Positions 1 to 64,000 of a stretch of 64,000 nucleotides of DNA are shown here, one piece after another (the first letter of the stretch is position 1; each line of letters starts with the position of its first letter). The position numbers and the translations under genes are program-made. The stretch is from NCBI GenBank assembly GCA_001986395.2, contig MQVO02000007.1:620001-684000 (forward strand). Direction: 5' to 3'. The notes under the pieces were generated by a model, which did not search any database, had not been told where the DNA came from, and saw nothing but the letters and a program-made list of their open reading frames with translations. Origin of the DNA: Irpex lacteus. Its lineage: Eukaryota > Basidiomycota > Agaricomycetes > Polyporales > Irpicaceae.

Positions 1-78
1 TCGAGCAGTGGATTAAGCGATATTATTAGGGCAGCAGTGTATGCAACTAAACGAGCAACCAACGACTGATAACGTAGT

Positions 79-1656
79 CTAAACGTATTTGGGGGTCTCC
101 TTGAACTCGACGTAAGGATCCGGCTTGGGCATTCGTCCAAACACGGGCTCCTCGATTTCTAGAGCAAAGAATTGTATTAGTCCAATGTAAAGAAAAAAGA
201 GAGAGAGTATGCTTACTGAGCGTGTGCTCGTAGATGTGCGACACCGTTGGGTCCCAGATTTCACGCCACATGTGTACACCACCACCGTTGGCGCCATTAA
301 GACCGTGCTTCTCTGAGAAGGCACGCAGGTCGAAGCCTAGGCGCTCAGCATCTGTCGGCACAGGGATTTTGATTTCCTCGGTAGGAGATTGTTGTGGCAG
401 CAGAACGACGACGTATCGGTGGTATGGCGTGCCACGCTGAGGATGAGGGGGGATGTATGGGGTGTGGGTGGTTGGGAGAACAATCTCGGAAGACGAGGAG
501 CTGAGGCTGATGTTTGGCCTGCAAAAGGGAGTGAGTACGTAAACGTTGTATGATGACGTTGTACTTACTGCATCCAATGCAAGTAATTTTGGAACGAAGC
601 ATTCTCCGGGTCAGGAACGTCTAGATGAAGTTTAATATACGGGTACGGAATACTTGCACAAATTCACTGACCCAGATCAACCATTACTAGCGTATACAGC
701 CGAGGCTCCGGGTGGAAAACGGACACATAAACGTGCGGCGGTTCGCGTGTCTATAGTCATGTAAACTTGAGAGTCTGATAAGTAAGTAATTCCACACACC
801 TGCTCTGGTAGCAAGTAAACACCTGGTTCAACCTTCTCGAGTTTACCCTTAGTGCGTGACCGGCGGACAGGATCCTCAGGCGGTGCTTCTGGGAAGTTGA
901 GACGAAGGTCTATCGACGGGTGTAAGGAGGGCAGCAAATCCGGAACAACATTCATTTGGTGGATACGTTCCATCTGGACAGAGCTGTAAGACAGAATACG
1001 AGGTTGTATGAAAGTCATACACACCAATAAGTCAAGGGCTCCGTCTTCGCGCCACCGCTGTTCTAGCAGGTGACGGTACACGGGCTTGGACAAGTCCGCT
1101 GGGTAGTGTTAGTTAGTATACACCAGTATAAAGTGATATGACACATACCCAGACCGTTACGGGCCTTCCATCTCACAGAGGGGAGGTTAATTTCACTCTG
1201 CACCTCTAATATGCCAATCTTTTCCTTAACTCTCTCCGCCTTCTCTGGGAACAACTTTCCCGACTCAAGCTTCGCCTTCAGACCATCCAGTTCCTGCTTC
1301 AAGTTCACGGAATCTTGCTTGATATAGTTCACTGCCAAGTCATACACAGGCAGGACACCACGGCCTAGAGGTCGCATGTACTGGCGAGGTCTCTCCAGAG
1401 TGATAGAAGGACGGTGTGTCTTGAAACGGCGCCGACGTCCCTGAGTTACTTCTCCTGCGGGCGAAGCTTCTGTGGTGGAGGAACTCCCAGCATTTTTCGT
1501 TGGAGGAACAGAGGTAGTGGTCTCTGCCTTTGCAGTCGCTGTCTGTGCTGGCGGCGGTGGTGGAGGGGTTGAGGACTTCGCAGCTTCCAATGTTGCGTTC
1601 GCACGCGCCAGTAACGGCGTGCATTTGCTGGCCGGCAGTCTACGGAGAGTCAACAT
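79..1656 (-). CDS. MRPL35: Mitochondrial large-subunit ribosomal protein mL38 (PEBP-like fold)
   Basis: Structural protein of the mitochondrial ribosome large subunit. The start at 1656 gives a basic N-terminus (MLTLRRLPASKCTP) suited to mitochondrial import, then a Thr/Ala/Pro-rich linker and the family segment TLERPRQYMRPLGRGVLPVY. Several short introns follow. Exon islands read VYRHLLEQRWREDGALDLL, then MERIHQMNVVPDLLPSLHPS, then PPHVYVSVFHPEPRLYTLVM, then a PEBP core DVPDPENASFQNYLHWMQ. The C-terminus, after an intron near 170-215, reads EEPVFGRMPKPDPYVEFKE with the stop at 79-81. The PEBP domain occupies the C-terminal half, as in yeast Mrpl35 and animal mL38. It is transcribed away from the dioxygenase at 2550. 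Family assignment is secure; some internal exon edges are approximate. Confidence 0.9.
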
Positions 1657-2549
1657 AGCTCGCGAGTCCCGACGACGACGTTGAGCAGCAGTCGAGGACT
1701 AACCCGCCCACTGGCGGGGCGCGCCTGAATTTCTCGGATGATCACGTGAAAGGCGCATCAGTAGTCTAGCGCCCCGCCGCCCTATTTAGACGGATCAAAG
1801 CTTTGTGCCAGTTTGTGGCGTTCCGCCATGATAAGTAACTTCACAGACTTCACTCCTCCTTGTTTGCAGCAGTGGTATGGGCATAAGTAAGACTTCGCTG
1901 TTATAGTTTGAACATCTCATGAGCTTATCTACAACTAATTGCCTCTCTGACATAGATGACCAACTTGTGCTTGGCACAAAAGCTGCCAACAGTCTCAGGC
2001 TGTCGAATTTGAAGCAGGCCGGTCGACGTCTCGAAATGTAATGAGCCACGGATGGTTCGCTAGCAGCCTCGAGGCTATTAAACTTTACCTTGTGAGTGCT
2101 AAATTACTCATGAGAGATGTGTATTCGGCTCGAGCTTCAACCCAAATGCGAGCTGTAGGTTCTTAGCCTATGTCGCAATTTGGCGTTATAGCACGCATAA
2201 CTGAGTAGATTGCCCTCCCGAGCTTCGTCTTCCCACCATAGGTCACTCCCGGCGTTCAGTAACTCCCTACAGAGCGTCATATGCCGTGTCTGGTGCTACA
2301 TGCCGTAAAGTATGGTGTGCAATAGGTACGAATCTACTTTGTCTTATCGGTCCGCCACCATATCTAACCTGCCAACTGCGTAGCAACTCCAGATCGCTTT
2401 TGCCATCTACTGGTTCTATGGCACAATTCGCACTCACTCAATTCGCACACCTAGTCTAATGTTCCTGAAAATCCAGTATATATACTCGCAAACGCGTCTA
2501 CAGAGAGAAGCAAGGCACCCAGTCCTTTCTCTCCTCATCCTACTCCGCA
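1657..2549. other. Divergent intergenic region, mL38 / TauD-type dioxygenase
   Basis: About 0.9 kb between two divergently transcribed genes, so it should hold both promoters. I see no coding sequence in it. Short open frames here have no recognisable protein features. The only motif-like element is the TATA-like run listed at 2477. Confidence 0.6.
2477..2484 (+). promoter_or_regulatory. TATA-like box upstream of the TauD-type gene
   Basis: A TATATATA run lies about 70 bp upstream of the ATG at 2550, a plausible distance for a fungal core promoter. The assignment rests on sequence and spacing only. Confidence 0.45.
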
Positions 2550-3935
2550 ATGGCTCCTTCTGTCTCTGAACTCGTCGCTACCCCTGTCGAGAACGTCACT
2601 GCCTCCTTGAAGGCAGCAGTGCTGGACGAGAAGAAGAAAGTTGACGTACGCTGTTTCGCATGCATATGCAGATCGACCCTGGCTAATTCCTCCATCTCGA
2701 TCCACAGCAGGGTCCCCTTTACCCCAGATACCTGCCCCATTTCGACAACACCGAGAAGTTCCCTCCGACTCCTATCAGAGGTGTGTGCATTGCTCGAATG
2801 TCGAGTAAACGCAACGACCTAATTTATTTTCTCTCCGTCAGAATTCTCCGATCCTGGCCTGCGTGCGGATCCCAAGAAGCCTAACCTGCTCAAGGATGGC
2901 GTCTCTGTCAAGAACATCTCCCCTTACCTCGGTGCTGTCGTAGAGGGTGTCCAAGTCTCCCAGCTCTCTCAGGAGGGTTTGGACGAACTTGCTCTCCTTG
3001 TTGCCGAGAAGAAGGTTGTTGCCTTCCGCAACCAAGACTTCAAGGATCTTTCTCCTGAACGTCAGATTGAGATCGCTCGGTACGTCGATACCATCCAATC
3101 CGATCAAAACAGAGACTCATACAATTCAATAATCCAGCCACTTCGGTCCTATTCAAGTTCACCCTACCTCTGGCAACATCGAGGGGTTCCCAGAGTTCCA
3201 CGTTGGTAAGTCGATCTGATGCCTGTTTGTCTGTATCATGTCTAATGTTAGCTTCTAGTCTACCGAGACGCTGACCACCAACGCTTCCGTGAGTACCGTG
3301 GCTTTGACAACCGCGCCATCAAGACCAGCTGGCACTCCGATGTCGTGAGTCCTCCTCTCCTAGCATAGGGGAAATAACGACATTAACCTCCATTTCTTCT
3401 ACAGTCTTACGAGGCTCAGCCCCCGGGCACTACCTTCTTCTGGATCCTCGAGCAGCCCGTGAACGGCGGAGGCGACACCCTCTTCCTCTCCCAAGTCGAA
3501 GCCTACAAACGTCTCTCCCCCGAGTTCCAAAAGCGCCTCGAAGGCCTCCGCGCCGTCCACTCCGCCGTCTACCAAGCCGAGTACTCTCGTAAGAACAACG
3601 GTCCCGTCCGTCGCGAGCCCGTCGAGTCCGAGCACCCCGTCGTCCGTGTCCACCCCGTCACTGGTGAGAAGGCACTGTACGTCAACCCCGGCTTCACCCG
3701 CCGTATTGTCGGTTTCAAGGAGGAAGAGTCGGAGTACCTGCTCAAGTTCCTCTATGACCATATATCGAAGGGCGCTGATTACCATGTCCGTGCGACGTAC
3801 GAGCCTGGCACTCTTGTTGTCTGGGACAACAGATTGACCGTGCACTCCGCTACCGGTGACTATCCTACGGAGGAGAGAAGGCACGCTGTCAGGTTGACTC
3901 CTCAGGCTGAGGTCCCTATCCCTGCTACTGCTTGA
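2550..3935 (+). CDS. TauD/TfdA-family 2-oxoglutarate/Fe(II) dioxygenase
   Basis: Likely an alpha-ketoglutarate-dependent sulfonate/taurine-type dioxygenase, similar to fungal Jlp1 relatives that release sulfite from organosulfonates. Exons are near 2550-2644, 2709-2780, 2842-3078, 3136-3206, 3259-3343 and 3405-3935. The spliced product carries the N-terminal PRYLPHFDNTEKFPP, the TauD segment GLDELALLVAEKKVVAFRNQ, the iron-binding HxD in KTSWHSDV, the fold signature PPGTTFFWILEQPVNGGGDT and the distal His in WDNRLTVHSATGDY. The following arginines (EERRHAVRL) probably bind 2-oxoglutarate. Length of about 370 aa fits the family. A TATA-like run precedes it. The sulfonate substrate is inferred from the family; other acids are possible. 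Confidence 0.92.
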
Positions 3936-4089
3936 GGTGACTTGGTCTTCTGGGAAGGTTATGTACAAAACGTTTACTGTATGGATATATGTGTACTATT
4001 TTGTATGCTGAGTTGCAAATTCAATGTTGTATCATCGAGCTTCATAACATCGTTGTAGCGCATGAACTGTATCAACATCCAAGGTCTTC

Positions 4090-6038
4090 CTAAGAGTAAA
4101 ACACGTCAAGCTTTACAGGAGGTAATGGGGAACTATCTGTGCCTGCTTTCCTCGTTAGCATGAAAGGCGAAGACCTGAGTCATATCCGACTCACCCGCAT
4201 GATACACTCGCTCTCCATCCTTCTCCGCGTCTCCGATGGACTTGTGGCCCCACCACATTTTCATGCTCGGATTCCAGTCGTCGATGAGGTTCGCAAGCGT
4301 CTGGATGTGGCCGTATGCGGCAGGCTGAGGGCCTTTGGGCTTGTGAGTGGCCAGGTATGTCATGCATGCACTGAATAAAAGTAGCGCAATCGCCAAGTAC
4401 CAGATCTAACGTGAGAAGCAGATGCGGTGTCAATCATCCTTAGCAGAAGATAGAGAAACCAACAGACCTGCACAGAGCGCATTACGATTGGTAGGGCAAG
4501 TATGCTGGTACATCGCACAGTACCGCTGTGTGATCCCAATATACAGCCGTTTCCCAACAGAGATCCTTGAAGGGAGAGACAGAGCCCGAAGATCCAGTCT
4601 TTGGGAGAATAGTAGGCTGATATCAGGTAGATATAAAACAAGAAATAGAGTAATTTACTCACGAAGAATAGTCTTCCCAACCATCAGAACGATACTCGGC
4701 CAGAAAGAACTGAAGGATTTGAATACGTCCGGACATTCCGTGCCTTCTTTAGTTGTCGCTTTCCTCCAGACGTCCTCATCTCGGAGGACGTTCACGATCA
4801 GCTCGCAAGAATGCAAGGTCATCGTGAGAGACCCCTGTACGACCACCAGTATTACAAAACACACGAACCAGTTCAGCGCGGGTGTAAAGATGAGAGGAAC
4901 CGTGACCGCATTCGAGCGAGAATTCGGAAAGAACGACCAAGATTCCAAGCCGGGTGTGACATCTCTAAGACTGGTGCTGTTCCATATCCCCGCTATTATT
5001 CCTCCCCATACTCCGCAGGCGACGACAAGCACCCATAGCGCAACAACCGTGTGCCTAATTCCCGAACGTGCTCGCCACGATGATGGCTGAGAGGGCGATG
5101 GTTTCCTTGGCGGGACCAAGTTCGTGCCTTGTGGAAGAGCCATGTCTTCGGCATCTACGACGTTGTACATGCACATCCCTTCTACTCGCACGACTTTTCC
5201 GGCTGTGATGGCTGCGTACGTGTTGTTGAGAGGGGAAGGACTCCATGTCAAAATTGGCGTGCAGTGAAAGCCGTATAGTACAATGGAAGACTTGAGAAGG
5301 GTACAAACTCCCAGAACGATGAATGGGACGCCGAGGATGGCCACAATCTCCAGTTCGCCTGAGCTCTCGCGAGTCAGCGATACATCTAGGATAATAAGAG
5401 AGACAGACGCATAAGTAAGGATGAGAAGGAATGCCATTACGATGTTGGACGCGGTGCCGTTGGGGTGGAGAGCCGAAATATGTGGTGAACCGGGCGACGA
5501 TAAGAGACGCAAGTTCGTGTGAAAGCGCATACTGGAAGATCGCTCTGACACATTCTGACTGCTGTCAGTTTCCTGAGAGTGAGTTGTGGCCAGAGTTGAT
5601 CTTTGAGTGACTGAGTGCACGAAACCGATAGCTTCAGCCGCGAATGTATTGAGTTGTGTGAAGGCAAATCGAACTAGCTCTGTGACGACTTCAGGGTGCT
5701 TGGAGTCGCTAACAACAGAGATAATGCCGATGACCTCTAACACAGTAGGGGATATTAGTAAATTGTGCATGCATCGATAAAAAGGCCACTCTACCATCAT
5801 CGAATGACTTGTGAGTGGTAATCACAATGCCGAATACGAGGCAAAATAGCCCAAATACGAAGGCATAAGTCAGGCCAACCAGAGCCAAGAGGCGAGACCG
5901 TCGATCGGACTGCTCCATCGTCTTGAAGGTCACATTATCTGCGACGTTCGAGGAACTTCCGAGACGCTGCGATGGAGATATGATCGTAGTCGAAGAATGT
6001 CGTTTCTCGTCAACAATGATAGATTCTTTAGTGGCCAT
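4090..6038 (-). CDS. Multi-pass membrane protein, tandem paralogue A
   Basis: Function unknown. Start MATKESIIVDEKRHSS at 6038, then a polar N-terminus and a first hydrophobic segment (LTYAFVFGLFCLVFGIVI). A lumenal/extracellular-looking stretch with NGTAS follows, then further membrane segments (IVMAFLLILTYASVSLIILD, LWVLVVACGVWGGIIAGIW, WFVCFVILVVVQGSLTMTL). The conserved region CELIVNVLRDEDVWRKAT follows. The last large exon ends ATHKPKGPQPAAYGHIQTL...WNPSMKMWWGHK. I end the gene after a final intron, giving a tail GTDSSPLPPVKLDVFYS and stop at 4090. The next gene upstream predicts the matching tail GTDDSPLPPVKFNALYS, which strongly supports this splice. About half of all residues look shared with the neighbour. 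I recognise no catalytic motif. Confidence 0.8.
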
Positions 6039-6667
6039 GGCCTAAAACAAGTTGCCAGTCAGCGCACCATAGGGTTGTTGAAACAACTGTACGCACAGAA
6101 AGAGCAGAGGAGGCCAAACTCAATGCCAGTTAGTCTGTGGCCGAGTGAAGGTTAGTCAGCTGCATTGTTTGATGTACCCCAATGAGTACTTTCACCGCCG
6201 ATATTCACAAATTTAACCAATGGAGTACGCACCTGAATGCATGAACAGTGTTCAAGAGAGACAAGGAGGAGAGTACGCACTACACCGTATCATCAATACA
6301 CTTAGGCTCGGTAGCCGACCTCCCCCGATTAATGCGACAAGCTTCGAACCACGCCAGATGTCACTTGAGAAGGTCCGTAACCTGCGAGCGTGTTTCATAT
6401 GCTAAAGGTTTCTATTCCACATCTTCTGCTTACTCCGGCAGCCACCCGGATTTGGGCAAGGCCGACAAAGCAGCGGGGACCGTGGGATCCGAAGTCGGTC
6501 TGCCAGCAAGCACTCCGGCACTCCTCCGGACGCAAGCCGTGGAACCTGGAATCATGTTAATCAAGCGCAAGAGTGGTTACGGGAATCCTTGTCGAAGGTA
6601 TAAGCCAAACCTAATATAGATAAGTAGATCCATGGTATATCATGATAGCAATTCCATAGAGGATATT

Positions 6668-8654
6668 TTATGAGTACAACGCATTGAACTTGACTGGAGG
6701 TAATGGAGAGTCATCAGTGCCTAAAACCACCTGGTAAGTGAGAGGCTCGGAGGTACGCAAGACACCATTGCAACTCACCAGCATGATAGACATACTCGCC
6801 GTTCTTCTCAAAAACTTCCACTTCCTTATGTCCCCACCACATCTTCATGCTTGGGTTCCAATCGTCGATAAGGTTCGCGAGAGTTTGGATGTGACCGTAG
6901 GCGGCTGGCTGAGGACCTTTGGGTTTTCGTGTAGCCAAGAATGTCATGCATGCACTGAAGAGGATGAGGAAAATTGTCAGGTACCAGATCTAGTACAGGG
7001 TAGTGTTTAGTGCAAAGAGAGGAAAAGGGAGATACATATTGAGAGAACGCACTTGAACAGAACGCATGACGATGGGTAGTGCGAGTATACTAGCACATCG
7101 CGAACCAGCTTTGTGTGAACCCAGCGTGCAGCCTTCTCCGATCAAACTACCCTGCAAAGATAGGCAGAAGCCAAATATCCAATCTTCGCGTGGACAGTTA
7201 ATGTCGTTAGCTGGGCCGTTTCCTTGCTAACAGGACAAGATGCTCACGCAAGATGGTCTTTCCAACCAATAGCAAAATACTCGGCCAGAAGGAAGTAAAA
7301 GACTTGAGTACTTCCGCAGCCTCAGTTCCTGTTTTAGTGGTCGCCTTCCTCCAAATATCTTCGTCCCGCAGAACGTTGACGATCAGCTCGCAGCAGTGTA
7401 ATGCCATCGTGAGAGAGCCTTGGACGAGGATGAGTATAAAGAAGCATACAAACCAATTTAACGCAGGGGTAAAGACGAGTGGAACCGTGACCCCGTTCGA
7501 ACGAGAGTTGGGGAAGAATGACCAGGATTGAAGGCCAGGAGTGGTCTCTTTGAGGCTGGTATTGGCCCATACCGCCACAATAATGGCCCCCCATACCCCA
7601 CAAGCTGTTACGAGCGTCCAGAGTGCGATGATGGTCCGGCGAACACCAGAGCGTGCTTGCCAGGAAGATGGCTGTATAGTCGATGGCCTCCTGGGTGGTG
7701 GCATTGTGCCTGGTGCGGGCGCCTCCTCTTCGGCTCTTAGGGAGTCCACGACGCTGTACATGCACAATCCTTCGATTCGAGCAACCTTTCCTGCCGTCAT
7801 GGCTGCATACGTGTTATTGAGCGGAGAGGCGCTCCATGTCAAGACTTCGGTTTGGTAAAAGCCAATCGTAACGATGCAGCACTTAAGAAGGATACACACC
7901 CCGAGCACGACCAGCGGGGCACCGATGACGGCCACAACTACCATCTCGCCCTCGCTCTGGCGTATCATAGACACATCAAAGACACTGAGAGAGACTGAGG
8001 CGTATGAGAGGATGAGAAGGAGGCCCATGAAGAAATTACACGCTGTGCCATTGGGGTGAAATGATGGGACGCGAGGAGCCGAGAATAACCGCAGATTTGT
8101 GTGGAACTGCAGAGCAGATCGTTGCCCCCATAGGTCATGGTTCTTCCTAGCTGCCGTATAAAAGTTTTGAATTGGCGTTGTAGCTGTGACTGTTGATCGT
8201 TGCGTAACCGCATGCACGTATCCCAAGGATTCGGTTGCAATGGTATTGAGTTGTGTGAAGACCAAACGGACCAGCTCCGTGACAATCTCGGGGTGCTTGT
8301 AATTGCTCACGATAGGGAGTATTCCAACGACCTCTGTCGTGATGTATAAATTAGTACAGAAACAAGTTCAAGTTTAAAAAGAGATGAGGCGGTACCGTCA
8401 TCGTATGACTTGTGAGTAGCGGCGACTATGCCACACACTAGACAGAGCAATCCAAAGACGGCTGCAAAAATCAACCCTATCAAAGCCGTCCGGCGAGACT
8501 GGCGGCCAGATTCCTCATCTATTAATTGAGGAGCCCTATGACCAGCTTTACCTGTAGATGGAGGAGGATATAGCGAATCCGTGGACGTGATAGTGTTTGC
8601 CGTATCTGGCTCCAGTAACCAATCGTCGACGTCGACAACGTCTTTTACGGTCAT
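6668..8654 (-). CDS. Multi-pass membrane protein, tandem paralogue B
   Basis: Paralogue of the gene at 4090-6038, same strand and same order of blocks. I chose the ATG at 8654 (MTVKDVVDVDDWLLEPD) because it aligns with the start region of paralogue A; an in-frame ATG at 8696 would add 14 residues. Membrane segments include LIGLIFAAVFGLLCLVCGIV, FFMGLLLILSYASVSLSVFD, LWTLVTACGVWGAIIVAVW and WFVCFFILILVQGSLTMALH. The shared signature CELIVNVLRDEDIWRKAT and the terminal block RKPKGPQPAAYGHIQTLANL are present. Final exon gives GTDDSPLPPVKFNALYS with stop at 6668-6670. The two copies sit about 0.6 kb apart, consistent with tandem duplication. Function unknown. Confidence 0.8.
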
Positions 8655-9720
8655 GTCCTGAGACGACAGTGAGTTGATAACAACGATCCGAGTCAAATAT
8701 CTGCACTCACCGCTGGAGATAGTGTCGTGATTGAGCTGTATTGGTCAATTTAGTGCTCGTAACCCTACTAGGGTTCAACCTAAGGTGGGTGAGATCCGAG
8801 TAGCGGCGTGTCTACTTTGTTCGATCTGTCAATAGATATTCTAGCATGAGTATCTGTCTGTTTTACTTGGCCTTCTGAGGAAGATAGAGACTACGCACCT
8901 CTGACGAAGATAACGTTTGTGGGATGCTGATTGTTCGCTGGCAAGGTTTGAAGGGCCGTGGCTCACACGTTGCCTCGTACACAGCTCTCGTACGGATACA
9001 TCGTAGCTTTGGCTGCTGATGGATAGCTTGATCTAATTTAGATAGCGTGCTAACAACCACAGGTGGGGTAAGCACTGCCATCAGCAACATCAGCTACAGC
9101 CTACAGGTGACGTTAGTATTGTATTTACGGCGAAGTACACTGATGCGTATGTGTTAATATAAGTGTAGCATTTGCGTTCTTCATTCTTGACCTTGAGTGT
9201 CTTGGCCCATGTATATCGGAGGCGAAACTTGTGAAAAGATGACACAGTTCAAGTGCCAGAACATGCATTTTACTTTAGCGCCCTGAATGAACTTTATTTA
9301 ATTGCCTCAATCTCACACCGGCAAGCACTGCTGGCCCCCAAGAGTTTCAGTACAAGGTTCCTACTTAATCCAACTCAATGTATCGTTTTCTCATTGTCAC
9401 TGGTTTCTTGTCCGACAACTTCCACTTACACCCTGTGGCAGTGCCGCCGTATACTACTTAATACATTTCTAGGACTTCCAAGTTCCGCGGCCTTTCGTAT
9501 TGCACAGGCCCGCAGAGGCCAGTCTAACAGCAGTTCCTGACATACATAATACCCTATGAGCTGCACATAATTAGGCGTTAAGGCCTACATGACGCATGGC
9601 CGAGGCGATGAAAGACTGGCCGCGAACAAAGGTCGAACAATGACCAGACCACTGGTTACGATCATATGGAGACTGCTATGGTTCACTTAGTCAATTACGT
9701 CTCGCCGACGTACGTACGTA
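8655..9720. other. Intergenic region between paralogue B and the small SH3-like gene
   Basis: About 1.1 kb with two divergent promoters expected. A short minus-strand frame at 8863-9090 begins with a hydrophobic stretch, but I do not consider it supported. Nothing else recognisable is seen. Confidence 0.5.
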
Positions 9721-9728
9721 TATATAAA
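9721..9728 (+). promoter_or_regulatory. TATA box of the small SH3-like gene
   Basis: TATATAAA lies about 120 bp upstream of the ATG at 9844, followed by a C/T-rich leader and an A-rich context (cgaaaATG) at the start codon. This is typical fungal core-promoter architecture. Confidence 0.5.
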
Positions 9729-9843
9729 GGGAGGGGTGGTAGCGAGTCCTTGTGTCCCCATCTTTACAGCATCTCGCTCGCTTTCTAACCCATCTACCAA
9801 AACATACCCCGCGTCCGACACAAAGTCGTAGTACTATTCGAAA

Positions 9844-10444
9844 ATGCCTTCAAGTTCGAGAGTGCGTGCAGGATCTTAACGTGTATAACAGACAATGACT
9901 AACAACCATCCGCAAGCAGCGAACCAAACGCCACTCGCCATCTACATCTCAGCGGAATAGCAGCCCGGGTGCATCGTCAGGCTCATCCAACTCTGGTTCA
10001 AGCACATCAGACCTGCCGAACATGCTCGTTTCGCATGGTAGTCCTGAGAACAATCTTGAGGTGGCGGTAGATGACCTCGACGAGTCGTTGTCCTATTTCT
10101 TCGCTGTAAGTGCTGAATGTTCTCTCGCTGCTCAGTCATTCGACGTCTGAATTCTGTACCATACAGGACGGCCAATCTGTTTGGGTGAGAATCGACGAGG
10201 AATGGATACCGGGTGTCATTTCGGGAAAGAGAACGCAGTCAATACACGCTCGCGGGGTAAGTTTCAAGCCTTTTTATTGTCAAAGAATAAAACACTCAGC
10301 TCCTTTGTTCTCCAGTCTGAAGGACTCTCGTTTCCTGTGATGTACGGTCAGCACAAGCGAAAATACTTTGCACCTCTCAACGGCGACATCAAACCAGATA
10401 CTCCAGACGTCCGCGTACTTCTCCAAGAAGGCGGTTGGCTGTGA
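9844..10444 (+). CDS. Small protein with an SH3/Tudor-like barrel region, function unknown
   Basis: Four exons. The first is only 18 nt (ATG to AGA at 9861). The second, from about 9917, encodes a Ser-rich low-complexity stretch ending LDESLSYFFA. The third reads DGQSVWVRIDEEWIPGVISG. The fourth starts SEGLSFPVMYGQHKRKYFAP and ends VRVLLQEGGWL at 10444. The phases join cleanly at three GT..AG introns of about 50-60 nt. The VWVR...EEWIPGVISG block resembles a small beta-barrel (SH3/Tudor-like) that contacts a partner; that is inference from the pattern, not a family match. Total length is about 145 aa. A TATA box lies at 9721, and the gene converges on the ADAM gene. Confidence 0.75.
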
Positions 10445-10724
10445 AAACTTGCAACATCTAACACCCGGCCACTGGCATTGACCTGTGTGTAATCGGAAAT
10501 CCAACATACCCCACACAGCAAATGGCAGCGGCGAAGATCAAAGCAGTTGTAAAACCAATACCTTTCTCCCTGTACCTACATATAGCTTACACGCGTACGA
10601 ATGAGAATTCTGAATCAAAGCAGTCGCAGTATCCGAGTTCCAAGGAGAAGTGAAATTAACGATGAGTGTTGAACGCTTGATAGATACGATGAGTCCAGTC
10701 AAAACTGCCATTGCTATTGGGTGA

Positions 10725-13700
10725 TTACGGTCTGAACGGTTGTGACGAGGCGCTACCAGTGCTCCTCGTTGGCCTATGGTTAGATGAAGGGGGTACATTC
10801 CCGTTCCACGAGCCGTTTGACCCCATTCTACCGTGAGCCGGCACGCTGATCAACAGTCAGCATCTGAGCCAGATAAAGATCTGATGAGCCGCACGTACTT
10901 GGGACCATACATGTATGGCGGAGGGCCACCTGGCTGTACCTGCACCATGGTGGCGCCTGGAGGGAGATTAGGCCAACTTTGCAATCTTTGGCGACCCGCA
11001 GCCTTGGACGGGAAGTTCCGACGCTCGGAGCCCATGCAGCAACTTCTGATAGCTATCCGTAATCGGAGTATAAGCACTCGAAGTGAGAAGACGTAGCGAG
11101 AGATACTTGCCAGAGAATATGAGATATGCAATAATGAATATAACAAAGGCCGCGGCGATTGTTACTGGGATTGATATCTGGAGGTTTTGTGTGTACCACG
11201 CCTGCCAGAACAATGAGTGAATGTCAATTAACAAAATCCGGTAGTACTCACCTTGGCCGTATCCAGGAGGCTTCCAGACTGACACTGTCCCTTGTTACAC
11301 ATACCGCCATATCCTAACAACAGGTTGCAGTCAGCGGGTGTATTCGCTCTGATTATAAAACGCAGACGAACCACAAGGAGAACCGTCGACCAGAGGCGAT
11401 TGAAGGACAACACATTGGTTGGATGTAGTTGGATCCTGACATGAAACCTGACAACTCTTGTCATTCCTGCTAGGGCAGGCTTTCTGCAAACTCATCGAGG
11501 CGCCGACGGTCTGACATTGCTCTGGAGAAAAACTGCGTGAGCGCCACAACCATGCCAGGTGATGTTCCCGACTTACTGTCCAAGGACGTGCAAACACCGC
11601 TGGCACATGCAAGGCCGTCTCCTCCACAACTCTTGCCTAGATGGCGAGACCACATGAGATACAAACCCACACAACACTCAAAAGGCGCACATACCATTCG
11701 GCGCAGTAATATCCGCCGGACACGCAGATGAGTTACCCGTACACATCTCCGCCATATCACAGCTAGCGTCCTTCGCAGGCCTACACACCTGCGTCGCCGG
11801 CGCAAACGAACATTGCTGCGTGCAACACGCACTACTGTCAGGATCGCACACGGCCCCGGACTTGAGCTTGCACGTCGTCGAGTCGCAACATGCCGAGTTC
11901 ACGCCTTTGCCGGGATCGCATTCTTCGCCAGCCTCGACAATGCCGTTTCCGCACATGCCGAGAGAGATGAGGTCTTTTGCGCTTGCGGCGTCGATGAGGC
12001 AGGTTGTGTTGGTTGCTCCTGATGCGCCGGGTTGCATGAGAGAGCCTGAGAGAAGTGTTAGTATCACCAACGGAACAGTGCAGCGTACATGTATTGACTT
12101 ACAGATGTTACCGAGAGTACATTGTGAGAACTTTTGTTCGCTAGACTCCGCAACGGGGCTCATGATGAACTGAGAGTTGGCGTTGCACGTAGACGCTGTG
12201 AGTGGGCAACACGTAGGCCCTCCAGGGCAGCCGTCAGTGCACTGTACCACATCATCAGTGCCTCTACGTCTCCTGAAGATTAGCGGTTTCTTACATCATG
12301 CTGAATGGGAAAGCTAGTTAGAGACAATCAGATCGTCCATAGGAAGATGATCAACTTACGATAGCACCAAAGTTATGACCAATCTCATGGGCGACAACCT
12401 GCCATTCGACTCGTCCAGAAGTCGATACAGCAGTGCCAGAGACGACGTTGGGCGCTGAACCAGATGATGTTTGCGTGCATCTATCCCTGCGTCAGTAGTA
12501 GCCATTTACCGTAGTCTATTATACCTACAGTGTTCCTAGCCAAGCGATTCCGACTTCAGTACCCGTCGGGCAGCCGCTCATCAGGTGCCAGAGACCAGCA
12601 TTGTCGTTGCCCTTCTTTCCTCGCCAGTCTGAGAACATCGATAGACGGTCGTTCAACGTGACGTTATCTTGGCAACCGATATTCCAGGGCGTTGCTGGGT
12701 CCGCTGTGGTGGGGCACCTGTGCACAGGTCAATGTCGCGGCGACGATTCGAAAGTGCTCTGAACGTACTCTGGATCATGAACCTCCAACTCAACAATACC
12801 AAGTGAGACGTTGAAAGTCGACTTGTACAATGCGCTTGCAGTGTTGAAGTTGGTGATAATTTGCTGAGTGGCGTTCTGTGTCGATCCATAGGAGCTAGTG
12901 TATACACAATCTGCAGCGACACCCATGTACACGATCTTCTGCGTGGTAGGGCATCCTGTCGACTGGCCAATGTTGCTCTGGAAACTGCACAGAACGATGT
13001 TCAACAGCTTCCTTCCTCAATATAAGTGAACAAACATACTTCGAGCCTGATCCACCGCCCATGACGTCGTCCCTCTTGCTCAAACTCGAGTTTCCACGGG
13101 CGAATGGTGGTGCCAATAGCCCAAGAGGATCGTACCATGGAGTAACGGGCGGAGGCTTTCTCAGCACAGGGTTCAACTTTGGATCCGTGTTATACGCCAA
13201 GTTGTCGTGAGCACAAGTCTTCGCACCCCGAGGTGGTGGTATAATCGCGCCGTCCAAACTCTTCAATGCATCGTGGTACTCTGTCTCCGACATCAAGTCC
13301 GAGTCTCTGAAGATCACCAACGAAGAGTCAGGGTCGTCCTCAACCACCACATACGGGTCCAGCGCATGCTTGTGCCGGAAATAATTATCCTTCGTCATAA
13401 CATGGTGGACGATTCCATTGGCCGAAAACGCGCCCTCGAAGCTCGGCGGCACGCCCTGCGCAACGTCGCCCTGGTGGTGAACCACGATCCGTGCCCACCC
13501 AAGCTCAGACTTCCCTGACGGACGAGGATACGCACCGGCCGCATCCAAGCGCAGACGGTCCGCCGAGAACTGCGTAGGCACGACTTCTCCCCAATACGCC
13601 TTCACTGAGCTTGGAACGATGGGTTCGCTGTGGCTGAGCACGCTCTGGCCATTCGGGCCGAGTTTGTAGTGGTTTATACGAGCGGCGGGGTGAATGAGGT

Positions 13701-14336
13701 GTTCATTCGGTCGTAGATGGAGGTTGAAGGTGTCGCCGAATGCAGAGAGTCTGAGGCGGAAGGTGTCTGTGTGCTGTAGCACAGACGAGTTAATGGGGTA
13801 CGATCGCTTGCCGAATGAGCCAGAAGCGGACGGTCTTCGAGGAAGAATCTCGAGAGAAAGGGTGTTTGGGTGTGCAATCCGTTTCAACGGTCGCGGGGGC
13901 GCGCTTGAAGCTGCGGGGAAGAGTGGATTAGTACAAAGTTCATCGCGTGGGAGACTTGTGGGAGAAGGAGACTTCTGCGACTTCCAGTCGGCCCAGAGAC
14001 GACAAACTAGCAGAGAACGTGTGCTGCACACAGACTCTGGGGTGTATGGGCATGACAACCCGACATACCCGACCAGCGTAAGAGCGGGCACTCGTCGTAG
14101 GTGCGGCCCCCGCGATCAAAGTTTGTGTAAACTTCACCGTAGCCTGTCCATACACCCTTATGCTCCCTTTCCATCCACAACCGCTAATTGCGCAGCCTGC
14201 CCCTAAGATTCTCCCGCTGCATGATGCCACCAAAGATAGCCGTGCCAGAAGCCAGATCAATGTACTCACCGAGAACCAGATCGAGCCCAGCTACGAGACA
14301 AAACAGCCAAAACCACGTCCTCGCTAGGACAGACAT
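10725..14336 (-). CDS. ADAM-type (M12B) membrane metalloprotease with disintegrin domain
   Basis: Secretory-pathway zinc protease anchored in the membrane. ATG at 14336 gives a signal peptide ([20 protein letters not shown]), interrupted by a long intron at about 13917-14270. The prodomain runs over 13050-13915. The catalytic domain includes [20 protein letters not shown]. The zinc site reads [14 protein letters not shown], with the HD pair on a separate 6-nt exon (12295-12300), then [12 protein letters not shown] and the Met-turn FIMSP. A cysteine-rich disintegrin region follows ([17 protein letters not shown]...CCTQQCSF). One transmembrane helix ([18 protein letters not shown], about 11105-11165) precedes a Pro/Ser-rich cytoplasmic tail. 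I end the gene at 10725 by removing a 53-nt intron (tail ...SASSQPFRP). Without that intron it would stop near 10850. Substrates are unknown. Confidence 0.9.
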
Positions 14337-14822
14337 CGATGACGGTAAGATGCAAGAGGGTCTTCCGGGGAATCCAGTAGGTATTTAGCAACCCAAGACA
14401 GCCGAGAGCGCAGAAAGCTGTGTGGGTTGCGAGCGTAGCGCTACTGCCAAGAGAGCGCGAAAGTGTAAAGACAGGCCGACCTGCGGGCTTGAAGTCGAGC
14501 AACGACTGAGCGAAAGGGTAATTAAGAGACCTGGAAAGAACGAAGAGAGACCCAGGAGGTCAGTTACTCGACCGTAGCAGCCTTTACAGTGGCGGTTGCT
14601 GAGAAAGGGATATGTGCATAGGCGCCCGGTGCATCTTTGATGGTCACTATACTTTTCAACGCGACAGCCACATTTGTAACGTTCTCGGCATGATAAATAT
14701 TACTATAGATGTAGTAGGTATGTCACAAGAGCATTGTGAGAGCATGTTGGACATGCTCGTATCATATATACCGAGGTACCCAATACCCCATCCTCGTGCT
14801 TACCTTCAAGCACGAACTTCGT
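14337..14822. other. Upstream region of the ADAM gene / 3' flank of the DUF7704-like gene
   Basis: About 0.5 kb between two genes on the same strand. It should contain the ADAM promoter. A minus-strand frame across 14340-14500 has no family features and its 3' part is the ADAM signal-peptide exon read in another frame. No other feature seen. Confidence 0.5.
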
Positions 14823-15671
14823 TCAATCCTTCTTACCAGCGGTTGATTTCGATTGCCCGAAGTAATAGCTTTTCCTCCCAATGCCAAGAAACCAGGCTGT
14901 CCTGTGAGACGTTGAAACACGACATCAATACGATACATCAACTGGTCTAGACATGTGTAGAGCACTTACCTTGAGACCATAAGGAATACCACGAATGTCA
15001 CGTTCCCGTGAGTTGTCGCATTCCACTGGGCAACTGCGTAGCGTAGATCAGGTGGGAGACCTACCAGAGTTGCAATTATGCTGTGCGTGTGAATCAGATA
15101 CACGGCTCCACAGTGTGTGAGCTTGGCTTGGGAGCACTTACTGCGTAAGCTGCGGTAGAAGATCCTAAATGAAATGCTATACACAGGGTACGAAGGAGCG
15201 ACTTACGTCTGCAACACCCATAGCGAAGAGACTTGCCCCGATAATGCGCTCCTGTGCGACGGCATTGCCTGGCAGGGCGTCACGTACCGCCCGGAAGACC
15301 AAACTAGACAACATCCCGAGTAGAAGGTAACCTACCATACCAATCCCCGGAGTGAGGAAGTCCGATCATGTAAGCGCAATGTAAACGTATACGTACAGTT
15401 CCCCAGTTGTAGAACAGTCATGTGTGTGCGTGCGTCTGGGATGACTGTCGAGCTTGGCGACGGTCTGTCATCTGGAATGAGGCCATGATGAAACCACGCC
15501 GCGCCCGGTAATGTCCAAATTAAAAGGCACGGAAGTGCAGTAAGAGCTGTGCAAAGATATCTCGTTGAGTTGCGTGATTTCTGGATGGCAATTGAGCTCA
15601 CCTGGCTCGAGATACAGGAAGAGGAAACGGTAGAATCCAGTCAAAGCCGGAAAAGATTCGACTTCTGCCAT
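14823..15671 (-). CDS. DUF7704/EXPERA-like small multi-pass membrane protein
   Basis: Start MAEVESFPALTGFYRFLFLY at 15671, then EPG and an intron. The next exon gives a second hydrophobic block ending TLPGAAWFHHGLIPD. Later exons read GYLLLGMLSSLVFRAVRDAL and QERIIGASLFAMGVAD. A 23-nt exon (DLLPQLT) follows, then HIIATLVGLPPDLRYAVAQW and VTFVVFLMVSR. The last exon ends TAWFLGIGRKSYYFGQ...AGKKD with stop at 14823-14825. All joins keep frame. The order of aromatic-rich helices and the closing AWFLGIGR motif resemble the fungal DUF7704 family, related to the TMEM97/EBP (EXPERA) fold, but I cannot confirm the family by search. Biological role unknown. It is divergent from the CofD-like gene 250 bp away. 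Confidence 0.72.
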
Positions 15672-15921
15672 ATTTCTGTCGTCAATCTCGTGTTTCAGCA
15701 ACATAATACTCCCTTGAACACGTATACACACTGGTTCCGCGCTTCAATACTTAAAAACACGTTTGCAGTCGTGGAGGTCAACGACCAAGCTGTGAAACCA
15801 CTGTATCGTAGATCTGGCGCCTAAGGTTAACCTTTATAAAGGTCCGCGATTTCCCCGAAAGCTGGAATTCTCACCTACTCTCATTCTTGAAGCTTGACCT
15901 TTTATTCCAACACGAACTCGA
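15672..15921. promoter_or_regulatory. Shared promoter region, DUF7704-like (-) / CofD-like (+)
   Basis: Only 250 bp separate two divergent start codons, so the genes must share or interleave regulatory sequence. A TTTATAAA motif at 15833-15840 lies about 80 bp upstream of the plus-strand ATG at 15922. Confidence 0.5.
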
Positions 15922-18113
15922 ATGGCCTTCTTGGATCCCAACCCGAAAGAAAACCCTCTGGATAGCCCGGGATCCTCAGTTTTTGATTTGCCCACACAGC
16001 CCAGCCAAGTCGCTGACAACGCTCAGTTTCGCACATCTGAGTCAAATAGTCATGCCTCCCTCGCAGGTATCAATGATGAATTCAGCGACCAAGGGCCTTC
16101 ATTTCTAGTCGTATCTGGTGGTACAGGATGCAACTCAATATGCCCCGCGTTTGGCAATGCCACATACGTGCTACCTGTATCGGATGATGGAGGCTCGTCC
16201 AGTGAAATTATCCGTGTAATTGGTGGTCCATCTGTTGGTAAGTAATTATCATTGAAGCAACAGGCTATGTCCAGTCCACAAGCATCATGTGCGGCTTGAG
16301 TGACTGCATAATTCCTGAAGCTAGGCCTCAGGAACTATGCAGGCAGCATCATTCGCGCACTCAAGCAATTGCATGCTCACCGCCATTTATATATGTAGGT
16401 GATATCCGTTCACGACTTATCCGTCTTATACCGTCATCACCACCTTCATCGCCTCTTGACTCTATTCGTAACCTGCTGGCCTACAGACTTCCCGCAGGTG
16501 CATCCGAGCGAGAAGCACGGGACGAGTGGCGAGATATCGTTGAGGGACGAAGTGTATTATGGTCTGGCATTCCAAATGATAGGAAAGAGACTATCAGAGG
16601 TAACCTCGTTTTTCTGGCTATGATCGAGTTCACCTTACGCTAGTCTTAGGATTCCTCGTGTATTTTGAGAACGAGGTTTTGAGGCGTGCGCACAAGAACT
16701 TTTCCTTCCTGAATGGCAGGTAACGCATCCATCGATCTATCTGCACATCCGTGCGCCCACTGATTTATACGAGTCAGTATTGGGAATTATTTCATTTCTG
16801 CTGCCCAGGAGTTCTTCCGTTCTCTTCCATCGGCGATCTTCCTCTTTTCTTCCATCACGAACAGCCAAGTAAGTCAATCCCACTTCCTGATGGTGCTGCT
16901 AGGCTCATCACAGGCATTTCAGGCTAGTATACTTCCTATCATAGTGACGAACCACACAGTGACAATTGCTGCTGAACTAGTCAGTCAAATTTCCGCTTTA
17001 GCTCTCACATAAGCACGTATTGATGCATATCTGAAGGAAGACGGCTCGCGTCTCGTTGGTCAATGCGAGATTTCGCATCCAATACGTCGCCATACGGGCC
17101 CCAGTATCACCTTTGATAATGAAGAGGATAGCGACGAGGTTGATATCTTGACCTCCGAGGACGGAGATGACCTTGATGGAACGATCAGCAAGCCGCAGAA
17201 CGTGCTATTTGAGGCAACGAAGAAGGATGAGTACGACCCACTTGGATCAAGAATCGCTCGTGAGTCACCCATTCAGCGGCATAATACTGGTGCATAATAC
17301 CATAACTAATATTTCCGGACGTACAGGACTTTACTATATCAATGCGTATGGAAGCGAGATACACCCGTCACCAAATCCGGACTACATTGCGGATCTAGGC
17401 ATGAAAGATGTTCTTGTGTACTCATGCGGCTCCCTCTGGACCAGGTATGCGCTACATTACCACTCCATTGAAAAGCGTGACTTTTAATCGCAGCCATATT
17501 TCGTCTCAGTATCGTCCCGTGCTTGGCTCTCCGTGGTGTTGCGAATGCCATTGCGCGATCGAAGTCACTTCGGGCCAAGATACTCCTTCGTCAGTCACTT
17601 GCTCCTCTTCATAACTTCAACCACATCCGACTGATGCACGTACATCGCTACAGTGAACTCTCAGAATGACAGAGAAACCGACGGATATTGCGCCGCAGAT
17701 TACATAATGTTTGTCTTCCCATCTCTACTAGCAGCGAGGTTGGCGTGCCTAATAGAGCCTCACATACAGGACAATCGTACGTACACTCAATGTCTCCTAC
17801 CAACGCCATTACGCTGGTCTAGGCGACGTTTCTACGCTGTACCCTGCCTCCGCATTCGTCACACATTTGCTGTATTTGAAGGGTACGATGGTCCCCGTTG
17901 ACATCGAGCACGTCACTGTACGTCCCACACCACATTCTTCGACTTCATGACGTTGCTGACCAACAAAATCATGTGGATACACAGGCTCTAGGCGTGAGAT
18001 GCGTTGAAGTCGATAGTCCGCCTTCAGAAGACGGTAAACCACCGAAGTTCGATGCTCAGGGCGTGAGGAAGGCGATCCTAGAAGTGCTAAGGCAAGTCGA
18101 TGCCGCTGAGTAA
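15922..18113 (+). CDS. CofD-like / UPF0052 family protein
   Basis: Eukaryotic member of the CofD (2-phospho-L-lactate transferase) / YvcK-like fold. After a polar leader the nucleotide-binding start of the fold is visible (FLVVSGGTGCNSICPAFGN), followed by YVLPVSDDGGSSSEIIRVIG and GDIRSRLIRLI, the hallmarks of the family. Later exons give LVYFENEVLRRAHKNFSFLN, then YFISAAQEFFRSLPSAIFLF and LYYINAYGSEIHPSPNPDYI. The segment DVLVYSCGSLWT and a C-terminus ending LEVLRQVDAAE at 18113 complete it. An acidic insertion (DNEEDSDEVDILTSEDGDD) sits in the middle. Introns are about 50-60 nt. Fungi are not known to make coenzyme F420, so a transferase role there is unlikely; the eukaryotic function is unknown. 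Confidence 0.88.
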
Positions 18114-19510
18114 GATCGAATAGACACTACAAATCGTGGAGGGACACTACGATGCTGATCTCTGCGCTATGTTGCAATGTATCGAATGATGGACTTATTC
18201 ACTTATGCTCAAATGTCCTGCATAACGCATCGCCGATCGCTCCCCTTGTTTATACCATCCCTGGTGACGACCACCCAGCCCTTCAAATACCTCGGACATC
18301 TCCACTGCGAGTACGGTATCGCACACACGTTGGTGCCTGGTCAACGTGTCAGTGTCAGTATCCAGCATTCAACACCTAAACTAACAAGATCGGGCGGAGG
18401 AGGGCGGCGGTCGTCGCAAATTTTATCGACCTTTTTGGCCGTGAAACGACCGGGCTGGACGACTCCGGTGCTGGTAGCGTTGCACTTTCATTCAGTTCTG
18501 CAGCGCGAGCTTATGACGACTGTATATGTAAAGCTTCTGGTTCTCTTTGCGTCGGATACTCACATGGAAGTTTCAACCAGTATCCCGATGCCACCATGCG
18601 TAAAGTCACCTGAGACCGGTGGTGGACGGCTTACGCCACGCTCTCATAATCAGGTACATCTGCGATTGTGTAAGTTTGCCAGATCTAACTCGAAGGACAC
18701 CACTCACGGCCTTCAACGATCAGTCGCCGTCCCTGCATAACTTGCTAGTATAGGCATAGCATCTGTGATAAGAGGCTACCCTGTCACGGTGCACAGTTTC
18801 AAAGCTTTGGCATAACCAGCGGACGTGTGAAGTTGCCGGCATGCTGTGCGGTGACATAGAGATACGCAGAGGAATCTACGATACTCATGACGTCGTCCTG
18901 TAGCACAACGTTCTACTGACATATACAGTCACAACCTTGGATGAGGTTTATGAGAGTAGTGGCATTGCAAGATAGATTCATCAGATACATGGACGGTGTA
19001 GACACAAAATGACAATACGACAAAAATACAGTTTAAGTAAGTGGTAGTTCGAAGAAAGGTAGCGACGAGCAACGATGGATGCTTTGGACGACGGGGATGA
19101 AGTGTTTCTGGAGAACTAGCGACAATATGATATTACGATGATGATCACTGGCAGGCCAAAGAATGAGACGTGAAAGGAAGCGAACCCATCCCACTCGGAG
19201 AGACAGGATGTATACCCAGAATATAGATATGTATGCGTGCAAACGAATATGCGAGACGTGCGAAGTGCCAGGAGGCAGGGCACCAGCACCACAGCACATG
19301 TATGCGAGAGAGGCGCGAACGTCCCATGGTATGTGTGGTCGAAGATTCCGTCCTCGACCTGAAAGATCGTGTGTATCAAAGAGTGTGAATGCGCGTAAGC
19401 TGTGACATCCCTCCCACTCGTCCGGAGCCACTCTCCTCCTCCGGACCACTCAACGAGCGGACACGCCCACTCGATGGAGGGGACGAAAGGGGGTATACAC
19501 CCGCACACAA
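18114..19510. other. Convergent intergenic region, CofD-like / YAP1-type
   Basis: About 1.4 kb between convergent genes. Several long open frames occur on both strands (up to 187 codons at 18177), but they overlap one another, lack family motifs and have no splice-consistent structure. I see no supported gene. It probably holds both 3' UTRs. Confidence 0.5.
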
Positions 19511-21582
19511 TCACTGGCCCTTGCCGAGCCTCTCGATGATACATGACACACTTTCAGGTTCGAGTACGACCTTTGTACCATCACACCTCGCCTTTTTCGT
19601 GAACTCTGAGCAGAGATCGTTGATATCGACGTTCTACGCAAGGCACGACGTCAATCCTCACTTCAGGAAATTAAAGCTCTTTCGGGAGAAGCACATACCT
19701 TAAATTGCGGGTTTGAAGTGATCGTCCGCCACGCAGTGAGGACTTCGATGTTCCTCTCACTCTTCTCCGTCTTGGGGAAACTGGAACCCTTGCACATCAC
19801 TATTGAGCCTGTGCCGTCTGACATCTTCTTGACGAAACCGCCGTTAGGACCGACGACCGTCTCTTCCGATTGCGACGATGTCTTGTCCACGCTAGCCATG
19901 AGACTGTCAGCAGTGAGCCTTGTACACGAGTCACCGACGGGTTCACTGGTCGGCTGATACGATGGGGTGGATTGCGGAGGTGTCGTAGCTGGCGGACTCT
20001 CAACGAAGACCGACTGCCCTTGTCGTTCGATCATCCGTGAAACCTCCTCCTTCGTCTTCGGGCACTTGTCATGACCTGGCGTGAGCAGCGGGTGCGTGGC
20101 CTCTGGCGCGGCATTTGACGATGGAGGCGATGAGGGGTTAGACCGCACTCCTGCATGTGCGACCGGGCTGACGGCGCTTGGCGGACTTTCCAGGAGCGCC
20201 TGGAAGTCAACAGACGGTTGCGATCCCTGGAAGCCGCCGAACAAGCTCTCAAGGGCAGTTCTACCCGGACTGGGTGCGGCATGAGCTGTAGTCCACGCAG
20301 AGAATGATTGCATTCCGCTTGATGTTGAGTCGGCAGGTGATGGTGCTTGTAGCAGAGGATGAAGGGGTGGAGGCGACAAGTCGTACGGTGTAGGTTCCGC
20401 GAAAGACATGAACATCGGGTTGCTAGCGATGGTCTTATACGGGCTGACACCGTTCGATTGGCCAAATCCGTAATCCATGTTCATAGCACTGTCCGTCGCT
20501 GTTGGTTCGTCCATCATGTTGAGAGATGCAGGATCGAAGGGAATGAGCGAAGCAAAGTTGACATCGAATTGCGGCTGCATTATCTGTCCTGCTGCTGGCG
20601 ACGAGGCTGAAGTACTAGTGCTTGCCCCCGGACTCGAGAAGATGTGCGACTGAGGCGAATGGAATACAGTAGAAGGACTCGGTGCGTTGTTGGGCTTGGG
20701 TACGTTGAAAGTGAATTGAGCCTGCTTCAGCGCCATGTTTTCCGATTGCAGCCGTGTCAAGAGATCGCGAAGGTTATCGTTTTCAGAAACTGCCTGCTGG
20801 TTCTTGGCCTCAAGAGCAGCAACCTTGTCTTCCAACTAATTCATCAAACGAGATTCATGGTGAGCCTAAGGAGAGCATGGCGACAACGAGAGGCACTTAC
20901 GTCCTTCACATGCTTCTCCTTACGCTCACGGAACGCTCGCTGGGCAGCCCTATTTTGCTCCTTGCGCTTGAGAAGACGTGTCTCATCCTACAGGGGCGAG
21001 AAGATAGCATATTAGAACAGGCTGATAGTTATGTTTCGGTGCCAGACATACCTGATGCGGATGACCAGTCGATTTACGACGATGCGGGCCAGAAGCTGGC
21101 CTTTTATTAGCCGGATCTGATGCTGGACAGAGAAGGTGACATTAGCACCGGTGCCCAGCGCCGGCCCGTGCATGGAAACAGAGGCTGGGAGGAAACTCAC
21201 AAGGTGCATCCCTCTGCGTCTGGTCGTCGCTCATACTGTCGTCGCTCGCCTTTCGCTTCAACGACGGGTCATCGTTGGTGGTGGAGGGACTGACACCGTC
21301 GATGCTGAAAACCCCTGACTGTGGCCTCGACGTCGCCGGCTCCTGGGGATTACTGGGAGGACTGGGGCTGCTGTCAGTGGAGGGCGGCGTGGGGTTAGGA
21401 ATACCGAGTGGGTTGATATTCAGAGGGTCTACTCCATCAGGAGGAGATATGTCAAAGATATTGTTGCTAGCAGGAAACTGTTTCTGGAGCAGTGCGAGGA
21501 AATCATCCTCTGGGAGTGCGGAGAAGGTTGCAGGATGCTGGGGCAGGTCCCAGAAGTTGTCGACGTTGAGGAAGGACTCCAT
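19511..21582 (-). CDS. YAP1: YAP1/PAP1-type AP-1 bZIP transcription factor
   Basis: Redox/stress-responsive transcription factor. Start MESFLNVDNFWDLPQHP at 21582, then a Ser/Pro-rich N-terminus. Short exons carry the basic region RLLKRKEQNRAAQRAFRERK, with the family signature QNRAAQRAFRERK, and a leucine zipper beginning LEDKVAALEAKNQQAV. A long Ser/Pro/Ala-rich middle follows. The C-terminal cysteine-rich domain includes HDKCPKTKEEVSRMI, GDSCTRL and IVMCKGSS. The last exon reads VDINDLCSEFTKKARCDGTK and ends SCIIERLGKGQ at 19511. In yeast Yap1 and fission yeast Pap1 the C-terminal cysteines mask a nuclear export signal on oxidation. No cysteine lies between the zipper and HDKC, so there is no separate n-CRD. 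Confidence 0.93.
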
Positions 21583-23990
21583 TGCAGTGAACTACGAGGA
21601 GAAAGTGGGATACTTGGTTGTGTTTCTAGTTTGCCGGGGGCGTCGTATACGATGGCACAGCCGGCCGAGGGAACTTGCCAGAAGTGTGGCTTGATTGGTC
21701 GAAAATAGCAGGCAGCGCCTGATTGATAGCGGCGGGTGAGGATTGAGATTGCTTTGTAAGACCCGCGCTCGCTGTGCTGGACGACGACGGGGAGGTGAAG
21801 GACGATGATGAGGGGAGAGAGCGGAGGGCGAGGCGAGGAAACTGAAATCGCCCTGCTGAGTAAGCCCGATATAAAGTCACGCTCTGTTCATGCCGCCGAC
21901 TTGCCTTTTACGGACGTCACTTTGATCACTGATGTGACCTGTCACTCCTTCTAGCCGTTTCGTCGGTTCCCGCCGCGAGAGCCGACTGACTCCCACCCGC
22001 AGCGGCCAAGACCCTCACAAAATATAAAGAACGACTTCAGAAAAGTGTTACGACGTCGTAAGTGATACATAATCTAATTTAACGCATTATTCTTCGTATT
22101 TCTACACTAAGCGAGCTGAATTGTCCACTGCCAGCTATGCTGCCATCGGGCTCAAGGATTGGCAGATGTACGTGGACAGACATGCCAGAATCGTGACAGC
22201 TGCTCCTTCGCAGTCTTCACCAAAATAAATGTATCCAAGCCAGCTGAAACTGCCTGATCATCTACAATGTGAGCGCACGCTTTCCCCAAGATTTACTGAC
22301 ACGCGTCGTTGAGGCGTTTCAAGTTTATTCTTCCACCACTGAAGTAGCAACGTGGTGCGTTGAATATGAACTCGGAGGAAAGGCTCCCGAGTCGTGTATA
22401 TCTCCACTGACAACGACCCTTTATATAGATAGGGGCAGCGTGCGGTTCGCGGCCACCAACACCTCGGCCAACGCAGTTCCTTGCGGACAATCCTCCTCCG
22501 ATCGGGAGGTGTTGCTCGGAGAAATGTGCACCGCTATTCCTCAAAGATCGGTTCCACACGCTGAAGATCTGAGCCATGATGAGGCTCAAAAGGCACGCTG
22601 CAGTTTATCTCTCTTGGTGGCACCGAGGGACGAATACTCGCATGCACATCTATTCCTCGTCTGATCTGGGATTTCTTGTGAGTCCTAATGACCGCCAGCG
22701 GCCCTGATTGTGGATCCAGCAGCGTCCTTGCGCACTCCTCGACCTTTTCCTATCTCCAGGGCTCAGCGCAGACTCCTGCCTACTAGGTGACTACCCGGAG
22801 TTGCAAGCATGCACTGGAAGTAATACTGACCTTTTTCTAGGCCTCCCTTGCATAAAGGCATGTTTCTACTCGGGATCTGGGTCTCCGAGTCGGTGTGTTT
22901 CGCAATAATGCAACAATTGCGTCTATGTATGAACCACGTCCTCGCGTGCAGTCAATCAGAACCCATATACGAAGGTTCGAACCTTCATCCCTCCAGCGGC
23001 TGTCAGTTTTAGACTGCTTTGTGGCGCAGACAGGCTGAGATTGGCTGAGATCGTGGCAAACGCTGCTAGAACTGTCACAGATGCCTGTTCGCTACGAAAC
23101 GTATCTACGTATAGCGCCCCGGGCCTTTCTGCATTCTACGGCGTGCACAAATACTCATAATTACGTCTCCCCCAGCGAATCCAGACACACCAAGCCGTGG
23201 CGCGCCACACGCTGCTACACAGCTAATCTTCCAATCTTCCGATTCTTTCTTCCTGGCCACACAGAGCTCCCACGACCATCGATCAAAACGTTCACCTGAC
23301 GATCCTGCGCTCGCCAACAGGACTAACACAAGGTGGTAGGAGCCAATCAATGCGTTCACGCCTATCGACCCAAACGTCTCCAGCTCGGTACGCCGTGTGG
23401 GACCGTACGATGACATTCCATACAGATCAACATTTAGCTTTCCGCTCATGATCACTGTCTTCCCCACCTCTTTGTTCAGTTGCGCAGATTTGGGACGGGT
23501 GGGTATCCAGCATCCATTGCCGCGCCAAACTGTGCCACTGGACGCCTCGATTGCTGTCCGTCGTGCGCTTCTACAGGCTCTCCGAACTCGAAGTCCATGC
23601 AACTCAATGGTGGGCATCGCCTTTTGTTGCTTTTCCCGCTTCTTGCGGTCGATCTAGGAGTGCTGTAGTGCTTCTGCGTATCGCTTAGGAGAGGCTCGCC
23701 CTGACGATTGCGTGGCCCTTCGTGCAGTGTTCGGCCAACGAGGTATCCCGCGGTCTGGGGCTGGCTCTTCGTTTGGAGTATCCCGAGTTGAGAAGTCAAG
23801 AAGGCAACAACGCGTTCTGTGACCTGCCCTTTGGAGTGTGTTTACCTTGACAGGAACGGTAAGTTTCTGCTATCCCTGCGATGTTATGTCAATTGTACTT
23901 CGCACTTAACTCACCCTTATACACTAGTACCTCAAGACGTAAAGCTGGGGTCTAGACTCTCCAGTTCAGTATTCTACCACTAATCTTCAA
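21583..23990. other. Upstream region of the YAP1-type gene and unassigned DNA
   Basis: The first few hundred bases should be the YAP1 promoter. Beyond about 22.0 kb I find open frames on both strands (for example 131 codons at 22269 and 170 at 23105, minus) without motifs or splice logic. A short perfect palindrome (gaaggttcgaaccttc, near 22971) is present but isolated. Confidence 0.4.
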
Positions 23991-24059
23991 AAGCCGTGGA
24001 CTTGACTCGAAAACCGCGGTCGCTTATGCCATTTCCGTGGTCGGACATGAACGATTTCT

Positions 24060-25300
24060 GACGTGACAAGACTGCGTCATGTCTATCGAAGCCTCGAGGA
24101 AGACATCTTCGATGCACTTACAAAATGGGTATGCAATCCCGTTGGCGATCTGTACGTAGTTCTTCTACTACTATAAGCCGGCCCACATTCGAACTGATCT
24201 GAGCGCCCGTACACACAGGTCAAATATGCCCAATCTCCTTGCGTATACAGCCACCCTCGACAACATCGCATGTCTACACAGCTGATGCGTCACCTACGGA
24301 CGTCTATCTGTTCGCTATGACATCCTCAGAACTCGGCCGACGTATGCTGGAGTCGAGCCCCATCCAATATCCCAGGAATATGGTAGCCGGCTGGATTAGT
24401 CATCTTACTCAAGTACGTCCTTATAAATATATTTCTGTATGCCTGAGATACTGCTCGCTCACTGTCCTCTATATCAGACTCGGGACCAGCTTTGCACGCC
24501 TCTAATTCGTCTCCTAGCAGTTACACACCTTTACGACTTCGACTCGCCGTCCTCACAAACTACTTTACTACTCACTTGACCGGTCTTTTCGTTTGCGAGG
24601 AGAAGCAAGGCCTAAAAAAGTAACAAGCATAGGACTACGAAGTCACACGAAACATCGAGGAGGGTTCAGTTCCGAATGTCTCGGATTGTCCTGGTATACC
24701 GCGCTGATCACCCGCAAGTGATTCGATGGCCTCAGCAGACCGTCCATTCAGGGAAAAATTGATACGATGAAACTACTCCAGCCTCTTGGTTCTCCAGGTA
24801 CAGTCGTCACTCCGAAGCAACAGCGGATCATACATCTGTTCATTTCCAAGTCTCACTTTTCGGTAACTGCTCCCTCGAGCCAATTGTAACTGTCGCCTCT
24901 CTACATGCGGGCAATGTAACCCTATACCTTGCAACCCGACACCTTTGACGTCTGGATCCGCACCATCCCCACACAACGACGTGCTCCTAGGCACGCACTC
25001 ACATAGTCAGATCAGTATGCCTCTTGCCATCTGCCGACCGTTCACACAGCTCGCTCTCACTCACCCCTCGGGTCACACTCGTGACTATCGGCTTGCATCA
25101 AGCTTACACGTCTCACTTCCTCTTCGAAGAGTTTATCAATAGCACGAAGCCTCGCAGTTTCCGAATTCGCCGCGGTCCGTGCCGCCCAATTTCCTAGCTG
25201 ACTACACATATAGTGTCGAAGGTTTCGGCCGTCTGACGTATTCGGTATACAAGTACCTTGGAAGAACGGTAGATGGAACGAAAAGCCCGCTTTGTCGCTG
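24060..25300 (+). pseudogene. Possible unidentified spliced gene or gene relic
   Basis: A run of coding-like islands on the plus strand with splice-like borders, not matched to any family. Islands read RLRHVYRSLEEDIFDALTKW (about 24071-24130), ASPTDVYLFAMTSSELGRRM up to WISHLTQ followed by gtacgtcc (24412), then after an acceptor near 24477 TRDQLCTPLIRLLAVTHLYD. Further on are LQPDTFDVWIRTIPTQRRAP (about 24930-24990) and VTLVTIGLHQAYTSHFLFEE (about 25080-25140). The second and third islands join in frame across an intron of about 64 nt. The frame between other islands needs more introns or breaks that I could not place. It may be a real gene, a decayed one, or part of a larger gene starting near 23 kb. 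Function not assignable. Confidence 0.3.
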
Positions 25301-25564
25301 CGAACCGTTAGCCTATGAGAGCTTGCAAGTGTTCGCCGCCCAGAAAACAAGGTTCAGCTTTGTCAATGGGCGGCTCGTAGCACATGTCGAAGCTCGACAT
25401 TGTCATCTCAGGCATGACAGACTGTTAGAGGCTGTCGTATGCGGATGATTGAGAAGGGTTTAGAAGTCTAAGCACTAGGCGTCACGTTTATTGTGTTTCC
25501 AAGTGTGTGCTTCGTTGAACTTTCGCCTACTATTAGTATGGTTCAGTCTGCAGTCGGCTCTTAG

Positions 25565-25673
25565 AGCCTGGAACGTCATTCGACCAATTAAACATGTATC
25601 AAATCGCAAAGTATAGTATGCCAGTGCGTTCAAGTTGTAAAGAGGGATGAAATGAATTGTGGAGGGTAAAGTA

Positions 25674-25712
<39 letters not shown>

Positions 25713-27200
25713 GATACAACTACAACTATAGATATAAGCAAAGAGGAGAGGAGGGAGGGGGAGAGAGAGAAAACTGAGAGAACTGAGAGAGGAGTGAGAG
25801 AACAACGAGAGAGCAATGAGAGAGAAAAAGAAAAGCAATGAGAGAAAGGAATGAGAAAGGAGGGAGACTAGGGAGACTAGGGAGACGAAAAAGATGAGGA
25901 GACAGAGGATGTTGAGGTAGCATCGAGCCCGGTGCATCACGAATCAATGACATCGAACTTGAAGAGGCTCGAAGGTGCGGCAGTATCGAACCAGGTGAAT
26001 CACGAATGAATGATACACTAAGGAATCGAGCTTGAAGAGGGAGGTATCAACGGTTGAGACGTAGTCAGTCCGTATGCGATCGTTCGAAAGTCCGAGAGGA
26101 AGTCGACGACACCAGGTCATGCTAGGTCAGACACGCCTCGCAAAGATGTGTGGGGATGTCGGAATGAGGAAAAAATGGAGAAGGCGGAGCGAAAACGTGT
26201 GTTGACCGTGTTGCATAAGCTATGAGACAAGAGTCGAAGGGGATGGAGAGACCAAGACGGTCTTGGTCATGGACCGATTGGAGATAGTGGGCCCTTGCGC
26301 ACTCTCTCGACGAGGATGTCACCTACCTGTGCTGGACACTCTTTGAAACCTTCGAACTTCGATTCCCCTCTTCCCCTTGGTCCCCGACTTGTTCAACCCA
26401 TACCCTACACTCCATCATGTCCCGATGAAGTGAGCATGCGGGAGCTCTTCAAACAGATGTCAGCCTCCCGTCCAACCGAGCATAAATCACATAGTACTCA
26501 CAGCACATCCACCAAAAGCAAACGAGTTATCCTTATTACATAGTAGTACCACCAGAACCGACGACGGGAGTATTGAAAGACGAAAGGTGGCCCCGAACTC
26601 ATGCTGCAGTTGCCCATGGACCCGAAGGTGCCAACGATGTACAGCTGGGGAGATGGAGACCCGGGTAGAGGGAGGGAGGTGATAGTCAGTTGTTGGTGGG
26701 GATACGTGGAAACCAAGAATTGTCGTTGGTCGAGATGGATGGGCTAGGTGTTGGTGTATATGGGGAATGTGCGGGAGCGTTCAGATGAACGAAGAGGGCG
26801 GGCTTGAGGGGAGTAGGCGTCGATAAACAACGGAGATGTGATGGATTTGCAGCCTGCTGCATATCTGTGAAGAGTGATAAGGATGAAGGGTATCATGTAA
26901 GAGGGAGAGGGAGGAGGAGTAGAGATGGGGTTGAAGGAATCGGTAGAAGAGGAGGAGAGGGAAGGAGAAGGGAATATGGCAGTAAGAGAAGAAGGACCAG
27001 CCTACCCATTCGTCTCCCCCATGAGCCGTACTTATACTGTTCATCTCCGGTGGCTACCAAGCGGTTCCCTCCCCATCCACCATCCGACTCGGGTGTTAGC
27101 TAGAAGACGTCGAACATAGAATTCTATCCAATCACCGCTGTCAGTCTCGATCAAGATATTTCTAGTACTCACCTGCTGTCGACGCACGCACACCCCACGA
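25565..27200 (-). repeat. Left arm of a large diverged inverted repeat
   Basis: Its reverse complement matches 34165-36385 across its length with substitutions and indels. Matching anchors include the outer motif CAAAGTATAGTATG (25605 here, 36322 reverse-complemented), the GA/CT-rich tract, one copy of the 336-bp unit, a GCAACTGCAGCATGAGTTC-like block near 26600, and the inner motif TCGAGACTGACA near 27150. Both arms have stops in all long frames, so this is probably non-coding. It lies between the unidentified 24-25 kb region and the 3' end of ERF4. Confidence 0.75.
25677..25709. repeat. (AG)n microsatellite
   Basis: About 16 uninterrupted AG dinucleotides inside a wider GA-rich stretch running to about 25870. 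It sits at the outer end of the left inverted-repeat arm. The right arm has a CT-rich stretch at the equivalent place. Confidence 0.9.
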
Positions 27201-27787
27201 ATATGTTGTCGTCTTATCCTGGAAGCTTCAGATTGTTGGTGCACGTGAGATAGGATAGGATAGATACAGGATGAGACAAGAAGCGATTGACAAGACGAAG
27301 GTAGAGGGAGAAGAAAAGGTCTGGAGAGTATATGTGGAGGAGCTGGAAACAATAAGAGAAAGAAGGAAAGAACGAAACGAGGGTCGTGAGGAGAATAAAG
27401 ATCGTTAAGTACGATAAACAGTGAAAGCGACAACCGGGAATGTGTATGAAGGCGGTGTTGGTGTCCCAAGGAAGACAAGATGCAAGAAGATAAAAACTGT
27501 GTCAGAAACAAGATGAAGAATAGCAAATATGCGCAAGTCCCTTGATAGAATAGGCGCAGGGTCCACAGGACCTGGAAAAATAGGAAAAGGAGGTAAGGAG
27601 CGTGCGGTAGGCCTGACAGAAGACCATGATAAAGATAGCCGTCCGGAGATAAGTGATGTGCAAAGGGCGAGGGCGTCCGAGTTGTGGATGAAGGAAGAAG
27701 TGAGAAGGGTGCCCGTCGAGCCCCGATGGGGTATGAAGAATAAATGGTATGCCGAAGATAGTATGATAGCAATATTGACACAGATCA

Positions 27788-29382
27788 CTAGAGAGGGATA
27801 TCAGTAAGAGTACGGATACGACAGCATGCAGTGAGAGTACGCACATAATATTCGATCTCCAACTGTACGAAAGAGCAGGAGTGAGTCAAAATGGAAGATC
27901 ATGAGGGCGGGTAAGGACGTACAAACATGAAGGCGACGTTGCGTGGCCATAAGATATTGAGTCCAACGGGATTATACAGCGAGGTATTAATTTCATCTAT
28001 TGTCTTTCGCAGGCGGCGCATTTCCTGTGCAAAGAGTCCAATTTAAACGGCCGTCTAAGGTCATCCGGATAGCGTATAGAGACACCTACCCTGTCGTAAT
28101 GCGAATTCACAAAAAGCCGAGAAAGTTGAAGAGTGAAGAAGGAGAGCGCGGTATCGATGCATGACCACTTGAGACTATGCGCAGCAATAAGTCGTTCGTT
28201 TATGGCGTTGATGGTCTCCAGAAATTGTGTCGGGGTAATCTGATAGACGAGGCATGAATGTGATATCAAACACGAGAATGACACTTCACGTACCCTGCCC
28301 TCTAGCTCCAAGGGATACGTCGAAGCGAATTGGACTAACTCTCCTCCAGAGTAGTCTCGTTCGACTCGGATGATCTCCCGGGGGTGGTGCAGACCAATCT
28401 GACCTATGGGGTCAGTGTGGTACGCAGAGTCCAGCGGTGGAGGTCCAAAGTAATAGGCCGAGTGTGGTATTTCTGGTCGCCGCGACCTATGAAGTGGATC
28501 GTGTGAGTCTTTGGTCGTTACGAGAGACGTGAATACCTACTGGGGTCGCGTTACGCTGAAACTGTTGCTACCATGTCTATTACTGCGTTCAGGCGGATCT
28601 ATAACCTCCCATGGTGGTGGTGAAGGCGTATGGCCATTGAATCTCAGCGGATGATCAGACGTCACCCGTATCGGAGACGTCCTCGAACCCTCCCCAGTAC
28701 GAGCACCCGTTACACCACCAGAAGACGCAACAGGAGTGGTAGGAGAGTACCCCAAATCATACGGATCGTACTCTCCTTCCATCTCGCCCTCAATGTCCTC
28801 CTCCAAAACCTCTCTCCTAGTCTCGGGTGGGACGCCGCCCATGGACGCCCGCCAATTCGTGATGTCCTCTTCCCGCATGTCGGGAGGGGTCACGACCACG
28901 TTTTGCGGCTGCGCCGAGGTACTCGCGGCGGCTGACGCACTCGTGCTTGCCTCCGTCTCGTCCCTCTCGCGTGGATCTGCCACCGTGAGCGGAGGACTTG
29001 GTGGTAAGATCACTGGGGGTGCGCACTGCAGCCCGAGAAGTGTCGCTGAGTTGGACGGTGCCTCTTCCTGTACCTGAGCTTCTGAATGATCCTCCTCTGC
29101 ATGGTGCAGTTCCTGAGGTAGTGCTGCCTCCGCATGCTCTGATGATGCATCGAGCTGAGAGTAATCTTGTGTCGGCGAAGAGATGTCGATAACGAGCTCT
29201 TCGTCTGCGGTTGAAGAGCCGCTCGCCTGGTCTTTTGCATCCTGGATGTTGAACGCTGTAGTCATAGTAGATTTGATGCTTCCAGGTGTCAAAGGGGAGG
29301 GTGGTAGGACTGTAGAATGTTTGATATCGCCGGGCTTGGGTGTCTGAACATGCAGGGAGGTGGTGGAAGGAACGACTGTCAT
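27788..29382 (-). CDS. ERF4: ERF4-type subunit of Ras palmitoyltransferase (Golgin A7/ERF4 domain)
   Basis: Partner of the DHHC enzyme Erf2 in S-palmitoylation of Ras at the ER/Golgi. Start MTVVPSTTSLHVQTPKPGDI at 29382, then a long acidic, Ser/Pro-rich N-terminus. Short exons follow: RRPEIPHSAYYFGPPPLDSA, then REIIRVERDYSGGELVQFAS. The ERF4 domain follows: TPTQFLETINAINERLIAAH, then DTALSFFTLQLSRLFVNSHY, then MRRLRKTIDEINTSLYNPVG and LNILWPRNVAFMF. After an intron the domain ends with LEIEYYV, which matches the family's closing motif. I extend to a stop at 27788; an alternative splice right after EIEYY is possible. The neighbouring GET3 and SRP68 also act at the ER membrane. Confidence 0.88.
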
Positions 29383-30183
29383 GACCGATGCATCGAGGAC
29401 CGACCAGTGCTACGCGATGGTTTCCAAGTCCCAAGAGGCGATGAAGACGAACAGATGAAGACCCAAATTTCGCTGAAGAAACTGGAGACGGGTCGCCGAC
29501 GCTGCGCTGAAGGTCGAGGAGGATGTGGGCTGGGACAAAAGCTGCTGAGAGAGCTGATGCGAGCGTTCACATCCACGTGGAAGCGCATCAATTGTGAGAG
29601 CAGCTTGCGACTGGCCACCAGCAGCTCAGACAAAGGCTACTCGGGTCGGGTCGTCTCCTCTGTAATCTCGCAATGCTAACTGCGGTATATATACTAGATG
29701 AAGAGATAATTAAGACAAGCCGATGAAATCAATGCCACACGTCTTGCTCCTCGTGGCTAAATGACATCTCTAAAGGCGCAAGGCAACGTGCATGAGGCTC
29801 ATACACGCCCCCTCTGTTTCCATAACTATGCGACGAAAGCAGCGTGTATCAACTATTTCCTAATCAAAAGTGCACTACATCACCGTGTACCAGTGAAATG
29901 CAGGCATGCTGGGAGATAGTGGCGCCCTTCAATGACCGTGGGCGAAAACGCGTTATGAGTCTGTTCGAGAGCCTAAGCGAGCTCGAATAAGAGGCGAGGT
30001 AGAGTGATTATGGAACGGTTTGTCCCGCGGCCACAGACCTGGAAGCTCAATCTGAACAATCGCTCATCTGGATGAACGCCGATTCTGTGGTTCCGTGAAT
30101 GAGTTTCATTAAAAAGGCGTGTCGAAGAAAATCGTGCAACAAATTTACGTGCGAAGAAAAGCATCTCCAGAAGCTAGAGGATC
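29383..30183. other. Intergenic region between ERF4 and GET3
   Basis: About 0.8 kb upstream of ERF4 and downstream of GET3 (same strand). It presumably holds the ERF4 promoter. A TATATATA-like run occurs near 29685 on a palindromic site. No gene seen. Confidence 0.5.
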
Positions 30184-31517
30184 CTACTGTTCCGCCTTGT
30201 AAGGCTGAACGAGCATATTACTGAACTCTTTGAGCTTCTGTGGCCCTCGGACCTCTTCCGTGAGAAGAGGGAGCTGAATTATGTGGAAGAATTCGTCGTA
30301 GAGTTCGTGCGCCTCATTGAGATACTTCTGCTGCATGGCGTGTCGTACGCGGCAGTGCTCACAGTTCGAGTCTAATCAAATGAAAGGGATGAGAACTGGC
30401 GCGGGATGATGGGCCGTGTGTTATGAGTAAGAACGTACCCTTCTTCGGGAACAATAATTGGTTGACGACAATATTATGTGTGTCGATTTCGTAGGTAGTG
30501 AGCTCCTGCACGAGACGCTCCGTCTCGTAAAGCGAGAGGAACTCGGAGATGCAGACACAGACAAACGTCGTCTTCTCCGGGTCCTTGAACTGCGTGTTGA
30601 CCTCGGTGATGACCGCGCGCATGGACTCCAATTTGGCGAACATGTCTTCCGTCTGGTCGGCTTGACCACCCATGAGCGAGCTCATCTGGTTGATCATGGG
30701 ACCAATACGCCCGCTCAGCGTGCTCAGCTTGCCCAGGGCCTTCTCAAGCACAGTCGGAAACGAGAGGAAACGGAGGGTATGTCCCGTCGGCGCAGTATCG
30801 AACACTATAACGGAATACTCCATGGACTTCACATGCCTACCAGCGGAATTTGTAGTAAGTGGGGTGTTTCAGCCGTAAAAAAGCGCGAGACAGACTTCAT
30901 GATCTCGGCGAAGCTCATGGCTTCGTCCACACCAGGGATTGCGAACGCAAGGTCCTGCATCATGCTGCCCATCATGCCGTTAGAGTCCGCTGCGGGTCGC
31001 AGTAAGCATGAGAATACTGAGGGGCTAGACGAGACGAGAAGTAACTCACATTGTTCCACCATTTCCTGAATGGCACTCGTCGGGTCGATCTCCATTGCAA
31101 ACAGGTTGTCGAACCCGTTCACCTTTGTCGCATCTTTGGAGAACTTTTGGCCGAATGCGTCCGAGAGGTTGTGGGCCGGATCCGTCGACTAGATCTCTTG
31201 GTTTAGTTTGATCTCTCCTTCGGCATGAGTGCCATGCACGTACAATGAGCAAAACAGACTGCCGACAACTCGCCAGCTGAATGGCCAAGGAACAAGACGT
31301 TGTCGTCTTGCCTAACACGTCCGCATAAGCATCTCGACGCAGTGCTCATCGATGTTGGTCTACACACCGACGCCACCCTTTCCACCTGCAAACACAGATC
31401 ACGGCTAGTCAGTGGCCACATACGCGTCCATAATTACGCTTGCATACCGCAAAAGATCCACTTCAGAGACTTTTGGTCCAGGATGTTCTGCAATGTCGGC
31501 TCAAGTGTCTCAGCCAT
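30184..31517 (-). CDS. GET3: GET3/ASNA1 (TRC40) tail-anchored protein targeting ATPase
   Basis: Cytosolic ATPase that delivers tail-anchored proteins to the ER. Start [20 protein letters not shown] at 31517. The deviant Walker A motif (GKGGVGKTTTS) is spread over three exons, the middle one only 18 nt (31368-31385). Then come [35 protein letters not shown], and a segment with [20 protein letters not shown]. The switch region [20 protein letters not shown] follows, then the Met-rich client-binding segment [31 protein letters not shown] sequence ([14 protein letters not shown]) and the zinc-binding CEHC motif in [16 protein letters not shown] come next. The C-terminus is [10 protein letters not shown], stop at 30184-30186. 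All hallmark motifs are intact. Confidence 0.96.
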
Positions 31518-31777
31518 GGTAAATGAAACTGAAGCAAACAGAGAAAAGAGTAGAAAAGATGGAGGTGGAGGATAACGTGAAAGTCTGATAAAGTATGCGT
31601 GGAAGGATATCATGAGACGCCCATTCCGCGTACCTTCTCCTGACTTCCACCATACACCAGCCTCTTCGCACTCATTTCCGCTTGTTTCGACCAGGAATTT
31701 GTCAGGATACACAGGTTCAAACTAAACGTAATCTACAGAAGATAAGGAACCGGACGATCTCATCTACGCACATCTAA
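31518..31777. promoter_or_regulatory. Shared promoter region, GET3 (-) / SRP68 (+)
   Basis: Two divergent start codons lie 260 bp apart. The region is open for no gene of its own and must provide both promoters. No clear TATA box is visible. Confidence 0.55.
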
Positions 31778-33994
31778 ATGGCGGACAAAGCGCAAAATCT
31801 AGTCTCATTTCAAGGTTCGTTCGGCGTTGTATTACTTTGGAAGGGACATGATATCATGGCGAGGAATTAGCTTTGCAGCTTGCAAACGAACAGCGTAACG
31901 CGTATGGACTACGCTACAACGACTACGCACGGTACAGAAAGCACTGCGCCAATCGCACGCATCGTCTCCGGTCTTCTCTGAAATTGACCCATGGAAAGGG
32001 TCGCGAGTTCAAGAAGTTGCCCCCAGTGAAGACGGAGAACATCAAGGATGGCTAGTGCGTACATCTCTTGATTCTCAGCACTCATATTCACAACAATGCC
32101 CCCAGTCTACAGTTATTACTCTTCGAAGCCGAGCGTGCCTGGGTTTACTCCCGCGAACTCTCCGCATTAGCTGCACTGCCTGCAAATAAAGACAAGGCCA
32201 CTGCGCTGAGACGTAACGCAACCTCCAGATTTCGACGCGCGGTCAACTGGGCAACCCAGTTGCTCTCCCATAGTCAAGCTCTACACGCTGCCGGACGACT
32301 CTCCGCATCAGACCTCATCCAAGTGACAGCATACACTCTCATCCTCAACGGCAGGAACCTCAGTGCTCGTTACGAGCTCGAAGATGCCCTTATTCAGCTG
32401 AGCGTCGCCCGCGGTCTGTTGGACGAACTCGCGGCACACGCTACCACTAGTAGAGATCAAGCTCTCGCTGTCGCGTTTGCCGACGAGATTGGTCCTGAGA
32501 TTAGGCACTGTGCGCATCAGTTGGGCAACACTAAATCTTACGACGTCGATGCCATCGCGTCTGAATCTGCCTCTGCGCATAAGAACGAGATCGTTGAGAA
32601 TTATGATAAGCTCGTGCAGGAGCTAGCAAAGGAGAGTGCGGGAGGGGCAGCTACGGAGAAGAAGAAGTTGAAGCCTCTGGTGTGGGAAGATGAGCCCGTG
32701 CCCGTGCGCAACCCTGAGCTCGTAGATGTGCTGTTGAAGGTCCAGGAGGCGGAAGAGAAGCTGAGTGAGAGCTCGCGCGGTAAGGAGAACGCGGTGGACG
32801 TAGATGATGAAGGAAAGAACAAGGGCAAGGTCGGGAAGGGGACGAAATCTAAGCGTGGTGTCGCTGCGTATGACGCCATTCTCCTCGCCCTTAGCGATGC
32901 AGAAGGTGTTGCACGTAAACTGGTAGAGGCGCAACAGGTAGGCTTGCTTGTACGAATTTGGCTCGTGAACATTCACCTAACGTTCATACTTTTTATTTTC
33001 AGTTGAGTACCGGCAACGCTACTGCTCCCACTGGAACGCGTGATCTCCAGTTCCTCCATACTTTCGTCATCTACCAGCTGCTCGCACGCCGCATACAACG
33101 AGATTTACTCCTGATTTCTACTCTCTTGCATCAATCGCAGACCTCGGGACATGCGAGGAAGGATGGCGCAAGTGCAGCAGGACCGTCGAAGCCGAAGCCT
33201 GCCAAGGAACAGGTCGATGGACGATTGTTCCCCGCGGTGGTCAAGCTTCTCGATACCGTCATTCAGAGCTTGACTCAGATGCGAACGCTGTCTATCGTCG
33301 ATGACAGTCCCGATCTCGCCACAGCCGTCGATGCGCGTATATCTTTCTCGAAAGCCAGAAAGTGGGTCTTCTGCATGCTTATTCTCATCTTCGAGTTGAT
33401 CAATCATTCGACAGATCCCGTTATCTCGCTCGGTCATATTCGTTGGTGAAGAAATACGCCGAGGCGCTATCGCTCATGCAGCACGCATCCATCCACCTCA
33501 GAGAAGCCCGTTCCTCACAGAGTCTCCTCCCATCACCCACCGACGACCCGATCTCAACCTCCGACTCCGTATTCTACGAACTCCCCACAGACGCCATCAC
33601 CACCTTGGAATCAGAGCTAGCCGAAGAAAGCCTCAAATGCAAGAAAGACTGGTTCACTTACAACGGCGGCGACGCCACCGGCGAAGTTGACCGCCAGACC
33701 TACAAGAAACCTCTGTTCTTCGACATCGCGCTGAACTATGTCGAGCTGAATATGGAGAAGTTGCAAGAGCGCGCGGGCAAGCAGGTCGTGCATGCACCTG
33801 CTGCTGTGGCTTCGCCTGTGCCGCAGAGGGTCAGTAGCGATGGGACGTTAGGGGAGAAGGCACCGGCGAAGAGCGTTGTTTCGAGGGCGAAGGTGGAAGA
33901 GATTGAGAGGCCTATGACGCCTGAGCCGACGCCTGCGCCGGCGGCGAAGGGAGGTTTAGGTGGTTTGCTTGGTGGCTGGTGGGGCCGAAAGTGA
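31778..33994 (+). CDS. SRP68: Signal recognition particle subunit SRP68
   Basis: Largest SRP protein with SRP72; binds SRP RNA and helps dock ribosome-nascent chains at the ER. Start MADKAQNLVSFQ at 31778, intron, then ALQLANEQRNAYGLRYNDYA and RYRKHCANRTHRLRSSLKLT, the conserved RNA-binding N-terminus (NxYGLRxxDYxRYRxyCxxR pattern). After an intron near 32054-32105 comes LFEAERAWVYSRELSALAAL and RFRRAVNWATQLLSHSQALH. A helical TPR-like region continues through ENYDKLVQELAKESA and a Lys-rich linker. Later exons cover the SRP72-contacting part, and the C-terminus is Gly/Trp-rich (GGLGGLLGGWWGRK), stop at 33994. Length and segment order fit the family. Confidence 0.93.
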
Positions 33995-34984
33995 TGGCGT
34001 AGCATGATGGCTTTTGAGGATGGTATGCATTCACGCTTTCAGTCCAAATACATCCTACCTGGAGTTCAGATATTTGTCGCAGTTATTTTGTAGATCTGTC
34101 AAACCGCAGTTGTATAAGAGCACGCATATATAGCAGCAGAACAATCTCGCAGTAGCTTGTTTGTGTGTGTTATCCGTACGACTGCGCACCGGCAGGTGAG
34201 CAAGGATATTTTAATCGAGACTGACAACAGTAATTGGACAGAACTGTATGCTGGGTGGGCTTCGAGATTTTGGGCTGACATCCGCGTCGGATGAGTGGAT
34301 GAGGAGAGAGCCGCTTGTCAGCCTTTGTTAGCCACTAGAGGCATACAGTATAAGTACAGCTCGTAGGAGAGACGAATGGGTAGGCTGGTCCTTTCTCTCT
34401 TACTACCATCTTCCTCTCCTCTCCTCCTCATCCTCCACTACCGTTTCTTCAATCCTTATCTCTCTGACTCCTTCCCCTCTCCCTCTTACATGCTACCCTT
34501 GATCCTTATCACTCTTCACCGTCGGTATGCAGCAGGCTGCAAACCCATCACATCTCCGTCGGTGGTCGACGCCTACTCCCCTCAGATCCGCCCTCCTCTT
34601 CGTTCGTCTGAACACTCCCGCACATTCTCTCCACCCACTAACACCTAGCCCATCCATCTCAACTAACGTCCACTCCTACCTTTCACGTAAACCCACCACC
34701 AACCGACTATTCCCCTCCATCCTTCTATCCGAGCCTCCGTCTCCCCAGCTGTGCATCGCTGGTACCTCCGGGTCCATGGGCAACTGCAGCATGAGTTCGG
34801 AGCCACCTCTCACTCTTCAGCACTCCCGTTCGTCGGTTTTGGTGGTGATTCTGTGGAATATCGGTACTACGTTTGTTCTAGATGGATGTGCTGTGAGTAC
34901 TATGCGATGTATGTCTATTGTACCGGAGGCTGACATCTATTCGAAGAGCACCCGGGTTCCCCTCCGTCATCTCTTACCTCCAAG

Positions 34985-36030
34985 ACCGTCTTCGTCCCTC
35001 TACCTCCTCGACTCTTTTCTCATAGCTTGTGCAACATGGTCAGCACCTGTCTTCGCTCCGCCTTCTCCCTCCCTTTCTTCATTCCGACGTCCCTTCACAT
35101 CTTGCGAGGCGTGTCTGACCTAGCATGACCTGGTTATCACCGATTGTATCTCGGGCTTTTGGTGGTTGCATACGGATTGACTACGTCTCAACCGTTCTTC
35201 CCCCCAACTCAAGTTCGATCTCTGGTGCACCATTCATTCGTGGTTCACCGGGCTCGACACTCACGCACCTCCGAGTCCTTGCAAGCTCGATCCTGGTACA
35301 TCATTCATTCATTCATGATACGCCAGACTCGACATCTCCTCAACACCACCCTCGTCTCATAGCTTATGCAACATGGTCAGCACTCGTCTTCGCTCCGCCC
35401 ATCTCCTCTTCCTTCATTCCGATATCCCCACACATCTTGCGAGGCGTGTCTGACCTAGCATAACCTGGTGCCACCGAGTGTATCTCGGGCTCTCGGTGGT
35501 CGCATACGGATTGACTACGTCTCAACCGTTCTTCCCTCCCTTCAAGTTCAATCCTTGGTGTATCACTCTTTCGTGATCCACCTGGCTTCGACATTACCGC
35601 GCCTCCGAGCCTCTTCAAGCTCGATCCTGGTATATCATTCATTCGTGGTATGCCGGGTTCGACATCTTCTCAACACCCACCCTCGTCTCATAGCTTGTGC
35701 AACGTGGTCAGCCTCCTTCTTCACTCCTACCCCCCTTCTACGATCCGCCATTTCCCCCTCCTACTCTCTCCTCGTGAAATGGTTATATGGCCTAGCATGA
35801 CCTGGTGTCACCGATTGTTACTCGGGCTTTCGGTGGTCGCATACGGATTGACTACGTCTCAACCGTTCTTCCCTCGCTCTCCAAGCTCGATCCTTCAATG
35901 TATCCATCATTCGTGATACATCTGGCTCGACACTACCGCACCTCCGAGACTCTCCTCAAGTTCGATCCTCTGGTGCATCATTCATTCGTGATATACCGGG
36001 CTCGACTTTACCTTAACACCTTTTCTTTCT
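34985..36030. repeat. 336-bp tandem repeat, about three copies
   Basis: The phrase GACCTAGCATGACCTGG recurs near 35117, 35452 (one change) and 35789, and GCATACGGATTGACTACGTC recurs at about 35167, 35503 and 35838, giving a period of 335-337 bp. An additional partial unit precedes 35101. The left arm at 25920-26300 carries one copy only, so the amplification happened in the right arm. Confidence 0.85.
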
Positions 36031-36084
36031 CTCCTCTCTCTCTCTTCTCTCCCTCCTCTCTCCCTCTCTGTATTTCTATCTCGT

Positions 36085-36190
36085 TCTCTTCTTTGTATTT
36101 GTACCGACCTTTCTCTTCTCTGTATCTCTGTACTCGTACGGATCAGTATACAGAGAAGAGAAAGAGATACAAATACAAAGAAGAGAAATC
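36085..36190. repeat. Imperfect palindrome / hairpin
   Basis: Left half contains CTTTGTATTTGTA and TTCTCTTCTCTGTAT; right half contains their complements ATACAGAGAAGAGAA and ATACAAATACAAAG, around a loop of about 20 nt near 36130-36150. The arms pair over most of about 40 bp each. This could form a cruciform or RNA hairpin. Confidence 0.8.
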
Positions 36191-36677
36191 TTTCTCTCTC
36201 TCCCCTCTCTCTCTTTCTCTGTACTTGTAATGTACCTTTCCCTCTTCACAATTCATCTCACTCTCTTCATCAACGTCATTGAAAGCAATTTTGAGTTCTA
36301 TTTGCCATAATGCATAGCGCATACTATACTTTGGGATTCAGTACATGATTGATTGATTGGTCAAGTGACGTTCGAAGACTTGAAGCTGTGAGACATAACG
36401 ATGAAAGATGAGAAGGAACCCGACGCTTGCTAACTATGACGACGACAAGACGAGAAGAGGAGAGAAGTGCAAAGACAGAGATTGAATTGCGAAGTGAATA
36501 ACGATGACTGAACATGCGACAGAGCAAGAAACTATGCACAATGAACGAGAAAGGAGATAGAAACAGCAACAAACCGATGTAATTCGTAAAGTCGTAAGTC
36601 ATGAAAGTATGCAGCACAAGAAGACAGGAATAAAAGTAGAGGAAAAGCACAAACGAACACGCAAGACTCAAAGTCAC

Positions 36678-39600
36678 TCAATGCTTAGAATGATGACTCC
36701 CATGGCTCGACGCAGGCGACGGCGTCCCCTTCGGCAACGACCCCGGCGGACTCCTCGCACTATGCAACACAATCTCCCTCTTCGCAGGCAACCCCCTCGG
36801 CGAGTTAGATCTCGAGTCCCGTCCCCTGGCGTCCCTCTCCGAGTCCGTAGTCGGTGAGGTGGTGTTCGGGGGAGAGCGTGTAGCGTTTGACGATAGAGGC
36901 GGGAGACCCTGGCTTGAGGGCGTCGAGGGACCGTGGCTGACGAGAGTGGCTTGGCCGATGGGGCGAGGATGAGGAGGGAGCGTCGTAGGGAGTGCGGGGC
37001 TTGGAGGGTAGGAGTGCTGGTTGTCGACTTGACGAGTCTCTGGAGAGTGCGAGGTTGGTTGTTGGCGGAATGGGATAGGCGACGGACGCGTCGAGCTCGC
37101 TGCACCGTTCGTAGGTGACGAAACCCTTCTGTTGCTCATACTCCCCACACGAGACCTCTTCGGGTCAGCCTGCACATCATCAGGTCCAGGACTCAAAGGC
37201 CGCTTGTTCATGGGAGGCGACGGGCGACCACTAATGAGCGAGTTATGCTTGCTCAGCGACTGGGACGGCATCCTCGAGCTGCCAGGAGGCGAGCGCAATG
37301 GGGGCCCTTGGCCAAACGCACCACGAGAATCCCCAGGACCAGAGCGCGAGGGCGGAGCCTTCGACATGTTCAGCAGCGTATCAATCGCACCACCCTCGCC
37401 GTCGTAATCCTCATCGACGACCCTCGTAGGAGGCAAATGCACCGAGTTGGTAGGACTAGGCTGGGCGGACCTGTTAGCCGACCCAGAGCCCGAGCCATTC
37501 GAGCTCATAGGCTCAGGACTGCCTTGACTCCCACCCTTCGACCTGTAATCGAAGACACTCGTATGCGAGTCTTGTCGCTGAGGTCCAGGCTGAGGCGTAT
37601 CGTCCTTCCTCTTCTGCTGCCTCCTCTTCTTCTCCTTCTTCGGATCGGCACTGACACCAGGTCCCATACCCACGCTCGGAGACACATCGATCTCCTGCGG
37701 CTTAGGCGTCGACACAACACCGTTGTTGCTGCTCACACTCCCAGGCGCACGTCTCCGCGTACCAGAAGGCATCTTCGCACCGCCGTCGACGACTTGCATC
37801 CTCGGACTCTCACTCGCCCGTCCAGGTCCACCGAACCCAGGGCCCGACGGACCAGGCACAGACTGCGGCGGACGCATCCTCATCGACTCAGGACTGGCAG
37901 CATACCGCTCATTAAGCACATGCAACTCGCGCTCGCGTTCACGTCCCCGCTCTTCTCTCTCCCTTTCCCTCTCGCGCTGTTCACGCTCGTACTCCCTAGG
38001 CGTCATCGGAATCTCGCGTTCCCTCTCTCTCTCACGCTCACGCTCGCGGCCGTCAAGTCGGGGATCGTACCTCCCGTGTCCACGGTCGTACCCTTCAGGG
38101 GAACGTCCACGAGGGACAGGCGGAGGCGGCGGTGGAACACCAGCTTGCTTCTGCTCCCAATACGACGACGACTGCGTGCGTGAAGGAGGGTACCCAGGGT
38201 GGGCACTGCGAGGAGAAGCATCAGTCGGGCTCTCCCTCTCCCTCGGCGGACCACGAGACAAGTCGCGATGGTGATGATGTACCGAGTATGCAGAAGGGGA
38301 GTGTGGACGAGAGTAGTACTGAGGAGCCTGAGACGGGTGAGGAGGGGGATAGTCGCCATTTGCTCGGCTTGCGGCACGAAGCTGCTGCTCACGCTCACGT
38401 TGTTCGCGTTCGCGCTCCCACTCACGTTCACGCTCAGCTTGAGGGATACGACGGTCCCAAGCTGGGTCACGAGGATCGCGCTCAGCGGGCAACGCATCGC
38501 GGGGGTACATGCGTGGAGATCTGGAGCGAGAATGGTGAGGGTGCGTGGCTGGGCCCGAGACGGGAGGAGGGCGGTCATTGAACGAGGGAAGGCGGTTACG
38601 AGTGGGAGGAGATTGAGAGATGGAGGGACGACGAAGAGGTGCGGGAGCGAAGGAGTCGTGAGGATGGCCGGGATGTGGTTGTTGGCCAGGAGCGGGCTGC
38701 AAAAGCAATCCAGATGGCGGACCACCACGGGGTCCTTCACGAGGGAAAGACGACGGCTCGCGGAGGACAGGGGGTCTGTCGATGTCCATAGCCATAGGAG
38801 CAAGTGCAGGATGAGAAGGAGTGCGCTGACTGTCGTCGAGCACGACTGGCGGAGGTGGACGACCACCGAACGGACCCGGCGACGTACGCCCGGAGAGCTG
38901 AGCAGGAGGCGCAGGCAGAGGCAGATCGTTGCCTGCAGGACCACGAGAATCTGCACGGAAGATGGGTCGGTGAGGGGGACCCGACTGCAACATGAGAGGC
39001 GGTCCCGAGAGGCCCGCTGGCTGGTGCATCACCGGGTTGGCGTACGCCGTCGGGTGGACATCCTGTGGACCAGGAGCGGCAGGCAGTGCCTGGCCCGTAG
39101 CCTGAGCGTTCTTGAGCAATGCAAGACGCTGTGCGATGGCGACGTTGCTCGGATCGAGTTCCGCAGCGCGTGCGTACGCATCGATGGCATCCGAGATCTG
39201 GTTGTTGCAGCTCTCGTACAGACTTCCCAGATCGAACCAGACTTCAGAGATGTATGGGTTGATGCGGATAGCCCTGGAGTAGGCGTCGAGGGCGTCGCGG
39301 TACTGGTTTATCTGGAAGTAGAGAACGCCGATAGAGCACCAGAACGTAGGGTTGCGACCGTCCCTGTAGACAGCCTGCTGGTAGGCTTCGTATGCCTTGT
39401 TGTATTTCTGGCCGGCCATGTATGCGCGACCGAGCAAGTACCAACTCTGAGCATCCGACGCGTCTGATACATTATTACGTGTCAGTCCCATGTCTTCTTC
39501 GACAAGGACTAGACACTTACCGGCCTCGAGGGACTTTGTCAGATACTGAATAGCAAGATCTTGGTTCTGGAAGGAGGAGCCGTCCTGATGGTACAGCCAG

Positions 39601-41009
39601 CCTAGTTGTTGGAGCACCTTTGCGTGGTTAGGGTTATCCTGAACCACGCGTTCGTATGCCTCGCGAGCACGAACATGCTGCAAAGGGGCGTTATCAGAAT
39701 TGAATTGACAACCGGTAACGACGAAATACTCACGTCATGCTGTTGCTCATATACATGACCAATCTGGAACCAAATGTCGGCATGTGCGAGTGGGTTCGGT
39801 GGATTACGCAGAATCCGGTCGAAGCACTCGAGACTCTCGTGGTATTTACCCTGTTGCTTGTATATTATGCCTAACCTGAAAAGAATCTCATTGGCCTTGT
39901 CAAAGTCTAACATGACTTGAGTACCTTTGATGAGCGCATACGACAACACGACAGATCTGATAGGCTTACCTTTGTCCATGCGAAGGACAGAGGAGAATGC
40001 TTCCTCGGCATGATCCAGCGAACCATAGCGGTCGTACAGGATACCAATGCCATACCACAGCTTTGGGTCTTCCTATAGGAAGGTTTGAGTGACACGTCTT
40101 CGTGAAGCAGTATGTTCACACGCACCTTGGGATTGGGCAGAAGATAGAGGGCCTGCTGATAAGCGGCATACGCCTTCTGCAGGTCATCTTGCATCAGGTA
40201 GCAATGGCCTACAGACACCGTGAGCTTTGCGCCGCATGAGGCCACGTGTCCGCAACGACGTACCGAGGGCACTCCAGACCTCGCCATTGTCTTGCTGCAA
40301 GTTCAACACGCGTTGGAAGTACTCGACAGCCTAAAAAGGCAATCGATCAGATCAGGGATTGCGCGGGGCTCCGGGGAATTCCCGAAGATCGAGATTATCT
40401 GACGCGATCACGTACCTTGGGATAGTTCTCTTTGATCCGGGCGATACCAGCCACCTGGGTGAGGCCAGGCAGTGACATCGCATTGTGACGCAGCGCGTTT
40501 TCGTAAGCCGAGAGCGCGTGTTCCAAATTGCCCATCTGCTCCGCGACCCGTCCTAGTTTGATGTGAAATTGATGCCACAATTTCCAGAAGGAATGCACGG
40601 TCGCAAAGAAGGAAGGACGTTCACGCGCCGGAAGTAAAATATAAAAAAGAAGCACGAAAGGGGCACACGTCAGGCTTTGTTCGCAGAGTTCGATGATCGC
40701 AGCGAGATTAGACGGCGGCTGCTTACCTATCAGTAACCAGGTCTGTTCGTTTGCTTGGGCCAGTTTCTGCACTGACGCGGGCACCACGGACCCACTGCCG
40801 TTGGCCACCGCGGGGGAGGCAGCTGCCAGGGACGCTGGCGGGGGCGGTGCGGCATTAACCGCGAGAGGTGTGTTTGGAATCGAGCTACCGTTCAGATGGG
40901 GAGGAGGAGCGTGGGAAAGCGGATGGGGAGGAGGAGGAAGAGAGTGGGCGTGGGCGTGAGGGTCGTGCAGGCGGACATCGCGGTCCTGGCGAGCCTGTCG
41001 GTGAGTCAT
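36678..41009 (-). CDS. CYC8: CYC8/SSN6 general transcriptional corepressor subunit (TPR protein)
   Basis: Subunit of the Cyc8-Tup1 corepressor. I start at 41009 (MTHRQARQDRDVRLHDPHAH), leading into a His/Pro/Ala-rich stretch and LAQANEQTWLLIG. About ten TPR repeats follow in order across several exons: MGNLEHALSAYENALRHN, QDDLQKAYAAYQQALYLLPN, LFRLGIIYKQQGKYHESLEC, IGHVYEQQHD, REAYERVVQDNPNHAKVLQQ, WYLLGRAYMAGQKYNKAYEA, IGVLYFQINQYRDALDAYSR and DLGSLYESCNNQISDAIDAY. The long last exon (from about 39460 to 36678) encodes a Pro/Ser/Arg-rich disordered tail with Arg-Glu repeats, ending SSHGSHHSKH. This is typical of fungal Ssn6. Upstream in-frame codons to 41303 exist, but the 41009 ATG looks the better start. 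A MITE lies 460 bp upstream. Confidence 0.95.
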
Positions 41010-41468
41010 TGCGGGGGCGTCACCTCTGACGAGGGCGGCGACGTTGATGGCGGTGACGAGGCGGGGGGCGACGACAACGGCAGGCGGGATAAGTGCAAAG
41101 GGGCAGGGTGAGGCGGAAAGAGAAACTTGCGTGGACGCGAGGGCTGGAGGTATATATGGGGGAGAGGTTGGTGTGGGTGAGATCAGGGCGAATATCGTCT
41201 GCGCGAGCGAGAAGACGATCACTGATCGAACTCTCTCATCAACAGCGCTGCCGGCGCTAGCTGCCCTGCGATGCGGAGATGGGATCTCATAAACACACGC
41301 CACGGAAGCATGACAGGAATGGCAGGGTCGGGCGTCTGTGCGCGACGTCTGCCGATGAGTGAAACCGGGCAGGGTCAGATCTGAATCTCCTGTCTTCCTC
41401 CGAATAGGCAGCTGTCAAGAAGCTTGGAGTAAATGTAGATTGGGGATCAGCGCCCCTTCCGGCAACTA

Positions 41469-41803
41469 CTGTAGCAGTATGACCAGATGTTCGTCCATGT
41501 GACGTGTGACGCGTAGATGTTCAAACTTTTCGATGTTCAAAGCTCTTTGTGACCTGTGACCAAACGTTCATGTTCAGTAGGCGCTATGAACATCTGCAGC
41601 ACCGTGGTTGCTACTCTCTCTGTTACCGCCTTTCAGTACTCAGTGGCGAATCGACGAGTGCGAGGGCCACAAGAAAAAAAAAAATCACTAACCGCCCATG
41701 TCACATCGACAGATGGATGTTCAAACGTGCTTGTGACGAGTGACCAGATGTTCAGTTCACGGCCGTTGTGACTGTGACTGAACATCAGGTCATACTGCTA
41801 CAG
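41469..41803. mobile_element. MITE, 335 bp, with 24-bp TIRs and TA target duplication
   Basis: Left end CTGTAGCAGTATGACCAGAT continues to GTTC; the right end reverse-complements to CTGTAGCAGTATGACCTGAT plus GTTC, one mismatch in 24. Both ends are flanked by TA (41467-41468 and 41804-41805). The interior has no coding capacity, but GTGAC pairs and GATGTTC motifs recur in both orientations (near 41500, 41550, 41585, 41715 and 41770), like subterminal transposase-binding repeats. The TIR differs from that of the 44.0-47.1 kb transposon, so another transposase mobilised it. Confidence 0.85.
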
Positions 41804-44006
41804 TATTCTGGCTTCCCTCATTTAGCCACCGCATCTCGGATCTGCCGCACATTAGCCTTTTCCGCGTTACCCCTTCTGAACAGCCTCGCATCGATGATGG
41901 CTCTTCTTCCAGAAACACGGTCCCTGGTCCCATCAGACCTAGAACGCGCAATCAAGCTCACGGGAATCTCTCGGCGCCTCATGCAGCAAGCGATGAACGC
42001 CGCTGCTGTGGGTCCCACGCTTGTCCAGGGGGCCCTGCCGCTGTCAGCTTCTTTTCTCTTGCTTTTTTTCTGGTCATCGACGTGCGCCCCACCGCTCGGC
42101 CCCGTCCCCTTCTGTCCTGGCGTGCGTTCATCCGACCGCTCAACCGGGCCGCATCCAATTTGACAAGCCAGCCACCAGAAACTCTGCGTCGTGTTTTGCT
42201 TCCGCCCCACGTCGTCGTCACCCACACCGATTCGATCATCCGACTTGTCTCACTGCGCGCCACCCCGTGATAAAGCCACACCCCGCGGACTGCCCTAGCC
42301 CTCTGCGTCAACTCTCTTCCCGCCGTTATCGGTGCCTCTTTGCAGATCCCGCCTCGTGGCCCTCCAAACTGGGGACACGTTTTGACAAGAAGAAGGTTAA
42401 GGAAACACGGTAAACTCGCTTGCCCGAATCTGGGAGTCTCTCAATCGCGTGATTCATTCAATCACAATGGTGAGTTCAAGAACAGAAGCAGCTTTTCTCG
42501 TCCGTGGAGAGACGGGCACTTGGATCTACATATTCTGTGCACGTACGTATAATTACGACAACTCCTTCGCTTCATCTCGTGGCATGCTGTGCTGCGAGCT
42601 TGTGCACCCTCGCACCTGCCATGTCTTGTCTCAACTGCAATCACCTATCCGCCCTAACCTAATCCAGCGTAGTCAGGGTTCCGCACCATAATCATAAAAC
42701 CCGTTGTCGTCGTCGCCGCGCATGATCATGACATGAATTCGGAGACGACGTTGTTGTCATGATGCATCTGGATCCAATAAAACACATGGCACGTCAACCA
42801 ACACTCAGATCTGCATCGTGATGGCCCTTACCCCCACCCCTCTTCACCGCCCAGAGCTCTCGGCCTTGCTTGCATCTTCGTTCGCTGTCTCGCTCGGAAC
42901 CTTTTTCACTTCCTCTTTGGGAACTTGACGGCCGGATGATCGATGCTTCCAAGCGACGCCGCGGTGAATTCGCCGAACGAAAATCGCCTCCATCATTCCC
43001 GGTTCAACGCTGACGTTCAACGAGTGAATCACTGCCTCTTTGGGCATTGTACTGTCGTCTTGTAAGTCTCTACACGCTGCGTCCATTCATTCATTCGCTC
43101 AACAATATTAATACACTTGCGAATCCACAAGAGAACAACGTCGAGTTGACTACTTTATCGATATCTCCGTTTGTCTCGTTGTTCTTCACGAGTCACAACG
43201 AAAGAGCTTCGAGTTCTATTCACTCACGTCCCCGCCTGTCCCAGCCCCGTGGCGGCAGCTGCGATTGGCTACGCATATATCCCCACCATTGCCGGATCCC
43301 CTTCGAGTTTGGCTCGCAAATCGGTAACGTTATACATTCGAATCCGGTCATTGTCCTTCCGCTACCGTACACGTACAAACTAAACGCACTCCACAGTGTA
43401 TGTAGCTATAAGGTCCGTCCACGTATTCATTCACGCAGGCCGTACAAGGCACATCGACTGCCTTTCTTTGCGCTGTGAAGCTTATATGAAGTGTTTTAGC
43501 ATGAACCCACGCTAATATTGCTAGTTTATTGCTACTGCTAGCGAAAGCGCCACACGATATCGATACAAAACGCGCGTTTCCTTGTCATCTCCGGCGGCCG
43601 AGTTGGAATGGAGTGTATAAGAGCATATTCAACGATCGAAGTGGGAGAAGAAAATGAAACTGCGTCATATATATATGACAGTAAGTATAAGTATTGTTCA
43701 AGTTGCACTGTGCGATCGTCCATAGAGTTTCAACATGACATAGCACGAAGCTATCGATCGCGCACAACGCAAGAACATAGTTCCACTTCCACGTCCGATC
43801 CTCCGATTTACTCTCCTGGTTGGTGGCTGGCTGACCAGCTAAGTAAGTGTGGCGGGATGCCGATCATGACAGGGGCGTGACGTCGAGGCGCAAACTGATA
43901 TGATCATGAATATATAGTCCTTATGAGGAAGTTGCACTAGTCTGAGTGTAGTGTGCACCGCCACAAGCGAAGACCACGCTGTCGTCAGCCACTAAAGTGC
44001 TAATAT
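41804..44006. other. CYC8 upstream region and left flank of the transposon
   Basis: About 2.2 kb rich in C/T and low in clear genes. It probably contains the distal CYC8 promoter and leader. An ATG directly followed by gtgagt occurs near 42468 but leads nowhere I can follow. One small minus-strand frame at 42844-43086 is listed separately. Confidence 0.4.
42844..43047 (-). CDS. Small hypothetical protein (uncertain)
   Basis: A 67-codon frame, MPKEAVIHSLNVSVEPGMME to a Lys/Glu-rich end (EEVKKVPSETANEDASKAES). The composition is coding-like and the frame stays open a further 13 codons upstream to an ATG at 43086. It could be a small gene, or part of the long leader of CYC8. No homologue recognised, and a 35-codon frame on the other strand overlaps it. 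Confidence 0.2.
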   Translation of the reverse strand: MPKEAVIHSLNVSVEPGMMEAIFVRRIHRGVAWKHRSSGRQVPKEEVKKVPSETANEDASKAESSGR

Positions 44007-44008
44007 TA

Positions 44009-44106
44009 CAGCGCTTCCGGTATATAATGAGAAAAATCGTTTTTTTCGCGCCTGCCTCATTTAGTAATTGCCATAACGGGTAACAGCGTACGCGCGTCGC
44101 CGACGC
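44009..44106 (+). repeat. Left terminal inverted repeat, 98 bp
   Basis: Starts CAGCGCTTCCGGTATATAAT and ends GCGTCGCCGACGC. It matches the reverse complement of 47033-47130 at all 98 positions; identity stops at the next base (G versus A). The TATATAA run inside may serve as a promoter element reading inward. Confidence 0.95.
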
Positions 44107-44174
44107 GACTCGGATACTCGACTACAAGCTGCGACCTTTCGCAGCACGTTCCTGCTCGTGCCTGCTATCTGAAA

Positions 44175-45743
44175 ATGCCTGATGCGGTTACTGAATTCTT
44201 ATTGGCAAAGCTACCAGGGGTAGGGGGTTCCGCAGGTGCGTGATTGTGTCTGAGGTGTGCGGCTGTGTTGCTAACTTGTGGTAGTCCGTGGGTTCAAGCA
44301 CAACACACCGGTTACGATGCAGAAGGCTTCCAAACGGCAGCGCGAGCTCTCGGAAGACCCTGGATCACAGGGCTCAGACGACGAAGGTCTTTGCGAGGTC
44401 GATGCTTCGGCTACCAAGAAGCCAAAGATATCTGCGGACGAGCACATCACTGTACACCCCATCATCCTCAAACCGCGTCCGGCTACTCTGAAAGCACGCA
44501 AGCAGATGAAACAGGTTATGACGAGCTCGTGCAGAGCCCGTTCTTCATGGGTCCGACCACTACAATGGACGACATGCACGATTTGTTAGCTGTGCGGCTC
44601 CGCACTGCAGTCGCCAATTTAGACACGGACCGGCTGCAGTGGAGGTTCGAGAAGCCGAAGAATGCTCCCCTGAAGCCACTAGTGGACCTGGACGGATTCT
44701 CGGCGATGATGCGGGCTGTGGCCGGTAAGCGAGGCCCTGACCGCATCATCAATCTGTATTTACCACCGCTGAAGGCAGAGGTGGGATATATGCGCAATAT
44801 CTGCTCTACGTAGCTGCTGATCAGTCATATAGGCCAGCGAAAACGATGAAAATATTGATGCATACCCACAGATTAGCTTACTGCATGCTCAGAAGGTGAG
44901 TATATGAGTATTTACTTCGCCCGCAACTTCATCTCTGTTGGCTGACATTTCCGAGGCGAGTATTGATAAAAGCAGCGAGCCGACCGTCCGTCTACTTGAA
45001 GACAAGTATCCCGTTGGTAAAAGCGCTCTATTCCCAAGCAAGCGAGTTTACGAGAAAGATGGGCGTGCATGGGAACTCAATCCCCTTCGCTTGCAAGTAT
45101 GGGCAATTGCTATAGTACGTTGTTTTTGTCTTTGATCGGGGCTATCATTGAGCTTTCTAGTTGGACGGCCGTGCAACGTTGGATGCACCCCCAACATCAA
45201 ATCATTTTGATATCGACAAATGCTTACGCTCCGGTGAGTACACTCCTTTTCTATGATAATCGTTATCAATTCGCTTCATTAGAACCCTCTGCGCCGATGA
45301 TGCCATCGCCTCATGCGGCTATGCCTCTGTTTCCAGGCTTCGGCATGCATCCAGGCACCCAGCTGCCGCTCATGCCTGGTTATCCATTCCTACCAGGATA
45401 TCCATTTCCATTCTATGGTGCTCCACACGCACCTCCTCCTGCGGTTCCAGGTGAACTGTCTTTCCCTCCTTCCGTAGCTTCTATCACTACCCAGATCATT
45501 CCACTCCCTCGTCCCATCTCGATCGCAGAGTTTTGCACATATTACAAGATTCCGGACAGTGATCGTGATAAACTGGTAAGCCTGGAAATTGAATTGGGTG
45601 ATCGCAGATGTGAGCAGCTTGGCGAAGATGAGTGGAAGGGTGACGGAAAGTTTACCAAACTGGCTTGGGATCGTTTCAAGGAGAAACATGCCCGCTTCTG
45701 TACTGATATCGCAAATGGACTCTGGGATGTGACTGAAAATTAG
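44175..45743 (+). CDS. Transposon-borne second gene, proline-rich protein of unknown function
   Basis: Start MPDAVTEFLLAKLPGVGGSA at 44175, just inside the left TIR. Exons then give VRGFKHNTPVTMQKASKRQR, a possible nuclear signal in DASATKKPKISADEH, and SPFFMGPTTTMDDMHDLLAV. RRTA-type sequence is followed by FEKPKNAPLKPLVDLDGFSA, then SENDENIDAYPQISLLHAQK, then ASIDKSSEPTVRLLEDKYPV and LDGRATLDAPPTSNHFDIDK. A Pro/Gly/Met-rich tract (FPGFGMHPGTQLPLMPGYPF) precedes a C-terminal helical segment of about 70 aa (ISIAEFCTYYKIPDSDRDKL to FCTDIANGLWDVTEN), stop at 45743. The introns at 44235-44282, 44779-44830, 44896-44953, 45115-45160 and 45234-45282 join in frame. One frame change near 44515 is not explained by a normal intron. 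It may assist transposition or regulate it; no family recognised. Confidence 0.75.
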
Positions 45744-45803
45744 GATGTATCAAAATAAAGACGTTGTACCGATACTGTATTTCTAAACGTGCAATACCAA
45801 TGC

Positions 45804-46935
45804 TCATACAATATAACCTGCATGCCGAAACCATCCAATTGTCATATCACCATTCACACAGCCACAAGCTTCCAGTATTGCATTGATAGGGTCTCCGCGA
45901 CGCAGGGTAGCACCATGACGACGTAGGTATTGCTTTACTAGATGTAAGATTTAGTCTCAAATATGCACATTAGGTCAGAATAGCTTCAAATACATACATG
46001 CACTGAAAGACTCCTCAATTGGATTGAGATCCGGTGAGTACGCTGGTAAGAACAAAAGAATACACCCTTGAACAGCATATTCAGTACGTGGACGGAGTGT
46101 ATGAGGTGACAACATCATACCGGCTGCTGCCACTAGATTGGCTAGTGTGTCGTTGTGATGTATGCGGCAGTTGTCCAAGACGAGAACACTGCATGCATCA
46201 GGCCACGGCTTCATATAGGGCAACTAGACTCTGGTTAGATGGCAGATATTCAAAGGAGATATGATTACGCACGACATCTTCTGCAATAAAACTCAAAAAC
46301 GCGAGCGAATCGAAGGACCCGGGCAGTGCACGAGCAGCAATATACCCGTCCTTAGAAAGTGCTGCAGCGAGAGAGTATCTGTCGCCTCGAACAAACACAT
46401 CCTTTAGTTCTGCTCGCTTTCCTCGAGGAGCACGGCCATATCGACGGAAATACGCATGCTCGTTCTTGCTCGTCTCGTCTACAAAGACCCACTGAGAGCC
46501 ATCGTCGAGAAACTCCCCTCGGACCATGTCTCGCCACTCCTGGCGAAGTTGTTCATCTCGTTCTAGCGCGAGCTTCCGCAGCAGCTTCCGGGTAAGACCT
46601 GCCTTCTCTAGATTGGCTTGCAACTGAGATCGCGAGATAGGAATATCATGAGTAATAGCGAGCCACCATACAAGTTCATCGAGATAGGCATCCGGGCTTT
46701 CATTGAGCACAAGATGTAGACCAGTTAGAACAGCTCTTGCAATTAGTCTCGGTCGTCCTCGTAGAGGCGATGGTGGCTTGAGTACGTTGTGATAATTCTC
46801 ATAGTTATCTAGCCAGCGGTAAAGACTAGCCACGGACACTTGGAGGGCTTCGCAAATATCACTTGTATGCCAGCCGGCATCCCAGAGCCGAAGCGAGCAT
46901 TCCTTCATATCTGTACTGATGCGGCGGTTGACCAT
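45804..46935 (-). CDS. Tc1/mariner-family DD34E transposase (DDE_3)
   Basis: Cut-and-paste transposase. MVNRRISTDMKECSLRLWDA starts at 46935, followed by a helix-turn-helix (HTSDICEALQVSVASLYRWL), a linker with RGRPRLIARAVLTGLHLVLN and a second DNA-binding part (DIPISRSQLQANLEKAGLTR). Catalytic motifs are WVFVDETSKNEHAYFRRYGR (first Asp), VLVLDNCRIHHND (second Asp) and LPAYSPDLNPIEESFSA (Glu). Three introns must be removed: about 46224-46272, 46053-46106 (54 nt, in frame) and about 45943-45999. Without the second one the Asp-Glu gap would be 52 residues; with it removed the gap is exactly 34. The C-terminus reads ILEACGCVNGDMTIGWFRHA and GYIV, stop at 45804-45806. No disabling change is seen. 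Confidence 0.93.
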
Positions 46936-47032
46936 AGCCAGACTCAGATGTAAGAGAAGGATTCACGAGTCTGATGCAGCATGCACTGAGTGACGAAATA
47001 CAATTTACTTTGTACTGTAGGCTGTCCCAGTT

Positions 47033-47130
47033 GCGTCGGCGACGCGCGTACGCTGTTACCCGTTATGGCAATTACTAAATGAGGCAGGCGCGAAAAAAAC
47101 GATTTTTCTCATTATATACCGGAAGCGCTG
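47033..47130 (-). repeat. Right terminal inverted repeat, 98 bp
   Basis: Perfect reverse complement of 44009-44106; the outermost bases are GGAAGCGCTG followed by the TA duplication. Confidence 0.95.
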
Positions 47131-47132
47131 TA

Positions 47133-50100
47133 ATGAGCCTAGATATCGCGGGGTCCAGATAATGGTACTGCGCGTTCTGTCATCGCTAGCTAGCAAACTA
47201 AAACGAGTGAATACGTCTTTGTCTACTGGCCATGGGTATTGTTGATAGGCATTGCACGTTTTGCTTCCTTTTGAGTGTACGTACATAAATCCCCGACAAA
47301 GGAAGCGTTCTTCGGGCAGACAAAAAGAGAGAGATCAAAAACACAGTCATCTGATCATCCCGCTCGTCTCGTCGTCGTCAGCCACCGTATATTTTTTCGC
47401 GCCGGATCCGGCGACGTGGCGCACACCAGGACAAAGACCCTATCACCGATCTCCCAGCATATCGGATCCTGCAATAATCAATTGGTCGGGAGGATGCCGA
47501 TATCGTGGGGTCTGGACGGTTCCATACATAAGTAATTCGATTGGAATATACTTATTGGGCGTGACGTGTATTTGGCTTCCCTGACGACGGGAGCTTCCGG
47601 AAGGTTGAATGAAAGTGCGCCCCTGGGATGGCCATGGGAGGGATGCCGTCGGTTGTAACTTGTCAGAGGGTGTATAGATAGTCCGGGGCGTCATTGTATA
47701 AGTAATGGTGGCGAAGATTCGAGGTTCCATTCCATTCGTCCTTTCATCGCATAAGTACGCATGAGAATGAGAATGAAATCATTGACCGGCTTCATGATCA
47801 AGGAAGATTGGATTGACAACATTGAAGCTTCTGCTACTTATAGACATGCATAAGTATGTGTAGTCCACAAACTGTGGAAGATTGCTTGCCACCCGACTTC
47901 AAGTTCTCATCGTGTCACGCAGAATCCAAGTTTCGCGTCTCTTCGAAGCCCTCGCGCTCGTCGACATCGCTTACAATCCGAACTCTCCAGGTTCTACGCT
48001 TCCGAAGCTTCAAACGCATGACAAAGAAGCTCGTCTAACGTTAACCTCGCCGCCTCACCCCGGTTTACTCGACACCGTGCCGCAGCAAAAGAACGCACCA
48101 AGTAAAACGAAATCGCTTCCATCTTCCATTGCACGTAAAAGTACTATCTTCCCGTAAGTGTCAAGAATCGCAATACCGATCTGATTATACCTGTACGAGC
48201 TTGTACGTGGATGATAGATAAAAGGTGCGAATTCGAAAATCTTCTTCCCGCCTCATTCTCGTTTGTTCCCCGATTGGATCGATGTGCTACAAGATCACTG
48301 ACATCTGGCCCAAGATAAACAACTTCGACCAGCCTCGACTCTGACCATGACGTTCCTCGTGCATAATTGGTATCTACTGCGTAATTAGTCTGTGGCGCAA
48401 GGCTTTTCCCAGAAACTCCTTTATGTGTAGTTGATCGTCATCGCCTAGACTGCGCCTTTGAACTAGACTATAGCGAGCATTTCAAGGTATTTTGACAGGA
48501 CCGACGGCCGAACGACTCCCAAGGTGCTAGCTACGTGCGGAAGCAAAGAAAGTGCTTGTCCAAGTATTAAAAAAATGTGTCTTGGATCCAGATGTCGAGC
48601 GTTCCCCGTAGCCTGGTATATTCTTCGTGGTCAAGAATTACTTACAGCAGTTTACTTGCTGACTGCCTCTTGGAATTTGGAAAGTGGGATACAAACGTAT
48701 ACAAAGGGTAAATTTCGGTACCGGCGGGAGCAGATAACCTTCAACTTGAAATTAACGCAGCAGAATGCAATGTTTCACACAGTTCAGCCTCAAACCGATC
48801 GAGGATGTCCCTAGGGCTGGGAATAATCATGACGGAGAACGAGACTTGGCTAGAATGCGCGTCGTGAACTGGGATCTGTATTAACCTGTACAGCTGTGCT
48901 ACACCGAAACGCTTCGGGTTACACTGCTGAGCAGTCGGCATTTGTTCACAGCATTCGCACTCCAAACAAGTTTCGTTACGTAGATATTGTAGCACAATAC
49001 TGACGTTGTGCAACTCCATATTTCCCTGTCGCTTAAAAACTCCCCGCGCCACACGATGACTTTGAGTATAGCCTACGTCGTGCTTGTCACCTTGAAACAC
49101 GATACCCCTGGTATGGCCACGATCAGCCTGACCCAAGGCTGACCAGATACTCACTGTAGTAGGTAAGTAAAGCCGGGCGACTGCGCACCCAGCCACCCAC
49201 AACCGTCATACCGACTGCGATCGTGCCTGGCCAGGTCATTCGGCGCCGAGACAAGCGCTGAAACGACCGACTCCCATAGCCAGGGCTCCTGCATACATAA
49301 GTGCATCAGAAACTCCAGCACAGCGCAACAGACAGAGGAGTGACAGAAGGAAAAGATACGCCAAGTATGGTATGTCATGTCCGCCTGTCGTTGCATGCCT
49401 GCATGTCGTGCTGTACCTGTTGCCTGCCTGTCAGTGCATTCCACGATGTTACCCGAGAATCACGGAAACACCAGTGACAAGGCGTTTGTGGCTTTGTGGG
49501 CGCCGCGCGCCCTGTCTGTCAAGTTCTATTCTTCAAAACAAACCTGGGAAATCGCCTGTCATGGCCACAGATGGCCACCGACTTGATTTTGATGATGGCC
49601 TGATGAAATGAACTTAGTTACTCATATGCGCGCCATATATCATGTAAGTAGTTGAACTTACATACTTGTTTGAAGGACGTAACGCCACGGATGGGCTGCC
49701 CGATCGGATGTAGATCGTATCAGTGTGTTGTGCTGTAACTGAGAACACAGTTCGGCGTTGGAGGTGCAGTTAGACTTAGATATGTAGATGCAGCGCGTAA
49801 CTGTGACACTGCGCAGGATCAAAGGCCAAAGGGTGTTCGGAATCGGTGGGTGTGAGAGGTGACAATGTATCAAGACCTGTTGTATGCAGGTGCCAGGTGA
49901 TCCGAGCTGCCAGTGTAAGATTCTATCGTAAGTGCTAGATGCCACTGATAATCATGGCTTTGCTTACAGATAGAGATGCGATAGACCGCTATAGTTGACC
50001 ATCGAGCGTTGAATAGCAATAAGAAGGCATCCTCATCGGAGGAAGCCATTCCTGTACTTACTTTGACCAACACTGGTAGTATGAGCCCACACTACCCGGT

Positions 50101-53100
50101 CGTCTATATGCAACACCACTAAGCCTGTTGTACGTAGTACGCCGAGGCCGAGTCTGCTCACCATCTTCCGAATTCAATACGGCCCCTGGAAGGTTCGCAT
50201 GATGTATCCCTGCGCGATTGAAGGGTAGATTGCCTCCCATGGCCGCCAAGGCGAATAGATACCTCGGATGCACATACGGCGCCCGAGTCTCTATTCAAGA
50301 ACTTCTGCTTCAGAATACAGTGCCGAGTATGTAACGTCCGTACCCACCTTCCTCCGCCCGATGACAGCAGCTTGTTTGTGGCTATACGAGATGCTTCTGG
50401 CGTTCCTCTCAGTTCGCATCTCGCGCGTTTGAAGCACCTCCGTCTTCCGATGGCGTCGCGTGACCCTGGTGGGACGTGTAAGCTCAAGCGATATCGGAAT
50501 GCACCCATACATACAAATCATATTACGCATAAACCAAGCGTCCTTATGACTCCTTACGGCCAATTTTTAAAGCACGCTAGAACGCGCAAGGGTCAGTCTT
50601 CTACGGAACATGGAAATTAGAATCGTTAATAGACGCACCTCCCGCGAACCACCCGCGTCTCCAGATCGCTATTTCGTTGTCGCTCGTTGCGCAACGTGTG
50701 TGACTAACCATGGGAAAGAGCTGGCGCTGAATTACAATTTGAACTGCGCAGTGAATTTTGAGCTTGTCATCCCCACACGCGCCTGAGGCTACCCCGTGTG
50801 AATGGCTGATCGTCGTGTGCGTGTGCGATATCAATCGCACGGTGCACACGGTATAATGATCCCCGGGAGACTGGTCTCAGATCGTGTCTATTGTCAATCA
50901 CCATCAGCCACTCATGTTCAATGAACATCGATCACAGGTCTACGTAAAAAATAACGTACGAGTTGAACAGCACAGCTCGGCCAGACAACTGCTTCACGTT
51001 ACGCTGTCAAATGTCGCGGATTGTACGCCCGCCGCATGAACGCAAAGCCTGCTTAGAGACAGATGAGGTCACCGCCGTCATCGTTGGACGCCTCGACGAG
51101 CACGGTGAGATGTTTACCGCAGTCCGCCGGTTATCCCGGATGATGCACGATGCGACGATGTGTTTGATGGAAGATGCAGGAACAAGGTTGTTCTGACGAC
51201 TACAGGAACGTGTTAAAGCTTCATTTGGAACATTAGTTCGGCCGAAACTTTGGCCACTGACAGGCAGAGTTCAGAGTCAATTTCAATGCTTCCGAATCAT
51301 GATCTTACTGTGCTTACCTCAGGTTTGATAAAGTTCGTTGGGTCTATGTATGTCGAACACGGGGACACCGGCGGTAGATGTTCGAGATGTGCACGGTAGC
51401 GGGTGAACTTTGCACTTCTTTATCTGCCATGAGCATTGCATGTGAGCGCAGCTAGTGGCTAATGTGAACTATGAGCGATTGTCAGTACAGCCAATTGCAA
51501 GAATCACGAGGCTTTTTGCAGAGAGTACGTACGGACCGGTAAGCCTCAAACTTCTCTATAACAAATGCGCGGAGTTATAGACTACGAGTGGAACGTTCTG
51601 CGATTGAGTGTGGCGTGCAGAAGCACAGAATGTAGCGGCTTACGTTGTCTGAATTCTCCGTCATGAGGCACCGATTCGAAAACCTTCCGTTCCAACCGCA
51701 GCTCATCGTTGATACTCCGCTTTTTGAGCTGAAGAAGGCGAACGAGTGGTTCTCGCGCGTCGAGTAAGTATCCTGGATTGATACTGATGATCATATCTGT
51801 CAAGTTAAGTCACATAGAAGTATACCATTCTGTCAGAAAGACCGAACAAATGAAGCACTATGGCAATATTACATTACCGCAGTTATGTATAGGATATCCC
51901 ATCGCAACGGCTCGGAGACAGTGTGGTTGTTCTGAATGTCATGTTCAGTTTACTCACGCTCTGTCATGCCAGGAACTCCTTTTGTATACAAGGAGCCCAC
52001 TAGAACCCATGGGCCGGCCATAGATCTCTCCCATCAGATCTGTCAGTACCAAGTACTTAATGCTGCACCCGCACGTTCCTTGTTCTGCTAGTCATGGGCG
52101 CATTTGTTCATCTTTTCATAGAAGAACGAGCAAGCGTCATTCACGGAGGCATGAGGAAGCATGGTCGCGTACTGTTGTCACTCAACCTTTCTAGCCACAT
52201 GCTCTGCGTCTACTGCGCTGCACAGTTTATACTGTTGGTGTATTGCCTTTAAAGGGGGAAATGAACGGAACGCCGCAATAGAACTGAAGATGTACGTACA
52301 TTTGCCTGTATTCCGCCTATCCGCATATCCAGTTATTCAGCAGCAACAGGCCCCAGAAATTTGAGTGAACCCTAAGGCCAACAGCCGGTCAAATACGTAC
52401 AGAAGTGTCTGATGAATGTATACCAGGCCCTGAGTGAAGCAGGCGGAGGTACGTCAGTTGCCGTTCGCCTCGTGCTTCTCGAGCTCCAAAGGATAGCGAA
52501 ATGAAAGCTTTGTTATTCCTGGGTTCAGAAGACAACAAAGTTATAAGTGATTGCGCGTTCGAAATGCCGGCGCAGCCCCAATTCAAGGTGCTCAACAAGG
52601 GATCCACAGTGCAATTATTACACCTAACGGTATGAAATAGATATCGGGCATTGCCAAGGGCTCTGTACATGATGGCCGCGGCCTGGGTAGCGCGTTGAGA
52701 CGGTATGAAAGTTTACTTACTCACCAATCAGCCCCGAGTAATACAAATAGAGGCATATCTAGGAGCCTGTCATGCATTGCCTATGCCTCGGATGTAAGTA
52801 CAGAGCAAATGGCCAGAGCATGACGGCTTCCAGGATGATACCTAGATGTGGGGTTCCTGGGAATCGGAAGTGTGATTTGAGGCTTGAAAGAGGGCTGTGC
52901 GTGCCTCCATCTGTCCACGACAGTTGCACGAGCCAGCAGTAAGTAGTTGACTTGCTATGAACCAGATTATCAGATACCGTACCATGTCAAAGAGTTTGCG
53001 CTGGTGATGTGCGGAGACAAAGACAACAAACACCGGACGACGATCACGAGGCGACACAATCGTGTGAAGTCCTTCCTGATTAGGCAGTGGTTCAGACCGG

Positions 53101-53273
53101 TCACGGTCACAGAGCGCTTTGTCACGCTGTGAGATCTGGTCGAAGGTCGTGGAATATCGCAGTAAAATGCCTGCAGGTCGAGCAACACGCCGACCTTAAC
53201 TCTTACCACGACGTCCAGGTCATTTTTCTTGTCTAGCGGGTTTTAAGGTCGTCTTCGGGAGGCAGTGGGCAAC
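47133..53273. other. Gene-poor stretch with isolated exon-like islands
   Basis: Six kilobases without a recognised gene. Islands that read like exons and end in a consensus donor include, on plus, FENLPFQPQLIVDTPLFELK to WFSRVE then gtaagtat (about 51663-51764), and on minus, MHPRYLFALAAMGGNLPFNR (50273 downward) to YYQCWSK then gtaagtac (about 50061) and MASSDEDAFLLLFNARWSTI to ISI then gtaagc (about 50049-49969). Another minus-strand island reads FSVMIIPSPRDILDRFEAEL near 48780-48840. They could not be linked into a gene and match no family I know. No repeats or RNA genes were noticed. Confidence 0.4.
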
Positions 53274-53667
53274 ATGACTCGTGAGTTCACCCAGCTTACA
53301 AGTATGATTTGCTCGGTGTTGACGGTGTATGAAACAATGTAATCTAGGTGGTAATCAGCGAGAAACAGATCGAGCAAAGGCGCAGAAGAAGCTGCAGGCT
53401 GCTCAGAAGGGCAAAGTTAAGGAGAGTGCGGCGTCGCTGCAGAAGCGGAGAGAACAGTGCGTGTGTCGATCGCAGTTCCTTGCACAGAGTTACTGACCTA
53501 GCCTTGATTTTCTGTTCATACTCATAGGGACGCCGCGGTCCTGAGAGAGAAGCAGAAGGTGAAGCCACCGTCGATGAGTTTTTCTGACTATCTATCTGGA
53601 CTGCTGACGTCTGTTTTAGAAAAAGGAAGAAGAGAAAGCGGCTGCAGAGAAAGGAGGAACGAAATAA
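53274..53667 (+). CDS. SERF/4F5-like small EDRK-rich protein
   Basis: Four exons: 53274-53280, 53348-53456, 53528-53558 and 53620-53667. The spliced product of about 64 aa begins MTRGNQRETDRAKAQKKLQA, the 4F5/SERF signature (TRGNQRExxRxKxxKK), and ends with Lys/Glu-rich KKKEEEKAAAEKGGTK. It is highly charged and probably largely disordered. SERF proteins bind acidic, aggregation-prone proteins and nucleic acids; the exact role in fungi is unclear. The first coding exon is only 7 nt (ATGACTC), a split the phases require. It sits alone between two gene-poor stretches, so it marks functional chromatin there. Confidence 0.9.
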
Positions 53668-56600
53668 CACCGGCTTGGGGAGGGTTCCCAGCTGGCTGTT
53701 ACTTACTCTTTCTCTTGCCGAACATTTTCTACAAGCACCGGGATTTCCGTCTACAATGCATCCGGAGTTTGCTTGTGAGATCTATACCTTGCCGCAGCGC
53801 ATACTTCTTCCTTCCTCTAATTCCTGTGCGGGTTGATCAACATCTCTGCCAGTCCATGTTATGTATTATCAGGTTTTCATCGCAATTGCATCGCTATAGA
53901 TTGCTATCGAGAATATAGAGATGGAAGAATGGGCAGCCTATGCGGAACGATCGCCACGTCATCTGCTTGACGAAGGCCGAGCCGAAGTTATGTTTTGACC
54001 AAGGGTGCACAACTGCATAAAGTCCTACGTATGCACAGCCCATAGGCTCGTTATGTTCACTTCATATGGTTCTCAGGACCATGCTGGACTTGACTTAGAG
54101 TATCGGGCAGGTACGTCCACACTTGACGAGATACAACTTCACTAGGCAACCAATACCACCACTACAGTAACTAAAAGTGTGACAGATACTTTGCCCCGCT
54201 CGGAACTACCCCCACAGGGTTCTGTCATCACGGCACTAACAGGTACGTGAGATGGGTACGCTCCTCAATAGATGGCAACAAGGGCTGATAAATCTCTGTA
54301 AATAGCCTCAGGGTTGCTGTTGTATATTGTCAGCGCAATACACGAGCCTGGTTTGTCTTCAAGCTTTCATTACATTACATCGGAAGCAGCAGATCGCCGA
54401 ATCTGACAAAAGGCCACGAGCTCTACGTTACAGGCTCAGCAAATGCACTCGCGGGCACCCTGTCAGCCACCGAAGGGTCATAGAACAAGGGGAATTCTGG
54501 TGGCTATGTTTAACGAGCGGCGATGCCTGAAATCTGCAGGCTCAAGCTAAGTTTCCTGAATAAAGTGATCCAGGTAAGTAATGTTATTACTAGATCAAGA
54601 ACAACATTCTCATCATACTCCGCAGATCTGTGTCTGAGAATCCTACTTAATGGAGGATCCGGTACGAGGCCGAGCCTCATCGATGGCTTGTGGCCGAAGA
54701 CAGTCTTTTGTACGCGAACTCACACATGCGGCACTGGACCCTTGCGATGCAGTCAGAGCTTAACGAAGCTAACTTGTCCTGTGGGGACCCTGGACTAGAT
54801 GCAGAAGCCTTCCTACGAATAACACACACGAAGAGTCAAGACCGAGAACCATATCAGTTCCCTGCATGTGGGTCACTCACTCTAGGTACTTATATCTCTG
54901 CGCCACCCATACAAAGACGCACAGATCCCGGTCCCGGCAGCGGTAATGAAGGACCAATCTGGATGCCCAGTTATCTCGTGCCGTACTTAGCGTACAGTCC
55001 AGCAACTCGGCGCAGACTATGCCCAGAACTGTCTGACAGACAAAGTAAGTAGGTGTACACAAATACAATCGCTGTGGCTGCCGAGCGCACCTTGTTATAC
55101 ATCGCACGCTGCACGATGATCGCAAGCCACAGTTCGCTGAATTCGAACACACACCTTCAGCCGCAGCATTTTACCCAAAGTCCCCGATGAATGTCGGAAA
55201 ATGTGGCGCATACGATGCTATTGCGAGCCTATGATGCCAGAGTCATATGCACGCGTACGCACTGAGCATGGTAGTGATGCTACGCCCTCCGGGCGGGATT
55301 TCCCCACCTTGCGGCACATTAGATCAGAGATGTACTCCGCTGGCCAGGGTGGGTGGTTTTAGACTCCAACATCTTGCTTCCGCAGCGAGGACTCAACGCA
55401 GCACTCGGATAAAGGACAAGTGATCGCCGCCTTGGCGTATGTACTCAGGGGAGCCGAAGCACAATTGCCTCCGGAGATCTATGTGTTGTAGAGAGGCTGC
55501 GGGGTGAGTGTGCGAACTCTCGATTGCGTAAGGAACACTCTATATCAGTCCTGTGAACCCGTCGCACAGCATGGTGACGGCGATGCCTTGCAGTCTCTGC
55601 ATAATGAATATGCCTTCTACGTCGTGTTATCATCATGAGCGAAGCGTGGCTAGTTGGGAAGACAAAAGGAGAAGTTAACGTACATTTTCATGTCCACTGC
55701 CTGGGTAGCTCGAGAGCCGGAGTGAACGCCTGTCCAAGTAAGGAGATAGCAACACACCTTTGATAGATGCATGCAACCTTACCCTTACTGTATGTGTTGT
55801 TGATGCTGCAGGACTGTAACTTGCCATCGGCGCATGGCTTACGCAACGCAGAGAAATCTGTTGATGGGTGGAGAAGCCTCTCGGCACATTTACGAATGCT
55901 ATTGGAGAGACTCAGACTTGGAGCTTGCTTCTCCGTGGAAGGAACACGCCTTCCGCGGTTCACCCGGTAGGGCGAGCATGTGCATGGACGACCACTGGCA
56001 GGCGATTGTCAGGGTCCCAAGATAGAGACCCGGGATGTCAATATAAGCTTGCATAGCGTTATCAATTCAGTTGAGGAACCCACTCAATTATCCCATGGTG
56101 GTAGTTCTTGTCAACTCGTGGCCGAGATGCTGAGGTCATCCGAGATCTTATATCGAACTGGAAGTGTAATGTGCCAATATTAAGGCTTCCAGCCAGCCAG
56201 TCAGCCGTGTTTCATCCACATGTAACGGGGGCCTGAGAGGCAGAACAAATTCCGCTAGTGGATTGGATTGAATCACGTCTTCTTCTGTTACTGTTGCTGC
56301 GTATTCTATTCTTCTGAATTCAAGAGTAGACAAGCGGACCTTGTGAGAAGGATCAGTTAGTCAAAAGACCACATCGACCATGCCCGGTGTAAACGGCACA
56401 ACGTACCGGATCCGTAACTGAGTTTTCTCCCATGGTCCTGTCCATAAGCTTGATTCTCCTCGTCTTAACGAACAGTTCCCCAGAGTTTGCCTGGATGGAT
56501 GGAAACCTTCGCCGCGGAGGCGGATGCTGTACTGTAGTGGCCAACGCTATCGATCACTGGATCTGTCATGTCATCAGCATCTTGTCCTGGCTACTCTCCG

Positions 56601-57224
56601 GACAGTGATACCCCCCGCGATGTGGGTCCTCCGCAAAAGATGATGCTCGCGATCGAATGACTAGTGATCTGTTGACATGTCCTCGAAATGGCAATCAGTG
56701 TGCATAGTGAGGTATTAAACCTTGTGAGTTGTGGTAATGTGATGACGGGAAGAGAACAATGACCAATTCCGACGGCCACTCACAGCAAGCCTGGAAGATT
56801 GGTTTTACGGCAGACATCGAGAATAGCGGGAGGGGCTGATGTCTGCAGGCCGGGCTTCTTCCTGGGTGAGAGCGTGAGCACAATATTCTGCGCGAAGAGG
56901 GTAACAAGAAGCATCTCACCATTGGCCAGATGAAACTCAGCATCCCGTTAACTCGGCTCAGGGACAGAAGACCTGCCGTGAGTATCATATCAAAAAGGTG
57001 GTGCCCACGGCAATGAAAGTGAGGAACTTCAGTCTTCACCGAAGTGGCAGGCAGGCGACGAGCTTCGAGAGGCTAGAACGCTTCTATCTCCCTCTGAGAA
57101 ATGAAATAGTCCGAGGAAATAGTAATGTGTGGAAAACACCCGGAGAGGTCCCATGACGTGATATCTAGCGTGCGGGCTGTTGCGGCGTGCGATATCACCC
57201 ATTCATGTGTTGATATTCCAGGAG
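53668..57224. other. Gene-poor stretch between the SERF gene and the satellite
   Basis: No supported gene. The longest coding-like plus-strand stretch (54690-55052, with MPSYLVPYLAYSPATRRRLC and then gtaagtag near 55048) and one near 55834-55960 (HIYECYWRDSDLELASPWKE) have no recognised relatives and cannot be spliced together. GTAAGT-type donors recur, but acceptors are not consistent. Confidence 0.35.
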
Positions 57225-59534
57225 CGTAGTTGGAAGGCTTCTACGATGAACGCACGACGGATCAGTCATCTTCGTGTATAAAGCGGTAGTATAACAAGGC
57301 TCACCTCACGATGACACAGTTCAATCACACCGCTCACTCTACTCACGCATTGGACATGCTGAAATGGACACCTGCCTCTCCAGCATGCTCGATGGCATCT
57401 AGTGGTACCTATAGCTGACTCCACTAGTGATCAAAGATCGCAATAATCAGAGAACGTTCATCTTAGAACGATGTAACTGTCGGTTCCCACCAGACTTCCT
57501 GTTATCCAATTGCGCGCACGTCCGAGTCCTCATATGGCGATAATCAATGCGCATTCTGGATCCGAGAATGCAAGCAGAGATCGGAGGTATACCGTGGTGT
57601 CCCATAAGATGAAGCCATAGTGTATGGTGACAGTATGAGGTATAAGGTTCTCAGTAGCATAGCAAGCAGTCTGTCTGACATTTTTTGATTTCAAAATCGC
57701 AGATTGAAAGCTTCTACAATGGGTGTACGACAGATCGGTCATCCTCGTATAAAGATCGTGATGCAGCAAGACTCACCGCACTATACAATCCCACCACTGG
57801 CAGTCTAGCCACGTCGATCATACTTCATACTCACATGGGGCCTGACTTCAATAAGAGATGTCATTGCTTTTGCCCGCTGAAAGCCAGTGGTGGTTCTCAA
57901 CGCATCGTTCGATATTTGGGTTGCGCTGGTAATCAAAGATCCCATTAGTCAGGGAACATTTAACACATTGCCAAGCAACAAGGCTCTCACCGAAAGTGAC
58001 GCTGTTGTACCATACCCGAGCCTTCATATAGCGACGACCACCCCACGTCTTAGATTCTAAATTTCGAGAATGCACACTGAGATCGGAGGGAAATACTTAG
58101 TGATGTCCTATGGAATGAAGTCATCATCACGTATGGTAAGAGTATGGGCCACTCAGCAGCACAACAGTCTGCTAAACCTCCCTTCATTTCGACCCCTGGA
58201 GCACTGATTGAAGGCTTCTACAATGAGTCCACGACAGATCGGTCATCTTCGTGTACAAGACCGTAGTGTCAAGACTCACCCCACTATGACACCAGTTCGA
58301 TCACATCTCCGTCACTCGATGCACCTTGCACTGCTGGAGCTATACATCCAACCTGTCTTCGATACTTAAGACGATGATGCTCAGTGCATCATCGAATACC
58401 TGATTCTACATGTACAGGTGATCAAAGATACTCTTGATCAGAGGTAATTCATATTTGAACGATACAAGTATCCGTGCTCACCAGGATCCCCGGGGTCCAA
58501 TTGCGCGCACGGCGCGATGATCAATCCCCGTTTTGAATTCGAGAATGCACGCTGAGATCGGGGGTATGCTGTGGTGTCCCGCGAAATCAAATCATCGTGT
58601 AAGTAAGGTGAGTATGAAAAATGAGGTAACTAATAGCACATCAAGTAGTCTGCTCGACGTCTTTATCGCAGAAGCGCAGATTAAGATGGACAGACGTCAG
58701 ATCGGTCATCTTTGTCTATAAAAAATATTTGCAGCAAGGCTCACCTCACGATGGCACCAGTTCAAGCGCCTCGCTCACTCACGCATTAAACCTACCGAAA
58801 TATGCACCTGCGTGGTTAGCGTGCTTGGTGACAGCGGGTGGTACCCATAGATGATTCCACTGGTAATCAAAGATCTCGTTGATCAGAGGTGATTCATCTT
58901 TGAACGATATAAGAAACAGTTCTCACCAGGATCCCCGTGGTCCAATTCCACGCACGCCCGAGCCTTCATAACACGATAATCAATGCACGACTTAGATTCG
59001 AGAATGTACGCTGAGATCGGAGGTGAGCGGTGGTGTCCCATGAACCAAAGTCATCGTGTATGGCGATATAAGATATGAGGTACGTAGCAGCATGGCAAGC
59101 AGTCTGCTTGACCTTTTAATCTCAGAAGTGCAGATCGGAGGCTTTACGATGAGTGCATAACAGATCAGTATGACCATCTTTATGCAGTACAAATGTAACG
59201 GGACTCACGTTACAATGACAGTGCACACATCGCTTTGATCACACTCATACTGGTACGTGCTGCCTGGAACGCATGCTCAATGACAGCTGGTGGTGTTCAT
59301 AGTTGTTTTCACTGGTAACCAAAGATCTCATCATCAGAGAATAGTTCAGTCTTCAAGTAATGTAGGATCTCACCAGAGATGCGCACACGACTTCCACTCA
59401 TTAAAAAGCGATATCGATGATCACCCCATGTCAAGTCGAGAATATCAGTACAAACACACCGAAATCCCATTAAATGAAGTCGTCATCATGTCGTACTGCA
59501 TGCGTATGAGATTATGAGTACTTCGCAGCAGCGA
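57225..59534. repeat. Degenerate satellite, five copies of about 470 bp
   Basis: The phrase CAGATCGGTCATC or a close variant occurs near 57258, 57731, 58234, 58698 and 59161, spacings 473, 503, 464 and 463. Other phrases recur in the same order in each unit: GAAGGCTTCTACAATG, AAGGCTCACCTCACGATGAC, TGGTAATCAAAGATC, CGAGAATGCACGCTGAGATC, GGTGTCCCATGAA and AGCAAGCAGTCTGC. Copies differ by many substitutions and indels. No open frame is conserved. The array ends abruptly at the BRL1 stop. Confidence 0.88.
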
Positions 59535-61029
59535 TCATGACTTGACCACAACATCCTCCTTCCTCCCACCCTCCAACTTCCTCCTCCTACTCGCGCCCTC
59601 CTCCACCTGCTGTCCCTCTCCTGCCCACTGCTTTCCCTCCCCCACCCCCATCCACTGTTTCCCCCACCCCTGTCCACCAAGCATATGTGGTGCGATTGCA
59701 GGTATACTGTCATAGGGATATGGATGTATAGGGGCGTGATGTTGTTGGTGGTGATGAGGTGATGGTGCGGTGGAAGGGTTATACCGCGATCGGTAGAAGG
59801 AGAGGAGGGAGTTTATGAAGAGCGTGAGGAACGCTAGGGATGTTAGTGTGAATATCTACAAAATCACCACAGCACCACATCAGCTTCCTCCTCACACGCT
59901 CTAAATCAGCTAAAGAATGCAGGGGAGTGCGTACCAAAGTCTTCCAAGTAATAGGCTCCACAAACCCATTAATAACCTCCGCAATAACCTCCGCGACGAC
60001 CTTCGTACGGCCTATCTTCGTAGGGTCGCGGTGCATGCAGGTCTCCCAGACGCCGCATTGGTGGACCATGGCTGGGATGGGGCTGTGGCAGAGGTTGTTT
60101 TTGAAGTGGAGGGCGCATTGGGTGATTTCTTGGACGTTGTCTTTTCGAGAGGGAAGGGAAGGCGTGTGAGCGCGTATGACAAGGGATTGGATGGAAGTAA
60201 GGTGATACTTACCCATGGAGTATTCGGAGATTCGATGTTGAACGTCTCGTTGTACCGTGAGGATGAATAATACCAAAAGGTATAAGAATAGCAGCACTAG
60301 TGATGAGTTGAAGAAGAACTGTAGGTAGCTGCGTACCATGAGTATAATAGACGCGAATTTGATAGATATTAGTCTTACCCGAGTAGCACATAAGGCGTTT
60401 CCGACTGAGGGGCGATCGGTCCAGGAAGGTTGAGCGTATAATGATTAGATGTGTTCTGCGTAATCGGCGTCACCCGTCCATTCCTGTCTTCTTCGTCGCT
60501 CTCAATCCCACTATCCTCATCCTCCTCCTCTTCTTCTTCTATCTGCACCCGCGTCCTCGTAATAGCCAACCGACTCTTCTCCCTCTCCTTCTCTTTATAC
60601 TTCTGCCGCGACCTAAAGACCCGCACCATCCCGCCCGTCGCGATCCTCCGCCCGCCACTACTCTCCGCATGCACATTCCCGTTCTCGTTCTCGTTATGCT
60701 CGGCGTGTGGCTGAGGACTTGCTTCCGCCATATCTATATCTTTCAGTTCGTGGGGGTCCCAAGCGGGCGTCGAGGGAGCTTCTGGAGGAGGCATATTCAT
60801 CATGAAAGGCACGTTGTGCATGCGCCCGAAGGTCGGTGTGTGAGGGGTGCCAGGAGAAGTGGGTGTCACGGTTTCGCCTAGCGAGCCTACTGGCACAGTA
60901 CATTTATGAGTTACACGAGCATTATTAGACAATAAACGTACGTTTTCTAGGCGTCGTTGGTTCGCTTCCTCGCGATGCCCAAGCTGGCGCTGTACTGGTG
61001 CTCGGACGCGAAGTGTATTCAAAGTCCAT
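59535..61029 (-). CDS. BRL1: BRL1/BRR6 nuclear envelope membrane protein
   Basis: Inner nuclear membrane protein needed for nuclear pore assembly and lipid homeostasis. ATG at 61029 gives MDFEYTSRPSTSTAPAWASR, typical of the family, then an intron and a long polar segment (FGRMHNVPFMMNMPPPEAPS, basic/acidic patches). The Brl1/Brr6 core follows: first transmembrane helix (YLQFFFNSSLVLLFLYLLVL), then VQRDVQHRISEYSM. The lumenal four-cysteine region (CALHFKNNLC ... QCGVWETC) and KIGRTKVVAEVIAEVINGFV come next. The second helix is IFTLTSLAFLTLFINSLLSF. A His/Pro/Gly-rich tail ends RKEDVVVKS, stop at 59535. The four cysteines that form disulfides in the family are intact. Confidence 0.92.
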
Positions 61030-61319
61030 GGGACTTTCTGTCGATCGTGGGGAGTATGCCGGCCAGGACGCCATTGTTCGTGTGATCAGCGTCGTGGAGC
61101 GCGCCGTCAGAACCAGTGAAGTAAGTGTCGTGCTCGCTGTGATGGACGACGAGGTCGCTGTTCAGAGACCCGTCGGTGTCGTGGACACTGACAGAGTCCA
61201 ACTGGGCGCTCCAGTACGCGCGCATCACGTGAACGTGGCCACAGACGCGCGCTGTCGGTGACACGCCATCCTCTCTTCCTGACTGTCACGGCCAGATTAG
61301 AAAACTTCCTGAAGAGGCA
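61030..61319. promoter_or_regulatory. Shared promoter region, BRL1 (-) / ClpP (+)
   Basis: About 290 bp between divergent start codons; it must carry both promoters. It contains repeated GTCGTGG/CGTCGTG-like stretches but no clear TATA box. Confidence 0.45.
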
Positions 61320-62539
61320 ATGTTCAGTCGACAACTCGCCAATGCCTCTCGGCGTGTCGCCCTGAAACCCAAGAATGCCCTGGGACAGGTCCATAATATC
61401 CGCAAGTTTCACCCTCTGGCGGGTCAATGGGACTCAAGCTCTATGCGACGCGACCCTCTCACAGGCAACTTGGTTCCTATCGTAATTGAGCAAACTGTGC
61501 GCTGTTTTGCTTCAGTTGAAGCTGTGGTGATGTTAATATGGTGTACTGTGTTGTTTAGGGACGCGGAGAGCGCAGCTACGATATATTCTCCAGGCTATTG
61601 AGAGAACGAGTGGTGATGCTGTATGGTCCGGTACGTATCATATCGGATGTGCATCTCCTCCAGATGATTGACGGTATATATCTTTAGATACGAGACACAG
61701 ACTCCGCCCTCCTAGTCTCCCAACTCCTCTTCCTCGAAGCAGAAGAAACCTCCAAGCCGATCCACCTCTACATAAACTCCCCAGGCGGAAGCGTCACCGC
61801 AGGCCTCGCCATCTACGACACAGTAAGTCACCTCCCTATACCACCTATCCCATCATAATCACTCATGGGTGTAGATATAGATGCAGGTCAGTGTATAATG
61901 CGTCCCCACCACCCGTTTTGTCAGGTTTTGATGAGAGACGTGTGAAGTACGTATCTTCCCCGATACATACATACTGCATAGGCCAAGCATGCTCTATGGG
62001 CTCGCTCCTGCTCGCTGCAGGAGAGAAAGGCAAACGCCATGCCCTGCCGAACTCGAGTATCATGATCCACCGTGCGTCCTCAGCGTCCTTCTTACAGCAG
62101 CTGGTGATTCTCAGCTAATTGTGAATTGTGTATACGCAGAACCATCCGGAGGCGCATCAGGCCAAGCCTCTGATATCGCGATCCACGCTAAAGAGATATT
62201 ACGCGTGCGAGACGTGCTGACGAGGATATATCAGCGGCACTGTGGGAAGGAGGGGGAGAGCGTACAGGATGGTGTTGATAGATTCGGTTAGTCGTTCACT
62301 TCTACTTCTACCTCCCACTATCACCAATGCTAACACTCACATCCTTCCACTTCAACTCGTTGTAGAACGAGCGCTGGAACGAGATTACTTCCTCACTGGT
62401 ACGTAAATTGCACTTACACCATACGATTATTATCACCTGGAGCTGATGCTGATTACGCTTTGTAGCTCAAGAAGCACTCGAGTTTGGGATTGTGGACAGT
62501 GTCTTGGAGAGGAGGCCCAAGTCGGACACGGACGTCTAG
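61320..62539 (+). CDS. CLPP: Mitochondrial ATP-dependent Clp protease proteolytic subunit (ClpP)
   Basis: Serine peptidase of the mitochondrial matrix. The N-terminus [20 protein letters not shown] is Arg-rich and Ser-containing, a good import signal, followed by LVPIVIEQT and, after an intron, [20 protein letters not shown] and LYGP. Then come [20 protein letters not shown], the catalytic Ser in [20 protein letters not shown], the catalytic His in [20 protein letters not shown], and the Asp region [20 protein letters not shown]. Ends RRPKSDTDV at 62539. Several introns, about 50-75 nt, all joined in frame. S. cerevisiae lacks ClpP, whereas many basidiomycetes keep it. Triad intact. Confidence 0.95.
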
Positions 62540-62995
62540 TCGGATGTTTTGGCTTATCATGGTTATGGCGAACATAATAGATGATGCGTCGAATACTAAT
62601 CTACGAACCTATGCGTGCTGTAGTGAGGGTTTGGCTCGCCATTCCTGGTAAGTCTGTATACCTTCTTTATTCTCTAGGTAAGGCACGTGCAAGAAGGTTT
62701 GAAAACTAGAGCGGGCCGTCTGGTGACAAACTTCATTCAAAGCCCCTTGGGAAGCCGCCTCCTCGAATGCCTCCAGTGTACAGTCGAACTGATAAGCAGC
62801 TCACAAGGACAGTCTCCAGTGAATGCGAAGGGTAACTTTACGTATGCGATACCACAGGGGTGTGAACGTGCAGGACATATGACCCTCCAAAACAGTCACC
62901 GAACTTCTCCCGCAGGTGTATATGAATGACATCGCTACCCACAGTACCAGTAACCCCAACAACTGAACGCGAGTGCGCACGGGCAGGACACCACG
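62540..62995. other. Intergenic region, ClpP / PhyH-type dioxygenase
   Basis: About 450 bp between two plus-strand genes; should hold the 3' UTR of ClpP and the promoter of the dioxygenase. No gene or clear motif seen. Confidence 0.5.
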
Positions 62996-64000
62996 ATGTC
63001 GCAACGATACAGAGGACTGACAGGTAAGCGTAAACACTGCACTACAGACTTCCCTCGTCGTAGGACTAATGCCACGACTTCTTTTCATAGATGAACAAGT
63101 AGAATTCTTCCTCGAGAACGGTTATGTCATCATTAAAAATGCGTTCTCAAGGGAGAAGGCGGCTGAGTTCACGCAGAACATGTGGGTGCGTCTGGGGATG
63201 GACCCGAGCGACAAATCGACGTGGACTAAGGAGCGGACTAACATGCCCACTCGCGAGACCGTCAAAGTGGCAGACTTCGCTCCGAAGGTATGTACTAGTA
63301 ACTCCGATCGCTAAAGCGACCAGGCCCGTATCTCACAGTTGCTCGTAGGCCTGGGACGCCATCGTAGGTTTACTGGGCGGCGAAGACCGTATCGACGAGC
63401 AAGCCTCCGTCTGGGGCGACGGCTTCATCGTGAACCTCGGAACACCAGAGACAGAAGGAGCCACGCCCTCCCACCCTCGCGACCTCGACAACTGGCACTG
63501 CGATGGCGACTTCTTCGTGCACTACCTCGACTCGCCCGAACAAGCATTGCTCGTCATACCCCTCTTCTCTGACATCCAGCCATTGGGCGGGGGAACGTAC
63601 ATCGCGCCCGATGGGATTGACATCATCGCGCGGTACCTTGCGGCGCATCCGGAGGGTGTGATACCTGAGGACCGGACGTTCCGTCCTTCTACGTGCACTA
63701 CGACGGAGAAGGAGAAGTGGAAGGACGATCCTGGGTTTTGGTCACACCTCGAGGAGATCAAGCGGTGTCGCAAGTTCGTTGAGGTGACGGGAGAAGTGGG
63801 AGACGTCGTGTTGTTGCACCCTCTGATGATGCACTCCGCGTCGAAGAACAACTTGCGCATACCGCGGGTGATTACGAACCCTCCTGTTGGTTTGCGCCGG
63901 CCGTTCGATTTCAATCGTGAGAGGGCGGAAGATTTCAGTTTGGTGGAGAGGAAGACGTTGAAGGCATTGGGTGTTGAGAGACTTGATTTTAAGATTACGA
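62996..64000 (+). CDS. Phytanoyl-CoA dioxygenase (PhyH) family protein, 3' end cut by window
   Basis: Second 2-oxoglutarate/Fe(II) oxygenase of the window. I start at 62996 (MSQRYRGLT), joining over an intron to DEQVEFFLENGYVIIKNAFS, which gives the family's N-terminal pattern (..EQxxFFxENGYVxI). A second intron near 63289-63348 leads to AWDAIVGLLGGEDRIDEQAS. The iron site is HCD in DNWHCDGDFFVHYLDSPEQA, and the distal His lies in GDVVLLHPLMMHSASKNNLR. 2-oxoglutarate-binding residues are likely R in NNLRIPRVI. The reading frame is open at the end (ERLDFKIT), so the C-terminus is missing. The substrate is unknown. PhyH relatives in fungi act on many small molecules. Confidence 0.88.

Follow-up and report, generated by a model that had tools for sequence, protein, structure and literature searches.

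A two-gene transposon of the IS630-Tc1-mariner group in Irpex lacteus, with a putative accessory protein beside the transposase

Structure of the element

The window analysed was a stretch of 64,000 nucleotides from the genome of Irpex lacteus, and all positions below refer to it unless a contig or locus is named. The element, designated A1, spans positions 44009-47130 (3122 bp) and its terminal inverted repeats (TIRs) open with CAGCGC. It is filled by two genes, each reading inward from its own TIR; the second gene (plus strand) and the transposase gene (minus strand) converge and are 60 bp apart. The features are as follows:

44007..44008, no strand: left TA target-site duplication (sequence)
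44009..44106, plus: left terminal inverted repeat, 98 bp, perfect (comparison of ends)
44317..44780, plus: second gene, exon 1, basic N-terminus and predicted PB1-type region (splice model; PB1 fold from the model of homologue P0002)
44833..44895, plus: second gene, exon 2 (splice model)
44956..45114, plus: second gene, exon 3, ending in the conserved RLQVWAIAI, with an intron right after the last Ile
45161..45233, plus: second gene, exon 4, GRATLDAPP half of the middle module
45283..45743, plus: second gene, exon 5, Pro/Met/Gly-rich tract, C-terminal helices and stop TAG
45804..45937, minus: transposase, exon 4, with stop (splice model)
45998..46066, minus: transposase, exon 3, SPDLNPIE with catalytic Glu (splice model)
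46121..46223, minus: transposase, exon 2, VLDN with second catalytic Asp (splice model)
46273..46935, minus: transposase, exon 1, helix-turn-helix (HTH) and FVDET with first catalytic Asp (splice model, Pfam)
47033..47130, minus: right terminal inverted repeat, 98 bp, perfect (comparison of ends)
47131..47132, no strand: right TA target-site duplication (sequence)

The TIR arms are fully complementary over 98 bp and 98% complementary when extended to 110 nt, and TA lies directly outside both; the perfect 98-bp repeats and the TA duplication described in an earlier, sequence-only reading of the window were thus borne out. That reading had also placed a convergent spliced gene within the same ends. 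Its location was confirmed and five exons with GT-AG introns were predicted (44317-45743), but the A1 copy is frame-shifted, as exon 1 is one base short near 44515 compared with a second copy, A2, in which the gene encodes an uninterrupted protein of 406 aa. The missing base may be a sequencing error. Alternative introns within exon 1 of A1 were dropped once A2 showed the 1-bp difference. The Pro/Met/Gly-rich tract (about 45285-45500, predicted disordered) and the C-terminal helical segment (predicted, about 45522-45713) from the same reading were both located in exon 5. Exons were mostly placed manually, on the basis of splice signals and similarity; a simple gene finder gave poor models for the transposases and for the second gene of A, and its models for the second genes of families C and D were used in part. 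Upstream of the element, a long gene with an open frame of 1001 aa, TPR-rich according to Pfam, occupies 36678-39683 (minus strand).

Copies and families in the genome

A census was carried out in the 44.3-Mb genome by a protein search with the transposase and a search with PF13358, both of which give lower bounds. The latter yielded 17 matches at E up to 0.1, of which 11 were above the cut-off, in eight places: A1 (window), A2, B, C1 (C35), C2 (C313:1.96M), D (C315:252k), C307:11.4k and C187:993k. Among the six matches below the cut-off, one belongs to D and another (C37) is a last-exon fragment around which no TIR pair was seen; inspection left out the other four (C308, C267, C20 and C296).

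The TIR elements A, B, C and D, each flanked by TA, measure 3.1, 3.9, 4.0 and 4.1 kb, respectively, with one or two copies per family. A convergent second gene was present in all six TIR-bounded copies (A1, A2, B, C1, C2 and D; four families in one genome), which answers, for this genome, the question raised before of whether it always travels with the transposase. Full-length copies lacking the second gene, or carrying random host DNA as cargo, were sought in this genome and none was seen. Because every complete copy of this type in the genome carries both genes, the data suggest that the two belong together and that the second gene is no chance hitch-hiker.

A2 (G000:C313:45899-49005) is the sole other copy of A in the genome and, across 3.1 kb, differs from A1 by nine substitutions and an indel. 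Its near identity at another place supports A as a real mobile unit and, since two such similar copies sit at different places, suggests that A may have moved recently. Element B (3877 bp, 29-bp TIR including TA, IS630-like transposase and convergent second gene) is nested at a TA within a TIR of A2 (L038:4007-4026 and 7900-7920; G000:C313, about 42.0-45.9 kb), and therefore the order of both insertion events is given. A truncation of this TIR by 16 bp was rejected, the missing 16 bp lying beyond the inserted B in L038. C1 lies at L039 (G000:C35, about 7.3-11.3 kb).

C307 (about 1.6 kb, intact frame; L071:3691-5299) and C187 (about 1.65 kb, broken frame; L072:3724-5376) are one-gene elements whose TIRs begin with TACAGTG, ordinary Tc1 elements that are useful as one-gene controls from the same genome. 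Two other features were recorded: 467 bp between perfect 26-bp inverted repeats starting with TACAGG (L041:2074-2540), resembling a MITE of a TA-target transposon, and overlapping frames at L042:888-3351 resembling, by eye, reverse transcriptase/RNase H and tyrosine recombinase, perhaps a DIRS-type retroelement.

Transposase

The transposase of A, in its predicted four-exon form, has 322 aa with HTH_23 and DDE_3 domains (PF13358, 87 bits against a cut-off of 28.6), and in the spliced product the second catalytic Asp is separated from the Glu by 34 residues, in agreement with the complete DD34E transposase reported previously. This spacing is also 34 in D, and 35 in B and C2. The NCBI IS630 model NF033545 (cut-off 100 bits) was scanned against A, B, D and C307, leaving out C2, and gave 153.6, 166.9 and 167.4 bits for A, B and D; the one-gene C307 scored 89.2, under the cut-off. 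Pairwise identity is 32-62% among the transposases of the two-gene elements A, B, C2 and D, and 21-24% between these and the C307 transposase.

With its TIRs, flanking TA duplication and DDE_3 transposase of DD34E-type spacing, A1 belongs to the IS630-Tc1-mariner group. The earlier label of Tc1/mariner holds in this wide sense, given the match to the IS630 model; with two genes in 3122 bp, A1 is neither a one-gene Tc1/mariner element (single ORF, about 1.3-2.4 kb) nor a three-ORF element of the TBE/Tec kind.

A Pro-to-Leu change was found in A2 within the SPDLNPIE motif of the DDE region. In C1 the catalytic Glu is replaced by Lys (NPIKQAF; NPIEQAF in C2), and on this account the C1 element is probably dead, though its second gene is open. 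Relatives of the transposase in the protein database numbered 1629 at E up to 1e-5; among the 120 listed, the best with a named organism was from Trametes versicolor (63%). No relative was found in viral contigs searched with the transposase or in plasmid records searched with the element DNA.

Second protein

Pfam recognised no domain, and no enzyme domain, in the second protein, and scans up to E 10 gave no PB1 family. A PB1 fold was predicted in the structure model of homologue P0002, with a mean pLDDT of 51; the best Foldseek E was 0.069, with none in PDB at E <= 0.001, and the best PDB match by sequence had E 1.7. With moderate confidence, the N-terminal part is taken to have a PB1 fold, as modelled in this one homologue. 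To our knowledge, a PB1-type module would be unusual in a DNA transposon. The middle module starts with C-x2-H in B, C and D, with C and H further on, a possible zinc knuckle; the second proteins of A, Wolfiporia cocos and Laccaria are devoid of these Cys/His residues. As a whole, the protein looks like an interaction protein, with a basic N-terminus, the PB1-type module, the middle module, a flexible linker and a helical module.

Such a protein, having no recognised enzyme domain, could instead serve the survival of the element, countering host silencing or damping copy number, and have no part in the transposition reaction. The one or two copies per family are in keeping with that role, but low copy number also has other causes, and we regard it as quite unlikely.

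Relationship among the second genes

By BLAST, the second genes of B and C matched at E about 2e-37 in the last exon and 3e-20 in the middle exon, values that come from a very small ORF database. Profile comparison then covered three groups: A together with P0002 and P0003, B together with C2, and D. Scores were 43.8 (A-B), 42.2 (A-D) and 30.3 (B-D); the highest values in 40 local column shuffles per pair were 21.2, 24.8 and 20.3, and reversed profiles gave 14.9, 19.6 and 13.7. The signal was located in the middle module, xxLxxxRLxxWAxxI...PP (P 9.5e-8, 6e-5 and 1.8e-5). The N-terminal parts (P 0.87, 0.031 and 0.09) and C-terminal parts (P 0.14, 0.61 and 0.091) of A, B and D were not significantly similar, and a narrower N-terminal test scored inside its shuffle range. 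The Ile of WAxxI is immediately followed by an intron, in the same codon, in each of A, B, C1, C2 and D. The second genes of all four families are related, judging by the middle module and the intron position that they have in common.

In the A1-A2 pair the second gene showed three synonymous and no non-synonymous substitutions, besides the indel, and in the C1-C2 pair five and three, respectively (487 codons examined). Pooled, 8/11 were synonymous (P 0.001-0.008 at expected shares of 0.25-0.33; share computed for A, 0.23-0.30), compared with 6/9 for the transposase (P 0.01-0.04). Raw ratios for C from substitution counts were about 0.20 for the second gene and 0.21 for the transposase. The dN/dS comparison proposed earlier, made on few substitutions, thus gave a small-sample sign that the second gene may be under purifying selection.

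Relatives in other fungi and outside the elements

The 406-aa protein gave three hits in the protein database: P0001, a fragment 99% identical, and homologues from W. cocos (32% identity over 91%) and Laccaria amethystina (29% over 94%). An alignment query added three Laccaria-like variants (P0124-P0126). P0001 and the transposase fragment P0004, each with a longest contig of 2993 bp, possibly lie on one two-gene contig. The small number of relatives is weak evidence of rarity, because the search detects only proteins of similar length that have 5-residue words in common with the query.

These results make it highly improbable that the second gene is a chance passenger of A alone. In its favour, family A has only two copies, and in A1 the gene is frame-shifted; however, B, C and D carry a related gene in the same position, which is why this reading was rejected, and synonymous bias and homologues in two other genera also stand against it.

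Repeated capture was considered too, in which the elements independently picked up members of a larger fungal host gene family as cargo. In its favour, the strong similarity between families is limited to one short module, and the homologues elsewhere in fungi are annotated as hypothetical proteins. Against this, the convergent layout recurs in all four families with the same intron in the same codon, and searches of this genome with the A, B, D, P0002 and P0003 queries gave no confident match outside elements. The second gene of A matched only the two A copies, that of B only B and C, and P0002 only A; for the D gene there were, besides D itself, three places at E 0.098-0.94, and for P0003, besides A, one at E 0.64. 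These searches may overlook a host gene that is only distantly related, since each exon was searched separately and an intron splits the key motif. On balance, repeated capture appears unlikely.

Proposed mechanism and significance

We consider it probable that A is a two-gene cut-and-paste transposon of the IS630-Tc1-mariner group whose second protein is an oligomerising accessory factor acting with its own transposase. The transposase (HTH and DDE_3, DD34E) would excise the element and insert it at TA. The second gene would be a standing part of this fungal lineage; its product probably assembles with itself and targets either its own transposase or the element ends, aiding complex assembly on the ends or governing transposase activity. 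The sequence fits help as well as restraint, and we infer that the protein acts in the nucleus as a partner of the transposase. Several observations count against this explanation. No copy of A has both genes clearly intact, because the second gene of A1 is frame-shifted and the DDE region of A2 has a changed residue; the N- and C-terminal parts of A, B and D share no significant similarity and the substitution counts are small; and Foldseek gave no PDB match at E <= 0.001 for a model of mean pLDDT 51.

A broader proposal, which we advance tentatively and with some doubt, is that an IS630-like lineage of mushroom-forming fungi is obligately two-component, a transposase and a dedicated PB1-type oligomerising partner that have stayed together since before A, B, C and D diverged, with protein assembly enabling or throttling transposition.

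Tc1/mariner-group elements are textbook self-sufficient single-gene transposons. Where a related second gene has been retained although the transposases have diverged deeply, the question arises of what a one-protein reaction gains from a partner; candidates are assembly, self-limitation and escape from silencing. Some proteins annotated as hypothetical in other fungi could likewise turn out to be transposon parts. In literature searches confined to open-licence PMC papers, no description of this two-gene lineage was recognised.

Comparison with known systems

Bacterial IS630 elements have a one-gene layout. The transposases of A, B and D pass their model NF033545, but the elements described here have introns and a second gene. 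PIF/Harbinger elements combine a transposase with a dedicated accessory protein, a Myb-like partner, and have a 3-bp target site. A is like them in pairing a transposase with a partner protein and differs in the transposase itself, in its TA target and in a partner without a Pfam domain.

One-gene fungal Tc1/mariner elements share TIR, TA target and DDE transposase with A, according to the portions of the sources consulted (PMC4188875, PMC4905642). Such fungal elements, those of Sclerotinia among them, are described as having a single ORF and 1.3-2.4 kb (PMC4188875), and Pleurotus TIR_1 is listed at 1.6 kb (PMC4905642), whereas A-D have two genes and 3.1-4.1 kb; for fungi, the earlier remark that most members are shorter and encode only a transposase agrees with what is given in PMC4188875.

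Among the systems found, and as far as the consulted portions of the sources describe them, the closest documented multi-gene Tc1/mariner elements are TBE of Oxytricha and Tec of Euplotes, ciliate DD34E elements with extra genes inside their TIRs (PMC4724952, PMC7325037). They resemble A in belonging to the Tc1/mariner group and in this extra gene content, a likeness by description and not by sequence, and they differ in their three ORFs and ciliate hosts, and in that the extra proteins of TBE include a zinc-finger protein. In the portion of PMC4724952 consulted, all TBE genes are described as being under purifying selection, with dN/dS of 0.1-0.3.
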